Shown: piece after piece, positions 1 through 64,000 of the stretch
Position numbering within the stretch: the first letter of the stretch is position 1
Layout: each line of letters begins with the position of its first letter
Source of the DNA: Streptococcus rubneri
Lineage (GTDB): Bacteria; Bacillota; Bacilli; Lactobacillales; Streptococcaceae
Assembly: GCF_004785935.1 (NCBI RefSeq)
Contig: NZ_SRRP01000001.1
Coordinates: forward strand, 806,001 to 870,000
Length of the DNA: 64,000 nt
Reading direction: 5' to 3'
Notes under the pieces: generated by a model
The model's input: only the letters and a program-made list of their open reading frames with translations
Databases searched by the model: none
Told to the model about the DNA's origin: nothing
Translations under genes and position numbers: made by a program

Positions 1-1124
1 TCCTCAACATCATAGATCAGTTGTGGATCAGGCTCGCTGAAAAGATAATAGCCGTCAGAGACGACACCATTCGTATAAACTGGAGGAATTAGGTTCCCTC
101 TTGCATCTCTCAACTCAACCTGGGAGTAGTAACTTGGCTGTTCCGAAAGATCCACTCGAATAACCGACGTTCCTTTCGGAATTTCGATAGTGAGACGATC
201 TTCTTTTTGAAGCAGTTTAGTCATAGTGCGATCTTCCGAATAGGTATTTTCTTCATCTCCCAAATAAATCTTAACAGATTCCATCCCAATATGTGAAAGG
301 GAGTCCATTGGTTTAGACAAGCGAATCTCATAAGTATTAGTACGATCTAAGAGAATTTTTGTCATCTCTTTAAAATCTGCATTTGGATATTTATCAAGAT
401 AGGCTAATTGAGTTTGCAGTAGCTTATGGAAGCGACGTTCCAATTTTCTAAAATCACAAGGACGAGAATCCGATCCTTGGTTGATAGTATAGGCAACCGT
501 TGCTTCATCCAGATAGGCTAAAGAAGTCCGTTGAAAGAGTTCCAGTTGTAGATTAAAGGTATCGTCTGATGTCGTAAGATCTAGTTCTTGGTTCACATCT
601 AACATCAGGTCTCGATCTACTAACCAGGTCGATGCCATGGTAAAGCCTCTAGTTGCAAGCATTTTTTCATAGGTATCTGCTAATGGAATCGTCTGATTGG
701 CAAAGCCAGCATTAGAAACAAAATTGCCATGCTCATCATAGATATCAAAATCAGTATTAGACCATTTGCAGTCTGGCTTACTGGCCAATAAGTTTACTTG
801 CTTCTGAAGTTTTAAAGGATCTATCCAAAAATCATCTCCGTCACAGCGAGCAATGTAGTACCCACGCGCTTCCTTACAGATAGCTACCCAGGTTTTGGCG
901 ATTCCCTGATTTTCATCCTGATAAAAAGCACGAATCAGATTAGGGTAGTTTGCTTGATAGTCCTGAATAATGGAGCGAGATCCATCGCTTGAAGCGTCGT
1001 CCACCAAGATAATCTCAATAGCAAACTCTGTTTGTTGCGCTAGGAAGCTATCGATTGTCTTCTTAAGCCAGGGTTCTTTATTAAAAACTGTACAAATAAT
1101 CGAAACAAAAGGCGTCGTTTCCAT
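1..1124 (-). CDS. GT2 glycosyltransferase, RgpE-like (3' end cut by window edge)
   Basis: The reading frame is open from an ATG at 1124 to the window edge with no stop, so about 374 codons are visible and the C-terminus is missing. The N-terminus (VSIICTVFNKEPWL) is a GT2 GT-A fold start, with a DDASSDGS donor-binding motif near residue 50 and RCDGDDFW near residue 100. The gene lies 12 nt after rgpD. In the streptococcal rgp cluster this position holds RgpE, a glycosyltransferase that adds the side-chain sugar to the rhamnan. Family and position support that role; the sugar specificity cannot be read from the sequence. Confidence 0.8.
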   Translation of the reverse strand, partial: METTPFVSIICTVFNKEPWLKKTIDSFLAQQTEFAIEIILVDDASSDGSRSIIQDYQANYPNLIRAFYQDENQGIAKTWVAICKEARGYYIARCDGDDFWIDPLKLQKQVNLLASKPDCKWSNTDFDIYDEHGNFVSNAGFANQTIPLADTYEKMLATRGFTMASTWLVDRDLMLDVNQELDLTTSDDTFNLQLELFQRTSLAYLDEATVAYTINQGSDSRPCDFRKLERRFHKLLQTQLAYLDKYPNADFKEMTKILLDRTNTYEIRLSKPMDSLSHIGMESVKIYLGDEENTYSEDRTMTKLLQKEDRLTIEIPKGTSVIRVDLSEQPSYYSQVELRDARGNLIPPVYTNGVVSDGYYLFSEPDPQLIYDVE

Positions 1125-1136
1125 ATCTCCCTCAGT

Positions 1137-2360
1137 CTAGTCAGTCATTGACCATGTTCCATTGCGTTGGATTAAGCCACTTGCTGCATCCATTGATGAT
1201 TTATCATCCAAAGCGATATCATCTCGATTGATAAAAATTAGTGGAGTTTGCGTAGCATCTGAAAAGGCCAGCATCTGTCCTTCAGCATCCCTTACTGTCA
1301 CTTCTAATTTCATTTTCAAGTCATTCACCGTTGGAAGGGAACAAGTGTAGTGAACTGTTTTATGTCCAGCCCCACTCATCAGCTGATCCATAGAATTATC
1401 ATTGTAGATCCAAATATTCCGATCGATATCTGTTAAAGACAGTGCAATATATGTCTGGATATCTTCACGTACATCAAAATCAATTTGGAAGTGAATCTTA
1501 TCTTGGGGTCGTAACTTGTTGGAACTTAACAACTGAAGCTGAAAGTTTTCAACCAAGACTTGTTCTTCCTGGTTGGGCTTACCCGCTCCACCAGCTTCTC
1601 CTCCCTGTTGCAAAGGAGCTGTATTATCAAAACTATACTGGTTGGCAACATTTTCAGGACTCCCAATTGCCTTCACTAAACCATTTTCAATCAAAACAGC
1701 CTTATTACAATACTTCTTGACAGCACCCATATCGTGGGTAACCAGGATAGTGGTTTTTCCTGATTTCTTCCGTTCTTGGAAGTAATCATTACACTTGCGC
1801 TGGAAGGCTTCGTCTCCTACTGCTAGGACCTCGTCCAAAATCAAGATATCACCTTGGGCCTTGATCGCAACCGAAAAAGCTAGACGAACCTGCATCCCTG
1901 ATGAGTAGTTCTTGAGTTTTTGGTTCATGAAGTCATGCAACTCAGCAAAGTCTACGATGTCATCATACATGGCATCAATTTCAGCTGTTGAGAAGCCCAG
2001 CATAGCACCATTCATATAGACATTTTCTCGACCGGTCAATTCAGGGTTAAAACCGACGCCAAGCTCGATAAAGGATACCAACTTCCCATCGATGGTGACG
2101 GAACCTTTTTCCGGCACATAGATTTCTGAAATAATTTTTAAAAGAGTCGATTTCCCAGAACCATTTCTTCCGAGGATCCCGAAAAAGTCTCCTTTTTCTA
2201 CTTCAAAAGAAATATCTTTAAGAACGTGCTGTTCTTTATAGCCTTTAATGCCTTTGAAGCGATTAACCATAGCTGTCCGAAGACTGTTGGTTGCCTCTGT
2301 TGGCAACTTAAAGTACTTGCTGACATGGTCTACTTTTACTGCAATTTGTTTATCTGTCAT
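1137..2360 (-). CDS. rgpD: Rhamnan ABC exporter, ATP-binding protein RgpD
   Basis: This 407-aa protein is the nucleotide-binding subunit that powers export of lipid-linked rhamnose polysaccharide across the membrane. An ABC domain spans residues 1-245, with Walker A GRNGSGKS (64-71), signature YSSGMQV (152-158), Walker B ILILDE (172-177) and the H-loop THD near 208. The last 150 residues form a beta-rich extension of the Wzt C-terminal type, which in related exporters recognises the polysaccharide. The gene starts one base into the end of rgpC (shared base 2360), so translation is probably coupled. The extra domain and the position next to rgpC set it apart from housekeeping ABC proteins. Confidence 0.93.
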   Translation of the reverse strand: MTDKQIAVKVDHVSKYFKLPTEATNSLRTAMVNRFKGIKGYKEQHVLKDISFEVEKGDFFGILGRNGSGKSTLLKIISEIYVPEKGSVTIDGKLVSFIELGVGFNPELTGRENVYMNGAMLGFSTAEIDAMYDDIVDFAELHDFMNQKLKNYSSGMQVRLAFSVAIKAQGDILILDEVLAVGDEAFQRKCNDYFQERKKSGKTTILVTHDMGAVKKYCNKAVLIENGLVKAIGSPENVANQYSFDNTAPLQQGGEAGGAGKPNQEEQVLVENFQLQLLSSNKLRPQDKIHFQIDFDVREDIQTYIALSLTDIDRNIWIYNDNSMDQLMSGAGHKTVHYTCSLPTVNDLKMKLEVTVRDAEGQMLAFSDATQTPLIFINRDDIALDDKSSMDAASGLIQRNGTWSMTD

Positions 2361-3166
2361 TAGAGAATCTCCGCAAATTTCTTAGCATGTTTGTTAAAGT
2401 AAGCAAAGCCAGCGATAAAAATAAGAATTGGCAAGACATAAGGAATCAGTACCAAGAACTTATTCTCCACCAAAAGCCAGACTGGGGTGTTAGCCTTATC
2501 AATCAAGAAATAACGCATGTCTTGAATCATTTGAGCCAAGGGATTCATCATGACCAACTTAGCAGCCCATGGATTGCGATCTGCGATAAAGGTAATCGGG
2601 TAGATAATTGGCGTTGCATACAAACCAGCTTGCAAGAGCACTTCCCAAACTTGACCTAGGTCACGGAAACGGACAAAAAATGTCGCTAAGATCAATGCAC
2701 ATCCTGTCGCCATCAAGAATAACTCAAAGAATAGCGGAATGACCATCAAGGCTATCCAAGAAAATGTCACCCCATTAAAGAATGAAAAAATCAAGACCAC
2801 AACAAGGTTAATGACAAAGTTAATTGCTGCTCCTGAAATTGCGGACAAGACAATGATGTGTTTGGAGAAGTTCAACTTCCGTAACAGGTCGCCTCGACTA
2901 ACGATCGACACCATCCCCATGGAGGTCGCTTCTGAGAAGAACCCCCAGACTACATTTGCCAACAAAAGGGCAACTGGGAAATGGGGTACATCTCCACCCA
3001 AGCGTAAGAATCGGATGAAGACAATATACATAATACTAAAGGTCATCAAAGGCTTTAAAATCGACCAAAGATAACCAATTGCTGATCCTTGGTAGCGTAA
3101 TTTAAAGTCTGTTTTAATTAACTCTCGTAATAAAATTCGATTTTTCTGACTAAAAACGTCAAACAT
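2360..3166 (-). CDS. rgpC: Rhamnan ABC exporter, permease RgpC
   Basis: This 268-aa ABC-2 type permease has about six membrane segments and a cytoplasmic N-terminus that includes LIKTDFKLRYQGSAIGYLWS. That motif is typical of TagG/RfbA/RgpC polysaccharide exporters. It forms the channel for lipid-linked rhamnan with RgpD as motor. Its ends touch rgpB (shared base 3166) and rgpD (shared base 2360), so the genes are tightly coupled within one operon. The length is normal for the family. Confidence 0.93.
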   Translation of the reverse strand: MFDVFSQKNRILLRELIKTDFKLRYQGSAIGYLWSILKPLMTFSIMYIVFIRFLRLGGDVPHFPVALLLANVVWGFFSEATSMGMVSIVSRGDLLRKLNFSKHIIVLSAISGAAINFVINLVVVLIFSFFNGVTFSWIALMVIPLFFELFLMATGCALILATFFVRFRDLGQVWEVLLQAGLYATPIIYPITFIADRNPWAAKLVMMNPLAQMIQDMRYFLIDKANTPVWLLVENKFLVLIPYVLPILIFIAGFAYFNKHAKKFAEIL

Positions 3167-4107
3167 TATTTTTTACCTCGATATGCAAACTTTGTCAGAA
3201 TCAAGCTAGTAAACACAAAGGTGTGAAAAGCTCGGTTCTTACGGAAACCATACTGACGAATCCGTCTCAAACGTTCTCTTAGCGGTACGTCCATGATGGT
3301 CACAAAGTTCTCAATAATTTCTTTATTTTGGCGACTGACTGGCAGATCCAATAAATTTTTTGCTTGTTCTTGACTGGACTCGATGAGATTCCAATATTTA
3401 GCAAACAAAATATGAGGGCGAACCCAGTTTTTAACCCGTTTTCTAAAGGTACGAGCCCCCAGAACATTGCTACTGTGCTGACGGTACAACTCTGTCGGTT
3501 GATCGATATAGATGAGCTTCCCGAAGGCAGTTGCCAACAATGCTAGGTACCAATCATGCATGAGAAGCGCATGTTGTTCCTGACCTGTCCATAATTCCGC
3601 CAGGGCATGGTTAATCATGGCTACTCCACCAGTTACCGTATTTTCCGTCAATTCTTGAATCAGTTCTGTATTGGCATGATCAGACTGGGTGCGAATCATA
3701 CTTTCATGCTGCACATTCAAGTTTTCATCAACCACTTTTAAATCTGTGTAGACCAGCAAAGGCTCTTCTTGCAGATGTTTCTCGGCTTCTGCTACCTGAA
3801 GTGCAATCTTTTCTGGTAGCCAGACATCATCTTGGTCACTAAAACAATAGACATCGGCTTTTTCATATTTCAGAAGAGCATGGAAGCTCTTGATAACACC
3901 AAGATTTTCGATAGAACCTTGATTGATAAAGCGAATGCGCTCATCCTGAGCTACCAGCTCTTGAATGATTTCCACCGTACCATCTCTTGACCCATCATCC
4001 CGGATCAAGAGTTGCCAGTCTGGATAAGTCTGCTCTTGGATACTTTTGACCTGCTCTTTTAGATACTGCTCACCATTGTAGGTGGACAACAAGATATTTA
4101 CTTTCAT
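3166..4107 (-). CDS. rgpB: Rhamnosyltransferase RgpB
   Basis: This 313-aa GT2 enzyme starts MKVNILLSTYNGEQYL. It carries the nucleotide-sugar motif IRDDGSRDGT (around residues 35-44) and DQDDVW (around 92-97). In streptococci RgpB acts with RgpA and RgpF to assemble the alternating rhamnose backbone on a lipid carrier at the inner membrane face. The gene overlaps rgpA by 4 nt (ATGA type) and abuts rgpC. It has no membrane segment beyond short C-terminal hydrophobic stretches. Identity rests on N-terminal motifs plus synteny. Confidence 0.9.
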   Translation of the reverse strand: MKVNILLSTYNGEQYLKEQVKSIQEQTYPDWQLLIRDDGSRDGTVEIIQELVAQDERIRFINQGSIENLGVIKSFHALLKYEKADVYCFSDQDDVWLPEKIALQVAEAEKHLQEEPLLVYTDLKVVDENLNVQHESMIRTQSDHANTELIQELTENTVTGGVAMINHALAELWTGQEQHALLMHDWYLALLATAFGKLIYIDQPTELYRQHSSNVLGARTFRKRVKNWVRPHILFAKYWNLIESSQEQAKNLLDLPVSRQNKEIIENFVTIMDVPLRERLRRIRQYGFRKNRAFHTFVFTSLILTKFAYRGKK

Positions 4108-5252
4108 GATAAGAATAATTCCTCGTACTCACCTACAATTTTTTCCCAGGTAAAGTTTTGCTTCATGTTGGCTTTGGCTAATTGACCCCATTTAGATACA
4201 TCTTCTAAAGAATCAACCTGGTTGATCAAATGCGCCAAATTCCCATTTTCTTTGGTCCAATATTGGGCTGTGTCCTTTGCAACCGTTTGGTTAAAGGAAA
4301 CACCTAGAACCAAATTGAGGTCCGTCTGAGCAAGAGCCTCTAGGAGTCCCGGATTGGTCCCGCCCACTTCATGACCATGAATATAGGCAAAGGCTTCTTT
4401 ACGGATATACTTCAACAGGTCATGATCGTAGACCGTTCCTACAAACTTGACGCGTGGATCCTGATCAAAGCTCGTTCGAGCTCGAAGCTCTTCAAAATAG
4501 GGATTGCCTTCATGGTTACAAATGATGACCAAATCCCGCTTGGTTGAAGAGATCATAAATTCACGAATGGCGGTCTCATAATTATTTTCTGGGACAAAGC
4601 GGCCCAAGATCAAGTAATAGTTCTTCTCCTGTGTCTGCCATTTCTGATAGAATTCTCTGACCTTCCTATCCTGACTGGTCAGGCTGGTCGGAGATAAGTC
4701 CGTCCCATAGGCAATATAGGTCGTCTTGGACCAAGGGTAGGCTTCCTTGATATAGGACTCGATACCAGGGTTGTCAGAAATCACCAAATCCGCATGGCGT
4801 GTCATGATTTTTTCAGAATACTTGAGATAGGCTTGAATCGGTTTAGCCCACTTGGCCCTCTTCCACTCCAGTCCATCTGGATTGATATAGAATTTCCCAC
4901 CCATTTTATGAATCTTACGCGCAAAGGGTGCCACAAAGGCCCCAATTGTATTGCCCAAAACATAAAAAATCGGCTGTGTAATTCCTTGCTTTTTGATAAC
5001 CTTCAAGGCATAACTGATGGCCATCATATCATAGGCAATGACCCGAGCTGGCCCAAGTTTCGGTGCTTTAATCGTAAAACAATCGACACCCTTGTAGTCA
5101 AAATGTTGATAGGCTTGATCATTAGAAAGGCAAGCAACATGGTACTGGATTTCCGAAGACACTTGATGGGAGACCAATTGGTCCACAAAAGTCTCAAAAC
5201 CGCCATATTGAGCCGGAAGCCCACGACTTCCGATAATAAAAACGTGTTGCAT
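4104..5252 (-). CDS. rgpA: Rhamnosyltransferase RgpA (DUF1972/GT4 family)
   Basis: This 382-aa protein begins MQHVFIIGSRGLPAQYGGFE, the signature of the DUF1972 rhamnosyltransferase N-terminal domain. It is followed by a GT4-type C-terminal half with HGHEVGGTNPGLLEALA (around 298-314), the conserved donor-binding region with its glutamate pair. In streptococci RgpA adds the first rhamnose(s) to the lipid-linked primer. It is the first gene of the rgpABCD(E) unit. An extended -10 promoter and an upstream terminator separate it from the acyltransferase gene. Length and motifs are normal for the family. Confidence 0.93.
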   Translation of the reverse strand: MQHVFIIGSRGLPAQYGGFETFVDQLVSHQVSSEIQYHVACLSNDQAYQHFDYKGVDCFTIKAPKLGPARVIAYDMMAISYALKVIKKQGITQPIFYVLGNTIGAFVAPFARKIHKMGGKFYINPDGLEWKRAKWAKPIQAYLKYSEKIMTRHADLVISDNPGIESYIKEAYPWSKTTYIAYGTDLSPTSLTSQDRKVREFYQKWQTQEKNYYLILGRFVPENNYETAIREFMISSTKRDLVIICNHEGNPYFEELRARTSFDQDPRVKFVGTVYDHDLLKYIRKEAFAYIHGHEVGGTNPGLLEALAQTDLNLVLGVSFNQTVAKDTAQYWTKENGNLAHLINQVDSLEDVSKWGQLAKANMKQNFTWEKIVGEYEELFLS

Positions 5253-5286
5253 AATATTCCCTTTCTAACAATTTACAGTCTATTCA

Positions 5287-5295
5287 ATTATACCA
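5287..5295 (-). promoter_or_regulatory. Extended -10 promoter of rgpA operon
   Basis: On the minus strand the sequence reads TGGTATAAT, a TGn extended -10 element, with the TATAAT at 5287-5292. It sits about 35 nt before the rgpA ATG. A good -35 is absent, as is common for extended -10 promoters. It lies just downstream of the terminator at 5329-5348, so rgpA-E probably form their own transcription unit. Confidence 0.7.
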
Positions 5296-5328
5296 TTTTC
5301 TAGGCTTTTTGCCTAATTCAAACAGAAA

Positions 5329-5348
5329 AGCGACCCTCTAGAGTCGCT
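5329..5348 (-). terminator. Terminator after the acyltransferase gene
   Basis: A hairpin with 6-bp stem AGCGAC/GTCGCT and 8-nt loop is followed on the minus strand by TTTTCTGTTT. It lies between the acyltransferase stop (5407) and the rgpA promoter. Confidence 0.65.
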
Positions 5349-5406
5349 ATCAAAATCTTGATTTAATATGAATAACTCAATATGATGTATTCATTCAACA
5401 AGTCAT

Positions 5407-6444
5407 TTACTTAGCAAATTTCAGAATTATTGTTTTGATAAATTTTAGTAGTGTATTTAAAATGAAAGTCATCAAGATAGCTTGTATCAACAAAAATATC
5501 ACAATCAGAGGAAATCTCGAGAAGATGTTTGTAAAATCCCCCCATTTCTCAACCATTTTAGGGTACCAATAATAATCTCCAATCACAGATAGTAAATAAA
5601 TTGGAAGAGTATTCTTTGAAATAAATAGAACAACTCTTTGCAACCACTCATTTTTTATAGAGACTTTTAAGTGTATAACTGAATAAAAGATTAAACTAGA
5701 CAATAGGAATACCGGAAGAACTCCATATTCGATACCAAAGGTAGTTTCAGATATTGCTGCTAATCCAAAAACACTTAAAATATCAAGAATAAAAATAACA
5801 AAAACAAGTTCCTTGAAACTCGATTTCTTCTTTGATGAAGCGAGAAAAGCTCCAAGAAGATAGTATGTGATAGGCCAGAGTCCTTTCCAATAATCTGGAA
5901 TGATGTGCGGTAAAATCATAAAATTTTGTTCATTGTTGTTCAACAATGAAAGAGTAGGCGGTACAATAGTGAATAACACTAAAATACCTAAAACCACAAC
6001 TTGATTCTTACGGCTAGTTAACGAATTGAAACCTGCATTCAAGAAAGGAATTAACATGTATAAGCCGATATACAAATTAACATACCATGCATAGTGACTA
6101 AAGGAAAAAATATTTTCAAATAACTTTCCGAGGTATTCTTCATTGACAACTCTCATATCAAAGAAAGTATAAACTGCTGCTGTAAGAGCATAAATTCCAA
6201 TTACTGGAAGTAGTTTTATAAAATAGTCTTCACTATAGGTCTTATCTTTCATCAAATAGCCTGTAGTCATGATAAACAAAGGTACACAGGTCATTAGAAT
6301 CATCCAAATAAAAGATGACAAGAAAATACTTTTAAAAGTAAAGGACTGTCCATAATAATTAGTATGGAGAAAAAAATGTACACCTACGACAAATACTATT
6401 GCAATACATTTAAGTAAATCTATATTTAATTTTCTCTCTTTCAT
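5407..6444 (-). CDS. Membrane acyltransferase, acyltransferase 3 family
   Basis: This is a 345-aa polytopic protein with about ten hydrophobic segments. The first segment holds LLKCIAIVFVVGVHFF, the family signature with the catalytic-type histidine in VGVHFF. Family members transfer acetyl or similar groups from the cytoplasm to cell-surface glycans. I chose the start at 6444 (MKERKLNID) because AAGGAGAG lies 4 nt upstream; the in-frame ATG at 6459 lies ahead of that ribosome site. The gene sits between rmlD and rgpA, with a terminator on each side. It could O-acylate the rhamnan or its side chain; that target is inference from position. Confidence 0.82.
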   Translation of the reverse strand: MKERKLNIDLLKCIAIVFVVGVHFFLHTNYYGQSFTFKSIFLSSFIWMILMTCVPLFIMTTGYLMKDKTYSEDYFIKLLPVIGIYALTAAVYTFFDMRVVNEEYLGKLFENIFSFSHYAWYVNLYIGLYMLIPFLNAGFNSLTSRKNQVVVLGILVLFTIVPPTLSLLNNNEQNFMILPHIIPDYWKGLWPITYYLLGAFLASSKKKSSFKELVFVIFILDILSVFGLAAISETTFGIEYGVLPVFLLSSLIFYSVIHLKVSIKNEWLQRVVLFISKNTLPIYLLSVIGDYYWYPKMVEKWGDFTNIFSRFPLIVIFLLIQAILMTFILNTLLKFIKTIILKFAK

Positions 6445-6465
6445 AACTCTCCTTATCATATTAGC

Positions 6466-6500
6466 AAATGAAAAGATGGCATGTCACCATCTTTTCATTT
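6466..6500 (-). terminator. Terminator after rmlD
   Basis: A long hairpin with a 14-bp AAATGAAAAGATGG stem pairs across a 7-nt loop. It lies between the rmlD stop (6504) and the acyltransferase start. The right arm ends in a T-rich run on the minus strand. No clear promoter follows, so the acyltransferase may depend on readthrough. Confidence 0.7.
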
Positions 6501-6503
6501 TAA

Positions 6504-7355
6504 TTATTTCACTTCTTGTTTGTAAAACTCTTTCAAGGCATCCTTCCAGCTTGGAATGACAAAACCTATCGCCTTGGCCTTAGCCAAGCTCATCGTTGAG
6601 TTAAGTGGGCGTTTCGCCTTAGCTGGGAATTGGCTAGAATCCACTGGTTTCACTTCAACATCCGTATCTTTGAGGATCTCAACTGCAAAGTCATACCAAG
6701 TTGTGTCTTCTTCTGCATCATTTGATAAGTGGTAATAACCATATTCTTTACGGTTTTCAGCCAAATAGGTCATAAATTCTGCAAGAGTACGTGTCCAGGT
6801 TGGACGACCATGTTGGTCATTAACAACGGTCAAAGTCTTGTGAGTCTTAGCTAGGTTTTGCATCGTAAAGACGAAGTTTTTACCATAATTTCCAAAGACC
6901 CAAGCTGTACGGATGATGTAGAAGTTCGAAACATGCTTCTCAACCAATTCTTCTCCCATACGTTTGGTACGACCGTACTCTGTTTGGGGATCTGGTTGAT
7001 CGTCTACTTCCCATTCTTGCCCAACTGGCTTATTTCCATCAAACACATAGTCCGTAGAAATATAGACCAAGGTTGCACCGTGTTTTTCAGACGCCTTCGC
7101 TACATTTTCCGTACCAGTCACGTTGATAGCATAGTCCAGCTCTTTTCCTTCATCTTCAGCAGCATCAACGGCTGTATAAGCAGCACAGTGATAAACTAGC
7201 GTTGGCTTCACTTGCGCAAAAACCTCATCTACTTTCTCTGCATTTGTGATGTCCATTTCAGCTACATCAACAGCTACATATTCTTCATTTCGTTCATCTA
7301 ACAAATGGCGAAGCTCCGTTCCAAGTTGACCATTTGCACCTGTAATTAAAATCAT
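6504..7355 (-). CDS. rmlD: dTDP-4-dehydrorhamnose reductase RmlD
   Basis: This 283-aa protein catalyses the last step of dTDP-L-rhamnose synthesis: NAD(P)H reduction of dTDP-4-dehydrorhamnose. It has the Rossmann motif GANGQLG (6-12), an SDR Y127-x3-K131 pair in TEYGRTK, and STDYVFDG (100-107), all typical of RmlD. It supplies the donor used by RgpA and RgpB. It has its own extended -10 promoter and a terminator on both sides. rmlA, rmlB and rmlC are not in the window. Confidence 0.95.
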   Translation of the reverse strand: MILITGANGQLGTELRHLLDERNEEYVAVDVAEMDITNAEKVDEVFAQVKPTLVYHCAAYTAVDAAEDEGKELDYAINVTGTENVAKASEKHGATLVYISTDYVFDGNKPVGQEWEVDDQPDPQTEYGRTKRMGEELVEKHVSNFYIIRTAWVFGNYGKNFVFTMQNLAKTHKTLTVVNDQHGRPTWTRTLAEFMTYLAENRKEYGYYHLSNDAEEDTTWYDFAVEILKDTDVEVKPVDSSQFPAKAKRPLNSTMSLAKAKAIGFVIPSWKDALKEFYKQEVK

Positions 7356-7387
7356 GTTAAATTCCTTTCAAATGCTTTTTCCCTATC

Positions 7388-7396
7388 ATTATAGCA
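7388..7396 (-). promoter_or_regulatory. Extended -10 promoter of rmlD
   Basis: The minus strand reads TGCTATAAT, with the TATAAT at 7388-7393, about 33 nt before the rmlD ATG. It partly overlaps the T-run of the upstream terminator. Confidence 0.6.
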
Positions 7397-7422
7397 AAAA
7401 AAGCAGAAGATTTCTGCTTTTA
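7396..7422 (-). terminator. Terminator after the GT-C-like gene
   Basis: The hairpin AAAGCAGAA...TTCTGCTTT is followed on the minus strand by a T-run. It lies 14 nt beyond the stop of the 637-aa membrane protein. Confidence 0.75.
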
Positions 7423-7435
7423 AAACTAGTTCGTC

Positions 7436-9349
7436 TTAACTGGTTTTGATTGATTTATTTTTCTTCTTTTCATAGACAACTTTAAAAATATAAGCAACCA
7501 CAAACCAAGCAAGCGATTCAATTATATAACCTAAATATTGAAGGAAGGTTTTATGATATGAGATCGCTACATGACCTGAACTTTTGATTTTTAGATAAAT
7601 TTTTCCATCATTCAAAATTTTGTCCGCTAGCTTTGGTTTTCTTAAATTTTGATTTTTGTTTAATTCTTCCTGCTTATATGAACGATGAGCCATACTCGCT
7701 TCTGTACCAGATGCTCCTTCTGAATAATTAACGGTATATCCTTTATACCAGATGAGCGGAACCACCATACTGGTATTCCCTTTTGAAGAGTCACTCTCTA
7801 CATCGAATTCAAGTAAATTATATTGAGTATTTACATTAGAAACTGACAGGCCCTTACCTAATTGAAATTCAGAAAAATGAGGATCACGAACACGCTGATT
7901 ATCTACCTCTAGGTTATAATATTCGTCCCCGACAGGATTTACAAAGTTTGATTTTTTCCCTTTATAAGTTGACTTCAAAAGCTTATTGTCCTTTCGATTC
8001 ACCACTCGCATCTGTTTATAGTATTTCGAACTCGTATGATAATTTGGAACCAAATTATTATAAAAGAAAGAAAGACTCAAACAACAGAGTATAAACGAAA
8101 GAATCCCATTCTTATTAACAAAAGCTAGAAAGAAAATAAAGAATAATGGTATAAAAAACAAGAGACGTCCTGAGTATTGAATACTTCCCATAAAACTGTA
8201 CTTCAACAAGGACCTCCATGGAAGAAGACTCGTTGCCATAAAATACAGAAGCCAACAGACAAAAAAGCTCGACTTACTAAGCTTACTGATTCGACGATAA
8301 AAGATTAGAACTAGGAAAGTAAAGACAATCAAACCAGTTCGAATCATTTGATGAATTGGCCATTCTAATGGTGTAAATGGTTTATAAAAGCCAGAGCGAT
8401 CTACTTGAAAAGGATAGGGTACTGAAAATGTATCTTTGACATTCACAGGGAAACTCCTTCCCATCCAAGAAAATAAAAATTTTTGAGATGATACTTGTTC
8501 TAAGTATTGGAAAATATAGCCTGCAGAAAGAAAGAGCGCAAATACAATTGAAAATACGAAAGACGCTAGCTTTTCGATTGTAATTTTCTTATAGTTAAGC
8601 AATAAAAAAATAAAGGAGGCAATAGCTAAAATGATAGTCGATAAAATATGGGTTTGAACCAATAGGGCTACAACAACTCCAAGATAAAGAGGATTCTTTT
8701 TATTCAAAAAGACTACTCTGTAGATAGCGTAAAATAGTATTGGAACTAAAGGCAAAACCATTGTCATTCCAAATCCAAACAAAGTATAGTAGCAAGGAAG
8801 GGTCAAGGCAACAGCCAAAGCTACTAGCTTGTTGTACATGATTTTAGCAATGACAATATAGCTGGATAAACAGGTACAAACCACAATCAGAAAGGCAAAG
8901 AGGAGATAGGAAAGATTTGCATCCTGACTTATCACGTAAACAATGGCTGACGGATAGAATTGCCAATTTCCATAAAACATAGGAGAAGCATATCCAGTCC
9001 CATATGAAAATAAGAAATTTAGATTTGGAAGTAGATCCCAATGACTAATTGATTCAGCTAATCCGACAATACGAGATAGATGAAAAGCATAATCATAGGA
9101 CTGACTTTGAAATAAAATGACATTTTGAGAAACGACTGTAAAGAAAATAGAATACAGAACCAAAAATAGGTAAAAAAATGAATGACGGAATCCATTAAAA
9201 AAAATGTTTCCTCTGTCTACCACTTTATTTAGTCGTTTAGTAACATTCCACTGCAAAAGCTGATCAAGGATGGTATCAACTTTATCGTAAAGTGAATGGA
9301 TCTTTAGCTTAATGGTTCCCTGTTTCCTAGAATAATTTTTCATTGTCAC
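7436..9349 (-). CDS. Large polytopic membrane protein, GT-C glycosyltransferase-like (YfhO-type)
   Basis: This 637-aa protein has a cytoplasmic N-terminus (about 50 residues), then about a dozen hydrophobic segments from residue 52 to about 415. A roughly 190-residue hydrophilic, probably external domain follows, then a last membrane helix near 605-625 and a basic tail. The topology is that of GT-C or YfhO-type enzymes, which use polyprenyl-phosphate sugars outside the cell. The start overlaps the end of the GtrB-like gene by 23 nt, strongly suggesting a donor-maker and transferase pair. Modification of the wall rhamnan is my inference; teichoic or lipoteichoic acid could also be the acceptor. 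Confidence 0.72.
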   Translation of the reverse strand: MTMKNYSRKQGTIKLKIHSLYDKVDTILDQLLQWNVTKRLNKVVDRGNIFFNGFRHSFFYLFLVLYSIFFTVVSQNVILFQSQSYDYAFHLSRIVGLAESISHWDLLPNLNFLFSYGTGYASPMFYGNWQFYPSAIVYVISQDANLSYLLFAFLIVVCTCLSSYIVIAKIMYNKLVALAVALTLPCYYTLFGFGMTMVLPLVPILFYAIYRVVFLNKKNPLYLGVVVALLVQTHILSTIILAIASFIFLLLNYKKITIEKLASFVFSIVFALFLSAGYIFQYLEQVSSQKFLFSWMGRSFPVNVKDTFSVPYPFQVDRSGFYKPFTPLEWPIHQMIRTGLIVFTFLVLIFYRRISKLSKSSFFVCWLLYFMATSLLPWRSLLKYSFMGSIQYSGRLLFFIPLFFIFFLAFVNKNGILSFILCCLSLSFFYNNLVPNYHTSSKYYKQMRVVNRKDNKLLKSTYKGKKSNFVNPVGDEYYNLEVDNQRVRDPHFSEFQLGKGLSVSNVNTQYNLLEFDVESDSSKGNTSMVVPLIWYKGYTVNYSEGASGTEASMAHRSYKQEELNKNQNLRKPKLADKILNDGKIYLKIKSSGHVAISYHKTFLQYLGYIIESLAWFVVAYIFKVVYEKKKNKSIKTS

Positions 9350-10268
9350 TTTTCTCTTTTATCACATAAACCGGACGTTTCTTGGTCTCCATGAAGATCT
9401 TACCAATGTATTTCCCTAGAATGCCAATTGTCAGCAATTGGAAACCACCCAGAAAAAGGATAACTGTCATTAAGGAAGGCCATCCAGAGGTTGGATCTCC
9501 AAATACCAGCGTTCGCACTACTATAAATACAACCATGATAAAAGCTAGGAACCAAGATAAAAGGCCACCTACAAAGGCAATATTTAGAGGAGCATCTGAA
9601 AAATTGACAATCCCTTCAATAGAGTATTTAAAGAGAGACCAGAAATTCCAAGATGTTTTCCCGGCCACGCGCTCCACATTCTTATACTCCAGATATTGAG
9701 TCTCAAAGCCGACCCAAGCAAAAATCCCCTTTGAAAAACGATTGTATTCGGATAACTCAAGGATAGCATCCACCATTGGACGACGCATCAAACGAAAATC
9801 ACGCGCCCCGTCTACCATCTCTACCTGACTAATATGATTAATGAGTTTGTAAAACATTCGGGCAAAGAAAGAACGAATGGGTGGTTCTCCCTCACGTGTA
9901 ACCCGTCTTGTTCCAACGCAATCCAATTCCACAACTTCATCCAATCGCTTCTTCATTTCAATGAGCAATTCTGGCGGGTCTTGAAGATCAACGTCCATAA
10001 CAGTCACATAATTTCCTTTGGCATGTTGGAGCCCAGCATAGAGTGCTGCCTCCTTTCCAAAATTCCTTGAAAAAGAAATATAGTGGGCCTTAGGATTAAC
10101 TAGATTGAGATCACGCAAAACGGATAGTGTATTGTCCGAAGATCCATCATTGATAAAAATATATTCAAATTCAGTACCCATAACTTCCCGAACTCTTTCC
10201 ATCTCTGCATAAAATAAAGGGATGGATTCTTCTTCATTAAAACAGGGCACTACTACTGATATTGTCAT
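9327..10268 (-). CDS. Polyprenyl-phosphate glycosyltransferase, GtrB/DPM1-like
   Basis: This 313-aa protein has a GT2 domain (SVVVPCFNEEESIP at the start, DVDLQDPP at 92-99) followed by two C-terminal membrane helices (about 231-255 and 266-285). That layout is typical of GtrB bactoprenol glucosyltransferases. Family enzymes move a sugar from a nucleotide donor to undecaprenyl phosphate at the inner face of the membrane. The gene is the first of a two-gene unit with the GT-C-like gene and has its own extended -10. No GtrA-type flippase gene is adjacent. Confidence 0.88.
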   Translation of the reverse strand: MTISVVVPCFNEEESIPLFYAEMERVREVMGTEFEYIFINDGSSDNTLSVLRDLNLVNPKAHYISFSRNFGKEAALYAGLQHAKGNYVTVMDVDLQDPPELLIEMKKRLDEVVELDCVGTRRVTREGEPPIRSFFARMFYKLINHISQVEMVDGARDFRLMRRPMVDAILELSEYNRFSKGIFAWVGFETQYLEYKNVERVAGKTSWNFWSLFKYSIEGIVNFSDAPLNIAFVGGLLSWFLAFIMVVFIVVRTLVFGDPTSGWPSLMTVILFLGGFQLLTIGILGKYIGKIFMETKKRPVYVIKEKSDNEKLF

Positions 10269-10296
10269 AACACTCTCCTTGTATACTTCACCTTCT

Positions 10297-10305
10297 ATTG
10301 TAACA
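10297..10305 (-). promoter_or_regulatory. Extended -10 promoter of the gtrB-like gene
   Basis: The minus strand reads TGTTACAAT, with the TACAAT at 10297-10302, about 30 nt before the ATG. It directly follows the terminator of the upstream unit. Confidence 0.5.
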
Positions 10306-10309
10306 AAAA

Positions 10310-10327
10310 ACTAGGGTTTCCCCTAGT
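10310..10327 (-). terminator. Terminator of the five-gene glycan unit
   Basis: The hairpin ACTAGGG/CCCTAGT with a 4-nt loop is followed by TTTTTTG on the minus strand. It closes the unit that runs from 14929 to 10355. Confidence 0.75.
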
Positions 10328-10354
10328 ATTAACGTAAAAATTAGATTAATTCAC

Positions 10355-11833
10355 CTATACAATAGCATATAATACTGAAATTGTATGAATCACCGTTAAA
10401 GCTAAAACGATTAAACTACTTTGAACAATAAATGTATCAGAAAATGTTTTTTCTTCTGACTCTTGTTTTTTAAAGATGCTACAAATGACAGGAAGCATCA
10501 ACGCAACAACTCCTAAATAGTACCGACCTTGTACCCCCAGTACTTCAGCATTTCCAACTGGTGTCCAGGTTAAGTATAGTGTTAAAGAAATCAATCCTAC
10601 AATCGCAAGAGATACTAAGCAAGCACCTACCACTGAAACTTTTGGTAACTTTATTTTTCCTACATTAGAAAACGTAATCAGCGTATAGAGAGAATAGATA
10701 GGGATTAGAACTTCTGACATAGATAGGTCCAACCAACCAAAAGTGTACAACTGGTTTAAATGGCTAACAGATAATAAAACTTCCTTCAAAACAACTGGAA
10801 GGTACAATTTAGGCTTAGTAAGAAGATTCATTAGTTGGTTCTTAACATCAGCCCCATCTAGTTTGAAATTTTCAATCCTCACTTGCTGAGATAAAACATA
10901 CCAGAATATTGTAAATGCAAATACAAGGGCAATTAAAGCAATAGCCAATAGGTAATAATACCTACAATTTATTTTCTTCCTAGGAATAAACAATAATAAG
11001 CCAATCAATAAAACGTATGGTAATTTCATCGTCACCAGAAGAAGACACAAGGAAGTGAATAGCAATAAGTCTTTTAATTGAACAATCTTGTCTTCATTGC
11101 TTACAAAATTAATAAACAAAGAGACAATGATGTAAATCAAACCTAAGGAAACACTGTCTTGGTTATAAGAAGCTGCAAGTACAAGGTTCATTGGGAACAA
11201 GGCAACCATAGTCATTAGTTGCTTAGCCTTCCCACTCAATTTAATCGCTATAAAGGCGAGAATACAATAAGCAAAGACATTAAATATTCTTCCCAAGTAA
11301 TAGGATACACCCACGCTTAGATGAAGAACTTTTCCTATTCCGTAACCGATTGCTTGTGGAAGATATCCTATAAACCAATATGAATTAGTTGCTCGATAAT
11401 CCGTTTCTTTCCCGAATCCAACCTGTTTCGTTGTTTGCTCTTCATGAAATAAAGAGGATTTAGTAAAAGGGGCTTTAAAATTCTTATAGACATCAAAATA
11501 GTCTTCCGTAATATGAATATTTTTATTATCCATATTGACATCACCTTCGACAATATGAATCGTTCTAGCCAGATGGACCTGCTCGTCTGGTGTATTTAAA
11601 ACGGGTGTGATGATAGCAAATGCCACTCCGCTTACAAGCATGGCTAAAAAAGTTCCAATATTTTTTTTAGGTAAGAAGAAGATTAATAGTGAAAAACTGA
11701 TGGCACACAAAACACCAATTTTAGGAAAATCAATAAACCATTTTGTATAAATAATAGCGATGCAGGATGCTAAAGCAAGAAATGCAACGGCGTACTTTTT
11801 ATTTCTCTCATAACTTTCGATAAGAAAATTCAT
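10355..11833 (-). CDS. DUF2142-like polytopic membrane protein
   Basis: This 492-aa protein has about twelve membrane segments. An external loop after the second or third helix contains TPDEQVHLARTIHIVEGD (around 79-96), a conserved acidic region of DUF2142 proteins. These are predicted GT-C-type glycosyltransferases or glycan-assembly proteins. It is the last gene of a five-gene unit with two GT2 genes and a flippase, so it probably acts on a lipid-linked glycan outside the cell. The reaction is unknown. Confidence 0.75.
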   Translation of the reverse strand: MNFLIESYERNKKYAVAFLALASCIAIIYTKWFIDFPKIGVLCAISFSLLIFFLPKKNIGTFLAMLVSGVAFAIITPVLNTPDEQVHLARTIHIVEGDVNMDNKNIHITEDYFDVYKNFKAPFTKSSLFHEEQTTKQVGFGKETDYRATNSYWFIGYLPQAIGYGIGKVLHLSVGVSYYLGRIFNVFAYCILAFIAIKLSGKAKQLMTMVALFPMNLVLAASYNQDSVSLGLIYIIVSLFINFVSNEDKIVQLKDLLLFTSLCLLLVTMKLPYVLLIGLLLFIPRKKINCRYYYLLAIALIALVFAFTIFWYVLSQQVRIENFKLDGADVKNQLMNLLTKPKLYLPVVLKEVLLSVSHLNQLYTFGWLDLSMSEVLIPIYSLYTLITFSNVGKIKLPKVSVVGACLVSLAIVGLISLTLYLTWTPVGNAEVLGVQGRYYLGVVALMLPVICSIFKKQESEEKTFSDTFIVQSSLIVLALTVIHTISVLYAIV

Positions 11834-11842
11834 CCTCTCCTC

Positions 11843-12625
11843 CTAATTATTTGTCTTCTGACTTTTCACATATTGATTCATTAACAAATCCGCAATCCAT
11901 TTTGGCCAAAATTTTTCATACATCATCTGATCTTCAATCGTCCTAGTATTGTCAGAAATTGTCTTTGAGGTTTCCGATTCTTCATGGATCCTATGGCACA
12001 TCAATTTCTCAGGTACATATACAAACTGGCCGGGGTACTGGTTGATCTTGTACCACGCATACCAATCCAAACTTACTCTCATTTTTTCATCAAATTGAAA
12101 ATCTTTTAATGCACTTAAATTATAAGTAACTGCTGGACAGCAAATCGGATTTCCAAAAGCTAGAATCCTCTTCCTCCACCATTTCGAGGACGGGAAAACA
12201 GCCATAGTTCGTAACATTAAGGATTTAATCTTTAAATTAGCATTCGCTGGAATGACTGTCCCATTTTTCTCCTCAAAATAATCAGAAAATGCAATGCTCC
12301 ATTGCTCCTTACCACCGATCTTATTTGCAATCTTTTCCAGATAGGTCGGTTCGTAATAATCATCCTGATGAGCAATAGTTGTATACTGACTTTCTACAAA
12401 AGAGAGGGCATTGTTCCAGTCTTTTCCGATTCCCCCTCCCACTTTATGGAAAAGTGGAATATTGTATTTTTTACACAAGTCCTCAATAGACGGAAGTAAG
12501 GTGGAGGTGTAACATATAATTTGAGATTTCACCGTTTGATTTTTGAGGGACAAAATACAATTTTCTAAATAATGGCTTTCGCCATAGGCACAAATTACCC
12601 AAGTATGTTGATCTTTAAAGGACAT
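11843..12625 (-). CDS. GT2 family glycosyltransferase
   Basis: This 260-aa protein has an N-terminal WVICAYGESHYLENCILSL segment typical of GT2 folds and a HQDDYYEP motif (about 109-116) in place of the canonical DxD. No membrane helix is evident. It overlaps the flippase gene by 11 nt and lies 10 nt before the DUF2142-like gene. It probably adds a sugar to a lipid-linked repeat unit made by this gene group; donor and acceptor are unknown. Confidence 0.78.
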   Translation of the reverse strand: MSFKDQHTWVICAYGESHYLENCILSLKNQTVKSQIICYTSTLLPSIEDLCKKYNIPLFHKVGGGIGKDWNNALSFVESQYTTIAHQDDYYEPTYLEKIANKIGGKEQWSIAFSDYFEEKNGTVIPANANLKIKSLMLRTMAVFPSSKWWRKRILAFGNPICCPAVTYNLSALKDFQFDEKMRVSLDWYAWYKINQYPGQFVYVPEKLMCHRIHEESETSKTISDNTRTIEDQMMYEKFWPKWIADLLMNQYVKSQKTNN

Positions 12626-13898
12626 AATCCTTCCTTTCTAACCTTCTTGCAATCCAATAAGAGACAATACTCCCAATAAAATATACAACCATTACCAGTA
12701 AAAAACTAAGGGACGCTCCAAATAGACCACTTCTTTGTACAAATTGTAAATTTGTCAATTTAGAGGCAACAAACATTAATAAATAGACGGGTAATAGATA
12801 GGATTGACGTCTTAAAACAGTCATCACATCCCCAAATACAATTCCAATCGAATATAATATTCCAGAAAATACAAGAATAGCTAATGTTTCTTTATATCGG
12901 TTTAAATCTAACCCAAAAACAACACTCAAAATTGGAGTCCCAATAAAATAAGCAACTAGAGTCAAAACAAATCCAAGTCCTAAAATAATCACAAGTAATT
13001 TAACAATAATCCCATCAAACCTTTTATATTCTTTATCCTTCCAGAAGATGGCTAATTGCGTGGTTAAAGGTCTAAGAATTAAAATAAATAGACTCATAAA
13101 GAACACTGGCATGAAAAGAATATTGTAATCCCTTTGCGTACCCTCAATTAAGTGACCCAGCCGAATCTCCATATCTATTGCAATTCTTGGCTCATTGAAA
13201 ATATAGGCTAGCAAAAAACCACTAATAAATAAGGGGATGCAATTTTTTAATATTGAACATGCATCAACTAAAAGACTCTTAAACTCTATAGAAGAAAAAT
13301 CTATTCTCTCGAATGATCTTGCCTTCACAAAATCATATCCCATAACGAAAAGAAAATTAAGAACTACTAATAATGTTAAAGAGCTTACAAGGGACTTAGT
13401 AGTATAGAGCAAAATAAATAAGAAAATAGTACTGAAAGTGTACCGAATGGTCATAGACTTTCCAGCAATATCCAATCGTTCATGTTGTTGAAAAAGACCT
13501 TGAAATAGATCCGATATTGCTTCACACATACGAAATAGGACATAAAGAGCAATAATAGCAACCTTTTCCCTCTCGTTTAAGTCAATTTTAGAGATTGATA
13601 AATAGGGAAAAAATACTAGGACCATTAAGGTCAATGATATACACCTTGCTAAGAAATAACTGGTAAAACTATGTCTAAAAGAAACATCTGTTGCTTGATA
13701 ACTACGAACCTGAAACATGCCAACAACTACCAAAATAGCCGCAATACCGTATGCCAGACTAAAAGAATCTGCTTCAATAGGAGAGGTTAATCTCGTCACA
13801 ATTAAAGTAAATAAAACAGAGGATCCTGAGAAAGCTAAATTCCCAATTAAATTCCAAAGATAGATTTTTTCTGTTGAAACATTTTGATTACTCTTCAT
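12615..13898 (-). CDS. Polysaccharide flippase, Wzx/MATE-like
   Basis: This 427-aa protein has about twelve membrane helices. The N-terminal NLIGNLAFSGSSVLFTLIVT is typical of the oligosaccharidyl-lipid flippase superfamily. I chose the ATG at 13898 (MKSNQNVS) rather than the in-frame 13919 codon because the former follows AGGATAAG and fits family N-termini better. It overlaps the DUF2304-like gene by 11 nt. It would flip the lipid-linked product of the neighbouring GT2 enzymes to the outer face. Confidence 0.8.
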   Translation of the reverse strand: MKSNQNVSTEKIYLWNLIGNLAFSGSSVLFTLIVTRLTSPIEADSFSLAYGIAAILVVVGMFQVRSYQATDVSFRHSFTSYFLARCISLTLMVLVFFPYLSISKIDLNEREKVAIIALYVLFRMCEAISDLFQGLFQQHERLDIAGKSMTIRYTFSTIFLFILLYTTKSLVSSLTLLVVLNFLFVMGYDFVKARSFERIDFSSIEFKSLLVDACSILKNCIPLFISGFLLAYIFNEPRIAIDMEIRLGHLIEGTQRDYNILFMPVFFMSLFILILRPLTTQLAIFWKDKEYKRFDGIIVKLLVIILGLGFVLTLVAYFIGTPILSVVFGLDLNRYKETLAILVFSGILYSIGIVFGDVMTVLRRQSYLLPVYLLMFVASKLTNLQFVQRSGLFGASLSFLLVMVVYFIGSIVSYWIARRLERKDYVL

Positions 13899-14217
13899 GG
13901 TTCTTATCCTGTAAAGCAATCTTTTGTGCTAGTTGTCTAATTTGAACGGCTTGTTTAGAGGTCAAACGAGTTAATGAAAAGTTCAAATAAACCAGTAAAC
14001 AAAAACCTAAAAAGAAGACTAAATTACTTGGAACTTGGATCCCTATAAATTTAGATGCCCCTTCTATTACTCTCGGAAACCAGATTACTGGTAAAGAGAG
14101 TACACAGAGTAAGAGCCAAGAAATGACATTTTTCATCTCAACGACTTGTTTAACAACCAATCTAAGTATGTAAACAAGAAATGCAATAACAATAAGCGAT
14201 AACCAAATATTTAACAT
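13888..14217 (-). CDS. Small membrane protein, DUF2304-like
   Basis: This 109-aa protein has three hydrophobic helices (about 3-20, 28-47 and 60-85) and a charged tail with LTRLTSKQAVQIRQLAQKIAL. DUF2304 proteins are typically encoded directly next to a small GT2 gene, as here: the gap to the gene ending at 14219 is 1 nt. A role as membrane partner or anchor of that GT2 is inference from the recurring gene pair. Confidence 0.72.
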   Translation of the reverse strand: MLNIWLSLIVIAFLVYILRLVVKQVVEMKNVISWLLLCVLSLPVIWFPRVIEGASKFIGIQVPSNLVFFLGFCLLVYLNFSLTRLTSKQAVQIRQLAQKIALQDKNHEE

Positions 14218-14218
14218 C

Positions 14219-14929
14219 TTACTTCTTTTGGCCTCCAGTCATTCTTGCTAGTAGCATGGCCACTGTCACTTTAATCATATAATAGACTGATTTACTTAGG
14301 GTAATAGATGATTCACCATGTTCTCGCTCATTCATCAAGACTGGCACTTCAGTAACCGAGTAGCCTGACATCAAGAGAGAAACAATAGTCTCAGGTTCTG
14401 GATAATCACTTGGATATTGCTTAGCAAATTCCTCAATCACTTTCCTATCAACTACGCGCAAGCCTGAAGTTGGGTCAGTTACCTTCTGTCCCGTCAATAA
14501 TTTAATCAATTTTTCAAAGAAGGTGATCCCGATTCGACGAAGGAAGGAGGATTGGAAACCTTGGTTTTCAATGAACCGTGATCCAATGACCATGTTGACC
14601 TTTCGTTCCTGAAGCACCCTCAACATATTTTTAATAAATTCCGGATTGTGTTGCCCGTCGCCATCTACTTGGACTGCATACTGGTATCCCTCTTGAACAG
14701 CGTATTGATAACCCGTTTGAACAGCACCACCAATTCCTAAATTGATGGGTAAATCAATGACATTAAAGTGATTCTTCTTACAAATCTCTAGAGTATGATC
14801 CGTTGAACAATCATTGATAATAACATAATCAAACTCCGGAGTATGATCTTCAATCATCTTGATTGTCTTTTCAATATTCCCACTTTCGTTGTAAGCAGGA
14901 ATAATAATTAGCAATTCTGAAGTTCTCAA
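14219..14929 (-). CDS. GT2 glycosyltransferase, dolichol-phosphate mannosyltransferase-like
   Basis: This 236-aa protein has LLIIIPAYNESGNI at the start, INDCSTDHT (39-47) and DGDGQH (89-94), the DPM1-like subgroup that makes polyprenyl-phosphate sugars. It lacks the C-terminal membrane helices of GtrB, and the adjacent three-helix protein could supply them. The best start is TTG at 14929. A short direct repeat, YQYAVQ, occurs twice just before the DxD region. It is the first gene of the five-gene unit; a TATAAT on the minus strand at 14963-14968 is its likely -10. Confidence 0.85.
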   Translation of the reverse strand: MRTSELLIIIPAYNESGNIEKTIKMIEDHTPEFDYVIINDCSTDHTLEICKKNHFNVIDLPINLGIGGAVQTGYQYAVQEGYQYAVQVDGDGQHNPEFIKNMLRVLQERKVNMVIGSRFIENQGFQSSFLRRIGITFFEKLIKLLTGQKVTDPTSGLRVVDRKVIEEFAKQYPSDYPEPETIVSLLMSGYSVTEVPVLMNEREHGESSITLSKSVYYMIKVTVAMLLARMTGGQKK

Positions 14930-14962
14930 TCCTTACAATTTCCCTTCTTAGTGTATCACTTC

Positions 14963-14968
14963 ATTATA
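14963..14968 (-). promoter_or_regulatory. -10 box of the five-gene glycan unit
   Basis: A TATAAT on the minus strand lies 34 nt before the TTG start of the GT2 gene. No strong -35 is seen. Confidence 0.45.
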
Positions 14969-15055
14969 CTATATTTAAGGCTTTTTTTCTAGTTCAGGAT
15001 AGTGCTTAGAAGTACGCAAACTACTAAAAAATCATCTCTCCTACTTATTAGTAAA

Positions 15056-15093
15056 AAGACCATAACCGTTCTTCAAACGACGATTATGGTCTT
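15056..15093 (-). terminator. Terminator after pepX1
   Basis: A hairpin with 10-bp AAGACCATAA stem and inner CGT/ACG pairs is followed by TTTTTAC on the minus strand, about 22 nt past the pepX1 stop. Confidence 0.8.
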
Positions 15094-15115
15094 GTACTCA
15101 CTGTCCTTAACAGTA

Positions 15116-18103
15116 CTAATTTTCTCTTTCTTTTAGTTGGATCATTCCCATTCCGACTAAAAGAACGATTCCTAATACACTTGAAGTGACTTCAAAGTTG
15201 GTGGTCATTCCAGTTTGCGGCAAATAAAGGCCTTCCTTACGAGTACTGCTTACTTGAGGGAGCTCTTCATCCACCGTCTCTGGTGTTTCTTGTTGGTAGT
15301 TGACAGCTAGTGGTGCCATCGTATCCTTCTTGCTAGACTTAACTGCTAATGAACCTGACTTGTATGGTGTATATTCCTTGTTTGGTGTCTGCTCCTTCTG
15401 ATTCACGGATGGTACAAGGGGATCCAATGGATACTCTGGTAGGGGTTCTTCAACCAGTGGAAGGACCTGATAAGCCTCATCCTTTTCATTTGGAACATAC
15501 CAAGCATAGCGAAGACTACTTTTTTGAACAGTTGGTATTTCTGCTACGATGGACCGTGTTTTCAAGCGATAGGAGTACGGATCATCCGTCCAGACATAGT
15601 TACTATCAAAGGTGGTAAAGACTAAGCCCAGTTTATGCCCCTTCTTAACCGTGTAAAGATTTGGTTGTAGATAGACGGTGTAGTTCCGAAACTCTCCTAC
15701 CTTGGGATCGATGCTACTACCTGAGCTAGCGGAGGCATAGCCTGCATCAGGATTTGCTAGGTTGATCCAACCAGAAGAGATGACCTTATACTTGGTTTTA
15801 ATGGTTCCAAATTGTTTGTTGGCAATATTTTTTAGATTGCTTCCCATCCAGTAGCCTGATTCAGAAAGCGTATTGAGAGGCATTTCTTGGTACTTGTAGC
15901 CAGCTTCATCATAGGTAATCTTATTGGAAGCGACATCAAATTCCTCATCGGAGAGATCGACCAGTTGCACATTGACTTGGTAGTCTTTGATCTCTTGATT
16001 GGTTAGCTTGGCTAAGGCAGCTTGGAAATGGACGGGAATATGCCCTTTAATAGTCACATCTTCGGTAGCCTCAGCTGCAAACAAAGCATTGGCAGTAGAC
16101 GATTGCTTGGTGGTATGAGAATCCCGATTGGTCCAATCCATCCCTGCCCCATAGTAATCATTATTAATGGTTTCTTCCTCTCGTCTAGAAAGGGTCTTCA
16201 GTGTCAATTGATTGCTAGACTCCCAGCTAGAATAGTGTTCCCACTTAGATGGATCGTAGTTATTAGACACGGTTACTTCTGGTAAAGACTCTACCTGATT
16301 TTCTGCATCATATAGGTAGTGACTAAACCAAAGATTGAGAAGGTCACTAACACTTTGTTGGCCCTCTTTAATTCCGAAGCGTTTATTGACAGGATAAATA
16401 TGATCCCCTTGATAAAGATAGAGTTTCACGGGCTGTCCAGCCTTTTTCAAGGTCTGATACATGAGGTCAAAGTGTTTGGTTCTGACATTATCATCATTTA
16501 GCCCATGCATGACTAGGGCACTGGCCTTGAATTTTTCTGGATGAAGGGTATAATCGCGATTTTTCCAGATGTCGCTATAATTATAGCCATGTTTATGTTG
16601 ATCGCGATTCAACTGAGTAATGTAGCGGGCATAGTCCTCTTTAATCTTGCTCCAATCGGCTGGATCTAGAATCCGATTGGATACATAGACAGACAAATGA
16701 GACAAATCTCTATAAGGACCGACGTTAAAGGTCGTACCTTGACTGTTGTAATAATCATACCAACTTGCGATTCCAGCTGCAGGGACAATAGTCTTCAAGC
16801 CTTCGACTCCTGTCGCAGCCACCCCAAAAGTAGTGGTTCCTGCCCATGACAGGCCTGTCATACCGACTTTTCCATTTGACCAGTCTGCTTTAATAGCAAT
16901 ATTCGATGTCTTATCTGTATAAGCAACCCGTTTGCCATTTAGCCATTCAATGACACTCTTATAACCCGCTACTTCCAGGTCGCTTCCTGTTGTATTAATT
17001 CCCTCTGACTGATAGCTTCCCAATCCAGATGTGGTGACGACCGCATAGCCCCGAACCAAGAAATAGTTGTACCAGTTAATATTTTCATAATCGTAGCGAG
17101 TGAAGGTCGCATCACTCTCGTTTGGATTTTTATAGTACCAGTCTTTGGAATCCGCCTTTTTGGCATGTGATAAAGTCGTAGTAGAACCATTTTGACGACG
17201 AGGATCTACATAACGATAGAGTTTCTTGTTGTCAAACTCGCCCTCTTCTTTTAGGCCAATTTCGCCAAGGGTTTCCTTATTAGTCGTTCCTGCTACGTAA
17301 GGACTTGCCTCATAGATAGTAGAGGCTTTGAAATCCCCATTGGCAACAGCTTTCGGTAGTTGAACAAATGTTTTAATAAGATCTCTTTTACCATCTCCAT
17401 CTGTATCATAGTCTGATTCGACATAGACCACAAATCGGACAATATCACTCTTTTCATTGGAATAGCCAGTTTCTACATCACCCGGAGTAAAAGGAAAAAT
17501 AGGCTGAGTCTTTCCATTTAGGATTAGTGGTGCTTTCTTCTCTGCACGGTAGGCCTCTTTTAATTTCTTAGCGATTGAAATCATATGGTTTAGATTCTGG
17601 ACAGGCCCATCCTTGCCTACCCCATCTGGAATCATCCCCAAGCTCTTTGCAAACTCAAGACGATCTTCAACCGTTGCACCCGTTTGATCCGGTTTGGCCT
17701 CTGCCCATTTGAGTAACTCAACTGCTGTTTCCCCTATACTTAGATTCTGATTTGCCACATGTGGGTTTTCAATCAGACTAGAAAGTTTTTCAGGCGTTTC
17801 TGATACCGATAAAGGTTTCGGTAACCCTCCTAAAGTATCGTCAGTTTCAGTTAGCTTGCTAGCGTCCACCTCCACTGGGCGCTCCTTCTCAGCATCTACT
17901 TCCTCTACTGACTCAAGGCTTGTAGCTTCATACTGGGCATTGATCTGAGGATTTTCTGTAGAAACAAGTTCTGGCAAACCGACTAGTTCAGTATCTGCTC
18001 CAGTAGACTTTTCGGAGACTTCATCAGCCCGAACCTGAGTGGCTATTACTATAGGTGAGAGCAATAAAGCAGACAAGATAATAGACAACTTCTTTTTCCT
18101 CAT
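15116..18103 (-). CDS. LPXTG-anchored X-prolyl dipeptidyl-peptidase-like protein 1
   Basis: This 995-aa surface protein of serine peptidase family S15 (PepX) would release X-Pro dipeptides from peptide N-termini outside the cell. Domains in order: signal peptide 1-26 ending QVRADE; acidic linker to about 115; helical N-terminal PepX domain about 125-195; alpha/beta-hydrolase core with Ser419 in GLSWAG, Asp537 in GLNDDNV and His568 in QGDHIYP; C-terminal beta-jelly-roll domain about 610-880; LPQTG sortase motif 961-965; membrane helix and basic tail. An EF-hand-like loop DYDTDGDGKRDL lies at 231-242. Cytosolic PepX is about 760 aa and lacks the export and anchor parts. The ATG follows AAAGGAG. 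Confidence 0.9.
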   Translation of the reverse strand: MRKKKLSIILSALLLSPIVIATQVRADEVSEKSTGADTELVGLPELVSTENPQINAQYEATSLESVEEVDAEKERPVEVDASKLTETDDTLGGLPKPLSVSETPEKLSSLIENPHVANQNLSIGETAVELLKWAEAKPDQTGATVEDRLEFAKSLGMIPDGVGKDGPVQNLNHMISIAKKLKEAYRAEKKAPLILNGKTQPIFPFTPGDVETGYSNEKSDIVRFVVYVESDYDTDGDGKRDLIKTFVQLPKAVANGDFKASTIYEASPYVAGTTNKETLGEIGLKEEGEFDNKKLYRYVDPRRQNGSTTTLSHAKKADSKDWYYKNPNESDATFTRYDYENINWYNYFLVRGYAVVTTSGLGSYQSEGINTTGSDLEVAGYKSVIEWLNGKRVAYTDKTSNIAIKADWSNGKVGMTGLSWAGTTTFGVAATGVEGLKTIVPAAGIASWYDYYNSQGTTFNVGPYRDLSHLSVYVSNRILDPADWSKIKEDYARYITQLNRDQHKHGYNYSDIWKNRDYTLHPEKFKASALVMHGLNDDNVRTKHFDLMYQTLKKAGQPVKLYLYQGDHIYPVNKRFGIKEGQQSVSDLLNLWFSHYLYDAENQVESLPEVTVSNNYDPSKWEHYSSWESSNQLTLKTLSRREEETINNDYYGAGMDWTNRDSHTTKQSSTANALFAAEATEDVTIKGHIPVHFQAALAKLTNQEIKDYQVNVQLVDLSDEEFDVASNKITYDEAGYKYQEMPLNTLSESGYWMGSNLKNIANKQFGTIKTKYKVISSGWINLANPDAGYASASSGSSIDPKVGEFRNYTVYLQPNLYTVKKGHKLGLVFTTFDSNYVWTDDPYSYRLKTRSIVAEIPTVQKSSLRYAWYVPNEKDEAYQVLPLVEEPLPEYPLDPLVPSVNQKEQTPNKEYTPYKSGSLAVKSSKKDTMAPLAVNYQQETPETVDEELPQVSSTRKEGLYLPQTGMTTNFEVTSSVLGIVLLVGMGMIQLKEREN

Positions 18104-18159
18104 AATAAAACTCCTTTAAGTTTCTATAGTTTGAAATAAGGAAGACCTTTCAAATATAA

Positions 18160-18173
18160 TGACAGCGTTTACA
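18160..18173 (-). promoter_or_regulatory. cre site at the pepX1 transcription start
   Basis: The minus strand reads TGTAAACGCTGTCA, a full match to the degenerate cre consensus TGWNANCGNTNWCA. It covers about +1 to +13 of the predicted transcript, so CcpA binding should repress pepX1 when good sugars are present. Confidence 0.7.
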
Positions 18174-18178
18174 TTCCC

Positions 18179-18207
18179 ATTGTAATCCCTCCACACTTTA
18201 TAGTCAA
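18179..18207 (-). promoter_or_regulatory. pepX1 promoter
   Basis: On the minus strand there is a -35 TTGACT (18202-18207), a 17-bp spacer and a -10 TACAAT (18179-18184). The transcript would have a 5' UTR of about 70 nt. A weaker CodY-like site (12 of 15 positions) lies upstream at 18237-18251. Confidence 0.7.
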
Positions 18208-18313
18208 ATCAAATAAATAAGTATCATATAAATATAATCTTTCTGAAAGTTGAAATAATTGAAAGGACCTATGATAAATATTTTATTGTTTTCAAACCCT
18301 CTTTTCACACAAA

Positions 18314-18357
18314 AAAGCAAGTTTCAATCCGGTTTTTTTCCAGTAGAAACTTGCTTT
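18314..18357 (-). terminator. Terminator after potD
   Basis: A 12-bp stem AAAGCAAGTTTC/GAAACTTGCTTT encloses a 20-nt loop and is followed by TTTTTTG on the minus strand, 20 nt after the potD stop. It closes murB-potABCD. Confidence 0.85.
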
Positions 18358-18377
18358 AACTTTTATAGAATTTTATC

Positions 18378-19448
18378 CTACTTGCGATACATCTTCACTT
18401 GTAGGTAGAGATCGTTATAGACGCCCAACCACTTCTTGCCAAGTTGTTCGTAGACTTCTAAATTCTTTAGCGTGTCATCACTTGGGTAGAAGGCCTGGTC
18501 TTCTTGGATCTCTTCTGGTAGCATCTTCTTAGCTTCTTTGTTCGGTGTGGAATAACCGACATAGAGCGCATTCTTATATGCATTTTCTGGACGAAGCATA
18601 AAGTTGATAAAGGCATATGCTGCTTCTTTATTCTTCACCGTCTTTGGAATGACAATATTATCAAACCAAAGGTTGCTGGCTTCTGATGGGACCACATAAC
18701 GAAGGTCTTCATTAGCGTCTAGCATTTGACTGGCTTCACCGGAGAAGGTTACCCCAATAGCCGCATTGTTCTGGATCATGTAGCCTTTCATTTCATCGGC
18801 TACAAGGGCCTTGATATTGGGCATCAAGGTATAGAGCTTATCAACAGACTCTTGTAATTGCTGAGGATCCTTGGAATTGAGACTATAGCCTAAGCTATTG
18901 AGTCCAATCCCCATAACCTCACGCGCCCCATCGTACATCATGATGTCATTCTTGTACTCTGGTCTCCATAGATCCGCCCAGTGCTCAGGAGCCTTATCAA
19001 CCATCTTGCTATTGTAGATGATGCCAAGAGTCCCCCAGAAATAAGGAACTGAATACTGATTGTCCGGATCAAAATCCAAGTCCAAGAAACGTGGGTCGAT
19101 ATTGTCTAAGCCTTTCAGTTTGGACTTATCCAACTTTTCAAGCAGGTTTTCGTCCATCATCTTAGCGATCATGTATTCACTTGGGATAGCAATATCGTAT
19201 GCCGTTCCCCCTTGCTTGATCTTAGTATACATGGCTTCATTAGAATCAAAGGTATTGTATTGGACTTGAACACCTGTTTCTTTGGTAAATTCCTTGAGCA
19301 ATTCTGGATCAATATAGTCTCCCCAGTTGTAGATGACCAGCTTGTCACTGTCTTTTGGATTGGTCTTGGCTTCAAGACGGGCACTTAGCCCCGCTAACAC
19401 GAGGATTACAACGACAATCCCTAGCAAGAATGAATAGAGTTTTTTCAT
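18378..19448 (-). CDS. potD: Spermidine/putrescine-binding protein PotD
   Basis: This 356-aa extracellular polyamine-binding protein delivers substrate to PotBC. Residues 1-27 are an uncleaved-looking signal or anchor helix without a lipobox cysteine. The mature part starts LVIYNWGDYIDPELL, the family hallmark. Other conserved segments include FDSNEAMYTKIKQGG, YDIAIPSEYM, SVPYFWGTLGI and ASNLWFDNIVIPKTVKN. It overlaps potC by 4 nt (ATGA). Lack of a lipidation cysteine is normal for streptococcal PotD and implies tethering by the N-terminal helix. Confidence 0.96.
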   Translation of the reverse strand: MKKLYSFLLGIVVVILVLAGLSARLEAKTNPKDSDKLVIYNWGDYIDPELLKEFTKETGVQVQYNTFDSNEAMYTKIKQGGTAYDIAIPSEYMIAKMMDENLLEKLDKSKLKGLDNIDPRFLDLDFDPDNQYSVPYFWGTLGIIYNSKMVDKAPEHWADLWRPEYKNDIMMYDGAREVMGIGLNSLGYSLNSKDPQQLQESVDKLYTLMPNIKALVADEMKGYMIQNNAAIGVTFSGEASQMLDANEDLRYVVPSEASNLWFDNIVIPKTVKNKEAAYAFINFMLRPENAYKNALYVGYSTPNKEAKKMLPEEIQEDQAFYPSDDTLKNLEVYEQLGKKWLGVYNDLYLQVKMYRK

Positions 19449-20218
19449 ACTGTCTCCTCCTTCTCTCTAGTGATGAAGTAATAGCCGACCACCAGTAAGA
19501 TACTGAAGAGGAAGACCAGGGCAGAAAGGGCATTGATATTTAATGAAATCCCTTGGCGAGCACGTGAGTAAATCTCAACAGACAAGGTCGTAAAACCATT
19601 TCCTGTGACAAAGAAGGTCACCGCAAAGTCATCCAAGGAATAGGTAAAGGCCATGAAATAACCAGCGATAATGGCAGGTGTCAAATAAGGAAGCATGATT
19701 TCCTTCAACATCTGCACCTGATTAGCTCCTAGATCATAGGCTGCATTGACCATATCACGGTTCATTTCTTTCAAGCGTGGCAAGACCATCAAGACTACGA
19801 TTGGAATCGAGAAGGCCACGTGACTCATCAAGACAGAGGCAAAGCCAAGCTGGAACTTAATCGTCGTAAAGAGGATCAGGAAGCTAGCCCCAATCATAAC
19901 GTCAGGTGCCACCATGAGGATGTTATTGACGGACAAAAACGGTCCTTCAAACTTCTTCTTAGATTGGTAGATATAGATCGCCCCAAAGGTCCCAATAATG
20001 GTCGCAATCAAGGCTGACAAGAAGGCCAAAAGGAAGGTCTGTGAGAGGATCAACATGAGACGCGTATCCTCAAAGAGACTTTGGAAATGCTCCAAGGTAA
20101 AGCCTGTAAAAGCATTCATATCCCCGCCAGCATTAAAGGCATAGGCAATCAAGTAGAAGATTGGTAGATAAAGGAGCAGGAAAATCAATCCTAAATAGAT
20201 ACGTGAAATCTTTTTCAT
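19445..20218 (-). CDS. potC: Polyamine ABC transporter permease PotC
   Basis: This 257-aa inner-membrane permease has six helices and the EAA loop DLGANQVQMLKEIMLPYLTPAI (about 165-186), where the ATPase docks. With PotB it forms the channel for spermidine and putrescine import. It overlaps potB and potD by 4 nt each, so translation is coupled through the operon. Confidence 0.95.
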   Translation of the reverse strand: MKKISRIYLGLIFLLLYLPIFYLIAYAFNAGGDMNAFTGFTLEHFQSLFEDTRLMLILSQTFLLAFLSALIATIIGTFGAIYIYQSKKKFEGPFLSVNNILMVAPDVMIGASFLILFTTIKFQLGFASVLMSHVAFSIPIVVLMVLPRLKEMNRDMVNAAYDLGANQVQMLKEIMLPYLTPAIIAGYFMAFTYSLDDFAVTFFVTGNGFTTLSVEIYSRARQGISLNINALSALVFLFSILLVVGYYFITREKEETV

Positions 20219-21021
20219 CGTTCACTCCTTTCTCTCGTTCCCCACATGACTAAGAGCATAGCAAGGATCAAGACCACTCCAATGGTCGAACCCATTCCCC
20301 AGTTTTGCGTTGTGAGGAAATGTTGCTCGATGGCAGTCCCCAGCGTAATCACTCGGTTTCCTCCGATCAAACGCGTCAACATGAAGAGACTCAAACTTGG
20401 AATAAAGACCGATTGGACACCAGAACGAACCCCATTCATAGACAGCGGGAAGACAACCCGACGGAAGGTATCCCACTTATTAGCTCCTAGATCATAGCTA
20501 GCATTGATGAGATTTGGATCCAAATCATCTAAGACATTGAAGATAGGAAGGATCATAAAGGGCAACTCAATGTAACTAGCGACAAAAATGAAAGAAAAGT
20601 CCGTAAAGAGGATCTGTTGAGGACCAATCCCAATAAAGCTCAAGAATTGGTTAATAGATCCCCCTTGACCAAAGATCCCGATAAAGGCATAAGCCTTGAG
20701 CAGGAGGTTGACCCAGGTCGGAAGGACGATCAGCATGAGCCAGAGTTGACGATGCTTGAGTTGGGTCAAAAAATAAGCTGTCGGGTAAGAAATCAAAAGC
20801 GTTACAAAGGTAACGATCCCAGCGTAGAGAATGGAGTTAAAACTCATCTTCAAATAAGTCCAATTCTGCGCTGTAAAAAAGGTTTGATAATTCTCTAAGG
20901 AACCCTGCCCCTGGACATTGACAAAGGATTGCCAAATGATCAAGGCTACAGGAGCCAAGACAAAGAGGAGAATCCAGAGAAAGTAGGGGACCACAAAGAG
21001 GTTAGAGGTTGTTTTCTTCAT
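20215..21021 (-). CDS. potB: Polyamine ABC transporter permease PotB
   Basis: This 268-aa permease is the partner of PotC. It has six membrane helices and the EAA loop [22 protein letters not shown] set the start at the ATG at 21021 (MKKTTSNLF): AGGAGG lies 7 nt upstream, whereas the in-frame codon at 21042 has no ribosome site. The start lies inside the 3' end of potA, overlapping it by 20 nt. Confidence 0.95.
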
Positions 21022-22159
21022 CTCTTTCCTCCTCGATGGCATTGATCAATCCAGCTTCTTGCTCTTCCACTTCTACGTATTCTTCGATCCGAGCATCAAA
21101 CTCTTCTTCCGTTTCATTGAGACGCATGACGTGGATGTCTTCAGGCTCAAAGTCCAGACCGATTTCCTCACCCACGATAGCCTTACGCGTCGAGTGAATC
21201 ATCCACTCATTGCCTAATTCATCATAAGCAATGATTTCATAGTGAACGCCACGGAAAAGTTGCGTATCCACCTTCACCTGCAGCTTGCCTTCTTCAGGCA
21301 GTGTAATCTGCAAGTCTTCGGGACGAATCACGACTTCGACCGGTTCGTTTGGCCTCATCCCTCCATCGACCGACTCAAAGCGTTTGCCGTTGAATTCTAC
21401 TAGGTAGTCTTCGATCATGATCCCTGGAAGGATGTTGGACTCACCGATAAAGGTCGCAACAAAATGGTTGATGGGCTCATCGTAGATATCAACTGGTGTC
21501 CCTGACTGGACAATTTCTCCTTCGTTCATGACGAAGATCCAGTCACTCATCGCTAGCGCTTCTTCCTGGTCATGGGTTACAAAAACAAAGGTAATGCCCA
21601 GGCGTTGTTGCAATTCACGGAGCTCATACTGCATGTCTGTCCGCAACTTCAAATCGAGAGCAGACAAGGGCTCATCCAAAAGGACCACTCGCGGTTCATT
21701 GATAATCGCCCGTGCAATGGCTACCCGCTGGCGTTGTCCACCAGAAAGTTTCTGGATGGAACGTTTCTCAAAGCCTCCCAATTGCACCATCTTAAGGACT
21801 TCTGTCACTCGTCTCTCGATTTCAGCCTTGTCTACCTTCTTCAAACGAAGGGGGAAGGCAACATTCTCATACACATTCATGTGTGGGAAAAGGGCATAGG
21901 ATTGGAAGACGGTATGGACGTCCCGTTTGTTAGTCGGCACATCATTGATCCGAACACCATCCAAGAGGACATCCCCTGTTGAAGCGTCTAACAAACCGGC
22001 AATGATATTCAGAATCGTTGATTTACCAGATCCTGAAGCACCGAGGAGGGTATAAAATTTCCCTTCTTCCAACTCAAAGTTGATATCTTTGAGAACCACT
22101 GTATCGCTGTCTTCAAATACTTTTGAGACATTTCTAAACTCAATAATTGGTTTTTTCAA
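21002..22159 (-). CDS. potA: Polyamine ABC transporter ATPase PotA
   Basis: This 385-aa ATPase energises PotBC. It has Walker [10 protein letters not shown] (40-48), signature LSGGQRQ (around 141), Walker B VVLLDEP, and a C-terminal TOBE-like regulatory domain with [12 protein letters not shown]. It ends in a glutamate-rich tail ([20 protein letters not shown]). The start is TTG at 22157-22159, and the only nearby ATG in another frame belongs to a short upstream ORF whose stop lies 1 nt before it. A weak start behind a structured leader suggests control at the level of translation. Confidence 0.95.
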
Positions 22160-22160
22160 T

Positions 22161-22184
22161 TCACATAAATTCCTTCTTTTTCAT
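22161..22184 (-). CDS. 7-codon upstream ORF of potA (MKKKEFM)
   Basis: The short frame ATG AAA AAG AAG GAA TTT ATG TGA has a good ribosome site (AGAAGGA, 6 nt before the ATG). Its TGA lies 1 nt before the potA TTG. Ribosomes ending here would be placed on the potA start, so this looks like a coupling or sensing leader peptide. It is too short for codon statistics; the evidence is the ribosome site and stop-start geometry only. Confidence 0.45.
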
Positions 22185-22189
22185 GCGTT

Positions 22190-22365
22190 TCCTTCTGAGA
22201 CCAACCAACTAGTCTCATAGGCTGACGAGCGGACCCGTCAGACCACCAACACCTCTCGGGGACTTATAAGACTGCCCCACCTATTTTCGGTATCGATAGG
22301 CACTCACCCCCCTTCTAAAGTAGGAAAGGTCTACCCTAGAGTAGCCCTTATTCCATCTCGAACCC
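22190..22365 (-). ncRNA. Structured intercistronic leader between murB and potA
   Basis: This is about 175 nt of GC-rich sequence with no long ORF, and it is transcribed with murB-potABCD. Read 5' to 3' on the minus strand, at least five stems are visible. They are GG-CUACU/GGUAG-CC; CCUUUC/GAAGGG; GCCUAU/AUAGGU; CUGACG/CGUCAG (22222-22241, perfect 6 bp plus GG/CC with a bulge); and UGAGAC/GUCUCA (22196-22217, perfect 6 bp). A GGGG/CCCC pairing is also possible. The last stem ends just before the ribosome site of the 7-codon ORF. I do not recognise a known riboswitch class. A polyamine- or translation-responsive leader is inferred from position. Confidence 0.55.
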
Positions 22366-23268
22366 TTAATCTTTCCCAATAATACGGACTTCGCGCTCCA
22401 AGGTCACACCAGCTGATTTTTCAACTGTCGCGATGACATGAGCGATTAAGTCTTCATAATCTTTGGCAGTACCATGATCGACATTGATCATAAAGCCAGC
22501 ATGCTTTTCAGAAACCTCTACACCACCAATCCGGTGTCCCTTCAGTCCTGCTTCACTAATCAATTGACCAGCAAAGTGACCAACTGGCCGTTTAAAGACC
22601 GAACCACAAGACGGGTATTCGAGAGGTTGTTTCAGTTCTCGCAAATGTGTCAAGCGAGCCATTTCTTGATTGATCTGATCATAATTACCTGGAGCTAAGG
22701 CAAACTTAGCAGCAATCACCACATCTCCTGTCTCTTGGATCTTGGAATGACGATAGCCAAAGGCTAATTCTTCTGCTGTTAAGGTTTTAATATCTCCTTC
22801 TGACGTCAAGACCTTACACGATTGGAGAATGTGGGCAATCTCACCACCATAGGCACCAGCGTTCATATAAACAGCTCCACCAATGCTACCTGGAATCCCA
22901 CAAGCAAATTCAAAGCCTGTTAAGCTATGATAGCGCGCCACATGGGTCACATCGATCAGCTTAGCTCCTGCCTCTGCTTCAATGACGTAACCATTAACCT
23001 TGATATCACGGAAATGGTCAAACATGATAACAAAGCCGTCAATTCCACCATCACGGACGATGATGTTAGACGAATTCCCCAAAACCATCCATGGAATCTC
23101 ATGAGCATTGGCAAAAGTGACAATTCGTTTTAATTCATATTGATTGCGAGGGAAAGCTAAATATTCTGCGGCCCCTCCCACCTTGGTATAGGTATATTGC
23201 TTGAGTGGCTCATTGAACAAAACCTCAATGCCATCTAAGTCTTCTTTTAATAATTCTAGGATTTCCAT
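22366..23268 (-). CDS. murB: UDP-N-acetylenolpyruvoylglucosamine reductase MurB
   Basis: This 300-aa FAD enzyme reduces UDP-GlcNAc-enolpyruvate to UDP-MurNAc in cytoplasmic peptidoglycan precursor synthesis. The FAD-binding segment [12 protein letters not shown] (about 62-73), [20 protein letters not shown] (124-143) and the proton-donor region [11 protein letters not shown] (218-228, active serine) are intact. It is the first gene of murB-potABCD, a common streptococcal arrangement. A TGATATAAT extended -10 lies on the minus strand with its TATAAT at 23300-23305. Confidence 0.97.
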
Positions 23269-23299
23269 CTCGCTACTCTTTCTTTACATTATCTCATCC

Positions 23300-23308
23300 A
23301 TTATATCA
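23300..23308 (-). promoter_or_regulatory. Extended -10 promoter of murB-potABCD
   Basis: The minus strand reads TGATATAAT about 32 nt before the murB ATG. Confidence 0.6.
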
Positions 23309-23343
23309 AAAAGCGACCTATTTTTCGACTAGGAAGTCAAAAA

Positions 23344-23368
23344 CGGAACCAGCTTTTAACTGATTCCG
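23344..23368 (-). terminator. Terminator after the 307-aa membrane protein gene
   Basis: The hairpin CGGAA-CAG/CTG-TTCCG, with one mismatch and a short loop, is followed on the minus strand by TTTTTG. Confidence 0.7.
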
Positions 23369-23406
23369 AATATTATCTATTAAATTGTGTTTTCAAGAGG
23401 GAAGTC

Positions 23407-24330
23407 TTAGGCAATCTTACGAACGAGTCCTCTAGTCTTTTGTACTGACATCGCTGAACTAATAGCAACCCCAGCCCCAATACCTGTGAAACCTAGCAAC
23501 ATGAAGAAATTAAAGAAATAATTTTCCGGAACATCACCAGCTAAGGCAGCTTCATTAATGAGAGCAAAGGCATCCGTAAAATCATAGCCCAACTGCTTCA
23601 CAATTTCGAAAGCATAGTCGAATTGGTGAACAAGAACGATGGCAAGAAGCATAAAGACTACCGAAATCAAAGCCCCCTTCTTGGTGAACTTTCTCCCTAG
23701 CAATTCATACCCCTTAACAATGCAGACTCCAAGGACAAAACCAGAAATATAAGACACATAGCCTAAACGCGCAATCACTAAAGCAACTGCTCCACCGAGA
23801 ATAGCCCCCAAAAAGGCTCCTACGATTCCCATGACGACATTTTCTTTCTGACTCTTATAAGAATCTGCTTCAAGTTTTTGTTGAGCTGCTACTTGTTGGA
23901 AACTATCCTCATTCATGATAAAGAGTGAATCATCAATCTGGTAAAGACCGACTTCTCCAGCTTGACCTGTGAACCCACAAATATTATGGAAATCTTTTGT
24001 TTGAAGCAATTGAGCAATATCAGTCACAGCCTGTTGAATATTTTCACTCATTTTTTTCTTGGTCATACCAGTTTTAACCAAGTACGTCGTTGTATATTGG
24101 TTTCGTTCGATACTTTTAAGAACAGAAGAATCAGAAACCAATTGTTGCAATTCACTTGCACCATAGTCTTCATCATCACGGCTAACAGAAATCGTAATAC
24201 GAAAAACATTTTTATCCGTTTCCTGGATCAAGAAAAAGTAGCCGGAATTTTCTCCAAAAATAACTGAAGTTTCTGGGTCAAATTGCAAACCAAGTTCTGT
24301 AGCCAGTTGGTGACGTTCAAAATCTTTCAT
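23407..24330 (-). CDS. Unknown membrane protein with glycine-zipper helix
   Basis: The function of this 307-aa protein is not recognised. Residues 1-165 are soluble and mixed alpha/beta, without a signal peptide. Four hydrophobic helices follow: about 168-190 (GIVGAFLGAILGGAVALV, glycine every four residues), 194-208, 219-240 and 272-292. The tail is basic. The soluble part begins KDFERHQLATELGLQF and has no catalytic motif I can name. It stands alone between terminators, downstream of hom-thrB and upstream of murB, so the neighbours give no firm clue. Confidence 0.8.
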   Translation of the reverse strand: MKDFERHQLATELGLQFDPETSVIFGENSGYFFLIQETDKNVFRITISVSRDDEDYGASELQQLVSDSSVLKSIERNQYTTTYLVKTGMTKKKMSENIQQAVTDIAQLLQTKDFHNICGFTGQAGEVGLYQIDDSLFIMNEDSFQQVAAQQKLEADSYKSQKENVVMGIVGAFLGAILGGAVALVIARLGYVSYISGFVLGVCIVKGYELLGRKFTKKGALISVVFMLLAIVLVHQFDYAFEIVKQLGYDFTDAFALINEAALAGDVPENYFFNFFMLLGFTGIGAGVAISSAMSVQKTRGLVRKIA

Positions 24331-24440
24331 TGTATACTCCCTCTTTTGTCTATCAATGGACCAAAAACATTATTTTTATCCTAAAATAATTTGACAGACC
24401 AATAATTTTTAACACCATTATTTTATCATAGAATCCAAAA

Positions 24441-24469
24441 ATTAGATAGACCCTAAAGGCCTATCTAAT
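24441..24469. terminator. Bidirectional-looking terminator after thrB
   Basis: A 9-bp stem ATTAGATAG/CTATCTAAT with inner CCT/AGG pairs has T-runs on both sides. On the minus strand it ends hom-thrB, 30 nt past the thrB stop. Confidence 0.8.
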
Positions 24470-24498
24470 CATTTTTTTTGATCTAAAATACGCTTGGC

Positions 24499-25365
24499 TT
24501 AGTCCTTAACCGAAACACCTCTCGTATCTACGCTTAAGACAAAGACTTGACCATTTAAGCCCTTAGACTCCAAGTCTTTAGCAAATGCTTCTGCATGATC
24601 AACTGGGAGCAAGGTCATAATAGTTGGACCTGCACCGGAGAGATAAGTTGCATAGGCCTCATGTTGATGCGCTACTTCCTTTACCTCAGGAAACTCCGCA
24701 ACTAATTGTTGACGGTAGCGTTCATGGAAGCGGTCAGACTCAATGGCTTGACCAGCTGTCCTCAAATCTCCCTTGGCAAGAGCCGCAATAGCCACATTCG
24801 CAATCGCACTGGCAGCAACTGCTTCTTTGTAGGTCCACTCTTTTGGAAGGACATTCCGGCTATCACTGGTCTTTAGTTCGTAATTCGGAACAAAGGCAAC
24901 CAGAGCACATTCAGGAAATGGAAGAACCAAATGATTGGTTTGCTGATCCACATAACTAGCAACCACAAGATTCCCAAAAATGGCTGGAGCTACGTTGTCG
25001 GGATGCCCTTCAATTTTAGTGGCGATCTCCAGTTTATCGTGGTCTGAAAGGGATAAGTTGCCCAACTGGTTGGCTAGCTCAATACCGGCTACAATGACAG
25101 AGCTAGATGATCCTAAGCCACGTGCTAGAGGGACCTCACTGATCATTTTAAGATGATGGGGAGGGAGATCTGGTGCTAGTTGAAGCGCCGTTTTAAGTAA
25201 GAGATTCTCCTCATTCGTAGGAATTTCTTCTCCAAGGTCATGGTCGATTAGCCAACTCGCTCGAGGCTCCAATACCTCAATGATCAAATACTTAGAAACA
25301 GCGATTCCAACAGAATCAAATCCTGGACCGACATTGGCACTGGTCGCTGGTACTGTAATTCTCAT
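24499..25365 (-). CDS. thrB: Homoserine kinase ThrB
   Basis: This 288-aa GHMP-family kinase phosphorylates homoserine for threonine synthesis. It has the N-terminal [16 protein letters not shown], the ATP loop [16 protein letters not shown] (about 79-94) and the C-terminal [13 protein letters not shown]. It starts 1 nt after the hom stop codon and would be co-translated. threonine synthase is not in the window. Confidence 0.96.
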
Positions 25366-25366
25366 C

Positions 25367-26653
25367 TTATTCTCCCAATACTTTAAAGGTATTCAACAAG
25401 GTAAAGTCTGCTTCTTCATCAATTTTTTCAATGATGTGTTGCAGTTGCGTTTGATTCAATTGGTGAGTAATAATGACAACTCTTGCCACAGAATCTTTGG
25501 CACCTTCTTGGAGGACTTGCTTAAAGGAAACATCTTCTTGATTGAAAATTTGTGCCAACTTCAGCAATTGTCCCTTCATGTCTGGTGTTTGAATCGAGAA
25601 GTAGTAATCACTCTTCACATCTTCTGGTTTAGCCAATTGAACAGGACGGCTGTATTCGTTAAAGGATTTACCAATCGTCCCCTCATTGAGGCGACGAACA
25701 ATCCGGATAATATCTGCTACTACGCTAGTGGCTGTAGGTTTTTGACCAGCACCAGGTCCATAGTACATGGACTCTCCAATCCCAATAGACTCCACATAGA
25801 CAGCATTCATGACACCATTAACTCCAGCTAGTGGATGAGCTTTTGGCAAGAAAGTTGGAGTTACTTCTACTACAAGGCCGGAAGGAGTCTCTTCAATAGA
25901 ACCGACCAATTTAATCACATAGCCCAAACTTTGAGCCACAGCAACATCTTGAGGAGTAATCTTACGAATGCCCTTATGACCGACTTGGTCAAATTGTACA
26001 TCCATTCCGAAGGCAAACTGGCTGAGAATAACCATCTTGTATGCCGCATCAATTCCATCTACATCATTAGTCGGATCACTTTCCGCATAGCCTAACTCTT
26101 GTGCCTTAGCTAAGGCATCCTCATAAGACCAACCTTCTTCGACCATCTTGGTCATCATGAAATTAGATGTTCCGTTCACCACACCGAGGACACGAGTGAC
26201 CTTATCTGCAGCAAGAGAGTTGACCAAGGTACGAAGGATTGGAATTCCCCCAGCTACTGCTGCTTCATAATAGAGGGCAACACCATGTTCTTTGGCTATT
26301 GCAATCAACTCAGCCCCATGAACGGCAAGCAAATCTTTATTAGCAGTTACGACATGTTTTCCAGCTTGAAGAGCACGTGTAATAAAAGTCTTAGCAGGTT
26401 CGATCCGCCCCATCAATTCAACCACGATGGCAATATCTGAATCTTCCAAGATCTCATCTACATTAGTCACAAAATCAAAATCATTGCCAGCTGCTAATAA
26501 GCGGTCTTTCTCCGCATCATCTTTGACAAGTACTTTAGCCACTTCAATCTCAGACTGAGCTGATTGAAGAATCTTCTCTTTATTTTCCTTCAACAAAAAC
26601 GGCACTCCACTCGCAACAGTTCCAAATCCTAATAAAGCAATTTTTACAGACAT
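25367..26653 (-). CDS. hom: Homoserine dehydrogenase Hom
   Basis: This 428-aa enzyme reduces aspartate semialdehyde to homoserine. It has an N-terminal Rossmann motif [19 protein letters not shown], the catalytic-domain segment [14 protein letters not shown], and a C-terminal ACT domain (about 345-425) for amino-acid feedback. I set the start at 26653 (MSVKIALLG) because AGGAGA lies 7 nt upstream; the in-frame 26674 codon has no ribosome site. It has an extended -10 promoter of its own. Confidence 0.96.
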
Positions 26654-26685
26654 TTTCGTCTCCTTGAATTTCAAAATATAGCTCC

Positions 26686-26694
26686 ATTATATCA
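26686..26694 (-). promoter_or_regulatory. Extended -10 promoter of hom-thrB
   Basis: The minus strand reads TGATATAAT, with the TATAAT at 26686-26691, about 33 nt before the hom ATG. Confidence 0.6.
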
Positions 26695-26812
26695 AAAAAA
26701 TGCAGTATCTGGCCACTTCTATGACTATTTAGGATAGAATCTTCTTTATTTTCAAAAAACAATAGGACTAGCTCATCTATCAATGACTTTTTATGGTTTT
26801 TCATTATAGAAA

Positions 26813-26842
26813 ATACGATAGGGATTTTTGTCCCTATCGTAT
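26813..26842 (-). terminator. Terminator after the lipoprotein pair
   Basis: A perfect 12-bp stem ATACGATAGGGA/TCCCTATCGTAT with a 6-nt loop is followed by TTTTC on the minus strand. It lies about 115 nt past the stop of the second lipoprotein. Confidence 0.8.
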
Positions 26843-26956
26843 CAAATAAGTTATTCACTATACTCAATCAGCAGTTTTTAACATTAATTCAGAAACTTTC
26901 TGTGAGAAGGAGGTCGTCTTTAATAGGTTCAAATGAGGTCGTTCCGAATATAGGCA

Positions 26957-27676
26957 TTATTCTTTCTTAAATTGAATAAAGTAATATTTGTTATTTTCCT
27001 CCCACTTGTCATACCCTGATATTTTTAAGGTTAAGATATCACCGTCAAGCGTGTATTCATAAATTGGTGAGGTACCAGCTGGATCTGGAATTAAAAAGAA
27101 ATTTGGTGTGAGCCACAATGCTCGTTCGAAACTAATAGTTCCTTTATTTGGATCTAAAACTCCCCCATTCATGGTTAAATCAACAGCTGTCATATCCTCG
27201 TTGTAGCCACCTGAGCTATTTGGTAACTTAGACAAATAGTCTTTGGTCATCTGGAGATGCTGAATGTATTCGTCAAACGAATCATAATTGTAACTTCCAC
27301 TAACTTCGTAATCTAATTTTAAGACTTCAGTATTGTCATAAGCAATATGGTATTGAACGTCGGTCCCATTAATCGTCAACTCAGCATTGATAAGGGAAGA
27401 CAACAAATTCACAAGTTTCAACCCCCCGTCCTCTTTGAAATTTTGATATATTGCAAACCTTTCAAGAGTTTCACGAATATTATGAACCTTCCATGTGCCA
27501 TCTAAAGAAACAGGAGTTGGAGAGGTTTCTTGTGTTGTTTTTTCTACTTTCGAAACAGAGGCAGAAGAACTTTCTTTTGTAGTCTTTTCTACATTTTTTT
27601 GTGCGCATCCAACAAGAAAGAAAAGCAGGAGGAAAGCTATACAGATGGAATATTTTTTAAAGAATGATTTAAACAT
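26957..27676 (-). CDS. Putative lipoprotein 2 of a paralogous pair
   Basis: This 239-aa protein has a signal peptide with lipobox LVGC (Cys24) and a Ser/Thr/Lys-rich linker (about 25-57). A beta-rich domain then begins SLDGTWKVHNIRETL and ends LTLKISGYDKW. The order GTW... GGVLDPNKGTISF... YEYTLDGDILTL matches that of the upstream gene, so the two look like duplicated genes. The fold resembles small lipocalin-like extracellular domains, but I cannot assign a ligand. It follows the first gene by 14 nt. Confidence 0.78.
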   Translation of the reverse strand: MFKSFFKKYSICIAFLLLFFLVGCAQKNVEKTTKESSSASVSKVEKTTQETSPTPVSLDGTWKVHNIRETLERFAIYQNFKEDGGLKLVNLLSSLINAELTINGTDVQYHIAYDNTEVLKLDYEVSGSYNYDSFDEYIQHLQMTKDYLSKLPNSSGGYNEDMTAVDLTMNGGVLDPNKGTISFERALWLTPNFFLIPDPAGTSPIYEYTLDGDILTLKISGYDKWEENNKYYFIQFKKE

Positions 27677-27690
27677 GTTACTTCTCCTTT

Positions 27691-28389
27691 CTATTTCAAC
27701 ACTTTTTTGAAAGTCATCTTCATGGTTGCGTATGTTCCATTTTCAGTGTTTCCTTCAGCAGTTAAGATCAGAGTATCTCCCTTCCACTCATATTGATAAG
27801 TCATTTTATCCAAAACTAAATTTGTCGTACCAAATGAGTAGTTAATGAGCAAGGACGGTGTTTCTTTAAAGCTAATGGTTTTATTTGCCTCATCCAATCT
27901 ACCATCTGGTAAAGAGTAGGTGTATTTTGCCTTAGAAGGATGCACTTTCATTTTTGTCACTTTGAAGTAAGAAGCATTATCTTTAAGCCTCGTAATGTAT
28001 GCCTTGTAGTATTCCTCTTTTTTCATGACGTTTTTTGCAACTTTATCATACAAGTGATCAAAGAAAGTTGTATAATCTAAGCTATATTTGAATTCTACAG
28101 AATCACCAGAAATGATTAATTTAGGATTAAATTTAGCAAAATCTTCTAAAATATAAGGATAGGCATCGATGTTTGATTCACGTAGTATCATACTCTTTTG
28201 AAGAGTGATAGGAGCATCCACTAATTCCCAGGTTCCTTCAAGTGTATCCGTTTTTTGGACAATTTTTTTCTCTGATTTTGTTTCCTTAGTGGTTTTTTGG
28301 CTAGTCGTAGTTGTATTACACCCTACAAGTGCGAGTCCACATAGAGCCATTAGGGCAACAAACAAAAATTTCTTGAGCCAATGTTTCAT
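27691..28389 (-). CDS. Putative lipoprotein 1 of a paralogous pair
   Basis: This 232-aa protein has a signal peptide with lipobox LVGC (Cys24), a TTTTSQKTTKE linker, and a beta-rich domain starting DTLEGTWELVDAPITL. The domain runs through PDGRLDEANKTISF and ends YQYEWKGDTLILTAEG. It shares the G-T-W start and the closing strand pattern with its downstream neighbour. It has a consensus promoter with an overlapping cre site, so expression is probably lowered by CcpA. The function is unknown; the deacetylase gene is divergent. Confidence 0.8.
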   Translation of the reverse strand: MKHWLKKFLFVALMALCGLALVGCNTTTTSQKTTKETKSEKKIVQKTDTLEGTWELVDAPITLQKSMILRESNIDAYPYILEDFAKFNPKLIISGDSVEFKYSLDYTTFFDHLYDKVAKNVMKKEEYYKAYITRLKDNASYFKVTKMKVHPSKAKYTYSLPDGRLDEANKTISFKETPSLLINYSFGTTNLVLDKMTYQYEWKGDTLILTAEGNTENGTYATMKMTFKKVLK

Positions 28390-28421
28390 GAAAAAGCCTC
28401 CTAAATATATTTTATTAATTT

Positions 28422-28450
28422 ATTATAACCTAATGTGAATGCGTTTTCAA
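28422..28450 (-). promoter_or_regulatory. Promoter of the lipoprotein pair
   Basis: The minus strand has a -35 TTGAAA (28445-28450), a 17-bp spacer and a -10 TATAAT (28422-28427), about 33 nt before the ATG. Confidence 0.8.
28436..28450 (-). promoter_or_regulatory. cre site over the -35 of the lipoprotein promoter
   Basis: The minus strand reads TTGAAAACGCATTCA, matching all 15 positions of WTGNAARCGNWWWCA. It covers the -35 and half the spacer, so CcpA would block RNA polymerase. Confidence 0.75.
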
Positions 28451-28557
28451 GGTAGCGAAATATCTAGACTAGTCTTCTTTCCATTTTTTTTATAGTAGGG
28501 TCACTAACTATAAAAAACGGCGCGCCCTTTAAAACATCTTTTACATTTACTGACTAG

Positions 28558-28599
28558 AGTAAGGGGACGATTTTTACAGTTTCGTAACAGTCCCTTACT
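28558..28599. repeat. Inverted repeat upstream of the deacetylase promoter
   Basis: The arms AGTAAGGG and CCCTTACT pair perfectly and extend by AC/GT past a bulged G. An inner TTAC/GTAA stem sits in the loop. The right arm ends 16 bp before the -10 of the deacetylase gene and so overlaps the -35 region. It could be an operator; no transcript reaches it as a terminator. Confidence 0.5.
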
Positions 28600-28612
28600 G
28601 ACCAATTTCTTA

Positions 28613-28621
28613 TGTTATAAT
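28613..28621 (+). promoter_or_regulatory. Extended -10 promoter of the deacetylase gene
   Basis: The plus strand reads TGTTATAAT about 24 nt before the ATG at 28646. The start has an AAAGGAG ribosome site. Confidence 0.7.
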
Positions 28622-28645
28622 AGAGATGTTTAGAAAGGAGCTTTT

Positions 28646-29533
28646 ATGTCTATACGAAAAAGATATGTTCCAAAGAAAATCAAACTCTTATTATTCTTAA
28701 ATGCCTTTTTGATTCTATCCATGCTTGTCTTAGGGACTCTGATTGTTGGTCGTCTACTGTCTCCCACTACTACAAGTCAAGAAAAATCTCAAGAAAACTT
28801 GATTTCCCAACGAATAGCTAGCCATCAGTGGATCAAACAAAAAAAACCAGTCAAAATTCCGATTCTTATGTATCATTCGGTTCATAACATGGATCCATCA
28901 GAAGAAGCCAATGCCAACCTCATCGTGGCACCAGAAACCTTTGAAAGTCATCTCAAAGCCTTAAAGAAGGCCGGCTACTATACCCTCACTCCTGAAGAAG
29001 CTTATCGGGCGCTCACAAAAAATGAACTGCCGAAAGGTGGCAAAGTCGTTTGGTTAACGTTTGATGATGGAATTGCTGACTTTTATACCATAGTCTATCC
29101 ACTCTTAAAAAAATACCAAATGACCGCAACCAACAATATCATTACTTCCTTTTCTGACGAAGAAAGACCCAGTGTTTTAACCTTCGATCAGATCAAAGAA
29201 ATGAAAGCGCAAGGTATGACGTTTGAGAGTCATACAGTATCTCATCCAGATTTGGCCCGATCAGATAGCTCTCGTCAGGAATCTGAATTGGCGACTTCCA
29301 AACAAGTACTAGACAAGAAACTCCATCAAACCACTACTACCATTGTTTACCCTTCCGGCCGCTACTCTGATCTCACCATGGAAATAGCAGAAAACAATGG
29401 TTACAAAATGGGCTTAACGACCAACAATGGACTAGCTAGTCTAGACGATGGCCTCTACTCACTAAAACGCCTGCGGATCTTACCAACTACAACAGCAGAA
29501 GACCTACTTACCGAAATGCAAACTAATCCATAA
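28646..29533 (+). CDS. Membrane-anchored polysaccharide deacetylase (NodB domain)
   Basis: This 295-aa protein has an N-terminal membrane anchor (about 12-36), an external linker, and a carbohydrate esterase 4 domain from about 70. Motifs are MYHSV (75-79), TFDDG (138-142, with D141 the likely metal-binding aspartate), SHTVSHP with His196 and His200 as metal ligands, and YPSGRY. Family enzymes remove acetyl groups from peptidoglycan or other surface glycans. The substrate is not readable; PgdA-type peptidoglycan deacetylases are longer. It is a single-gene unit facing the nup operon, with a shared terminator. Confidence 0.88.
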   Translation: MSIRKRYVPKKIKLLLFLNAFLILSMLVLGTLIVGRLLSPTTTSQEKSQENLISQRIASHQWIKQKKPVKIPILMYHSVHNMDPSEEANANLIVAPETFESHLKALKKAGYYTLTPEEAYRALTKNELPKGGKVVWLTFDDGIADFYTIVYPLLKKYQMTATNNIITSFSDEERPSVLTFDQIKEMKAQGMTFESHTVSHPDLARSDSSRQESELATSKQVLDKKLHQTTTTIVYPSGRYSDLTMEIAENNGYKMGLTTNNGLASLDDGLYSLKRLRILPTTTAEDLLTEMQTNP

Positions 29534-29541
29534 ACATACAA

Positions 29542-29570
29542 AAAGCACGAGTCCGAATGACTCGTGCTTT
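29542..29570. terminator. Bidirectional terminator, deacetylase / nup operon
   Basis: A 12-bp perfect stem AAAGCACGAGTC/GACTCGTGCTTT has A and T runs on both sides and lies between convergent genes. Confidence 0.85.
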
Positions 29571-29591
29571 CTTTCTCCATAATAGAGGCTT

Positions 29592-30548
29592 TTATTTCGA
29601 TTTGATGTAGTTCACACCATCTGCTTTTGGTGCAACCGACTTACCAAAGAAGGCTGCTAGTACGATGATGGTCAACACATACGGAGCAATACGGAGGTAT
29701 ACTCCAGGAATATGGGCAAGGAAAGGAATCTGCGTAGATACAACCGCCAAGGCTTGTGAAAGTCCAAAGAATAGACTTGATAGCATGGCACCGATTGGGC
29801 TCCATTTACCAAAGATCATAGCCGCTAGGGCGATAAATCCAGGTCCCACAATGGTAGTGGCAGAGAAATTGACAGAAGCAGATTGCGCATACAAGGCACC
29901 CCCAACTCCTCCTAAAAATCCAGAGATGAGCACACCATAGTAACGCATGAGGTAAACATTAATCCCTAGGGTATCCGCAGCTTGTGGATGTTCACCGACT
30001 GAGCGAAGGCGAAGACCAAATTTCGTTTTAAACATGATAAACCATGCTACAAATGAAAATCCAATCGCGACATATCCCATTAAACTTGTATTCTTGAAGA
30101 AGATATCGCCAATGACAGGAATATCAGATAAGAAAGGAAAATCAAATTTACCAAATGACAAATCGATGTTGTTGGTTTGGCCTTTTCCATAGATGGCTTT
30201 TACCAAGAAGACGGCTAAGGCAGGAGCCAACAAGTTCAATACTGTACCACTTACCACGTGGTCAGCACGGAAGTTAATAGTCGCTACCGCATGGATGGCA
30301 GAGAAAATAAGACCAACCAAACCACCTGCAAGGAGAGATAGCCAGATTGTCATGCCACCAAGAGAGCTAGCAAAAGTCAAGTTAAACACAACCCCTGTGA
30401 AAGCACCCATAACCATGATACCTTCCAAACCGACATTAACGACACCAGCATGTTCGGAGTAGGCTCCTCCGATACTAGTGAAAATGAGGGGAGCAGCATA
30501 GACCAGCATATTCGATACAAGAATCGTTAGTATAGCAACAGTATTCAT
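29592..30548 (-). CDS. Nucleoside ABC transporter permease (NupQ/YufQ-like)
   Basis: This 318-aa permease has about nine hydrophobic helices and the BPD_transp_2 family pattern. Segments such as EHAGVVNVGLEGIMVMGAF and FGLRLRSVGEHPQAADTLGI are conserved in nucleoside and simple-sugar permeases. It is the last gene of the bmp-nup unit. Neighbouring cdd, deoC and pdp point to nucleosides as substrate. Confidence 0.9.
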   Translation of the reverse strand: MNTVAILTILVSNMLVYAAPLIFTSIGGAYSEHAGVVNVGLEGIMVMGAFTGVVFNLTFASSLGGMTIWLSLLAGGLVGLIFSAIHAVATINFRADHVVSGTVLNLLAPALAVFLVKAIYGKGQTNNIDLSFGKFDFPFLSDIPVIGDIFFKNTSLMGYVAIGFSFVAWFIMFKTKFGLRLRSVGEHPQAADTLGINVYLMRYYGVLISGFLGGVGGALYAQSASVNFSATTIVGPGFIALAAMIFGKWSPIGAMLSSLFFGLSQALAVVSTQIPFLAHIPGVYLRIAPYVLTIIVLAAFFGKSVAPKADGVNYIKSK

Positions 30549-30550
30549 TC

Positions 30551-31606
30551 TTACTCTACTCCTTTCATTTGTTTCTTAGGCTTGATGTATTTTTCGATAA
30601 TGTAATGAGCACTTACAAAGAAGATAATCGAAGCTGTCACAATATTGACAAGTTCTGGTGGGATAGTCGCTGTGGTCATACCTGGCGCACCTGTTTGCAA
30701 GGTTCCAAGCAAGAAGGCCGCAAAGACAATCCCAATAGGAGAATTGCTAGCAAGTAGAGCAACTGCCATCCCATTAAATCCAACAGCCAAGGAACCAGCT
30801 TGAACATAAACGTTCTGGAAGGTACCAATTCCTTCTACTGCTCCACCGATCCCACAGAGGGCCCCTGAAATCACCATGGAAAGGATGATGGTCCGTTTAG
30901 CTGACATCCCTGCATAGTCTGAAGCATTGGGGTTAAGACCAACAGAACGAATTTCAAAGCCAAGTGTTGTCTTCTTGATAATGAACCAAATCACTGCAAC
31001 AGCAATCAAGGCAATGAAGATCCCGATATTCATCCGTGACTTAGTCAATTCTGTCAAGAACCCTAGGCGGTAACTTGCATTTGCTCCTACTGTGATACTA
31101 GATTCAGAATCGACCATAAACTTTTTAGGGAAGTTCCGGATGATTTCATTTCCAGCAAACAGTACGATGTAGTTCATCATAATGGTAACGATCACTTCAC
31201 TCGTTCCCAAAAATGCTCGTAGGAGTCCTGGAATTAATCCAATGAGACCACCGGCAATTGCAGCCACAAGGACGGTCAAAGGAATCATCAGAACGCGAGG
31301 AATATCTGGGAAGGATAGAGCGAACCATACAGCCGCAATCCAACCTGCCAAAGCTTGTCCAGGTAAGCCGACATTAAAAAATCCAGCTCGACTGGCTACC
31401 GCAAATCCGAGAGCAATCAATATCAGTGGCCCCATAGTACGGAAAATTTCACCCACATTTTTTATGGAACCAAAAGCTGTCTTGAAGAGTTCTTCATAAC
31501 CCCAAAGAGCATCATAACCAAAGATCCACATAATAATGGCTCCGAGGATGATTCCTAGGATTACAGAAATAAAAGGAATAGCAATTTGTCTTGTATTTTT
31601 ATTCAT
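30551..31606 (-). CDS. Nucleoside ABC transporter permease (NupP/YufP-like)
   Basis: This 351-aa permease is the second channel subunit, with GFFNVGLPGQALAGW and GFEIRSVGLNPNASDYAGMS as family hallmarks. I set the start at 31606 (MNKNTRQ): AGGAGG lies 6 nt upstream, and the frame upstream lacks a ribosome site. The start overlaps the ATPase gene by 8 nt. The stop is 2 nt before the next permease, so the three genes are translated as a set. Confidence 0.9.
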   Translation of the reverse strand: MNKNTRQIAIPFISVILGIILGAIIMWIFGYDALWGYEELFKTAFGSIKNVGEIFRTMGPLILIALGFAVASRAGFFNVGLPGQALAGWIAAVWFALSFPDIPRVLMIPLTVLVAAIAGGLIGLIPGLLRAFLGTSEVIVTIMMNYIVLFAGNEIIRNFPKKFMVDSESSITVGANASYRLGFLTELTKSRMNIGIFIALIAVAVIWFIIKKTTLGFEIRSVGLNPNASDYAGMSAKRTIILSMVISGALCGIGGAVEGIGTFQNVYVQAGSLAVGFNGMAVALLASNSPIGIVFAAFLLGTLQTGAPGMTTATIPPELVNIVTASIIFFVSAHYIIEKYIKPKKQMKGVE

Positions 31607-33131
31607 TTGAAGCCTCCTTGATTTCTCCACCAGCCATTAGAATACCAAGCTCTTGTTTGTTGGTCTCAGACGGCTTCACAATACCTTGGATTTTTCCATC
31701 ATGAATAACAGCAATCCGGTCTGATAGATTTAGAATTTCGTCTAATTCGAAGCTGACAACGAGGACGGCTTTCCCTTTATCACGTTCACCAATCAAACGT
31801 TTATGGATGTACTCAATCGCACCAACGTCCAATCCACGTGTCGGTTGGCTAACGATTAACAAATCTGGATTCCGATCAACTTCACGAGCAATGATGGCTT
31901 TTTGTTGATTTCCTCCTGATAGAGCACTTGCTGGAACAATCTCGTTGGCTGCACGAACATCAAATTCTTCCATCAACTTGCGAGCATAGGAATTAATTTG
32001 ATTGTAATTCAACACACCATTCTTGCTAAGTGGTTCTTTGTAGTAAGTTTGAAGTGCGATGTTTTCAGAAAGCATCATTTCGAGCACAAGACCATCGCGA
32101 TGACGATCTTCAGGCACGTGGCTGACATTCATTTCAGTAATCTTACGTGGGGAAAGGCCAACAACTTCTTGTCCCTTAATTTTGATACTGCCTGATTTAA
32201 CTTTGCGAAGTCCGGTAATAGCCTGGATCAATTCACTCTGACCATTTCCGTCAATCCCTGCAATTCCGACAATTTCACCTGCACGAACATCAAGAGATAG
32301 TTCTTTGACCGCAGGAACACCACGGTTTTCATTCACGACCAAGTCAGAAATTTGCAGAACCACTTCTTTAGGTTGCGCTTCTTCCTTTTCTGTTACGAAA
32401 GAAACTGAGCGCCCAACCATCATTTCTGCCAAATCTTTATTGGTAGCACCTTCGATGCTAACCGTTTGAATGGATTTCCCACGACGAATAACTGTGACAC
32501 GGTCTGCGACGGCACGAATTTCGTCCAGTTTGTGAGTGATGAGGATAATGGATTTCCCTTCTTTAACGAGGGTTTTCATAATATCCATTAACTCCAAAAT
32601 TTCAGCAGGAGTTAGCACTGCTGTAGGCTCGTCGAAAATCAGAATATCAGCTCCGCGATAGAGTGTCTTCAAGATTTCTACACGTTGTTGAGCCCCAACA
32701 GAAATATCTTCAACTTTTGCTGTAGGATCCACAGCCAAGCCGTAGCGTTCAGATAACTCTAGAATATCTGCATTAGCTTTTTTCAAATCTAATACACCCT
32801 TGTTCGTTACTTCGCTACCAAGAATGATATTTTCTGCAACAGTGAAAGCTTCTACCAACATGAAGTGCTGGTGAACCATCCCGATCCCTAGAGAAGCAGC
32901 CTTTGAAGGAGAATCTAGTTTTTCAGATTTCCCATTGACCACAATTTCTCCGCTCGTTGGTTCCAAAAGACCAGCCAACATATTCATCAGGGTTGATTTC
33001 CCAGCTCCATTTTCACCAAGAAGTGCATGAATTTCACCTTTACGCAATTCGAGGTTGATTTTGTCGTTTGCGACAAATTCACCAAAAATTTTGGTAATTT
33101 CACGCATCTCAATGACGTTTTCGTGTGCCAT
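31599..33131 (-). CDS. Nucleoside ABC transporter ATPase, double NBD (NupO/YufO-like)
   Basis: This 510-aa protein has two fused ABC domains, as in sugar and nucleoside importers. The first has Walker A GENGAGKST (about 38-46), a SVGAQQRVEIL signature and DEPTAVLTP. The second has the degenerate P-loop GIDGNGQSEL and signature LSGGNQQKAIIAREVDR. It works with the two following permeases and the upstream BMP lipoprotein. Confidence 0.93.
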   Translation of the reverse strand: MAHENVIEMREITKIFGEFVANDKINLELRKGEIHALLGENGAGKSTLMNMLAGLLEPTSGEIVVNGKSEKLDSPSKAASLGIGMVHQHFMLVEAFTVAENIILGSEVTNKGVLDLKKANADILELSERYGLAVDPTAKVEDISVGAQQRVEILKTLYRGADILIFDEPTAVLTPAEILELMDIMKTLVKEGKSIILITHKLDEIRAVADRVTVIRRGKSIQTVSIEGATNKDLAEMMVGRSVSFVTEKEEAQPKEVVLQISDLVVNENRGVPAVKELSLDVRAGEIVGIAGIDGNGQSELIQAITGLRKVKSGSIKIKGQEVVGLSPRKITEMNVSHVPEDRHRDGLVLEMMLSENIALQTYYKEPLSKNGVLNYNQINSYARKLMEEFDVRAANEIVPASALSGGNQQKAIIAREVDRNPDLLIVSQPTRGLDVGAIEYIHKRLIGERDKGKAVLVVSFELDEILNLSDRIAVIHDGKIQGIVKPSETNKQELGILMAGGEIKEASNE

Positions 33132-33200
33132 TCGAATATTCCTTTCTAGAAAACTATATTTTATTTCAGTAGGACCTGCTAAACGAGTTAGTAAGTTCTA

Positions 33201-33219
33201 TTGAGACAAAATGTCTCAA
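33201..33219 (-). repeat. Hairpin in the BMP-ATPase intercistronic gap
   Basis: A perfect 7-bp stem TTGAGAC/GTCTCAA with a 5-nt loop lies between the attenuator-like terminator and the ATPase start. It has no T-run. It may stabilise or mark a processed mRNA end. Confidence 0.5.
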
Positions 33220-33231
33220 CACCTCATAAAA

Positions 33232-33258
33232 AAGCGACCCAAGAAGGATGGATCGCTT
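33232..33258 (-). terminator. Partial terminator between BMP lipoprotein and ATPase genes
   Basis: The stem AAGCGA/TCGCTT with inner CC/GG pairs is followed by TTTTTTATG on the minus strand, 11 nt past the lipoprotein stop. No promoter is evident before the ATPase, so it likely lets some polymerase through and sets a high binding-protein to transporter ratio. Confidence 0.7.
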
Positions 33259-33268
33259 CTGGAAGGTT

Positions 33269-34324
33269 TTATTTCTCAGGTGCTTTTACACTACCATCAA
33301 TAATTTGTTTTTTAGCATCTTCTACTGCTTTTTTAGCATCTTCAGAAAGATTTGAAGTTGTCAAATCAACACCACCATCTTTCAAACCAAATGTGATCAC
33401 TTTTCCACCTGGGAATTTACCGTCAGCAGTTTGAGTTGCGATTTCTTGAACAGTTTTACCAACTTGTTTCAGAGTAGAAGCCAATACGAAGTTAGATTCT
33501 TTACCATCTTTTGAAGTGTATTTACCTTCATCAACTTGGTCACGGTCTACACCAATAACCCAAACTTTTTCGCCTTCGTTTTTCTTCTCGTTCAAGTCTT
33601 TTGCTTCCTTGAAGACACCAGCTCCTGTACCACCAGCAGCTTGGTAAATAACGTCAGCTCCTGCAGCGTATTGTGTTGCTGCAATTGTTCTACCTTTTTC
33701 AGGGTTGTTGAAGTCTTCAGCATATTGTACATCAACTGAAATGTCTTTGTTTACAGACTTCACGCCTGCTTCAAATCCTTTTTCAAAACGAGTGATAACT
33801 TCACCACGTGCTCCACCGATGAAACCAACTTTGTTTGTCTTCGTAGTTTTGGCAGCAGCAACCCCTGCAAGATAAGCAGCTTCATTATCTGCAAAAACAG
33901 CAGATGCTACGTTCTTCTTATCACCAACAACAGAGTCAATGATAACATAGTTGATATCAGCATTTTCATCTGCAGCAGCAGTAACAGCTGGAGCAAGTTT
34001 GTAACCAACACCGTACACTAATTTGTAGCCGTTTGTAGCAGCTTGACTGAAGTTATTCGCGAAATCTGCTTCACTTGTAGATTGGAAGTAAGTAAAGCCG
34101 TTATCTTTAGAAAGACCATTTTCTTTACCCCAAGCTTGTAGACCTTCCCATGCAGATTGGTTAAATGATTTGTCATCAACACCACCTGTGTCAGTAACGA
34201 TAGCAGCTTTTAAATCAGTTTTTGCATCTGAAGAATCTTTGCGAGACGCACGATTTCCACATGCAGCAAGTCCGATTGCAGCGACAGTTACTAGACCTAG
34301 GCCTAACCATTGTTTCTTGTTCAT
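33269..34324 (-). CDS. BMP-family nucleoside-binding lipoprotein (PnrA/BmpA-like)
   Basis: This 351-aa lipoprotein has signal peptide 1-21 and lipobox LAAC with Cys22. The mature domain contains DTGGVDDKSFNQSAWEGL (about 45-62), the purine-nucleoside-binding signature of PnrA proteins, plus GYKLAPAVTAAADEN and GVDRDQVDEGKY. It captures nucleosides outside the membrane for the three downstream transporter genes. It has a possible promoter (-35 TTGACC at 34375-34380, spacer 17, -10 CATAGT at 34352-34357) in addition to readthrough from cdd. Confidence 0.93.
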   Translation of the reverse strand: MNKKQWLGLGLVTVAAIGLAACGNRASRKDSSDAKTDLKAAIVTDTGGVDDKSFNQSAWEGLQAWGKENGLSKDNGFTYFQSTSEADFANNFSQAATNGYKLVYGVGYKLAPAVTAAADENADINYVIIDSVVGDKKNVASAVFADNEAAYLAGVAAAKTTKTNKVGFIGGARGEVITRFEKGFEAGVKSVNKDISVDVQYAEDFNNPEKGRTIAATQYAAGADVIYQAAGGTGAGVFKEAKDLNEKKNEGEKVWVIGVDRDQVDEGKYTSKDGKESNFVLASTLKQVGKTVQEIATQTADGKFPGGKVITFGLKDGGVDLTTSNLSEDAKKAVEDAKKQIIDGSVKAPEK

Positions 34325-34402
34325 TTCTGAACCTCCTAAATAAGATATGCAACTATGTTGCGGATTAATGAAAGGGTCAATAGACCGCCTTTACAGAAGT
34401 TA

Positions 34403-34792
34403 CTAGGTAAGATCTGTAAAGGAATATGGAAGCAATTCCTTGACCGTCATCACGACCGTCGATTTATCTTTGGCTACCAGAGTAACCGGTAGGTCTGGCT
34501 CGAAAAATTCAGCCATCACCTGGCGACAAGCACCACAGGGTGAAACTGGTTTTTCAGTTTGACCATAAATAATTAATTCCTTAAATGAACGCTCGCCTTC
34601 TGAAACAGCCTTGAAGATAGCTGTTCGCTCACCACAATTGGTCAACCCGAAACTCGCATTTTCAACATTGACTCCTGTATAAATCTTTCCCTCTGCTGTA
34701 ACTAAGACAGTTCCAATTGGAAAGTGAGAATAAGGCACGTAAGCATTCTCGCTTGTTTTTACAGCTAGGTCAATCAACTCAGTAGTCGCCAT
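34403..34792 (-). CDS. cdd: Cytidine deaminase Cdd
   Basis: This 129-aa zinc enzyme converts cytidine and deoxycytidine to uridines. Zinc ligands Cys53, Cys86 and Cys89 and catalytic Glu55 are intact in NCGERTAIF and SPCGACRQ. The length fits the homotetrameric short type. It overlaps deoC by 14 nt and feeds uridine to the phosphorylase two genes upstream. Confidence 0.96.
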
Positions 34793-35441
34793 GGGCTACT
34801 TCTCCCTTCATGATGGCTACTCCAGAGGAAGTACCGATTCGGTTAGCACCCGCTTGGATCATAGCTTGAGCATCCTCATAGCTACGAGTGCCTCCAGATG
34901 CTTTCACCCCCATGTCAGGTCCAACAACTTTTCGCATGAGAGCCACATCCTCAGGCGTAGCCCCACCAGTCGAGAATCCTGTAGAAGTCTTCACGAAGTC
35001 AGCTCCTGCTAACTTAGCAATCTGACACGCTACAATCTTCTCATCTTCTGTCAAGAGGCAGGTTTCGATGATGACTTTGACAAGGTGATCACCGCTTGCA
35101 TCTACAACTGCCTGAATATCTTCTTCAACGAGACTCAGATTTTTTGATTTAAGTGCACCAATATTGATGACCATATCAATTTCATCTGCCCCATTTTGGA
35201 TAGCATTCTCGGTTTCAAAAGCTTTGACTTCTGGTGTATTTGCCCCCAGTGGAAACCCGACAACTGTACAGACTTTGACATCTGTATCACGTAGACCCTC
35301 TGCAGCGAAGTTTACCCAAGTTGGCTGCACACAAACACTTGCAAAATCATATTCTTTTGCTTCTTCGATCAATTGTTCGATCTGTTCCTGTTGTGCATCA
35401 GGTTTTAATAGTGTGTGGTCTATGTATTTGTTTAATTTCAT
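34779..35441 (-). CDS. deoC: Deoxyribose-phosphate aldolase DeoC
   Basis: This 220-aa class I aldolase splits deoxyribose-5-phosphate into acetaldehyde and glyceraldehyde-3-phosphate. The Schiff-base lysine lies in DFVKTSTGF, with KASGGTRS further on. The start is placed at 35441 (MKLNKYID) behind GGGGAGA; the longer frame from 35501 would run into the pdp gene and lacks a ribosome site. It lies 22 nt after pdp. Confidence 0.95.
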
Positions 35442-35463
35442 TAGTGAATCTCCCCTAAACGAA

Positions 35464-36741
35464 TTACGATACGATTTCAATAATCTCTGAAACGCTTTCA
35501 ACCTTGTCTAGTATTTTAACATTTTTTTGGAATTCTGCAATGGTTTTTTGACAAATTTCTAAGTTTGTATAAATAGTTGCAACAAGCTCCCCTTTTTGAA
35601 CAGAATCCCCGACTTTCTTAGCAAAAACAATCCCTGTCTCATAGTCTAAATCATCTGATTTGACTGCTCTGCCAGCCCCTAGACGCATGGCAAAGAGACC
35701 GTGTTCCATAGCAGGCAAGGCTGCAATATAGCCATCCTCTTCTGCATAGACAGGCACTTGTTCTTTTACCTGAACTGGACGGTAGAGATCTTCTAAATCC
35801 CCACCTTGAGCAAGGACCATTTCTTCAAATTTCTTCAGAGCTTTGCCGGCTGTCAGATGTTGCTTGACTTCTTCCAAGCTAGCCGTCACTCCGCCAAGCT
35901 CCAACATAATTTGAGCCAATTCACAAATGAAGTGGGTCACGTCTTCTTTGCCTTTGCCTTGAAGAATATCTAAGGCTTCGAGAATTTCCAATCGGTTCCC
36001 AATACTAGTTCCCAAAGGTTGGCTCATATCCGTCAAGACAGCAATGGTCTTGCGACCGACAGCATTTCCAAGATCCACCATGGTGCGGGCTAATTCACGC
36101 GCCTCTTCGATGGTCTTCATAAAGGCCCCTTCTCCAACGGTAACATCGAGAAGGATAGCATCTGCTCCAGCCGCAATCTTCTTACTCATGACGGAACTCG
36201 CAATCAAGGGAATCGTGTCAACTGTTGCCGTCACATCTCGAAGTGCATAGAGAAGCTTATCTGCCATGACCAATTGATCCGACTGGCCGATAACAGAAAG
36301 ACCAATGTCTTGTACTTGTTTGATGAACTCTTCTTGGGTCCGCTCAATCTGGAATCCTTTTATTGATTCTAACTTATCAATGGTCCCCCCTGTGTGACCC
36401 AATCCACGACCACTCATCTTGGCTACTGGAACTCCAAAGCTGGCTACTAGAGGGGCCAGTACAATCGTTACTTTGTCCCCTACACCACCTGTTGAGTGTT
36501 TGTCCACCTTGATGCCTTTAATAACAGAGAGGTCGAATTGCTCCCCTGTTTCCACCATCTTCATGGTCAAATCTGATATTTCTCGAGTCGTCATTCCCTT
36601 GAAATAAACCGCCATGGCAAAGGCAGCCATTTGATAGTCTGGTACTGTTCCCGCTACATAGCCCTCAATCAGCCAGTGAATTTCTTCTTTACTCAACTCA
36701 ATGCCATCACGTTTTTTCTGAATGATATCTACAGCTCTCAT
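35464..36741 (-). CDS. pdp: Pyrimidine-nucleoside phosphorylase
   Basis: This 425-aa enzyme phosphorolyses uridine, thymidine and deoxyuridine. It has [15 protein letters not shown] (about 79-93, phosphate site) and [20 protein letters not shown] (about 107-126), plus a C-terminal alpha/beta domain. It overlaps the methyltransferase gene by 4 nt. Its products, free base and (deoxy)ribose-1-phosphate, link to deoC. Confidence 0.95.
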
Positions 36742-37331
36742 GTAACTTTCTCACTCCTTAAAATATAATAACCTTTGTCTTTTTTGAGGATTTCACAGTT
36801 TCCAAAGATTTCTTCCATTTTTGCTTTCGCACTGGGAGCACCTTGTTTTTTCTGAATGACAATGGTTAGGTCTCCACCAGGATTCAAATGGTCAAAGCTA
36901 CCAGAAAGTACTTCATGAACTACCTTTTTCCCAGCCCGAATGGGAGGATTACTGATAATATGGTCAAAGCACCCCTCAACCTCATCATAAACATTGGATT
37001 GGAAGATCTTAGCTTTGACTTGATTTAAAGCCGCATTTTTCTGAGCCAGATCAAGGGCACGTGTATTCACGTCTACCATAGTAGCATGAACCCCTTGCGC
37101 CTTGACCAAAGAGAGACCAAGAGGACCATACCCGCAACCGACGTCCAAAACCGCCTCTCCTTGCTGAAAAGACAGACAAGACAAGAGGACCTGGCTGCCA
37201 AAATCGATCATTTTCTTACTAAAAACACCAGCATCCGTAAAAAATTTCATCCGCTCTCCTAGAAGGACCACATGTAACTCATGGATATCATGTTGAGCAT
37301 CTGGATGTTCATCATAGTACATTTTACTCAT
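36738..37331 (-). CDS. Class I SAM methyltransferase, RsmC-like
   Basis: This 197-aa protein has SAM motif I VLDVGCGYGPLGL (about 60-72) and motif IV SNPPI (about 117-121), as in RsmC-type N2-guanine rRNA methyltransferases. It has only the C-terminal half of E. coli RsmC, which is usual in Gram-positives. It is the first gene of the nucleoside salvage unit. There is no ribosome site: the -10 box lies 6 nt before the ATG, so the mRNA may be leaderless. Confidence 0.85.
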   Translation of the reverse strand: MSKMYYDEHPDAQHDIHELHVVLLGERMKFFTDAGVFSKKMIDFGSQVLLSCLSFQQGEAVLDVGCGYGPLGLSLVKAQGVHATMVDVNTRALDLAQKNAALNQVKAKIFQSNVYDEVEGCFDHIISNPPIRAGKKVVHEVLSGSFDHLNPGGDLTIVIQKKQGAPSAKAKMEEIFGNCEILKKDKGYYILRSEKVT

Positions 37332-37337
37332 ACTAGC

Positions 37338-37346
37338 ATTATAGCA
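37338..37346 (-). promoter_or_regulatory. Extended -10 promoter abutting the methyltransferase ATG
   Basis: The minus strand reads TGCTATAAT, then GCTAGT, then ATG. A TTTAAA lies 17 bp upstream of the -10 as a weak -35. With the usual 6-nt gap, transcription would start at the A of the ATG. Confidence 0.7.
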
Positions 37347-37369
37347 TAATTTAACCTATTTTTAAATCG

Positions 37370-37398
37370 TTTACAGAAGATCTTAAAACTGATATACT
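37370..37398 (+). promoter_or_regulatory. coaA promoter
   Basis: The plus strand has a -35 TTTACA (37370-37375), a 17-bp spacer ending TGA, and a -10 TATACT (37393-37398). The predicted transcript start near 37405 leaves a GGAGG-containing leader before the ATG at 37427. Confidence 0.75.
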
Positions 37399-37426
37399 AA
37401 AGGTCACTATGGAGGAAAAGCTTGAA

Positions 37427-38347
37427 ATGGATAAAGAATTTCTACACTTCGAAAAGATTAATCGACAAACTTGGCAAAATCTCCACCGAAAATCAACTCC
37501 TCCTCTATCTGAAGAGGAATTGAATTCCATCAAGAGTTTTAATGACCTTATTAGTTTACAAGATGTAACAGACATTTATTTACCCCTGACACACTTAATT
37601 CAAATCTACAAAAAAGCGAAAGAAGACTTAGCTTTCTCTAAAGGCATCTTTCTCCAACAGGAAAGCAAAAAACAGCCCTTTATGATTGGAATTTCAGGAT
37701 CTGTGGCTGTCGGCAAATCAACGACGAGCCGCCTCCTTCAAATCCTTCTTTCTCGAACCTTTTCCGGTTCTACAGTGGAGCTAGTGACGACAGATGGCTT
37801 CTTATATCCCAATGCGACCTTGATTGAACAAAACATTCTCAATCGCAAGGGCTTCCCTGAAAGCTATGATATGGAACTTCTCTTGGATTTCCTGAATCAG
37901 CTAAAAAATGGTCAGAGTTACCAGATTCCCGTCTATTCTCATGAGATTTATGATATCGTCCCTGACCAGAAGCAAACCATCCAAGCTGCAGACTTCATTA
38001 TTGTTGAAGGGATCAACGTCTTTCAGAATCCTCAAAATGATCGACTCTATATGACGGACTTCTTTGATTTCTCCATCTATGTGGATGCTGAGGTTGCCAA
38101 CATTGAGTCTTGGTATATTGATCGCTTTAAAAAGTTGTTGGACCGTGCAAAGGATGACCAAAGCAACTACTACCACCGCTTTACCCAGCAACCAGAAGCT
38201 GAAGTCCTAGCCTTCGCTCATCAGGTATGGGAGTCAATCAATCTCTTAAATCTAAAAGACTATATCGAACCCACTCGAAACCGAGCCGAACTGATTCTGC
38301 ACAAAGCTGCCAACCATGAGATTGATGAAATCTATCTTAAGAGATAA
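37427..38347 (+). CDS. coaA: Pantothenate kinase CoaA
   Basis: This 306-aa type I pantothenate kinase catalyses the first step of coenzyme A synthesis. It has Walker [19 protein letters not shown] and [11 protein letters not shown] set the start at 37427 (MDKEFLHFE) because the GGAGG at 37411-37415 precedes it and the predicted transcript starts near 37405; the ATG at 37409 would have almost no leader. It is a single gene, divergent from the methyltransferase unit. Confidence 0.93.
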
Positions 38348-38406
38348 AGAGATTGTAACAAAATGACCCCCAAAAGATGGCGATTCGAAGAAAAATTAGT
38401 TTGGGC

Positions 38407-38435
38407 TTGTCAAAAGAAAAGTTTTCAGATATAAT
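38407..38435 (+). promoter_or_regulatory. rpsT promoter
   Basis: The plus strand has a -35 TTGTCA (38407-38412), exactly 17 bp, and a -10 TATAAT (38430-38435), a near-consensus strong promoter for a ribosomal protein gene. Confidence 0.85.
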
Positions 38436-38468
38436 AAGAGAGTTAGAATATCATTGGAGGTGAAAAAA

Positions 38469-38702
38469 TTGGCAAACATTAAATCAGCTATCAAACGTGC
38501 TGAATTGAACGTTAAACACAACGAAAAAAACTCAGCTCAAAAATCAGCTATGCGTACTGCAATTAAAGCTTTTGAAGCAAACCCATCTGAAGAACTTTAC
38601 CGCGCTGCTAGCTCAGCTATCGATAAAGCAGAAACTAAAGGTTTGATCCACAAAAACAAAGCTAGCCGTGATAAAGCACGTCTTGCAGCGAAACTTGGCT
38701 AA
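38469..38702 (+). CDS. rpsT: 30S ribosomal protein S20
   Basis: This 77-aa basic protein binds 16S rRNA. It starts (M)[21 protein letters not shown], the standard S20 N-terminus. The start codon is TTG at 38469, 6 nt after GGAGGTG. An in-frame TTG at 38454 overlaps that ribosome site and is not used. A TTG start is typical of autoregulated rpsT genes. It is followed by its own terminator. Confidence 0.97.
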
Positions 38703-38723
38703 TCAAGAATTGCATACAAAATG

Positions 38724-38744
38724 AGCTCTCCGGAGCTTTTTTTG
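38724..38744 (+). terminator. rpsT terminator
   Basis: The stem AGCTC/GAGCT with a 4-nt loop is followed by seven T, 22 nt past the rpsT stop. Confidence 0.8.
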
Positions 38745-38767
38745 TTGCTTCCATATGAGGAGATACG

Positions 38768-39298
38768 ATGAAAATTACGATTATCGGCTATTCTGGTTCT
38801 GGAAAATCTACCTTGGCTGAAAACTTGGCCCGATCCTACTCCATCCCCAAACTCCACATGGATACCCTTCAATTTCAACCGGGTTGGATAGACAGTGACC
38901 GGGATTGGATGGAGAAAGAGATGAAACAGTTTCTCAACGATCATAGAGACTGGGTCATTGATGGCAATTACTCTTGGTGTTGCTATGAGGAAAGAATGGA
39001 GCAAGCAGATTACATTATCTTTCTCAACTTCTCTCGTTGGAACTGCCTCTATAGAGGATGGAAACGATACCGTCGCTATAAAGGTAAAGTCCGGGAGAGT
39101 ATGGCTGCAGGTTGCCCTGAACGCTTTGACTGGGAATTCATCCGTTGGATTCTTTGGGATGGTCGAACTAAGAATGCCAAAGAAAGGTATCGAAATATCC
39201 GTTCTACCTATCCCGATAAATTCATCACTCTCAAAAACCAAAAGGAATTAGACCGTTTCCTCAATAACATCAAAAATGATCTACTGGAATCGAAGTAA
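38768..39298 (+). CDS. P-loop kinase-like protein, DNA topology modulation FlaR family
   Basis: This 176-aa protein has the P-loop GYSGSGKST (7-15) and HMDTLQFQPGW, the adenylate-kinase-like fold used by the FlaR family. The middle is rich in Trp, Arg and Tyr (NCLYRGWKRYRRYKGKVRE). Despite the family name, its substrate is not established. An AGGAG site precedes the ATG. It stands alone between rpsT and the convergent tetR gene. Confidence 0.82.
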   Translation: MKITIIGYSGSGKSTLAENLARSYSIPKLHMDTLQFQPGWIDSDRDWMEKEMKQFLNDHRDWVIDGNYSWCCYEERMEQADYIIFLNFSRWNCLYRGWKRYRRYKGKVRESMAAGCPERFDWEFIRWILWDGRTKNAKERYRNIRSTYPDKFITLKNQKELDRFLNNIKNDLLESK

Positions 39299-39320
39299 AT
39301 ACTCGATCTAGTAGATCATT
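39275..39320. terminator. Bidirectional terminator, flaR-like / tetR
   Basis: A long imperfect hairpin with outer AATGATCTACT/AGTAGATCATT arms overlaps the flaR-like stop and has T-runs on both strands. It separates convergent genes. Confidence 0.75.
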
Positions 39321-39324
39321 TTTC

Positions 39325-39903
39325 TTATTTTCTTTTCTTTTGAGGAAACAAGGGAAGTCCTAAAGAAGCCATCTTCTCCGCTGGCACCTTCATGCCATCC
39401 TTAATCCATTTGGCTAAGACAGAGACAATGGCTGAACTGAGGAAGGAATTCAAATAACTAGCCGGTCCTTGTGAGGATTTCTGACTTTTACTTCTCTTTT
39501 CCAGAAACTCATAAACAGCCTTGGTAAGCAGTTTCTCAAAATTATAATCGACGGCCAAGCTGATAATGCGTGCTTCCTTCTTGGCCTCTTTAAAGAGATA
39601 AACCCAAATCTGGTACAAATCGGTCTTAAAATTATACCCCTCTAAAGACTTGGTAATATTCGAAACAGTTGATTGGAAGATGGATTCCAGCAATTCTTCT
39701 TTCGACTCATAATTTCGGTAAAAGGCTGCGCGAGAAACTCCTGCTCTCTCCACCAATTCTGAAATGGTAATCTTTTTCAAGTCCTTTTTATCCAACAACT
39801 GAAGCAAGGAAATCTCCAAGGATTCCCGTGTGATGGCATTGCTTTCTTGGTTGGACCGTTTCAAATTTTCTAAGGATTTTTCTGATATCTTTCTTTCTGC
39901 CAT
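39325..39903 (-). CDS. TetR/AcrR family transcriptional regulator
   Basis: This 192-aa protein has an N-terminal helix-turn-helix ITISELVERAGVSRAAFYRN (45-64) followed by SKEELLESIF, the TetR signature. The C-terminal helical domain is of the type seen in streptococcal TetR proteins near degV. It is divergent from degV, with a consensus promoter whose -35 is overlapped by an inverted repeat, so it probably regulates itself and degV. Confidence 0.9.
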   Translation of the reverse strand: MAERKISEKSLENLKRSNQESNAITRESLEISLLQLLDKKDLKKITISELVERAGVSRAAFYRNYESKEELLESIFQSTVSNITKSLEGYNFKTDLYQIWVYLFKEAKKEARIISLAVDYNFEKLLTKAVYEFLEKRSKSQKSSQGPASYLNSFLSSAIVSVLAKWIKDGMKVPAEKMASLGLPLFPQKKRK

Positions 39904-39965
39904 AACACTTACTTTCTATCTGTATCATCTGAATGTATCTGCTTTCAGAGAATGCAACTTCATGA

Positions 39966-39971
39966 TATAAT
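39966..39971 (+). promoter_or_regulatory. degV -10 (TGATATAAT, extended)
   Basis: An extended -10 on the plus strand gives a transcript start near 39978. It overlaps the -10 of the opposing tetR promoter by two bases. Confidence 0.6.
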
Positions 39972-39998
39972 TGTAAAAAAAGACTAACCACTTGTCAA
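39970..39998 (-). promoter_or_regulatory. tetR promoter (TTGACA-17-TACAAT)
   Basis: The minus strand has a consensus -35 TTGACA (39993-39998), a 17-bp spacer and a -10 TACAAT (39970-39975). Confidence 0.8.
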
Positions 39999-40016
39999 TG
40001 TACAATTATTTACATT
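39997..40016. promoter_or_regulatory. Candidate TetR operator
   Basis: The inverted repeat AATGTA-N8-TACATT overlaps the end of the tetR -35 and lies in the degV leader. A repressor here would block both genes. Confidence 0.5.
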
Positions 40017-40030
40017 TTGAGGTAATAAAA

Positions 40031-40873
40031 ATGACATGGAAAATTATTGCAGATTCTGGCTGTGATTATCGTACTTACGAAAGTGCTGCACCAGATACTA
40101 GCTTTGTTTCAGTGCCTCTTACCATTCAGATTGGTGAGACCATCTATTCAGACGACGCTAATCTGGATACAGATAAAATGATGGAAGATATGTATGCAAC
40201 GACTACTGCTTCCAAATCAGCTTGTCCTAGTCCTGATGACTATATGAGAGCCTTTGAGGGAGCTGACAATATTATCGTTGTTACCATCACTGGTACTTTG
40301 TCCGGTAGCCACAATAGTGCTCAAGTCGCTAAAAAACTTTATCAAGAAGATCATCCGACTACCAACATTCATGTGATTGATAGCTTATCAGCTGGTGGTG
40401 AAGTGGATCTACTCGTTCGCAAACTCCATCAATTAATCGCTCAAGACCTTGATTTTGATCAAGTGGTTGAAGTCATTACTAAATACCAGGAAAAAACCAA
40501 GCTGATCTTTGTGCTTGCTAAGGTCGATAATTTGGTCAAAAATGGCCGACTCAATAAAATTATCGGAACTGTTGTCGGCCTCTTAAACATCCGTATGGTC
40601 GGCCAAGCCAGCGATACTGGCACCCTGGAGCTTCTCCATAAAGCCCGTGGCCAAAAGAAAGCTATTACCACTACTTTTGAAGAGATGCTTAAAGCCGGCT
40701 ACAAAGGAGGGCATATCACCATTGCTCACCGTCGCAACGATAAATTCGTAGAACAACTCTCTGCCTTGGTCCATGAAAAGTTCGCCAATGCGGATATCGA
40801 AGCTCTTCCGACCTCAGGCCTCTGTAGCTTCTATGCTGAAGAAGGTGGCCTCTTAATCGGCTATGAAATTTAA
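40031..40873 (+). CDS. DegV family fatty-acid-binding protein
   Basis: This 280-aa protein starts MTWKIIADSGCDY, with TITGTLSGSHNSAQVAKKL (about 87-105) and the C-terminal GLCSFYAEEGGLLIGYE typical of DegV. Family members bind a fatty acid between two domains, and some act as FakB in fatty-acid phosphorylation. I chose the ATG at 40031, which has GAGGT about 9 nt upstream; the in-frame ATG at 39992 lies within the operator region without a ribosome site. Confidence 0.9.
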   Translation: MTWKIIADSGCDYRTYESAAPDTSFVSVPLTIQIGETIYSDDANLDTDKMMEDMYATTTASKSACPSPDDYMRAFEGADNIIVVTITGTLSGSHNSAQVAKKLYQEDHPTTNIHVIDSLSAGGEVDLLVRKLHQLIAQDLDFDQVVEVITKYQEKTKLIFVLAKVDNLVKNGRLNKIIGTVVGLLNIRMVGQASDTGTLELLHKARGQKKAITTTFEEMLKAGYKGGHITIAHRRNDKFVEQLSALVHEKFANADIEALPTSGLCSFYAEEGGLLIGYEI

Positions 40874-40883
40874 ATCAACATAA

Positions 40884-41064
40884 AAAGAGGCTGGGACAAA
40901 AGTCCTAGCCTCTCAATTGTCTTTGGATTGTCGAGCAAGACGCAGTGGTTGAGTGGGCTCTACTACGCTGATTTCATCAGCTTTTACAGCCCTACTCAAC
41001 TGTGCGGAGGTGGGACGACGAAATCGAATTCTAACGAATTACCGATTTCTGTCCCACTCTCTTT
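40884..41064. repeat. 181-bp hairpin-rich intergenic repeat, copy 1
   Basis: Imperfect terminal inverted repeats (AAAGAGGCTGGGACAAAA / AAAGAGAGTGGGACAGAA) enclose three stems. They are GAGGCT-GGAC/GTCC-AGCCTC (40887-40912); a nested TTGAGT-GGGCT/AGCCC-ACTCAA stem with inner GCTGAT/ATCAGC; and GTGGGAC-GAAATCG/CGATTTC-GTCCCAC (41010-41057). It lies between convergent degV and the ABC permease gene, and the first hairpin with nearby T-runs can terminate. Nearly identical copies are at 50284 and 62367. Confidence 0.85.
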
Positions 41065-41065
41065 T

Positions 41066-42712
41066 TTATTCACCAATTTCTTGGTTAAATTTGTAGAAAG
41101 TACCTTTATAAATAAAGTAAGTCGCAAGAGCACCTATACCAGCAATGAGAAGATAAATCACACTAGCAATCAGGGTAGTGAAAGCCACAGCGGATAGATA
41201 GAAGGTAAAGCCTATCAGGACTAGCATAACGATAATAAATACGAAGATCAATAATCCTCTCAGGGCTGCATTTCCTCTATTACGGTTCATCAGGTCTGTT
41301 ACAGTCGACCAATTAGTCGTTAAGAGCTTGTAGTCACGTCGAAAAGCGATCACACTCAAGCTCAAACTGGTCAAAAACCAAATCAAAAGCATGGCTAGAA
41401 GGGAGAGGGGATGGACACCAAAGTAACAGGATACCCCTACCAAAAGCACAGTCGGCAAAGCAGACTGAACCGAAAAGAGAATCCAAAATTTCTTCAAACA
41501 ATAGCGTTTGAAGTCAATCGGAAGGGCACGAAGATAAGCGAAATTTTCCCGTTCCAAAGAGATCCCAATACTGGTCAAGCTTTCCACAGAGTTGAAGACT
41601 CCGATCATGAAAGCGATGAGGGATAAGGGAAGTAAATATTGGGGTGTGAGGTAGTTTTCAATTTGAAGGGAAGCTCGCGACGCCCCTAAAAACAAGCCAA
41701 ATGTGAAAAGATAAGGGAAAATCGCCATCATGAAGATGACCTGCGTCAGCAAGGTACCATCACTTAGAAGCCGTTTATGATAGGAAACAGTAAAGCGATG
41801 GAAGGCCTTCTGATCTCCCACCTTCATCTGACTCACCCGCTCCTTAACCGCATGGCTGGAAGAAACCTCAAGGGCAGCATCATAAAAATGAGGCAAGACC
41901 TGACTTTTGACCAGCCAAATGAGAACCGCTAGAAGCAGAATCCAAGCCAAGATCCCAAGTAGAGCTCCTGAATCCAAAGGATTCAAGATAAAGCTATGAA
42001 AGACCTCTATCGGAGGAAAAATACTGGGTTGAGTAACCAGATCACCAGCCACCGAATGCTCTGATTGGAGCATATTAATATAGAGGTAAGCTCCAATGGA
42101 AATGAGACTACTCAAGCCAATGATGAGGTTAGACACCAAACTCGTGTGCTTCTTAAAGATAGCTGATTTGGTAATCAGGTGGGATAAGAACAAGGTGCCC
42201 AAAAAGAGGATGGAGAGGAGAATCATGGCACAAAGAAGGCCAAGAAGAAGCCCTACCAGAATATTTCCCCCTGCTTGGATGGGCAGAATGATGAAATAAC
42301 TGATCATTGGAAGCAGGGCCATCAAGAGCACTAAAATGACCGAGATGCTCTTTCCTGCAATCACTTCTGCATCCGAAAAGGCATAGGGACGATAAAATTG
42401 CAAATCCTTGCTCTCGTAAAAGACATTGTAAAAACTCATCAAACCTTGTGATATAGCTAAGAGCGCAAAGAGCGTAATCATATTGACAAAGGGACCAGGG
42501 CTAGAGACAAAATCATTGGCACTCGAGAGAATCCCAAAAAGGAAAAGATAAAGGAGACCGATAAAAATATAGGTCCGAATGGACTGAGCGGAAACATTGA
42601 CCTTCCTAGTGGGATCCTTTTCCTGCTTTTTACGAAATTTCGCTAATTGGGCCGGCTGAGTAGCATAAATGATGTTGACATCCACTAGGCGACGAACCAT
42701 CTTAAGACGCAT
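41066..42712 (-). CDS. ABC exporter permease, large polytopic
   Basis: This 548-aa membrane protein has about twelve hydrophobic helices in two halves and a basic N-terminus (RKKQEKDPTRKVNV). It has no ATPase motif; the partner ATPase gene overlaps it by 11 nt. The layout fits two-component ABC-2 exporters of unknown cargo in streptococci. Its 3' end lies directly at repeat copy 1. Confidence 0.8.
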   Translation of the reverse strand: MRLKMVRRLVDVNIIYATQPAQLAKFRKKQEKDPTRKVNVSAQSIRTYIFIGLLYLFLFGILSSANDFVSSPGPFVNMITLFALLAISQGLMSFYNVFYESKDLQFYRPYAFSDAEVIAGKSISVILVLLMALLPMISYFIILPIQAGGNILVGLLLGLLCAMILLSILFLGTLFLSHLITKSAIFKKHTSLVSNLIIGLSSLISIGAYLYINMLQSEHSVAGDLVTQPSIFPPIEVFHSFILNPLDSGALLGILAWILLLAVLIWLVKSQVLPHFYDAALEVSSSHAVKERVSQMKVGDQKAFHRFTVSYHKRLLSDGTLLTQVIFMMAIFPYLFTFGLFLGASRASLQIENYLTPQYLLPLSLIAFMIGVFNSVESLTSIGISLERENFAYLRALPIDFKRYCLKKFWILFSVQSALPTVLLVGVSCYFGVHPLSLLAMLLIWFLTSLSLSVIAFRRDYKLLTTNWSTVTDLMNRNRGNAALRGLLIFVFIIVMLVLIGFTFYLSAVAFTTLIASVIYLLIAGIGALATYFIYKGTFYKFNQEIGE

Positions 42713-43445
42713 CTGGACTCACCTCTTCTCTTCGACCGGCCAGTCCAAGATAAATGGACTCTAGGCTTTGTTCTGGGTGTTGCCCCTTCAGCTCCTCGAT
42801 AGTTCCATAAAAGATGAGGTTCCCCTTCTTCAGGATGGCAATCTTATCACAGAGTTGCTCTGCCACTTCGAGGACATGGGTGGAGAAGATGACGGTATTT
42901 CCCTTATCCGCATGCTCCCGCATCATCTGCTTCAAGTCGTAAGAGGCTTGGGGATCCAAACCAGTCATGGGCTCATCTAGAACCCAGATGTCTGGATCAG
43001 ATAGTAGAGCCCCGATAACAAATACCTTCTGGCGCATCCCATGAGAGAAAGACTCGATGACTTCATAGCGATGACTAGTAAAGTCAAAAAGGTGGAGCAA
43101 ATGATCCAAGCGGTCATCACATTCCTGCTGGCTCATGTCATAGGACGTGGCAACCAACTCCCAGAATTCATTGGCCGTTAAACGAAGAAAGAGATCTGGT
43201 GAATCAGCTACATAGCCAATTTTCTTCTTTATTTCTAGGCGATTGCTATAGAGGTCCTTTCCATCTACTAGGATGCTACCGGTCGTTGGGGTGATGACAC
43301 TGACTAGACTCTTAATGGTCGTTGATTTTCCGGCTCCATTATGGCCAATCAAGCCGACAATCTGCCCATCTTCAATGGTCAGATTCAAGTGGTTCAATGC
43401 CAGATGCCCATCGTAATCTTTTGTGACTCCTTGAAATTCAATCAT
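42702..43445 (-). CDS. ABC exporter ATP-binding protein
   Basis: This 247-aa ATPase has Walker A GHNGAGKST, signature FSHGMRQKV, Walker B IWVLDEP and H-loop FSTHV. The start is set at 43445 (MIEFQG) behind AAGGAGA; the longer frame to 43490 has no ribosome site. It has a consensus promoter and forms a two-gene unit with the permease. The C-terminal YLGLAGRREE end is short, so no extra substrate domain is present. Confidence 0.92.
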   Translation of the reverse strand: MIEFQGVTKDYDGHLALNHLNLTIEDGQIVGLIGHNGAGKSTTIKSLVSVITPTTGSILVDGKDLYSNRLEIKKKIGYVADSPDLFLRLTANEFWELVATSYDMSQQECDDRLDHLLHLFDFTSHRYEVIESFSHGMRQKVFVIGALLSDPDIWVLDEPMTGLDPQASYDLKQMMREHADKGNTVIFSTHVLEVAEQLCDKIAILKKGNLIFYGTIEELKGQHPEQSLESIYLGLAGRREEVSPDAS

Positions 43446-43502
43446 AGATTCTCCTTCTGCCTTTCTTCTTTTAAAACGGAACATCTCCATGTAATTGCTT
43501 AT

Positions 43503-43531
43503 ATTTTATTCCTATTTTAAAAAAGTGTCAA
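43503..43531 (-). promoter_or_regulatory. Promoter of the ABC exporter pair
   Basis: The minus strand has a -35 TTGACA (43526-43531), 17 bp, and a -10 TAAAAT (43503-43508). Confidence 0.8.
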
Positions 43532-43546
43532 CGAAAAACCAAAAAA

Positions 43547-45175
43547 TTAGAGTAATTCATTAAAGCGATAGAGGAGTTTTAAGAGGTAGGTAGGAATCGT
43601 ATCTAAGAAATCCTCTATAAATACTCGTTCTCCCCTCTTGTGAAGCTCCTTACCCCAAGGACCTAGGTTTACCGCTGGCACTTGGATCTGAGCAATTTTT
43701 TCCAGATCTAATTCGTAGACCTGAGAAGGTGTCGCTAAACTATCCAGCACGACTTGATAAGTGGAAACATCCTTTTCCAAGGCACAGTAACTAGTATCAC
43801 AAATACCCATAAAGTATTCTTCCACTTTCAAGGATTGACCTCTTTTTTCTAAATAACGACGGTAGTCATCTACTAGAATCCCAATTTTAAGGCTCGTTTT
43901 TGGTAAGGAGCGGCAGTTCATAGACGGGTAATAAGGTGGAGCAAAACCTATGACCACCAATGGATCCTTATCTCCCAGAAAGTCTAAGTAGCTTTGAATC
44001 TGGTGAATGGCAATGGTCTGGTAGCTAACACCCTTCAAAAATTCTTGATAGGCCACTTGCTCGCGCTCTTTTTGAAAGGCAGAAAAACCTTCCTTCTCTT
44101 GGCAACGATTCATTAATTCTTGATAACTAATAGCTAGTGGTCGAGAAATAAGGTGCTCTTGTTCTGCTCTCTCTTGTAGAGTCCAGTATTTTTCATAGAA
44201 TTCATTTAAGGCCTCCTGGGTCAATTCTTGAATTCGCTGGAACAACTGCTGGGGAGTCTTTTTCAAATGTAGAACGCTAAAATAGCCTGCTGCATGAAGG
44301 ACAGTCGATACATCATACTGGTCCTTTAAATCCCTTAGATAAGACCAAGAAGGTAGAGGAGACTGCTCGCCTAGAGCACGGTCTGATAAATCAGGATGAA
44401 GATCTAGTTTTGAGGCCACTGCTACTAAGAGAGATAAAGCATTCATCCCCTTTAGAGGCTCCTTCATATGGGAGAGAACCCCTTGAGCTACGATAACCGG
44501 CATGAGCTTGCCGACCGTTCCAATGTGTAGGACTTTTTCTTGCGCATCAGTAGAATCAAATGGTTCCGAATCGATAGCAAGTACATAGTCCAAATGAAAC
44601 TCTTCTTTTAATTGGCAGAGTATGCCCAAAGACGCTCTCATGCCCCGAGAATAGGACTCCTCATCTCCAACAGATAGATAAAGCAAGTTGACCTGTCCAC
44701 CGGCTGGATCCGATGCATAAGCTTCTAAGACTCCCAGTTGGAGAGCTAAGGCCGCCTTCATATCACAAGAGCCACGACCTAAGCGCCATTGTTTTGAATC
44801 CAGATCAGCCTGCATCTCTGGTCGAAGATCGATCTCTTTTAAGGTCTGGGCAAGAGCTTCAGAATCCAAAGCAATAGAGGCAAGAGGACCATAATCTTCT
44901 AAGTCCACCGTGTCATGGTGGTGAAAGAGGATCATAGTTTTTTTCTTACCTTTGTCGACTAAAGCCCAGTTGATACTCCTGTGCAGATGATCCTGAGGAA
45001 TCTGATAGCGACCAAACAGATGGGGATGCTCTTGGAAATAAGGAATGGAAGCGAGACGCTGGTCTAAATAATCCTCAATGCCACGCTCACTTTCGGTATT
45101 GGTAAAGCTGGGAATTGCCATGGCTTCTTGAAATATAGTGGCAATTTGTTCTTGGAAATACTCTGTGGATCTCAA
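43547..45175 (-). CDS. M20 family metallopeptidase, RocB-like
   Basis: This 542-aa zinc peptidase or amidohydrolase has HHHDTVD (85-91), GRGSCDMKAA (133-142, Asp138 metal bridge) and GDEESYSRG (170-178, catalytic Glu172). RocB-like members are linked to arginine or peptide use, but the substrate is unproven. The start is TTG at 45175 behind AAGGAGG. It lies 68 nt after pepX2, with no terminator between, so the two may share a transcript and act in sequence on peptides. Confidence 0.85.
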   Translation of the reverse strand: MRSTEYFQEQIATIFQEAMAIPSFTNTESERGIEDYLDQRLASIPYFQEHPHLFGRYQIPQDHLHRSINWALVDKGKKKTMILFHHHDTVDLEDYGPLASIALDSEALAQTLKEIDLRPEMQADLDSKQWRLGRGSCDMKAALALQLGVLEAYASDPAGGQVNLLYLSVGDEESYSRGMRASLGILCQLKEEFHLDYVLAIDSEPFDSTDAQEKVLHIGTVGKLMPVIVAQGVLSHMKEPLKGMNALSLLVAVASKLDLHPDLSDRALGEQSPLPSWSYLRDLKDQYDVSTVLHAAGYFSVLHLKKTPQQLFQRIQELTQEALNEFYEKYWTLQERAEQEHLISRPLAISYQELMNRCQEKEGFSAFQKEREQVAYQEFLKGVSYQTIAIHQIQSYLDFLGDKDPLVVIGFAPPYYPSMNCRSLPKTSLKIGILVDDYRRYLEKRGQSLKVEEYFMGICDTSYCALEKDVSTYQVVLDSLATPSQVYELDLEKIAQIQVPAVNLGPWGKELHKRGERVFIEDFLDTIPTYLLKLLYRFNELL

Positions 45176-45243
45176 TGGAGGCCTCCTTCTCTTGGACTAG
45201 ATCCCTTTGTTCTCTATCTCATAAGGGGACAGAATGGACATTA

Positions 45244-48200
45244 TTAATCTTTTTTGTGGCGATAAACCACTTTCCACATGCTGGTGACAAGGACTGCTAA
45301 CAAACCATAGACTGTCAAGGTATTAGCTTTCTCTCCAGTTTCAGGTAAGCGAGTTTCCTCCTTTTCAGGTAAGCGAGTGACACTTTCCTCTCCTTGGCTT
45401 GTGGTTTCGCTGACGTGTGCTAATTGAGCCAATTCTTCTTTCTGTTCTTTACGGAAGTCCATTTGGTCTCGTCCGACTGGTGGTTCTTGTTCCTGATGAC
45501 TAGCCTGATCAGGAACAGAGCCCTTACCGGCTTCTTCCACTACCGTCGGATTCTTCTTAGCGATTGGGAGAATACGATCTGCCAAGCTTGCATACTCGGT
45601 ATCCTTTTCATTTGGCTGGTAACGAAGTAAGAGAGAACGGCTATCTTCAAGAATCGGAATTCTTGCTGAGATTGAATCCGTCTTAAACTTGACTTCGTAT
45701 GGATCAGCATAATAGATGAAGTCTGGGTCAAAAGCATGAAGCGTCAAAACTAGGCGATGTCCTTTCTTAACGGTGTAGAGGTTCGGTTGTAAATACATGG
45801 TATAGTTGTGGTACTCATTTTCCTTTAGATCGATCGAGTGGCTAGAACTTGCTGAATCAAATCCAGAGCCAGGATTAGCCAAGTTAAGCCAGCCTCTTGA
45901 AATGACTACACTCTTGACCTTGTGCGTCTTATAACGTTTCAGAGGGAGACTGTCCAAATTGCTACCACTCCAGTAGCCCGTTTCATCCAGGGTTTCTTTT
46001 TCAAGGGTACGAGTACTGTAGCCGTCCTTATCATAGGTGATTTCTTCTTTAACAACATCAAATTCTTCGTCAGAAACGTCCATTAGGGTCGCGCTGACAT
46101 GGGCATGTTTCTTATCTCCTTTTAAGAAACTAGCACTAAAATTCACAGGAATATGCCCTTTGATAGTGATGTCTTGATCGACTGGTGCAGCATAAGAGGC
46201 ACTGACAGCAGATGAATGGAAGGCTGCATCTTGGTTTCTGGTGGTCCAGTTTTCACCGGTACCATAGAAATCACTAGATACTGTCACATCCTCTCTCTTA
46301 GAATAAGCACGCGCATTGATGCTATTGGTTGATTCCCACTTATCAAATTTTCGCCACTTAGACGGATCCAAGTTGTCCTGTGCGGTGACTTCAGGCAGAT
46401 ACTGAATTCCATTTCGAATTCCAAACAAATAATGGCTGTACCATAGATTCATCAAATCATTGAAGGCTTGACCCGCAACATTAGTCCCAGACCAACGGGT
46501 AGATGGATAGACATGGTTTCCTTGGTGGAGCAAGACTTTCGGATCAATTCCTGCTTTCTTGAAGGCTTGAACCATTAATTCAAAATGTTTTGGCTTGACA
46601 TTGTCGTCATTCAAGCCTTGAATAATCAATGGTGCAGCTTTCAAATTGGCTGCGTTCAAGGTGTAGTCACGTTTGACATACTCTTCGTTGTAATTGTGGC
46701 CATCCTTGTGTTGGAGCTCATTAAGCTTGGTAATATAGGCTGCATAGTAGTCCTTAACCTTGTCCCAATCTTCCTTATCAAGAATACGGCCTGAGGTATA
46801 GACTGACAACCAAGAAAGGTCATTGGAAGCTCCTGTATCAAGAGGAGATCCTTGGCTGTTAAAATGGTCATACCAACTGGCGATACCTGCAGCAGGAACA
46901 ATAGTCTTCAGACCTTCGACTCCAGTAGAGGCTACACCGAAGGTCGTTGTCCCAGCCCAAGACAAGCCTGTCATTGCCACATTTCCACTAGACCAGTCAG
47001 CCTTTACTTCACGATTGCTGGTTTTATCCGCATAGGCCTTACGCTTGCCATTCAACCACTCAATGATATTCTTGTAGGCCGCAACTTCTAGGTCAGAGCC
47101 AGTCGTATTAATCCCATCAGAACCTTTGGATCCCAGACCACTACTGGTTACTACTGCATAACCGCGAACCAAGTAGTAATTGTACCAATTCAGGTTTTCA
47201 TAGTCATAGTGGGTATAGTCATCCGAGCTTTCACGAGGATTAACATAGTACCATTCTTTTGGATCTGCAGCCTTTGCCACTTCTTCTGTCGAGACTTCTT
47301 TAATAGCTTTTCTCTTTTCTGGCTTGCTGTAGAGTCTTGCCATATCAAAATTCCCACCTTCTTTCAGGCCCAAGCCCTCAAGGGTGCGTTCTTCTGTCGT
47401 ACCTGTTACGTAAGGACTGGCTTCAAAAATAGTCGGTGCTTTATAATCCCCCTTGACTGCAGCCTTAGGAACTTGTACCAAGGTTTTCACTAAGTCTGGC
47501 TTGCCATCTCCATCGGTATCATAATCCGTCTCAACATAGACAATATAGCGGACAATGTCGCTCTTTTCATATGAATAATGCTCAATGTCATCTCCCGGTG
47601 AAAATGGGAAGATTGGCTGGGCCCGTCCATTCAAAAAGAGAGGTTCTTTGCGATCAGCGCGGTAGGCCGCATGGAGTTTTTTAGCTACCTCAACCATGGA
47701 AGCTAAGTCAGTCACCGGAGCCGTTCCTTCTGTATCCTCACTGATCATACCAAGACTTTTAGCAAAGGCTAAACGATCCTTATCAGTTGCTCCTACTTGA
47801 CCATCTTTTGTCGACGCCCACTTCAAGAGCTGGTTGACAGCATCCGTCACAGTTGCATCCTTCTTAGCTTCTTGCTCCTCTACAGCTTGACCAGTCACCT
47901 CTGAAAGTTCCCCAAGAGTCACCTTAGGAGCGCTAGAAAGAAGACTGACACTTTTTTCTGCCCCATCTCCTTCAGGAGATAGACTTGTTTGAGGGCTCCC
48001 ACTAATCGGCTTGTCTGCAGGAAGAGAGACCGGATCCTTTTCTGCAACAACTGCCTTATTTGTCGTCGTTTCCTGATTAGTTACTGCTGGTGTTGCCACA
48101 GGGCTTGTATCAGCTACTGGTATATTCAATTCAGGCTGATGGGACACTTCCACCTTAGGGGAAAGCTCAGAGACTGCTGGACCTTTATCTGTTGCAAGAC

Positions 48201-48354
48201 TTGCTTCAGATGGACTTGCAGGTTCTAGGCTAGTGGTCAATGCTGGTTCTACACTATTGGTAGCCACTTCATCAGCCTGAACATGGCGAGCTAAAACTGC
48301 TGGACTAATTAATAAACTTGCAAACACAATCGAAACGATGGTTGATTTTTTCAT
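45244..48354 (-). CDS. LPXTG-anchored X-prolyl dipeptidyl-peptidase-like protein 2
   Basis: This 1036-aa surface S15 peptidase has a signal peptide ending HVQADE (about 1-27), a long Ser/Pro/Glu-rich stalk to about 165, then the PepX domains. The triad serine is in TGLSWAGTT, the aspartate in GLNDDNVK and the histidine in QGNHVYP. A D-rich loop DYDTDGDGKPDL matches those of the other two copies. The C-terminus has RLPEKEETRLPETG, a membrane helix and RHKKD. LPETG is at about 1003-1007. The start is the ATG at 48354 (AAGGAG 7 nt upstream), not the TTG two codons earlier. Confidence 0.9.
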   Translation of the reverse strand: MKKSTIVSIVFASLLISPAVLARHVQADEVATNSVEPALTTSLEPASPSEASLATDKGPAVSELSPKVEVSHQPELNIPVADTSPVATPAVTNQETTTNKAVVAEKDPVSLPADKPISGSPQTSLSPEGDGAEKSVSLLSSAPKVTLGELSEVTGQAVEEQEAKKDATVTDAVNQLLKWASTKDGQVGATDKDRLAFAKSLGMISEDTEGTAPVTDLASMVEVAKKLHAAYRADRKEPLFLNGRAQPIFPFSPGDDIEHYSYEKSDIVRYIVYVETDYDTDGDGKPDLVKTLVQVPKAAVKGDYKAPTIFEASPYVTGTTEERTLEGLGLKEGGNFDMARLYSKPEKRKAIKEVSTEEVAKAADPKEWYYVNPRESSDDYTHYDYENLNWYNYYLVRGYAVVTSSGLGSKGSDGINTTGSDLEVAAYKNIIEWLNGKRKAYADKTSNREVKADWSSGNVAMTGLSWAGTTTFGVASTGVEGLKTIVPAAGIASWYDHFNSQGSPLDTGASNDLSWLSVYTSGRILDKEDWDKVKDYYAAYITKLNELQHKDGHNYNEEYVKRDYTLNAANLKAAPLIIQGLNDDNVKPKHFELMVQAFKKAGIDPKVLLHQGNHVYPSTRWSGTNVAGQAFNDLMNLWYSHYLFGIRNGIQYLPEVTAQDNLDPSKWRKFDKWESTNSINARAYSKREDVTVSSDFYGTGENWTTRNQDAAFHSSAVSASYAAPVDQDITIKGHIPVNFSASFLKGDKKHAHVSATLMDVSDEEFDVVKEEITYDKDGYSTRTLEKETLDETGYWSGSNLDSLPLKRYKTHKVKSVVISRGWLNLANPGSGFDSASSSHSIDLKENEYHNYTMYLQPNLYTVKKGHRLVLTLHAFDPDFIYYADPYEVKFKTDSISARIPILEDSRSLLLRYQPNEKDTEYASLADRILPIAKKNPTVVEEAGKGSVPDQASHQEQEPPVGRDQMDFRKEQKEELAQLAHVSETTSQGEESVTRLPEKEETRLPETGEKANTLTVYGLLAVLVTSMWKVVYRHKKD

Positions 48355-48744
48355 ATACAAACTCCTTAAAAAAATGTAGTTTTGAGTCGTTTATCTAGGA
48401 AACCTGCTTCTCTAAAAAACGACTGGCAAGCAGACAATAGAATTCTTTTTAGAAACCTCTTTAGATTCATAAACTAGACCTCCCCTCTTGAATCTAAAGA
48501 TCCCCCTCCTTTCATCATTGTTCTTCAAAAATTTTTTTAAAAAACTCCCTAACTCTCAACTAGAACCCAGGCCTTTAAGACAGATTGGCAAGACTTGTCT
48601 CTTCCAAATTAGACAATTTGAAGCAAGATGCCTAAAAGAAAGGACCACAACAAATGGCCGAGAAAGCTTTAAGCTTCTTAAATCTTGAGGTAAGAGGTTT
48701 TTAAGCAGCTATCATTAATTTTCTAGGGATTTCCTAACGTCAAG

Positions 48745-48758
48745 CGCAAACGATTGCT
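48745..48758 (+). promoter_or_regulatory. Weak cre-like site at the amylase -35
   Basis: GCGCAAACGATTGC has the central AAACG core of a cre but about four mismatches elsewhere. It overlaps the -35. It is plausible because starch enzymes are classic CcpA targets, but the match is poor. Confidence 0.3.
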
Positions 48759-48782
48759 CTATCTTCCTATTTTTGGTAGAAT
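48754..48782 (+). promoter_or_regulatory. Amylase promoter
   Basis: The plus strand has a -35 TTGCTC (48754-48759), 17 bp ending TGG, and a -10 TAGAAT (48777-48782) with a TG extension. Confidence 0.65.
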
Positions 48783-48812
48783 AAGGCATTATTCACGAAA
48801 GATGAGAACAAA

Positions 48813-50264
48813 ATGGAAAATCAAACCTTAATGCAATATTTTGAATGGTACTTACCTTCCGATGGTCATCACTGGTCGCGCCTAGTTACAGATGCACCTC
48901 ACCTGGCAAATCTTGGTATTCGTAAAGTTTGGATGCCACCTGCTTTTAAAGCAACATCTGCTAATGATGTCGGCTATGGCGTCTATGATATTTTTGACCT
49001 TGGCGAGTTTAACCAAAAAGGCACTGTCCGTACCAAGTATGGTTTCAAAGAAGACTACTTACAAGCAATCCAAGCCTTAAAAGAAGAAGGGATCCAGCCC
49101 ATGGCCGATGTGGTTCTCAACCATAAAGCAGCTGCCGATGGCCTTGAAAAGTTTGAAGTGGTCGAAGTGGACCCTAACGATCGTACCATCGTCTTGACAG
49201 AGCCTTTTACTATCAAAGGATGGACAAAATTTACCTTTGATGGCCGAAATGGAGCCTACAATGACTTCCACTGGCACTGGTACCACTTTACCGGTACAGA
49301 CTACGATGCTTCCCGCAATAAGAGTGGGATTTTCCAGATCCAAGGAGACAACAAAGGTTGGGCACAAGATGATCTCGTTGACAGTGAAAATGGAAACTAT
49401 GATTATCTTATGTATGCCGATATCGACTTTAAACACCCAGAAGTGGTCGAAAACCTCAACCAATGGGCTACATGGTTTATCGAAACCACTGGAGTTCAAG
49501 GTTTCCGTCTAGATGCGGTCAAACACATCGACTCTTTCTTTATGAAGAACTTCATTCAACAAATCACGGACAAATATGGAGAAGATTTCTATGTATTTGG
49601 TGAGTTTTGGAATGGGGATGAACAAAGCAACAATGACTACCTGGCCAGTATTGACTATCAGTTCGACTTAGTCGATGTCGCCCTTCACCACAATCTCTTT
49701 AGAGCTAGCCAAGAAGGGGAAAACTTTGATTTAACGACTATTTTCAATGGCACTCTTGCAAGCAATCATCCAGAAAGTGCGGTAACCTTTGTCGATAATC
49801 ACGATACCCAAAGAGGACAAGCCTTAGAGTCCACAGTCGGTGAATGGTTCAAGCCTGCTGCTTACGCCCTTATTCTCCTCCGCGAAGCCGGTATTCCATG
49901 TGTCTTTTATGGAGACTATTACGGAATCTCAGGCGATTTTGCCCAGCAATCTTTCCAAGCGGAGCTTGATCAACTCCTTCGGATTCGCAAAGACTTAGCC
50001 TACGGTGAACAAAGAGACTACTTTGACGATCCTAACTGTATCGCTTGGACCCGATCTGGAACTGAAGAGTCTGCTCCTATCGCCTGCGTCATTTCAAATG
50101 CTGCTGCATCTGACAAACGGATGGAAATCGGCCAAGCATATGCAGGACGGACCTACTGCGATGCTCTTGGAAACCACCAAGATACCGTCCAAATTGAAGA
50201 AGACGGCTGGGCTAATTTCCCAGTTGCAGAAAGAGCCGTCAGCGTATGGGTTTTGGCAGACTAA
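48813..50264 (+). CDS. Cytoplasmic alpha-amylase, GH13
   Basis: This 483-aa enzyme has no signal peptide, so it acts inside the cell on glycogen-like or imported maltodextrins. The catalytic triad is intact: Asp234 in GFRLDAVKH, Glu264 in FGEFW and Asp331 in FVDNHD. The conserved ADVVLNH (98-104) is also present. Length and the MQYFEWYLPSDG start match the liquefying-type GH13_5 amylases. It is a single gene followed by repeat copy 2. Confidence 0.94.
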   Translation: MENQTLMQYFEWYLPSDGHHWSRLVTDAPHLANLGIRKVWMPPAFKATSANDVGYGVYDIFDLGEFNQKGTVRTKYGFKEDYLQAIQALKEEGIQPMADVVLNHKAAADGLEKFEVVEVDPNDRTIVLTEPFTIKGWTKFTFDGRNGAYNDFHWHWYHFTGTDYDASRNKSGIFQIQGDNKGWAQDDLVDSENGNYDYLMYADIDFKHPEVVENLNQWATWFIETTGVQGFRLDAVKHIDSFFMKNFIQQITDKYGEDFYVFGEFWNGDEQSNNDYLASIDYQFDLVDVALHHNLFRASQEGENFDLTTIFNGTLASNHPESAVTFVDNHDTQRGQALESTVGEWFKPAAYALILLREAGIPCVFYGDYYGISGDFAQQSFQAELDQLLRIRKDLAYGEQRDYFDDPNCIAWTRSGTEESAPIACVISNAAASDKRMEIGQAYAGRTYCDALGNHQDTVQIEEDGWANFPVAERAVSVWVLAD

Positions 50265-50283
50265 CTAGAAAATGAAATCGAGT

Positions 50284-50464
50284 AAAGAGGCTGGGACTAA
50301 AGTTCTAGCCTTTCAATTGTCTTTGAATTGTAGAGCAAGACGCAGTGGTTGAGTGGACTCTACTACGCTGATTTCATCAGCTATTACAGCCCTACTCAAC
50401 TGTGCGGAGGTGGGACGACGAAATCGAATTCTAACGAATTACCGATTTCTGTCCCACTCTCTTT
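50284..50464. repeat. 181-bp hairpin-rich intergenic repeat, copy 2
   Basis: This has the same element and length as copy 1, with about ten changes (for example GGGACTAAAGTTCTAGCC for GGGACAAAAGTCCTAGCC). Several changes keep pairing through G-T. It lies 20 nt after the amylase stop, between convergent amylase and trxA. Confidence 0.85.
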
Positions 50465-50559
50465 CTTATATTTTATAGCAAACTACAGGTCCATTCTAAC
50501 ACTTCGTGTAAGCGCTGTCAATCTTTACCCCAAGATTTTCAATAGAAATGATAAAGAAA

Positions 50560-50609
50560 AAAACACTCCTTCCTTTTCCCTCATAAAAAGAGGTAGGAAC
50601 AAGTGTTTT
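50560..50609 (-). terminator. Terminator after trxA
   Basis: Outer arms AAAACACT/AGTGTTTT with inner CTTCCT and CCTC pairs are followed by TTTTTTC on the minus strand, 31 nt past the thioredoxin stop. The other 100 bp between repeat copy 2 and trxA shows nothing. Confidence 0.65.
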
Positions 50610-50640
50610 CTTTCGACTTGACTAGTCTGAGTAGAGCTTC

Positions 50641-50955
50641 TTAGCTCAATTCAGACACAATCGCTTTGAGTTGTTCTTTGGTATGAACACCAGCTACTTG
50701 TTTGACCACTTGGCCATCTTTTTTGAACAAGAGAGTTGGAATCGACATGATGCCAAAGTTACGAGCTGTATTTGGATTTTCATCCACATCCATTTTGAAA
50801 ATTTTCAAGTCATCTTCATGGATTTCTTCAGCTAGCTGTTCCAAGATGGGACCTTGCATCCGACAAGGACCACACCAAGGAGCCCAAAAGTCTACAAGGA
50901 CCAAACCTTGGCTGGTTTCTTCTTCAAATCTTGCATCTGTAAGTACGTGTACCAT
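50641..50955 (-). CDS. Thioredoxin
   Basis: This 104-aa cytoplasmic thiol-disulfide protein has the active site WCGPC (Cys28 and Cys31) and the cis-proline in SIPTLLFK. The length is typical of TrxA. It has a good AGGAGG site. It lies 104 nt after pepX3 on the same strand; no functional link is implied. Confidence 0.95.
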   Translation of the reverse strand: MVHVLTDARFEEETSQGLVLVDFWAPWCGPCRMQGPILEQLAEEIHEDDLKIFKMDVDENPNTARNFGIMSIPTLLFKKDGQVVKQVAGVHTKEQLKAIVSELS

Positions 50956-51059
50956 AGTTCCTCCTTTGATCAGTAGATTTTACTACTCATCACTCATTGA
51001 TAACTTTATTCTACACCAAAATTCAAGTTTTTAGAAATATTTGCTACGAGATCTCCGGC

Positions 51060-54000
51060 TTAAATTTCTTCCTTCTTTTTCTTCCAGAAAAGAAGACTAG
51101 ATACCATGAGACCAGCTAGTCCAGAGAGCCCCAGCTGGTTTTCTGTGCTACCTGTTTGAGGAAGCTGACCTGCTTTTTCTTGTGCTGGAGTTGCTTCTTC
51201 AACCGTCTCGGAGACAAATGTTTGTCCATAAGAAACAGATAGAGACTCTGGTTTTGTAGTTTCTTGCTCAGCTGTTTTAACAAGAGGAAGAAGACTTGGA
51301 CTAGCAGGAATCTCTGGTCTACCATATGTTTCAGGCTCTGGAAGAACTGGCAAATGGTATTCTTCGATGTAATGAATTGCTGGTTCTACTAATTTTGCCC
51401 CTTGAATCTCAGGAAGGGCAGCATATGCTGTATCAGCCGTGTTAGGAAGATAAGAGGCTACCTGCGAACGAGTACCTTCTACGATTGGAATAGTCGCATG
51501 AATAGAATCCGTCTTGAAGGTCACTTCATAAGGATTCTCCACTGTTAGGTCTGATGGGTCATAGGTATTGAAGACCAAGGCCAGCTTATGTCCCTTTTTG
51601 ACCGTATAAAGGTTTGGTTGGAGATGGACCGTATAGTCGTGAAATTCTCCAACTTTTGGCTCAATACTATTTCTTGAGCTTGCTGAATCATAGCCAGACT
51701 CAGGGTTGGCTAGGTTGATCCAACCTTTGGCAATAACCTTGTATTTTGTCTTAATGGTCTCAAACTCTGCTACAGAGAGATTAGAGAGGGTACTTCCCAT
51801 CCAGAAGCCATCTGCTTTTTTATCTGCTTTGACGCCACCGTTGCCGACCACATCAAATTCCTCATCAGAGACGTCGACCAAGAGGGCATTGATTTGGAAG
51901 TTCTTGCCTTGTCCCTTAGCCAGGGCTGCCTTGAAGTGAACAGGGATATGTCCTTTAATGGTTGTATCTTCTGTCACTTCTGACACAAAGGTCATGTTGG
52001 CTTTTGAAGAACCCTGGCTAACGGTTTCATCGCGCTTTGCAACTTCTACACCAGCTCCGGCATAATCGCTCGAAATGGTTTCTTCCAAGCGTTTCGACTG
52101 AGCGTTGAGGAAGAGGCGCTGTGAGGTCTTCCAGTTATCATAAGTGGTCCACTTGCTTGGGTCATAGTTGTTTTGGGCCAAGACAGCTGGTAACTTATCA
52201 ACCTGATTATCGACTCCATATAAGTAATGACTGAGCCAGGTATTCAAGAGATCATAGAAGTCCTGTCCCTGAGCCTTAATGCCATAGCCACGAGACATAG
52301 CGGCTGGATAGACGTGGTCCCCTTGGTGGAGATAGAGTTTGACATCTTGGCCTGCCTTCTTAAGGGCATCGTACATGAGTTCAAAATGCTTGGTTTTAAC
52401 GTTGTCATCATTCAAGCCGTGAACCAAGAGGGCGCTAGTCTTGAATTTTTCAGGATGCAGGGTATAATCCCGCTCCTTCCAGACATCGCTGTAATTGCGC
52501 TCATGCGCATTTTGATCCTTGTTGAGCTGGTTGATATAGTTGGCATAATTTTGCCAAATACCAGCCCAGTCTTTTTCATCTAGAATCCGAGTACCGACAT
52601 AGAGGGACAACCAAGATAAATCACTATATGGTGGGTTCCCATAAGCTGTTCCTTGACTGTTGAAATAATCATACCAAGAAGCGATCCCAGCAGCTGGTAC
52701 GATGGTCTTCAAGCCTTCAACTCCTGTTCCTGCCACACCAAAGGTCGTGGTTCCAGCCCAGGATAGACCGGTCATGGCAACATTTCCTGTAGCCCAATCT
52801 GCCTTGATTTCGATATTGCTAGTCTTATCGGTGTAGGCCTTGCGCTTGCCATTGACCCACTCGATAATATTCTTGAAGGCATTGATTTCGAGATCAGAAC
52901 CTGTTGTATTAAATCCTTCTGATCCCTTGGTTCCTAGACCAGCACTGGAGATAAAGGCATAGCCTCTGACCAAGAAATAGTCGTACCAGTTCAAGTTTTC
53001 GTAGTCATAGATATACTCGTAGGGACTGTAGTAGTACCAATCCGAAGCCTTGGCTTTCTTGGCTGCTTCGACTGTCGAAGAGCTTCCGACAGCCTGTCGT
53101 TTAGCAGGTTGCTCCCGTAACTTCTTCATATCGTAGGAACCATCTGTTGGTAAGCCCAGACTTTCAAGGGTCACGTAGTTCTCATCCAAGGTTCCTGCCA
53201 CATAAGGACGCGCTTCAAGAATGGTCGCTGCCTTAAAGTCTCCCCTAGCAACAGCTTTTGGCAACTGGACAATGGCCTTAACTAAGTCACGCTTGCCATC
53301 CCCATCTGTATCGTAATCGGTCTCTACATAGACTGGGAAACGAACAATTTCACTATCCTCATAGTGGTAATCTTCATCTGCTTTTTCACCAGTTGTATAT
53401 GGGAAAATCGGTTGGGCCCGCCCATTTAAAAAGAGAGGGGCTTTCTTTTCAGAGCGATAAGCGTCGTAGAGCTTTTTAGCGATGCCGTACATATTGGTTA
53501 GCTCTTCTTGGCTAACCTTGCGGTTCAAGTCATCTTGGTTACTAATCATGCCCAGACTCTTAGCGAAACGTTCCCTATCCATAGCAGATTGACCGACCTG
53601 CTTAGAATCTGTCGCAGCCCATTGAAGCAATTCATCAACGGCATCTTGGACCGTTAATTCCTTGTCCTTGAGTTCTGCTTTAGACAAGGCACCCGTATAG
53701 GAGGATAAGGCTTGTCCTGTCGCTACTGGACCAGCAGGTGCGATGGGACTAGCTACTGGACTTGTCTCTCCATTGTCTCCGGAAGGACTGACATTTCTTT
53801 CAGACGTGCTTGAAGTCCCTTGAGCGTCCCTGTTTTCAGTAAGTGGTTTTTCTGAAGGAAGAGCTACTGGCTTAGCCACAACTGGACTTGCAGGTAGCTG
53901 GGAGCTAGTGGCCTCTGGACGATTCGTTCCTTGATCTTCAGCAACTGTAGCAACCACCGGACTAGATTCTGAACTAGTCACCGGCTCAGAGCTAGCCTGA

Positions 54001-54125
54001 TTTACGACCTCTGTCGCATTACTTGTTTCAAGAACATTCTCATCTGCTGCTACCACCTGGTTCAGGACAAAGGGGGCTAGTAACAAGCTCGAAGCTACAA
54101 TTGAAACCATTGTTTTCTTTTTCAT
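51060..54125 (-). CDS. LPXTG-anchored X-prolyl dipeptidyl-peptidase-like protein 3
   Basis: This 1021-aa surface S15 peptidase has a signal peptide ending VVAADE (about 1-28), a Ser/Pro/Glu-rich stalk to about 145, and PepX domains. Triad residues are in TGLSWAGTT, GLNDDNVK and QGDHVYP. The D-rich loop DYDTDGDGKRDL matches copy 1. A Pro-rich segment (HLPVLPEPETYGRPEIPASP) precedes LPQTG (988-992), a helix and KKKKEEI. It is closest in layout to copies 1 and 2, from which it differs in stalk and tail. Confidence 0.9.
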   Translation of the reverse strand: MKKKTMVSIVASSLLLAPFVLNQVVAADENVLETSNATEVVNQASSEPVTSSESSPVVATVAEDQGTNRPEATSSQLPASPVVAKPVALPSEKPLTENRDAQGTSSTSERNVSPSGDNGETSPVASPIAPAGPVATGQALSSYTGALSKAELKDKELTVQDAVDELLQWAATDSKQVGQSAMDRERFAKSLGMISNQDDLNRKVSQEELTNMYGIAKKLYDAYRSEKKAPLFLNGRAQPIFPYTTGEKADEDYHYEDSEIVRFPVYVETDYDTDGDGKRDLVKAIVQLPKAVARGDFKAATILEARPYVAGTLDENYVTLESLGLPTDGSYDMKKLREQPAKRQAVGSSSTVEAAKKAKASDWYYYSPYEYIYDYENLNWYDYFLVRGYAFISSAGLGTKGSEGFNTTGSDLEINAFKNIIEWVNGKRKAYTDKTSNIEIKADWATGNVAMTGLSWAGTTTFGVAGTGVEGLKTIVPAAGIASWYDYFNSQGTAYGNPPYSDLSWLSLYVGTRILDEKDWAGIWQNYANYINQLNKDQNAHERNYSDVWKERDYTLHPEKFKTSALLVHGLNDDNVKTKHFELMYDALKKAGQDVKLYLHQGDHVYPAAMSRGYGIKAQGQDFYDLLNTWLSHYLYGVDNQVDKLPAVLAQNNYDPSKWTTYDNWKTSQRLFLNAQSKRLEETISSDYAGAGVEVAKRDETVSQGSSKANMTFVSEVTEDTTIKGHIPVHFKAALAKGQGKNFQINALLVDVSDEEFDVVGNGGVKADKKADGFWMGSTLSNLSVAEFETIKTKYKVIAKGWINLANPESGYDSASSRNSIEPKVGEFHDYTVHLQPNLYTVKKGHKLALVFNTYDPSDLTVENPYEVTFKTDSIHATIPIVEGTRSQVASYLPNTADTAYAALPEIQGAKLVEPAIHYIEEYHLPVLPEPETYGRPEIPASPSLLPLVKTAEQETTKPESLSVSYGQTFVSETVEEATPAQEKAGQLPQTGSTENQLGLSGLAGLMVSSLLFWKKKKEEI

Positions 54126-54159
54126 AAAGAATCCTCACTTTTTTGTAATCAACACCTCC

Positions 54160-54188
54160 ATTATACTATGTAAGCGCTTTTGTAGCAA
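54160..54188 (-). promoter_or_regulatory. pepX3 promoter with a cre-like site in the spacer
   Basis: The minus strand has a -35 TTGCTA (54183-54188), 17 bp, and a -10 TATAAT (54160-54165). The spacer holds CAAAAGCGCTTACA (54169-54182), a palindromic-core cre-like site with two end mismatches. Confidence 0.6.
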
Positions 54189-54254
54189 TCTCTAATTGAT
54201 GATTCTAGTAATAAAAGCCTCCCTTTATCACTTTCATGACTCCTTCTCAGCAAA

Positions 54255-54280
54255 AAACACCGCAACATTATGCGATGTTT
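54255..54280 (-). terminator. Terminator after argH
   Basis: The stem AAACACCGCA/TGCGATGTTT has one mismatch and a 6-nt loop, and is followed by TTTTTTG on the minus strand. Confidence 0.75.
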
Positions 54281-54290
54281 CCTTCTATAT

Positions 54291-55676
54291 TTATAGAGTT
54301 CCCAAGTCTTGTTTGGCCCTTTCTAGTTCTAGACTAATCTGTTCAAAGCCTGTTCCTCCTAAGGAATTTCGCTTCTGGACAGCTGTATGAGATTGTAAGA
54401 CTTGATAAATATCTTCTTCTATTAAAGGAGATAGTTTTTGATAACGGCTGAAGGGAATGTCTTGGAGATAGAAACCAGATTTACTACATTCGAGCACCAA
54501 TTTACCGACAATCTCATGTGCTTCACGGAAAGGGAGGCCCTTTTTAGCTAGATAGTCTGCTAATTCCGTCGCGTTTGAAAAGTCCCCTTGGGTGGAGGCC
54601 AGCATCCGATCCGAATGGACCGTCATCGTGGATAGCATGCCCGCCATAATGTCTAGCGATTTTTTAATGGTGTCCACAGTATCAAACATGCCTTCCTTGT
54701 CTTCCTGCAAATCCTTGTTATAAGCAAGTGGTAAGGACTTCATAATGGTCAATAGCCCCATGAGATGACCATAGATCCGTCCACTCTTGCCACGGATCAA
54801 TTCTGCCATGTCCGGATTTTTCTTCTGTGGCATAATGGAAGACCCGGTACTAAAGGTATCTGATAGACTAACAAAACCGTATTCGTAACTACACCAATGG
54901 ATCAATTCTTCACAGAGACGAGAAAGATGCATGATCAAGATGCTACAATTAGATAGAAACTCCAAGATAAAGTCCCGGTCACTGACAGCATCTAAAGAAT
55001 TGTGATACACCCCTTTAAAGCCCATCAAGTTAGCCGTCAATTCTCGGTCAATCGGAAAAGTAGTCCCCGCCAAAGCTGCTGCCCCCAAAGGCGATAGGTC
55101 CGTATGCTCCATGTTAAAAGCAAAACGTTGACTATCCCGTGTAAACATTTGGTAGTAAGCTAAGAGGTGATGAGCCAAGCTAATAGGCTGAGCGTGTTGC
55201 AAGTGGGTATAGCCTGGCATGATAGTTTCGACGTGCTCTTCTGCTATCGTTACTAAAACCTGACGGAGATGCCATAGCTTCTGTCCAATCTGCTGTAGCT
55301 GATCCTTGAGATAGAGATGCATATCCGTTGCCACCTGATCATTCCGAGAGCGAGCCGTATGCAGTTTCCCAGCAACAGAGCCAATCTCTTGGGTCAAGAG
55401 GGATTCTATATTCATATGAATATCTTCATTACCCACATCGAAGGCCAGTGTTCCAGCCTGATAGCGGGCCAGTAAAGTTCCCAAGCCTTCCTCAATGGCC
55501 TTGGCTTCCTCTTGGGTTAAAATACCAGTCTGACCCAACATTTTGACATGTGCCAAACTGCCCTGCAAATCATATGGAGCTAGACGATAGTCAAAGCCGA
55601 TGCTCGCCCCAAATTCTTCCACCCAATCTTCTAAAGAGGCTTCAAAGCGTCCGCCCCACAATTTATGGTTTGCCAT
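54291..55676 (-). CDS. argH: Argininosuccinate lyase ArgH
   Basis: This 461-aa enzyme splits argininosuccinate to arginine and fumarate. The superfamily signature [12 protein letters not shown] (about 278-289) is intact, as is [13 protein letters not shown] prefer the ATG at 55676 (MANHKLWGG), which has AAAGGA 6 nt upstream, over the TTG two codons earlier. It follows argG by 12 nt. Confidence 0.96.
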
Positions 55677-55688
55677 GGTCAATCCTTT

Positions 55689-56888
55689 CTAGTTGTCCTG
55701 ATGGGCCTGTACTTCAGCGTAAACCTTAGATGGTAGCCCCCAAAGTTTGATAAAGCCTACAGCAGCATCCTGGTCAAAAGTATCTGCACTCGTGTAAGTT
55801 GCTAGGCTTTCATTGTAAAGAGAGTTACTTGACTTCCGAGCTACGACTGTTGCAGAGCCTTTGTAAAGTTTTACTTTGGCCGTCCCGTTGACCACCTCTT
55901 GCGTCTTTTTTAGATAAGCAATCAAGGCTTCCGTCGCTGGATTAAACCAGAGTCCATTGTAGATCAGATTGGACAACTCATTTTCAATAATAGGTTTAAA
56001 ATGCGCTAATTCTCTGACCAGAGTCAAATCCTCAATTTCCTTATGGGCTGCTAAGAGGGTTACAGCTCCTGGACATTCATAGACTTCACGAGACTTAATT
56101 CCTACAAGACGATTTTCCACATGGTCAATCCGACCTACGCCATGAGCACCTGCCAAGTCATTCAATTCCAAAATCAAATCAGCTAGCTTCATTTTCTTTC
56201 CATCTAGGGCAACAGGTATACCCGCCTCAAACTCAATTTCAACATAAAGGGGTGTATCAGGTGCCACTTCAGGAGTAACTGTCAGATCATAGGCATCTTC
56301 TGGCGCTTGATTCCAAGGGTTTTCTAGAACACCACATTCATTGGCACGCCCCCAAAGATTCTGATCCACCGAATAGGGGGAATCTAAATCAGCTGGAATC
56401 GGCACACCATTTGACTTAGCATAATTGATCTCCTCTTCCCGCGACCACTTCCACTCCCGTACAGGAGCAATCACCTTAAGGCTTGGATCAAGTGACGCGA
56501 TGGCAAGTTCAAAACGAACTTGGTCATTTCCTTTTCCGGTACACCCATGGGCAATGGTCGTAGCCCCTGTCTGATGAGCAATTTCGACTAATTTTTTTGA
56601 GATCAATGGTCGGCTTAAAGCGGACACTAGAGGGTATTTCTGTTCGTAGAAGGTGTGTCCTTGTAGCGCAACCAAGACATAGTCTTCTGCAAACTCGTCT
56701 TTCACATCAATCACGTGAGATTCAATTGCTCCGACTTTCAAGGCCTTAGCATGAATAAAGTCCAAATCATTCCCTTCACCCACGTCCATACAGACAGCGA
56801 TGACATCATAATCCTTCTTCAACCATGTAATGGCCACTGACGTATCCAAACCACCCGAATAAGCTAGTATGACTTTCTCTTTAACCAT
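55689..56888 (-). CDS. argG: Argininosuccinate synthase ArgG
   Basis: This 399-aa enzyme joins citrulline and aspartate using ATP. It has the PP-loop AYSGGLDTS and [13 protein letters not shown]. The start is set at 56888 ([13 protein letters not shown]) behind AGAGGT; the longer frame reaching 56927 would run into the promoter -10. It is the first gene of argGH, with a consensus promoter and an ARG box. Confidence 0.96.
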
Positions 56889-56925
56889 AGGATTACCTCT
56901 ACCTTCTAAAATTATATTGTTTAAC

Positions 56926-56954
56926 ATTCTACTTTATGAAACTTTGAAAGTCAA
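56926..56954 (-). promoter_or_regulatory. argGH promoter
   Basis: The minus strand has a -35 TTGACT (56949-56954), 17 bp, and a -10 TAGAAT (56926-56931). Confidence 0.8.
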
Positions 56955-56988
56955 GCGATTTTTGATATTTATTTAAATATAAACGTTT

Positions 56989-57006
56989 TATAAATAATTA
57001 TTCATA
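56989..57006 (-). promoter_or_regulatory. ARG box (ArgR/AhrC operator) of argGH
   Basis: The minus strand reads TATGAATAATTATTTATA, matching 17 of 18 positions of TNTGAATWWWWATTCANA. It lies about 35 bp upstream of the -35. An A/T-rich half-site-like stretch lies between. Confidence 0.7.
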
Positions 57007-57163
57007 TATTTTAATGAGCATTTTTAACTGAAGGAAAAGGTCTGCAAATCCTTTTATATAGGTGATTTAAAGCATCAAAAAAACCGGCTAAACTAGAATG
57101 ATTAGCTGGATAGTGACCTAAAATTGGGTAAAAAGCCCAATTTCGGCTATTTGGAATGCATAA

Positions 57164-57188
57164 AAAGAGAGAACTACGTTCTCTCTTT
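57164..57188 (-). terminator. Terminator after the oppA-like gene
   Basis: A perfect 10-bp stem AAAGAGAGAA/TTCTCTCTTT with a 5-nt loop is followed by TTTTTATG on the minus strand. Confidence 0.85.
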
Positions 57189-57209
57189 CCTTATAAATCT
57201 ATGTAAAGC

Positions 57210-59204
57210 TTATTTCACGTGAGATTTCACTTCTTCTTGAGCCTTTTGAACTGACTCAGCTTGTTCTTTCTTCCATTTTTCAAGAGCTTTGTTGTACTCT
57301 TCTGTAGTAACAGCCTTGTCTTGAAGCTTCATGCCTTTATAAACAACGTTGTCTTTTCCTTTACCACCGGTCCAGCCGAATGGTGCTGAGAATGGTTCTA
57401 CACGAGTTAAGAATGGACGACCTGTCTTAGATGTTGTAGGGATCACAAGTGCACTATCTGTCAACCAAGCTTGAGCCACTGCATATTTCTCATAACGTTT
57501 GTTAAGATCCTGTGTTTCAGCTCCTGCTTCATTAAGCATCTTCTCAAAATCATAGAGACCAACTTTTTTAGCAGCTTCGTTGTTTTCACTTGGATCAAAT
57601 CCAAGGAAGGTACGAGTGTTTTCACCAGAAGAAGCTTTCAAGATATCTAGGTAAGTTGATGGATCTTGATAGTCTGGGCTCCATCCAACGTTGTCAGAAA
57701 TATCCCAGTCTTCATCTTCTGCTTTAGCAGCAAAGAGGGTCACGTTCAAGAGATCTTCTTTTGAGACCATATGGATATCGATCACGACATTTTCTTTACC
57801 AAGTACTTCTTCAACAGACTGTTTGAAGGATTGGGTCCGTTGAACTTTTGACTGAGTGGTTTGATCTACAGGCATATCCAAGTGGATAGGGAATTTCACG
57901 CCTTCCGCTTCCAAAGCAGTTTTCGCTTTCGCAAACTCTTCTTTGGCTTTTTTAGCATCGTAGAGACCATTTTGCCCATCGTCAAGATTGGCATCTTTCC
58001 ACTCATCTCCATAAGTCACCAACTGAGTTTTGACCATTTCACCAAAGGTCTTGCCATCTGCTTGAACGAATGTTGGTGGGATGTACAAGTTACGGATCAG
58101 TTTGCTTGCACCATCCTTACCATTTGCCTGCGCAGCATAGGCTTCACGGTCAAAGGCAAAGCTGATCGCTTGACGGAAGTCCTTGTTCAAAAGAGCTTTC
58201 TTAGTAGATGATTTCTCTTCATCTGTTTTCTTAGAGGTGTACTTGTATGACTGACGGTCAATGTTTACCCCCATAACGAAAGTGCTAGCATCTTGTGGAG
58301 TGTAGATGATTTCATCCTTGAATTTCTCGGCTTGATCTGTAAATCCAGGTCCTGTTGGGAACAATTTAGCAAGGCTGAGAGCGTTGTCCTCAAATGAATT
58401 AGCCAATTTACTTTGATCTTGACCATCATAATACTCTAGCTTAACATCTGTGATGTGAACATTGTCTTTATCCCAGTAGTTTTCATTCTTGCTCATCTCA
58501 ATAGATGATTTAGAAGTGAAGCTCTTCAAGATGTATGGACCGTTGTATAGAAGGGAGCTTGTGTCACTCGCTTGAGCAAATTTATCCCCTTTAGATTCCA
58601 CGAATTTTTCGTTGACTGGGAAGGTAATCCCAAGAGTTAATTTAGAATTCCAGAAAGGCTCTGCTTGGTTCAAAGTGATTTGAAGGGTATGATCATCGAC
58701 TGCTTTAATGCCTACATTTGAGAAGTCTGAATTCTTTCCACCAGCGTATTCATTCAATCCTTTAATTGAATTTTGAATGATATAGAGCATTTCCGACTTG
58801 TGGTCTGCAGCATATTTGATCCCAGTAACAAAGTCATGAGCTGTCACATCAGCATACTCTTCTCCTTCTGAGTCATACCATTTGGCATCCTTACGAAGTT
58901 TGTAAGTATAAGTCAAACCATCTTCTGAAACTGACCAATCTTCTGCAAGTGAAGGAATCAAATTCCCATATTTGTCATTTTCAAACAATCCATCAATCAA
59001 GTTACCTGTGATTTCATGAGTCGCAGCCTTACCTGATGTGATGTAGTTCAAGTTTTCAGGTTCAGTCTCATAGACATAGGAGAATTTTTGGCCTGATTCA
59101 CTTGAGTTTGAGCTAGATGATTTAGAACCACCTGAACAAGCAGCGAGGAGAGCTGATGAGAGGAGAGCTACTCCTGCAAGAGCAATGACGTTTCTTTTTT
59201 TCAT
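57210..59204 (-). CDS. Oligopeptide-binding lipoprotein (OppA/AliA/Hpp-like)
   Basis: This 664-aa SBP_bac_5 family lipoprotein has signal peptide 1-22 and lipobox LAAC with Cys23, then a Ser-rich linker and the peptide-binding domain starting FSYVYETEPENLNYI. It captures oligopeptides for an Opp/Ami ABC importer, whose permease and ATPase genes are not in the window. So it is an orphan binding protein of the Ali/Hpp type. The C-terminal tail is charged and helical. The promoter region holds a perfect CodY box. Confidence 0.94.
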   Translation of the reverse strand: MKKRNVIALAGVALLSSALLAACSGGSKSSSSNSSESGQKFSYVYETEPENLNYITSGKAATHEITGNLIDGLFENDKYGNLIPSLAEDWSVSEDGLTYTYKLRKDAKWYDSEGEEYADVTAHDFVTGIKYAADHKSEMLYIIQNSIKGLNEYAGGKNSDFSNVGIKAVDDHTLQITLNQAEPFWNSKLTLGITFPVNEKFVESKGDKFAQASDTSSLLYNGPYILKSFTSKSSIEMSKNENYWDKDNVHITDVKLEYYDGQDQSKLANSFEDNALSLAKLFPTGPGFTDQAEKFKDEIIYTPQDASTFVMGVNIDRQSYKYTSKKTDEEKSSTKKALLNKDFRQAISFAFDREAYAAQANGKDGASKLIRNLYIPPTFVQADGKTFGEMVKTQLVTYGDEWKDANLDDGQNGLYDAKKAKEEFAKAKTALEAEGVKFPIHLDMPVDQTTQSKVQRTQSFKQSVEEVLGKENVVIDIHMVSKEDLLNVTLFAAKAEDEDWDISDNVGWSPDYQDPSTYLDILKASSGENTRTFLGFDPSENNEAAKKVGLYDFEKMLNEAGAETQDLNKRYEKYAVAQAWLTDSALVIPTTSKTGRPFLTRVEPFSAPFGWTGGKGKDNVVYKGMKLQDKAVTTEEYNKALEKWKKEQAESVQKAQEEVKSHVK

Positions 59205-59240
59205 TTGTTACTCCTAATAAATTTTTAAGGTTGTCATAAG

Positions 59241-59249
59241 ATTATATCA
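59241..59249 (-). promoter_or_regulatory. Extended -10 promoter of the oppA-like gene
   Basis: The minus strand reads TGATATAAT, with the TATAAT at 59241-59246, about 37 nt before the ATG. Confidence 0.65.
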
Positions 59250-59271
59250 CAAAGATTTTCAGAAGAGAAGT

Positions 59272-59286
59272 AATTTTCTGAAAATT
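59272..59286 (-). promoter_or_regulatory. CodY box upstream of the oppA-like gene
   Basis: AATTTTCTGAAAATT matches the 15-bp CodY consensus at every position. It is centred about 45 bp upstream of the predicted transcript start. A weaker CodY-like site lies at 59254-59268. Confidence 0.8.
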
Positions 59287-59383
59287 TATTAAATTTTGTA
59301 ACTTTAAGTCTTTACCACCCCCATTTGAGAATAAAATTTAAGACTCACCTGCTAATCTTTCTTTCAAGGGGAAAAACAAAAAA

Positions 59384-59416
59384 ACACCAAATTCTGAAAA
59401 TCAGTATTTGATGTTT
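59384..59416. terminator. Terminator after the amidotransferase gene
   Basis: The stem AACACCAAAT/ATTTGATGTT with inner CTGA/TCAG pairs has strong T-runs on both strands. On the minus strand it ends the gene at 59482. Confidence 0.8.
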
Positions 59417-59481
59417 TTTTTGGATTACCCAGTAGAGAGGGACGAATTAGTTATCACTTAAGAAACAGCGATTCAATTAAA

Positions 59482-60063
59482 TCATTCTTCTCCCAGCTGG
59501 TCTTGAACCAAGTAAACAAAATTCTCAATCATCTTAAGTCCATCTGGACTACCAATACTCTCCGGATGGAACTGGAGACCATAAATCGGAAGGTTCTTAT
59601 GTTGTAAGGCCATAATCTCCTGGTCATCATTTGTAATGGCAGTGACTTCAAAATCCTCTGGCAACTGATCTACCACCAATGAATGGTAACGCATGATGGG
59701 AACATTGTTTTCAATTCCCTTGAAAATTCGAGAAGGAGTTTGAAAGAGCAGATGACTTTGCTTCCCATGCATCACATGTTTTGCCAGACGAAGTTGACCA
59801 CCAAATGCTTCGGCTAAAGCTTGATGGCCCAAGCATATTCCAAGCATAGGCTTCTTCCCAGCAAAATCCTGGATCATCCTCTCCATCAGACCTGCATCCG
59901 CAGGCCAACCTGGACCAGGTGAAAAAACGAGAGCAGCTGCCTTCTCAGCCTCTTCATACAAGTCTTCATCATCATTTCGAAGGACTTTCACCTCTGAAAA
60001 AACACTGAGGTATTGGGCTAAATTATAGGTAAAAGAATCATAGTTATCAACTAGTAAAATCAC
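59482..60063 (-). CDS. Class I glutamine amidotransferase, TrpG/PabA-like
   Basis: This 193-aa enzyme releases ammonia from glutamine for aminodeoxychorismate or anthranilate synthase. The catalytic Cys lies in LGICLGHQAL, with the His-Glu pair in QFHPES. The start is GTG at 60063 with GGAGATAG upstream. Its synthase partner (PabB or TrpE) is not adjacent, so folate versus tryptophan use cannot be settled here. Confidence 0.9.
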   Translation of the reverse strand: MILLVDNYDSFTYNLAQYLSVFSEVKVLRNDDEDLYEEAEKAAALVFSPGPGWPADAGLMERMIQDFAGKKPMLGICLGHQALAEAFGGQLRLAKHVMHGKQSHLLFQTPSRIFKGIENNVPIMRYHSLVVDQLPEDFEVTAITNDDQEIMALQHKNLPIYGLQFHPESIGSPDGLKMIENFVYLVQDQLGEE

Positions 60064-60166
60064 TATCTATCTCCAAATTTTTCTTTTGTATTCTTTTCAT
60101 AGGATTTTGTAATTAACCCTCTCTATTACAAGTGATCAGGGAGTACAGTGATTTCGAAAACGAACC

Positions 60167-61204
60167 TTATTTCACCAAGTCACTCTTGAGATAGGCATCG
60201 ACCATGCGCTCTGTCGCCACCACTGAATCCACATGGGTCCGCTCATAGGAGTGACTAGACTCGATCCCTGCTCCGAGAAGACTATGCTTAACTTCTGCTC
60301 CTGCACTCATGGCTGCGGAGGCATCGGATCCATAGAAAGGATAGATGTCCAGTTTGTAAGGGATATTTTGCTCCTTGGCCAAGGCCACCAAGTGCTGACG
60401 GAAACCGTAGTGGTAAGGACCAGAAGCATCTTTGACACAGATAGAAACTGTGTACTCGTCTGTCTGCTGGTCATCTCCCATCGCCCCCATGTCCACTGCC
60501 AAGTATTCGACAGCTTGAGCTGGGATACTGGAGTTAGCCCCATGGCCCACTTCTTCAAAGACAGAGAAGGCAAAGTGAGTCGTTACTGGAAGGGTCACTC
60601 CTTCTTCTTTGTAGATGCGGAGAAGGTTGAGCAAGATAGCAGCGCTGACCTTATCGTCCAAGTGACGAGACTTGATAAAGCCCGTATCTGTGACGATAGT
60701 CCGAGCATCAAAGCTGATAAAATCTCCAACTTCGATCCCCAAGTCACGCGTTTCTTTTTCATTGGTCACTTTTTCATCCAAGCGCACTTCCATATTGTCC
60801 TGGGTCCGCTCCACAGTTCCCGCATCCTTGTAGACATGGCAAGAGGTTTGGTGGACAAGGATAGTACCCGAATGTGTCTTTCCTGTATTGGCTACATGGA
60901 CGGTACAGTTTTCCCCTTCGATCATATTCCAAGGGAAGCCACCGATACGATCCAGCTTGAGACGGCCATCTGGTTTTATGGCACGGACAATTGCTCCCAA
61001 AGTATCCACATGGGCCGTGATATAGCGGTGTTGCTCGTCATTTTCCCCCTTGAGGACAACGGTTACGCCTCCCTTAGCTGTCCGAACAGGGCTGTAGCCC
61101 ATGTCTGTCAAAGTCTTGACCAAGTAAGCTGCCACTTCTTCCGTAAAGCCTGTCGGTGATGCGATGGCTGTGAGTTCTTTTAGATATTCGACTGTTTGAT
61201 TCAT
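60167..61204 (-). CDS. M42 family glutamyl aminopeptidase-like protein
   Basis: This 345-aa zinc aminopeptidase has ITAHVDTLG, FDARTIVTDTGF, SRHLDDKVSAAILL, FEEVGHGANSSIP and HSYERTHVDS, the M42 metal and active-site segments. I set the start at 61204 (MNQTVEYLKEL) behind AAGGAGA; the open frame extends upstream to 61324 without a ribosome site. It is cytoplasmic and probably trims peptides imported by Opp-type systems. Confidence 0.92.
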   Translation of the reverse strand: MNQTVEYLKELTAIASPTGFTEEVAAYLVKTLTDMGYSPVRTAKGGVTVVLKGENDEQHRYITAHVDTLGAIVRAIKPDGRLKLDRIGGFPWNMIEGENCTVHVANTGKTHSGTILVHQTSCHVYKDAGTVERTQDNMEVRLDEKVTNEKETRDLGIEVGDFISFDARTIVTDTGFIKSRHLDDKVSAAILLNLLRIYKEEGVTLPVTTHFAFSVFEEVGHGANSSIPAQAVEYLAVDMGAMGDDQQTDEYTVSICVKDASGPYHYGFRQHLVALAKEQNIPYKLDIYPFYGSDASAAMSAGAEVKHSLLGAGIESSHSYERTHVDSVVATERMVDAYLKSDLVK

Positions 61205-61338
61205 GAATTTCTCCTTCAATAATCTGCTAGTACGATTATAGCACGAGTCAGCACAAAAAACTAGAAAAAGCGAGGGACCCACAAATCCTCCCAGTCTTTT
61301 CTTAAATTGTCGGACTTTTATCATTTAGGACAAAAGGC

Positions 61339-61367
61339 TTGCAAAATCACTCAACTTTAATTATAAT
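61339..61367 (+). promoter_or_regulatory. VIT1 gene promoter
   Basis: The plus strand has a -35 TTGCAA (61339-61344), 17 bp, and a -10 TATAAT (61362-61367). Confidence 0.75.
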
Positions 61368-61375
61368 CATTCTAA
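61361..61375 (+). promoter_or_regulatory. PerR/Fur-type box over the VIT1 -10
   Basis: TTATAATCATTCTAA matches 14 of 15 positions of the PerR box TTATAATNATTATAA and contains the -10. PerR or a Fur-family protein bound here would block transcription. Confidence 0.65.
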
Positions 61376-61395
61376 ATAAATCTTAGGAGACGAGT

Positions 61396-62091
61396 ATGAC
61401 TGAAACCAAACATGGTCTTGATGCTTCATTCAACGACCGCTTAAATATCTTACGGGCTGGAGTGCTCGGTGCCAATGATGGCATTATCTCAATCGCTGGA
61501 GTTGTGATCGGGGTTGCCAGTGCGACCAGTAACCTTTGGATCATCTTCCTCTCTGGTCTTTCAGCCATTCTGGCTGGTGCCTTCTCTATGGCGGGGGGTG
61601 AATACGTGTCTGTATCGACCCAAAAGGATACAGAAGAAGCCGCTGTGAGTCGGGAGCAAGCCCTTCTGGATCGGAATCCAAAAGCTGCACGAGACTCCCT
61701 CTATGCAGCCTATATCCAAAATGGGGAATGTGAAACGGCTGCTCAAATCATGACCGAGCGGGCCTTTCTCAAACACCCTCTCAAGGCCTTGGTGGAAGAA
61801 AAGTATGGCCTGGAGTTTGAAGAGTTTACCAATCCATGGCATGCGGCCATCTCGAGCTTTGTTGCCTTTGTCCTCGGATCCCTTCCTCCTATGCTGTCCA
61901 TCCTTCTCTTTCCAAAAGAAATCCGGATCCCAGCAACAGTGATCATCGTGGCCCTTTCCCTTCTCTTTACTGGCTACACCAGTGCCAAGTTAGGAAAGGC
62001 CCCTACCAAGCAAGCCATGATCCGTAACTTGGTCATTGGACTACTTACCATGGGTGTTACCTATCTCTTCGGACAATTGTTTAGTATCTAA
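61396..62091 (+). CDS. VIT1/CCC1 family metal transporter
   Basis: This 231-aa protein has about five membrane helices. RAGVLGANDGIISIAGVVIGVA (about 18-39) and LAGAFSMAGGEYVSVSTQKDTEEA (about 56-79) are the metal-binding and family signatures. A glutamate-rich cytoplasmic region follows. Plant and yeast relatives move iron or manganese out of the cytosol; here efflux of Fe or Mn is inferred. The PerR-type box fits a role in metal and peroxide stress. The ATG follows AGGAGA. Confidence 0.88.
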   Translation: MTETKHGLDASFNDRLNILRAGVLGANDGIISIAGVVIGVASATSNLWIIFLSGLSAILAGAFSMAGGEYVSVSTQKDTEEAAVSREQALLDRNPKAARDSLYAAYIQNGECETAAQIMTERAFLKHPLKALVEEKYGLEFEEFTNPWHAAISSFVAFVLGSLPPMLSILLFPKEIRIPATVIIVALSLLFTGYTSAKLGKAPTKQAMIRNLVIGLLTMGVTYLFGQLFSI

Positions 62092-62093
62092 AA

Positions 62094-62118
62094 AAAGCTG
62101 AGACAGAAGTCTCAGCTC
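62094..62118 (+). terminator. Terminator after the VIT1 gene
   Basis: The stem AGCTGAGAC/GTCTCAGCT with a 4-nt loop lies directly after the stop codon. The T content after it is weak (CAATTT), and a stronger terminator lies at 62230-62260. Confidence 0.55.
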
Positions 62119-62140
62119 AATTTGAAGATTTAATCTTCAA

Positions 62141-62280
62141 AAAAACTTTCCTTAGGTGAGTACGGACGTCAGCGAACTTCGTAGAAGTTCCATGACTTAG
62201 TTTTGGACCTAAGGTTCCAAAACTCCCGAGTGCCTGAAACAATTACGTTTCAGGCACTTTTTTCACAGCGGAAAGTTTTT
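62141..62280. repeat. Structured 140-bp element with outer inverted repeat
   Basis: The outer arms AAAAACTTTCC (62141-62151) and GGAAAGTTTTT (62270-62280) are perfect. Inside are GAACTTC/GAAGTTC, GTTTTGGA/TCCAAAAC and an 11-bp terminator stem GTGCCTGAAAC/GTTTCAGGCAC followed by six T (about 62230-62265). CCTTAGGT (62150-62157) can also pair with ACCTAAGG (62210-62217), which competes with the GTTTTGGA hairpin. It contains no ORF. Confidence 0.55.
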
Positions 62281-62366
62281 GTTCTTCTTAAATGACTAAA
62301 AATAAAAGTCATTATTTTAATGAATCATCTAGATAGTCTATGCAAAAAGTAGTTTGCCCACATTCT

Positions 62367-62546
62367 AAGAAGCTGGGACAAAAGTCCTAGCCTCTCAATT
62401 GTCTTTGGATTATCGAGCAAGACGCAGTGGTTGAGTGGGCTCTACTACGCTGATTTCATCAGCTTTTACAGCCCTACTCAACTGTGCGGAGGTGGGACGA
62501 CGAAATCGAATTCTAACGAATTACCGATTTCTGTCCCACTCTCTTT
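62367..62546. repeat. Hairpin-rich intergenic repeat, copy 3
   Basis: This is nearly identical to copy 1 (one or two changes at the left edge and one in the interior). It lies directly after the 3' end of the FMN reductase gene, facing the VIT1 gene. The 62281-62366 gap before it shows nothing. Confidence 0.85.
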
Positions 62547-62548
62547 TC

Positions 62549-63088
62549 TCATGCTTCCAATAAGGCTTGGGCTTGTTTTTCCAATCCTGCGATGGCTTCG
62601 TCTGTCAAGACCAATTCACCTGTTGCCCAGGCTTCTGGGTTAACGATTGTTCCTGTGAAGTCACCCACTACTTGGGTACGAACGAATGGTAAGAGGGCTT
62701 GGTAAGCCGCAAACATTGGCTCGTGTCCTGCGTTAGCGACTGAAGAGACGGTTACGATCTTGTCTTGGAGGGCAGATGGGCCACGAGTTTCTGATAGGTC
62801 AAGCGCACGGCTGAGCCAGTCGATCAAGTTTTTCACTACACCTGGAATGGCAAAGTTATAGACTGGTGAGAAGATCCAGATGGCATCCGTAGCAAGGACC
62901 GCATCACGAGCTGCTTGCACTGCTGGCAAGGTTGGCGTTTCCAAATCTTGGTTCATCATAGGGATGTCCTTGTAGTCCAAGTAAGTCACAGTTGCTTTTC
63001 CTTCAAGAAGACTTTCTGCTTTCTGAGCCATTTGGTGGTTGAAAGATCCTTGACGAAGGGATCCGACGATAAATAAAATGTTTTTCAT
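62549..63088 (-). CDS. NAD(P)H-dependent FMN reductase / quinone reductase-like
   Basis: This 179-aa flavodoxin-fold protein has FIVGSLRQGSFNHQMA (5-20, FMN phosphate loop) and FSPVYNFAIPGVVKNLIDWL (about 74-93), as in azoreductase or chromate reductase relatives. It probably passes two electrons from NAD(P)H to quinones or flavins. It lies downstream of a VOC dioxygenase-like gene, with its own promoter bracketed by related inverted repeats. Confidence 0.88.
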   Translation of the reverse strand: MKNILFIVGSLRQGSFNHQMAQKAESLLEGKATVTYLDYKDIPMMNQDLETPTLPAVQAARDAVLATDAIWIFSPVYNFAIPGVVKNLIDWLSRALDLSETRGPSALQDKIVTVSSVANAGHEPMFAAYQALLPFVRTQVVGDFTGTIVNPEAWATGELVLTDEAIAGLEKQAQALLEA

Positions 63089-63106
63089 AGCTGTTTTCTC
63101 TTTCTG

Positions 63107-63127
63107 TTGTAAGACTATTTATTACAA
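63107..63127. promoter_or_regulatory. Inverted repeat 1 at the reductase gene
   Basis: TTGTAA-N9-TTACAA lies in the leader, between the -10 and the ATG. It is related to inverted repeat 2. Confidence 0.5.
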
Positions 63128-63133
63128 AAACTA

Positions 63134-63161
63134 TTATACACGGCCTAGATGTAATGTCAAG
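63134..63161 (-). promoter_or_regulatory. Reductase gene promoter
   Basis: The minus strand has a consensus -35 TTGACA, 16 bp, and a -10 TATAAT, about 46 nt before the ATG. Confidence 0.7.
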
Positions 63162-63168
63162 AATTACA
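63150..63168. promoter_or_regulatory. Inverted repeat 2 over the reductase -35
   Basis: TGTAAT-N7-ATTACA contains the TTGACA -35 in its centre. A repressor bound here would block polymerase. Confidence 0.6.
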
Positions 63169-63213
63169 ACTTGAAATATCACTAATTTTTACTATTTAGT
63201 TTTTTTCTATCAA

Positions 63214-63235
63214 AAAGCCTAATTTATCAGGCTTT
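63214..63235 (-). terminator. Terminator after the VOC gene
   Basis: The stem AAAGCCT/AGGCTTT with an 8-nt loop is followed by TTTTTG on the minus strand. It directly abuts the VOC gene stop. Confidence 0.7.
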
Positions 63236-64000
63236 CTAAACCTTTCTGACTCGAGTCACGATCCCATCCGGATCTGTAAACGCGAGCTCACTTGAGGTCA
63301 GCCAGGTGACAGCTGCCTCCTGCTCTTTTGCTCTCTCGGCGATGGCAACCAAGTCTTCTTTCTTTTCTACGTGGACGACGTAATAGGCAAGGCCAGGAAG
63401 CTGGGCTTCCCGTTTGGCCAAGTGCTTGCCGGCCCACTCATTGACTGCCAGGTGATGGTGGTAGACTCCAGAAGCGATCCAGCTGGCAGATGGAGCAGTA
63501 AACTTATTCGATAATTCCAGCACCTTTTGGTAAAAGGCTGATGCTGCTCGGCTATCCCTTACGGAGAGGTGGATATGACCCATGCGGGTAGCGGACGCTA
63601 TCTGGAAGGGCTCCACCTTGCGACCCATTTCATAGATCTCTTGAGCAGATAGCTCCTCTGTCACCCCAATGATGCGGCCATCCTCACGAATATCCCACTC
63701 CGCCACCGGCTTATCCCGGTAGAGCTCAATACCATTGCCTTCGGGATCTTCGAGATAGAGAGCTTCACTGTAGCCATGGTCCGCAGCCCCGACAAAGGGA
63801 ACCTTCAGCTCAGCCATATGCTTGAAGACATCCGCCAAGTCCTCCCGACTAGGTAGGAGAATAGCCATGTGATAGAGACCATAGCTCCCCTTAACTGCCT
63901 CAGTCCGATTCGTTTGGATGAGATGGACCAAGGGCTTGCCTCCAGCCCCAAGAAGAACTTCCTCCTCCGTCTGAGACAGAATCTCTAAGCCCAACATTTG
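63236..64000 (-). CDS. VOC family dioxygenase/glyoxalase-like protein (5' end cut by window edge)
   Basis: 255 codons are visible and the frame is open to the window edge; the first ATG at 63997 is probably internal because the VOC domain is already under way (LGLEILSQTEEEVLLG). There are two VOC modules, the second starting HIHLSVRDSRAASAFYQKVLEL. Metal-type residues include the His in HIHLSV and the Glu in GNGIELYRD. The layout resembles CatE-type catechol-2,3-dioxygenases of Firmicutes. The substrate is not proven. Confidence 0.8.
   Translation of the reverse strand, partial: QMLGLEILSQTEEEVLLGAGGKPLVHLIQTNRTEAVKGSYGLYHMAILLPSREDLADVFKHMAELKVPFVGAADHGYSEALYLEDPEGNGIELYRDKPVAEWDIREDGRIIGVTEELSAQEIYEMGRKVEPFQIASATRMGHIHLSVRDSRAASAFYQKVLELSNKFTAPSASWIASGVYHHHLAVNEWAGKHLAKREAQLPGLAYYVVHVEKKEDLVAIAERAKEQEAAVTWLTSSELAFTDPDGIVTRVRKV

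Follow-up and report, generated by a model that had tools for sequence, protein, structure and literature searches.

Introduction

In animals, the polyamine-homeostasis gene AZIN1 is preceded by an upstream open reading frame (uORF) that begins with the near-cognate start codon AUU, and on the uORF of AMD1 the ribosome stalls at the stop codon by means of the nascent peptide. Bacterial genes with comparably weak starts include infC (AUA) and cvfC1 (AUU) of Staphylococcus aureus, both of which carry extended Shine-Dalgarno (SD) sequences, and three non-canonical starts tested there reportedly reach, in poor medium, about one tenth of the expression obtained with AUG (PMC13009471). For Escherichia coli, a stimulating effect of polyamines on initiation at UUG and GUG has been reported (PMC4405209). 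Co-transcription of murB with the polyamine import genes potABCD has been described for Streptococcus pneumoniae, S. suis and S. agalactiae, the last of which has a murB-potA gap of only 48 nt and is reported to induce potABCD transcription in response to spermidine and spermine (PMC8744998, PMC7990898).

The window considered here is a stretch of 64,000 nucleotides from Streptococcus rubneri (GCF_004785935.1, contig NZ_SRRP01000001.1), in which the gap between murB and potA is considerably longer. Comparison with homologous loci makes us confident that this gap holds a genuine translated leader. On these comparative grounds, the element is a conserved leader open reading frame (ORF) with a near-cognate start codon, embedded in covarying RNA. 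A widespread leader ORF of this kind would escape gene finders as well as ribosome profiling limited to AUG, GUG, CUG and UUG. These four are the only starts scored in the Ribo-RET study of S. pneumoniae D39, as far as its main text describes the procedure (PMC9426450), and since AUC is not among them that data set neither supports nor excludes the leader ORF. Two short blocks of the leader and the presumed murB and potA locus tags were not found in the main text of PMC9426450, and a search of the literature outside most subscription journals and outside supplementary tables, among them the one in PMC6296669 with 141 pneumococcal 5'-UTR candidates, returned no description of the leader.

The murB-potA gap

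murB and potA are encoded on the minus strand (Table 1) and are followed by ORFs resembling potB, potC and potD, named from their translations. An earlier note on this DNA had described the gap as GC-rich and structured, with two perfect 6-bp stems. Its GC content is indeed 49% against 41.4% for the window, rising to 58% in the conserved core (22220-22314), and both stems are exact (CUGACG/CGUCAG at 22222-22227/22236-22241 and UGAGAC/GUCUCA at 22196-22201/22212-22217). They are inverted repeats that look alike on either strand; the conserved RNA reads on the minus strand. The folding energy of the single sequence does not clearly exceed chance, with z values of -0.34 for the plus strand, -1.35 for the sense strand and -1.33 for a longer sense stretch. 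The same note had recognised no known riboswitch signature, in agreement with Rfam, which gives 0 matches at gathering scores over the whole window. When 4227 families were searched up to an E value of 10 over 22100-22420, the sole match was MEG8_3, at chance level and on the plus strand. The SAM-I covariance model has no match in 22100-22420, and it is through this model only that the spermidine riboswitch, a SAM-I variant, was judged.

A scan of the operon strand found no terminator-like site in the gap. The promoter scan of that strand gave one 9-of-12 match, at 22407-22379 inside the end of murB, which is not relied on, promoter-like matches in the scanned region numbering 6 against 2.4 expected. 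Upstream of murB on the operon strand, a terminator-like hairpin with a T-tail is seen at 23344-23368 (minus).

Table 1. Features of the murB-potA region, in window coordinates; helices and the leader ORF are predicted.
Feature	Coordinates	Strand	Remarks
murB	22366-23268	minus	
potA	21002-22159	minus	
murB-potA gap	22160-22365	minus (operon strand)	206 nt
Extended SD of leader ORF, AAGGGGGGUGA	22304..22314	minus	evidence: duplex energy with 16S tail
GCCU, 5' arm of helix PA	22298..22301	minus	just 5' of start; partner AGGU 22251-22254; alternative partner GGY before stop
Leader ORF (proposed name potL)	22238..22297	minus	AUC start 22297-22295, peptide IDTENRWGSLISPREVLVV, stop UGA 22240-22238; frame open in homologues
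Hairpin P2, 5' arm, inside ORF	22275..22278	minus	evidence: covariation
Hairpin P2, 3' arm, inside ORF	22258..22261	minus	evidence: covariation
AGGU, 3' arm of helix PA	22251..22254	minus	within codons for E-V
Hairpin S2, 5' arm, CUGACGGG	22234..22241	minus	holds leader stop codon and CUGACG
Hairpin S2, 3' arm, CUCGUCAG	22222..22229	minus	evidence: covariation
Extra 8-bp hairpin (contains UGAGAC/GUCUCA)	22196..22217	minus	L001-L007, the window's closest relatives
Second mini-ORF MKKKEFM, SD AGAAGG	22161..22184	minus	ends just before potA start; window's clade
potA SD region, AGAAGGAA	22170..22177	minus	
potA start codon UUG	22157-22159	minus	

A covarying RNA element upstream of potA

A DNA search with the gap gave matches in 129 of 197 Streptococcus genomes, most of them confined to the 30-odd bases before potA. 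The 90 gap loci retrieved, 77 of them distinct, include many that share a block of about 100 nt, others that are almost bare and some that are different or degenerate. They were aligned (A1) without L034 and L047, which are false pattern matches, and L022, which is cut by a contig end; 25 of 43 trimmed unique rows formed the basis of a second alignment (A2) and of a covariance model, R1, with 25 sequences and 17 pairs. RNAalifold on the first MAFFT alignment returned 7 pairs and neither P2 nor S2, because the variable loops were misaligned, and it was replaced by hand-defined helices, the covariance model and counts of pairs. The counts cover 69 distinct sequences, which were aligned to the model (A3).

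Over all modelled pairs, 92.6% of the cells in the 69 sequences can pair; sliding the partners brings this down to 47.4% or less. An alignment of this type leans towards the model's own helices. Both-sided changes are found in 109 cells, compared with 33.7 in shuffled data and 39 or fewer with slid partners. Covariation gives strong support to P2 and S2 as conserved helices: both-sided changes occur at all 6 modelled pairs of P2, in which 84.1% of the cells pair because the register shifts between clades, and at 4 of the 7 modelled pairs of S2 (96.5% paired), the hairpin that carries the leader stop codon. Support is modest for an H-type pseudoknot, S1, which would form between the GGY before the stop and an RCC in the S2 loop; it pairs in 95.6% of the cells, with a both-sided change in 5 of the 69 sequences at one of its three pairs. 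In the window's clade S1 is lost and the S2 stem is longer. Helix PA pairs in 96% of the cells and is almost invariant, so that covariation offers no support for it; likewise, the pairing of the 5' GCC with GGY (99.5%, nearly invariant) is neither supported nor refuted by changes. The blocks GCCUAU and GAG are nearly invariant too. The position of the extra hairpin next to the window's core is occupied by other sequences in L008-L016 and L019-L020, and the remaining A1 rows have no insert.

For the earlier note, these results support a conserved RNA element ahead of potA, attested by covariation, by covariance-model matches and by potA as the next gene. Compensatory changes affect one of its two stems: CUGACG is part of a covarying helix, whereas UGAGAC shows none and forms its hairpin only in L001-L007. 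The element is present in close relatives as expected there, though about half of the genus lacks it. The idea of a polyamine- or translation-sensing RNA holds up for translation, given the conserved leader ORF and its exceptional SD; its polyamine half has genomic context only, and nspC, a gene of spermidine synthesis, does not track with the element. The strong SD, the open frame and the pseudoknot option had escaped that first reading.

A proposed leader reading frame with a near-cognate start codon

Upstream of the GCCU-AU(C/U) block, the homologues carry an AAAGGRGGUGA-like sequence that is nearly the full complement of the 16S tail. In the window its duplex with the tail reaches -16.6 kcal/mol, compared with a best value of -12.7 and a median of -5.9 for 52 ORFs of the window of at least 150 aa, which were mechanically called from the first start of the frame, so that some of their starts may be wrong. 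None of 2000 random 20-mers is as strong. GGRGG is separated from AUC by 9 nt in 53 loci and by 8 nt in 15, the motif being unread in 1 of 69. From the AUC, a frame of 19 codons in the window and 14-19 codons across homologues leads into S2; the first residue of its peptide is presumably fMet.

The length of the region follows the frame. From AUC to the base before S2 there are 57, 54 or 51 nt in 68 of the 69 distinct sequences. The exception (53 nt) is L061, from genome G063, where one base of the leader is deleted and the A-run of potA has an additional A; it may reflect an assembly error or a decayed locus. Over the first 13 codons frame 0 is free of stops in 69/69, while stops occur in 30 sequences in frame 1 and in 66 in frame 2. 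Counted over the whole region, 6, 63 and 66 of the 69 sequences have a stop in frames 0, 1 and 2. Among 14 clade representatives, the whole region is open in frame 0 in 9, and in the other two frames in 1 and 3. These 69-locus counts are not blind, the pattern having required AU[CU], the S2 anchor being motif-shaped and the forms of L147-L149 having been added by hand. The codon at the 5' end of S2 is UGA in 53 sequences, UAA in 13, UAG in 2 and CAA in 1, the last of which has a UAG two codons earlier. Early closure of frame 0 is confined to codons 15-17 (L036, L069, L148, L151, L158 and the frameshifted L061), and the stop thus falls on the 5' arm of S2 or up to three codons before it. In L147 the S2 arm is largely rewritten and an in-frame UAA is retained.

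The start codon itself is equally persistent. AUC is present in 86 of 86 loci found with the covariance model, which imposed no AUC requirement: 83 were recognised by pattern and 3 by eye (L125, L178 and L182, missed by the pattern behind the 69-locus frame, stop and spacing counts). These three have an altered, weaker-looking SD and keep AUC. L069 has AUU in its place. In 34 of the 69 sequences, AUC is the only candidate for a start, since canonical start codons are missing both from codons 2-10 and from the in-frame stretch that runs upstream to the nearest stop. The window has an in-frame GUG two codons upstream of AUC, but it lies only 3 nt from the G-run. Elsewhere in the same genome, sites with an SD followed by ATH form no class: 8 matches (two overlapping) were obtained against 7 for the reversed pattern. 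The search pattern does not match the window's own SD, where there is one more G. Two features expected of a bacterial regulatory leader ORF are found here, namely a frame kept open across relatives and a ribosome binding site at a plausible spacing.

Distribution of the element

R1 matches 148 of 284 Streptococcus genomes (E up to 0.1), a figure that includes two weak matches (G013, G077) and one cut by a contig end (G028); about half of the genus is therefore without the element. Second matches occur in two genomes, on a contig fragment in G028 and weakly in G272. In all 30 strong new loci that were fetched, potA is the next gene. Outside the genus, a 295-genome sample of the order gave ten weak matches of at most 22.2 bits under strict filters, none of them convincing, and the six that were fetched (L162-L166, L169) lie near neither potA nor murB. 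Scanning the GTDB species collection with a sequence pattern returned 72 hits, of which 71 are Streptococcus with a potA start motif within 200 nt, and the remaining one, in a Rikenellaceae bin, lacks that motif and is due to chance. The species hit include S. oralis, S. mitis, S. pneumoniae, S. pseudopneumoniae, S. sanguinis, S. cristatus, S. sinensis, S. parasanguinis, S. peroris, S. infantis, S. minor and others; the pattern is stricter than the element, and the species are largely those already covered by the genomes above, which makes the scan neither a census nor an independent sample. The occurrence of nspC is similar in genomes with the element (65 of 146) and without it (53 of 138; Fisher P 0.34), in a test that treats genomes as independent and omits G013 and G077, where the match to the element is weak, as well as a weak nspC match (G267).

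Several gaps of other types were seen alongside. The leaderless gaps L037, L039 and L043 keep compact pseudoknot-like sequences near potA with letters changed on both sides, for example GUC-GACAA-GAC-UUGUC in L037 and CAGGGUCUAACAGAACCCUAAUCUGU in L043. A different conserved gap, found in L051, L063, L065, L066, L074 and L081, has an upstream GAUUGGGA able to base-pair with the loop sequence UCCCAAU(C) of a UAACA/UGUUA hairpin. In L036 and L043 (S. minor-type, G013), murB is followed by a terminator-like hairpin ending in GCUUGUAUC with a U-rich tail; in L036 this hairpin stands directly before the leader SD, with hardly any room for a promoter between them.

How the leader may act on potA

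The gap probably encodes a cis-acting translated leader that controls potA through its own translation. In this model, the weak start codon would keep initiation on the leader frame infrequent; ribosomes that do start would open helices PA and P2 along their path and come to termination on S2/S1, some 46-84 nt before the UUG of potA. Translation of the leader would then alter how potA is translated, or how stable the mRNA is, within the murB-potABCD transcript, which makes the element a concrete candidate for setting polyamine import apart from murB within one transcript. Simple masking of the potA SD by the leader is not supported, because its accessibility hardly rises when the leader is covered: when 16 representatives were folded without pseudoknots, a leader covered along its whole length left the accessibility unchanged or lower in 15 of them, with a gain of 0.02 in the other one, and a ribosome placed only at the leader stop gave a gain of no more than 0.05 in 6, no change in 2 and a decrease in 8. 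Coupling, reinitiation or an effect on mRNA stability would be candidate routes to potA. Close to the potA start, an out-of-frame AUG lies 7 nt upstream of the UUG in 64 of 69 distinct loci; in the window it forms a start-stop AUG-UGA (22157-22166, minus), and in many others a short ORF that overlaps the potA start. The mini-ORF MKKKEFM was considered as a conserved leader before potA and rejected, the frame not being kept in parasanguinis-type loci.

The most natural input to such a leader would be the stringency of initiation at AUC, on which IF3, polyamines and Mg2+ could bear. By analogy, this input is plausible, with polyamines as one possible signal, because infC of the window's own genome (L289) apparently starts with AUA after a strong SD, AAAGAGGUGA, because S. 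aureus uses AUA and AUU starts, and because of the polyamine effect on UUG and GUG in E. coli. More specifically, and only tentatively, the leader may be a start-codon sensor in which the AUC, held by a near-perfect SD helix, is initiated in proportion to the polyamine level or to IF3 stringency. If so, the translation machinery itself would report polyamine status to the polyamine importer. The leader also lends itself to asking whether the choice of start codon in Gram-positive bacteria responds to polyamines. Such a leader is not the only way to a polyamine response, as the reported induction of potABCD in S. agalactiae, with its short gap, indicates.

Leader translation as the control is favoured, from the comparative data, over an arrest peptide or an aptamer. 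An arrest peptide, in which the nascent leader and a polyamine or another effector would stall the ribosome at the stop codon and thereby control potA, is unlikely. Stalling leader peptides such as TnaC and polyamine-linked uORFs are known elsewhere, the leader stop lies on a conserved hairpin, and the residues E-V recur near the end of the peptide in 58 of the 68 in-frame distinct regions, 53 times exactly 3 residues before the end. However, in 5 of the 68 that distance is 0 or 1 residue, in 10 E-V is missing, and conserved C-terminal residues at a fixed distance from the stall site, the mark of an arrest peptide, were not found. Moreover, the E-V codons overlap the pairing partner of GCCU, for which GAGGU may be kept, and the final A/V overlaps the S1 strand, so RNA pairing can explain both. 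Nor do the residues show significant purifying selection: a permutation test on 28 disjoint close pairs, from which L061 was excluded, counted 21 synonymous changes where 19.1 are expected (P 0.34), and the BLOSUM excess in the same pairs was not significant (P 0.19). A stop-change test on close pairs was left unused as biased, the pairs having been picked by ORF length, and whole-set frame counts were taken instead. As the frame is kept open and the peptide is without significant selection, it is probably the movement of the ribosome and not the peptide that counts.

A metabolite riboswitch, whose aptamer (for spermidine, for example) would leave the open frame as a by-product of conserved sequence, is quite unlikely. 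The nearly invariant GCCUAU and GAG blocks, the covarying helices, the pseudoknot option and the position before a polyamine importer are all in keeping with an aptamer. The frame, the whole-codon length classes and the three interchangeable stop codons would be left unexplained, however, masking of the SD is not predicted, and Rfam has no match, SAM-I included, of which the spermidine riboswitch is a variant. Very unlikely, too, is a protein-binding or processing site that would govern how fast the mRNA decays or the ratio of murB to potA, the ORF serving only to gate the access of ribosomes to it. Such a site would suit a single-copy element with a covarying fold close to the potA ribosome binding site, between genes reported to be co-transcribed, but no protein partner is indicated and the very strong leader SD would be superfluous. 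An ordinary spacer with chance stems, in line with a folding energy that is not clearly unusual and with the short gap without element of many streptococci, is practically refuted by the covariation counts, conservation and covariation lying far beyond the controls.

Comparison with known systems

Among described systems, the potA leader comes closest to leader-peptide attenuators and bacterial uORFs such as tnaC and the uORFs of S. aureus (PMC13009471, as far as these are described there), being likewise a short ORF that has an SD of its own, precedes a putatively regulated operon and has its stop codon at a structured region. It differs from them in its near-cognate AUC, conserved across many species of the genus, in a peptide that is not clearly conserved, in having no terminator after it and in the polyamine importer downstream. 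The combination of an AUH codon with an extended SD is that of infC-type starts, as in S. aureus infC (PMC13009471, in its account of this gene), and a similar sensitivity to IF3 would be expected; unlike in infC, the weak start here drives a leader of 14-19 codons and not a protein. Weak starts as a possible point of polyamine action also link the leader to the polyamine modulon of E. coli, and potA here starts with UUG; in the modulon, as outlined in PMC4405209, the weak UUG or GUG stands on the gene itself, whereas in the streptococcal element it stands on the leader, and the polyamine response is putative. The spermidine riboswitch, a SAM-I variant, is likewise an RNA element linked to polyamine genes; it acts on transcription termination and is known from 13 examples, and the main text of PMC10853860 does not mention Streptococcus. 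In contrast to it, the streptococcal element has no match to SAM-I or any other Rfam family. The uORFs of AZIN1 and AMD1 resemble the leader as upstream ORFs before a polyamine-homeostasis gene, a likeness by analogy only, for they depend on eukaryotic scanning and conserved stalling peptides, unlike the streptococcal leader. Should the start-codon sensor exist, which we regard as possible but doubtful, it would be the bacterial counterpart of the AUU-started uORF of AZIN1.
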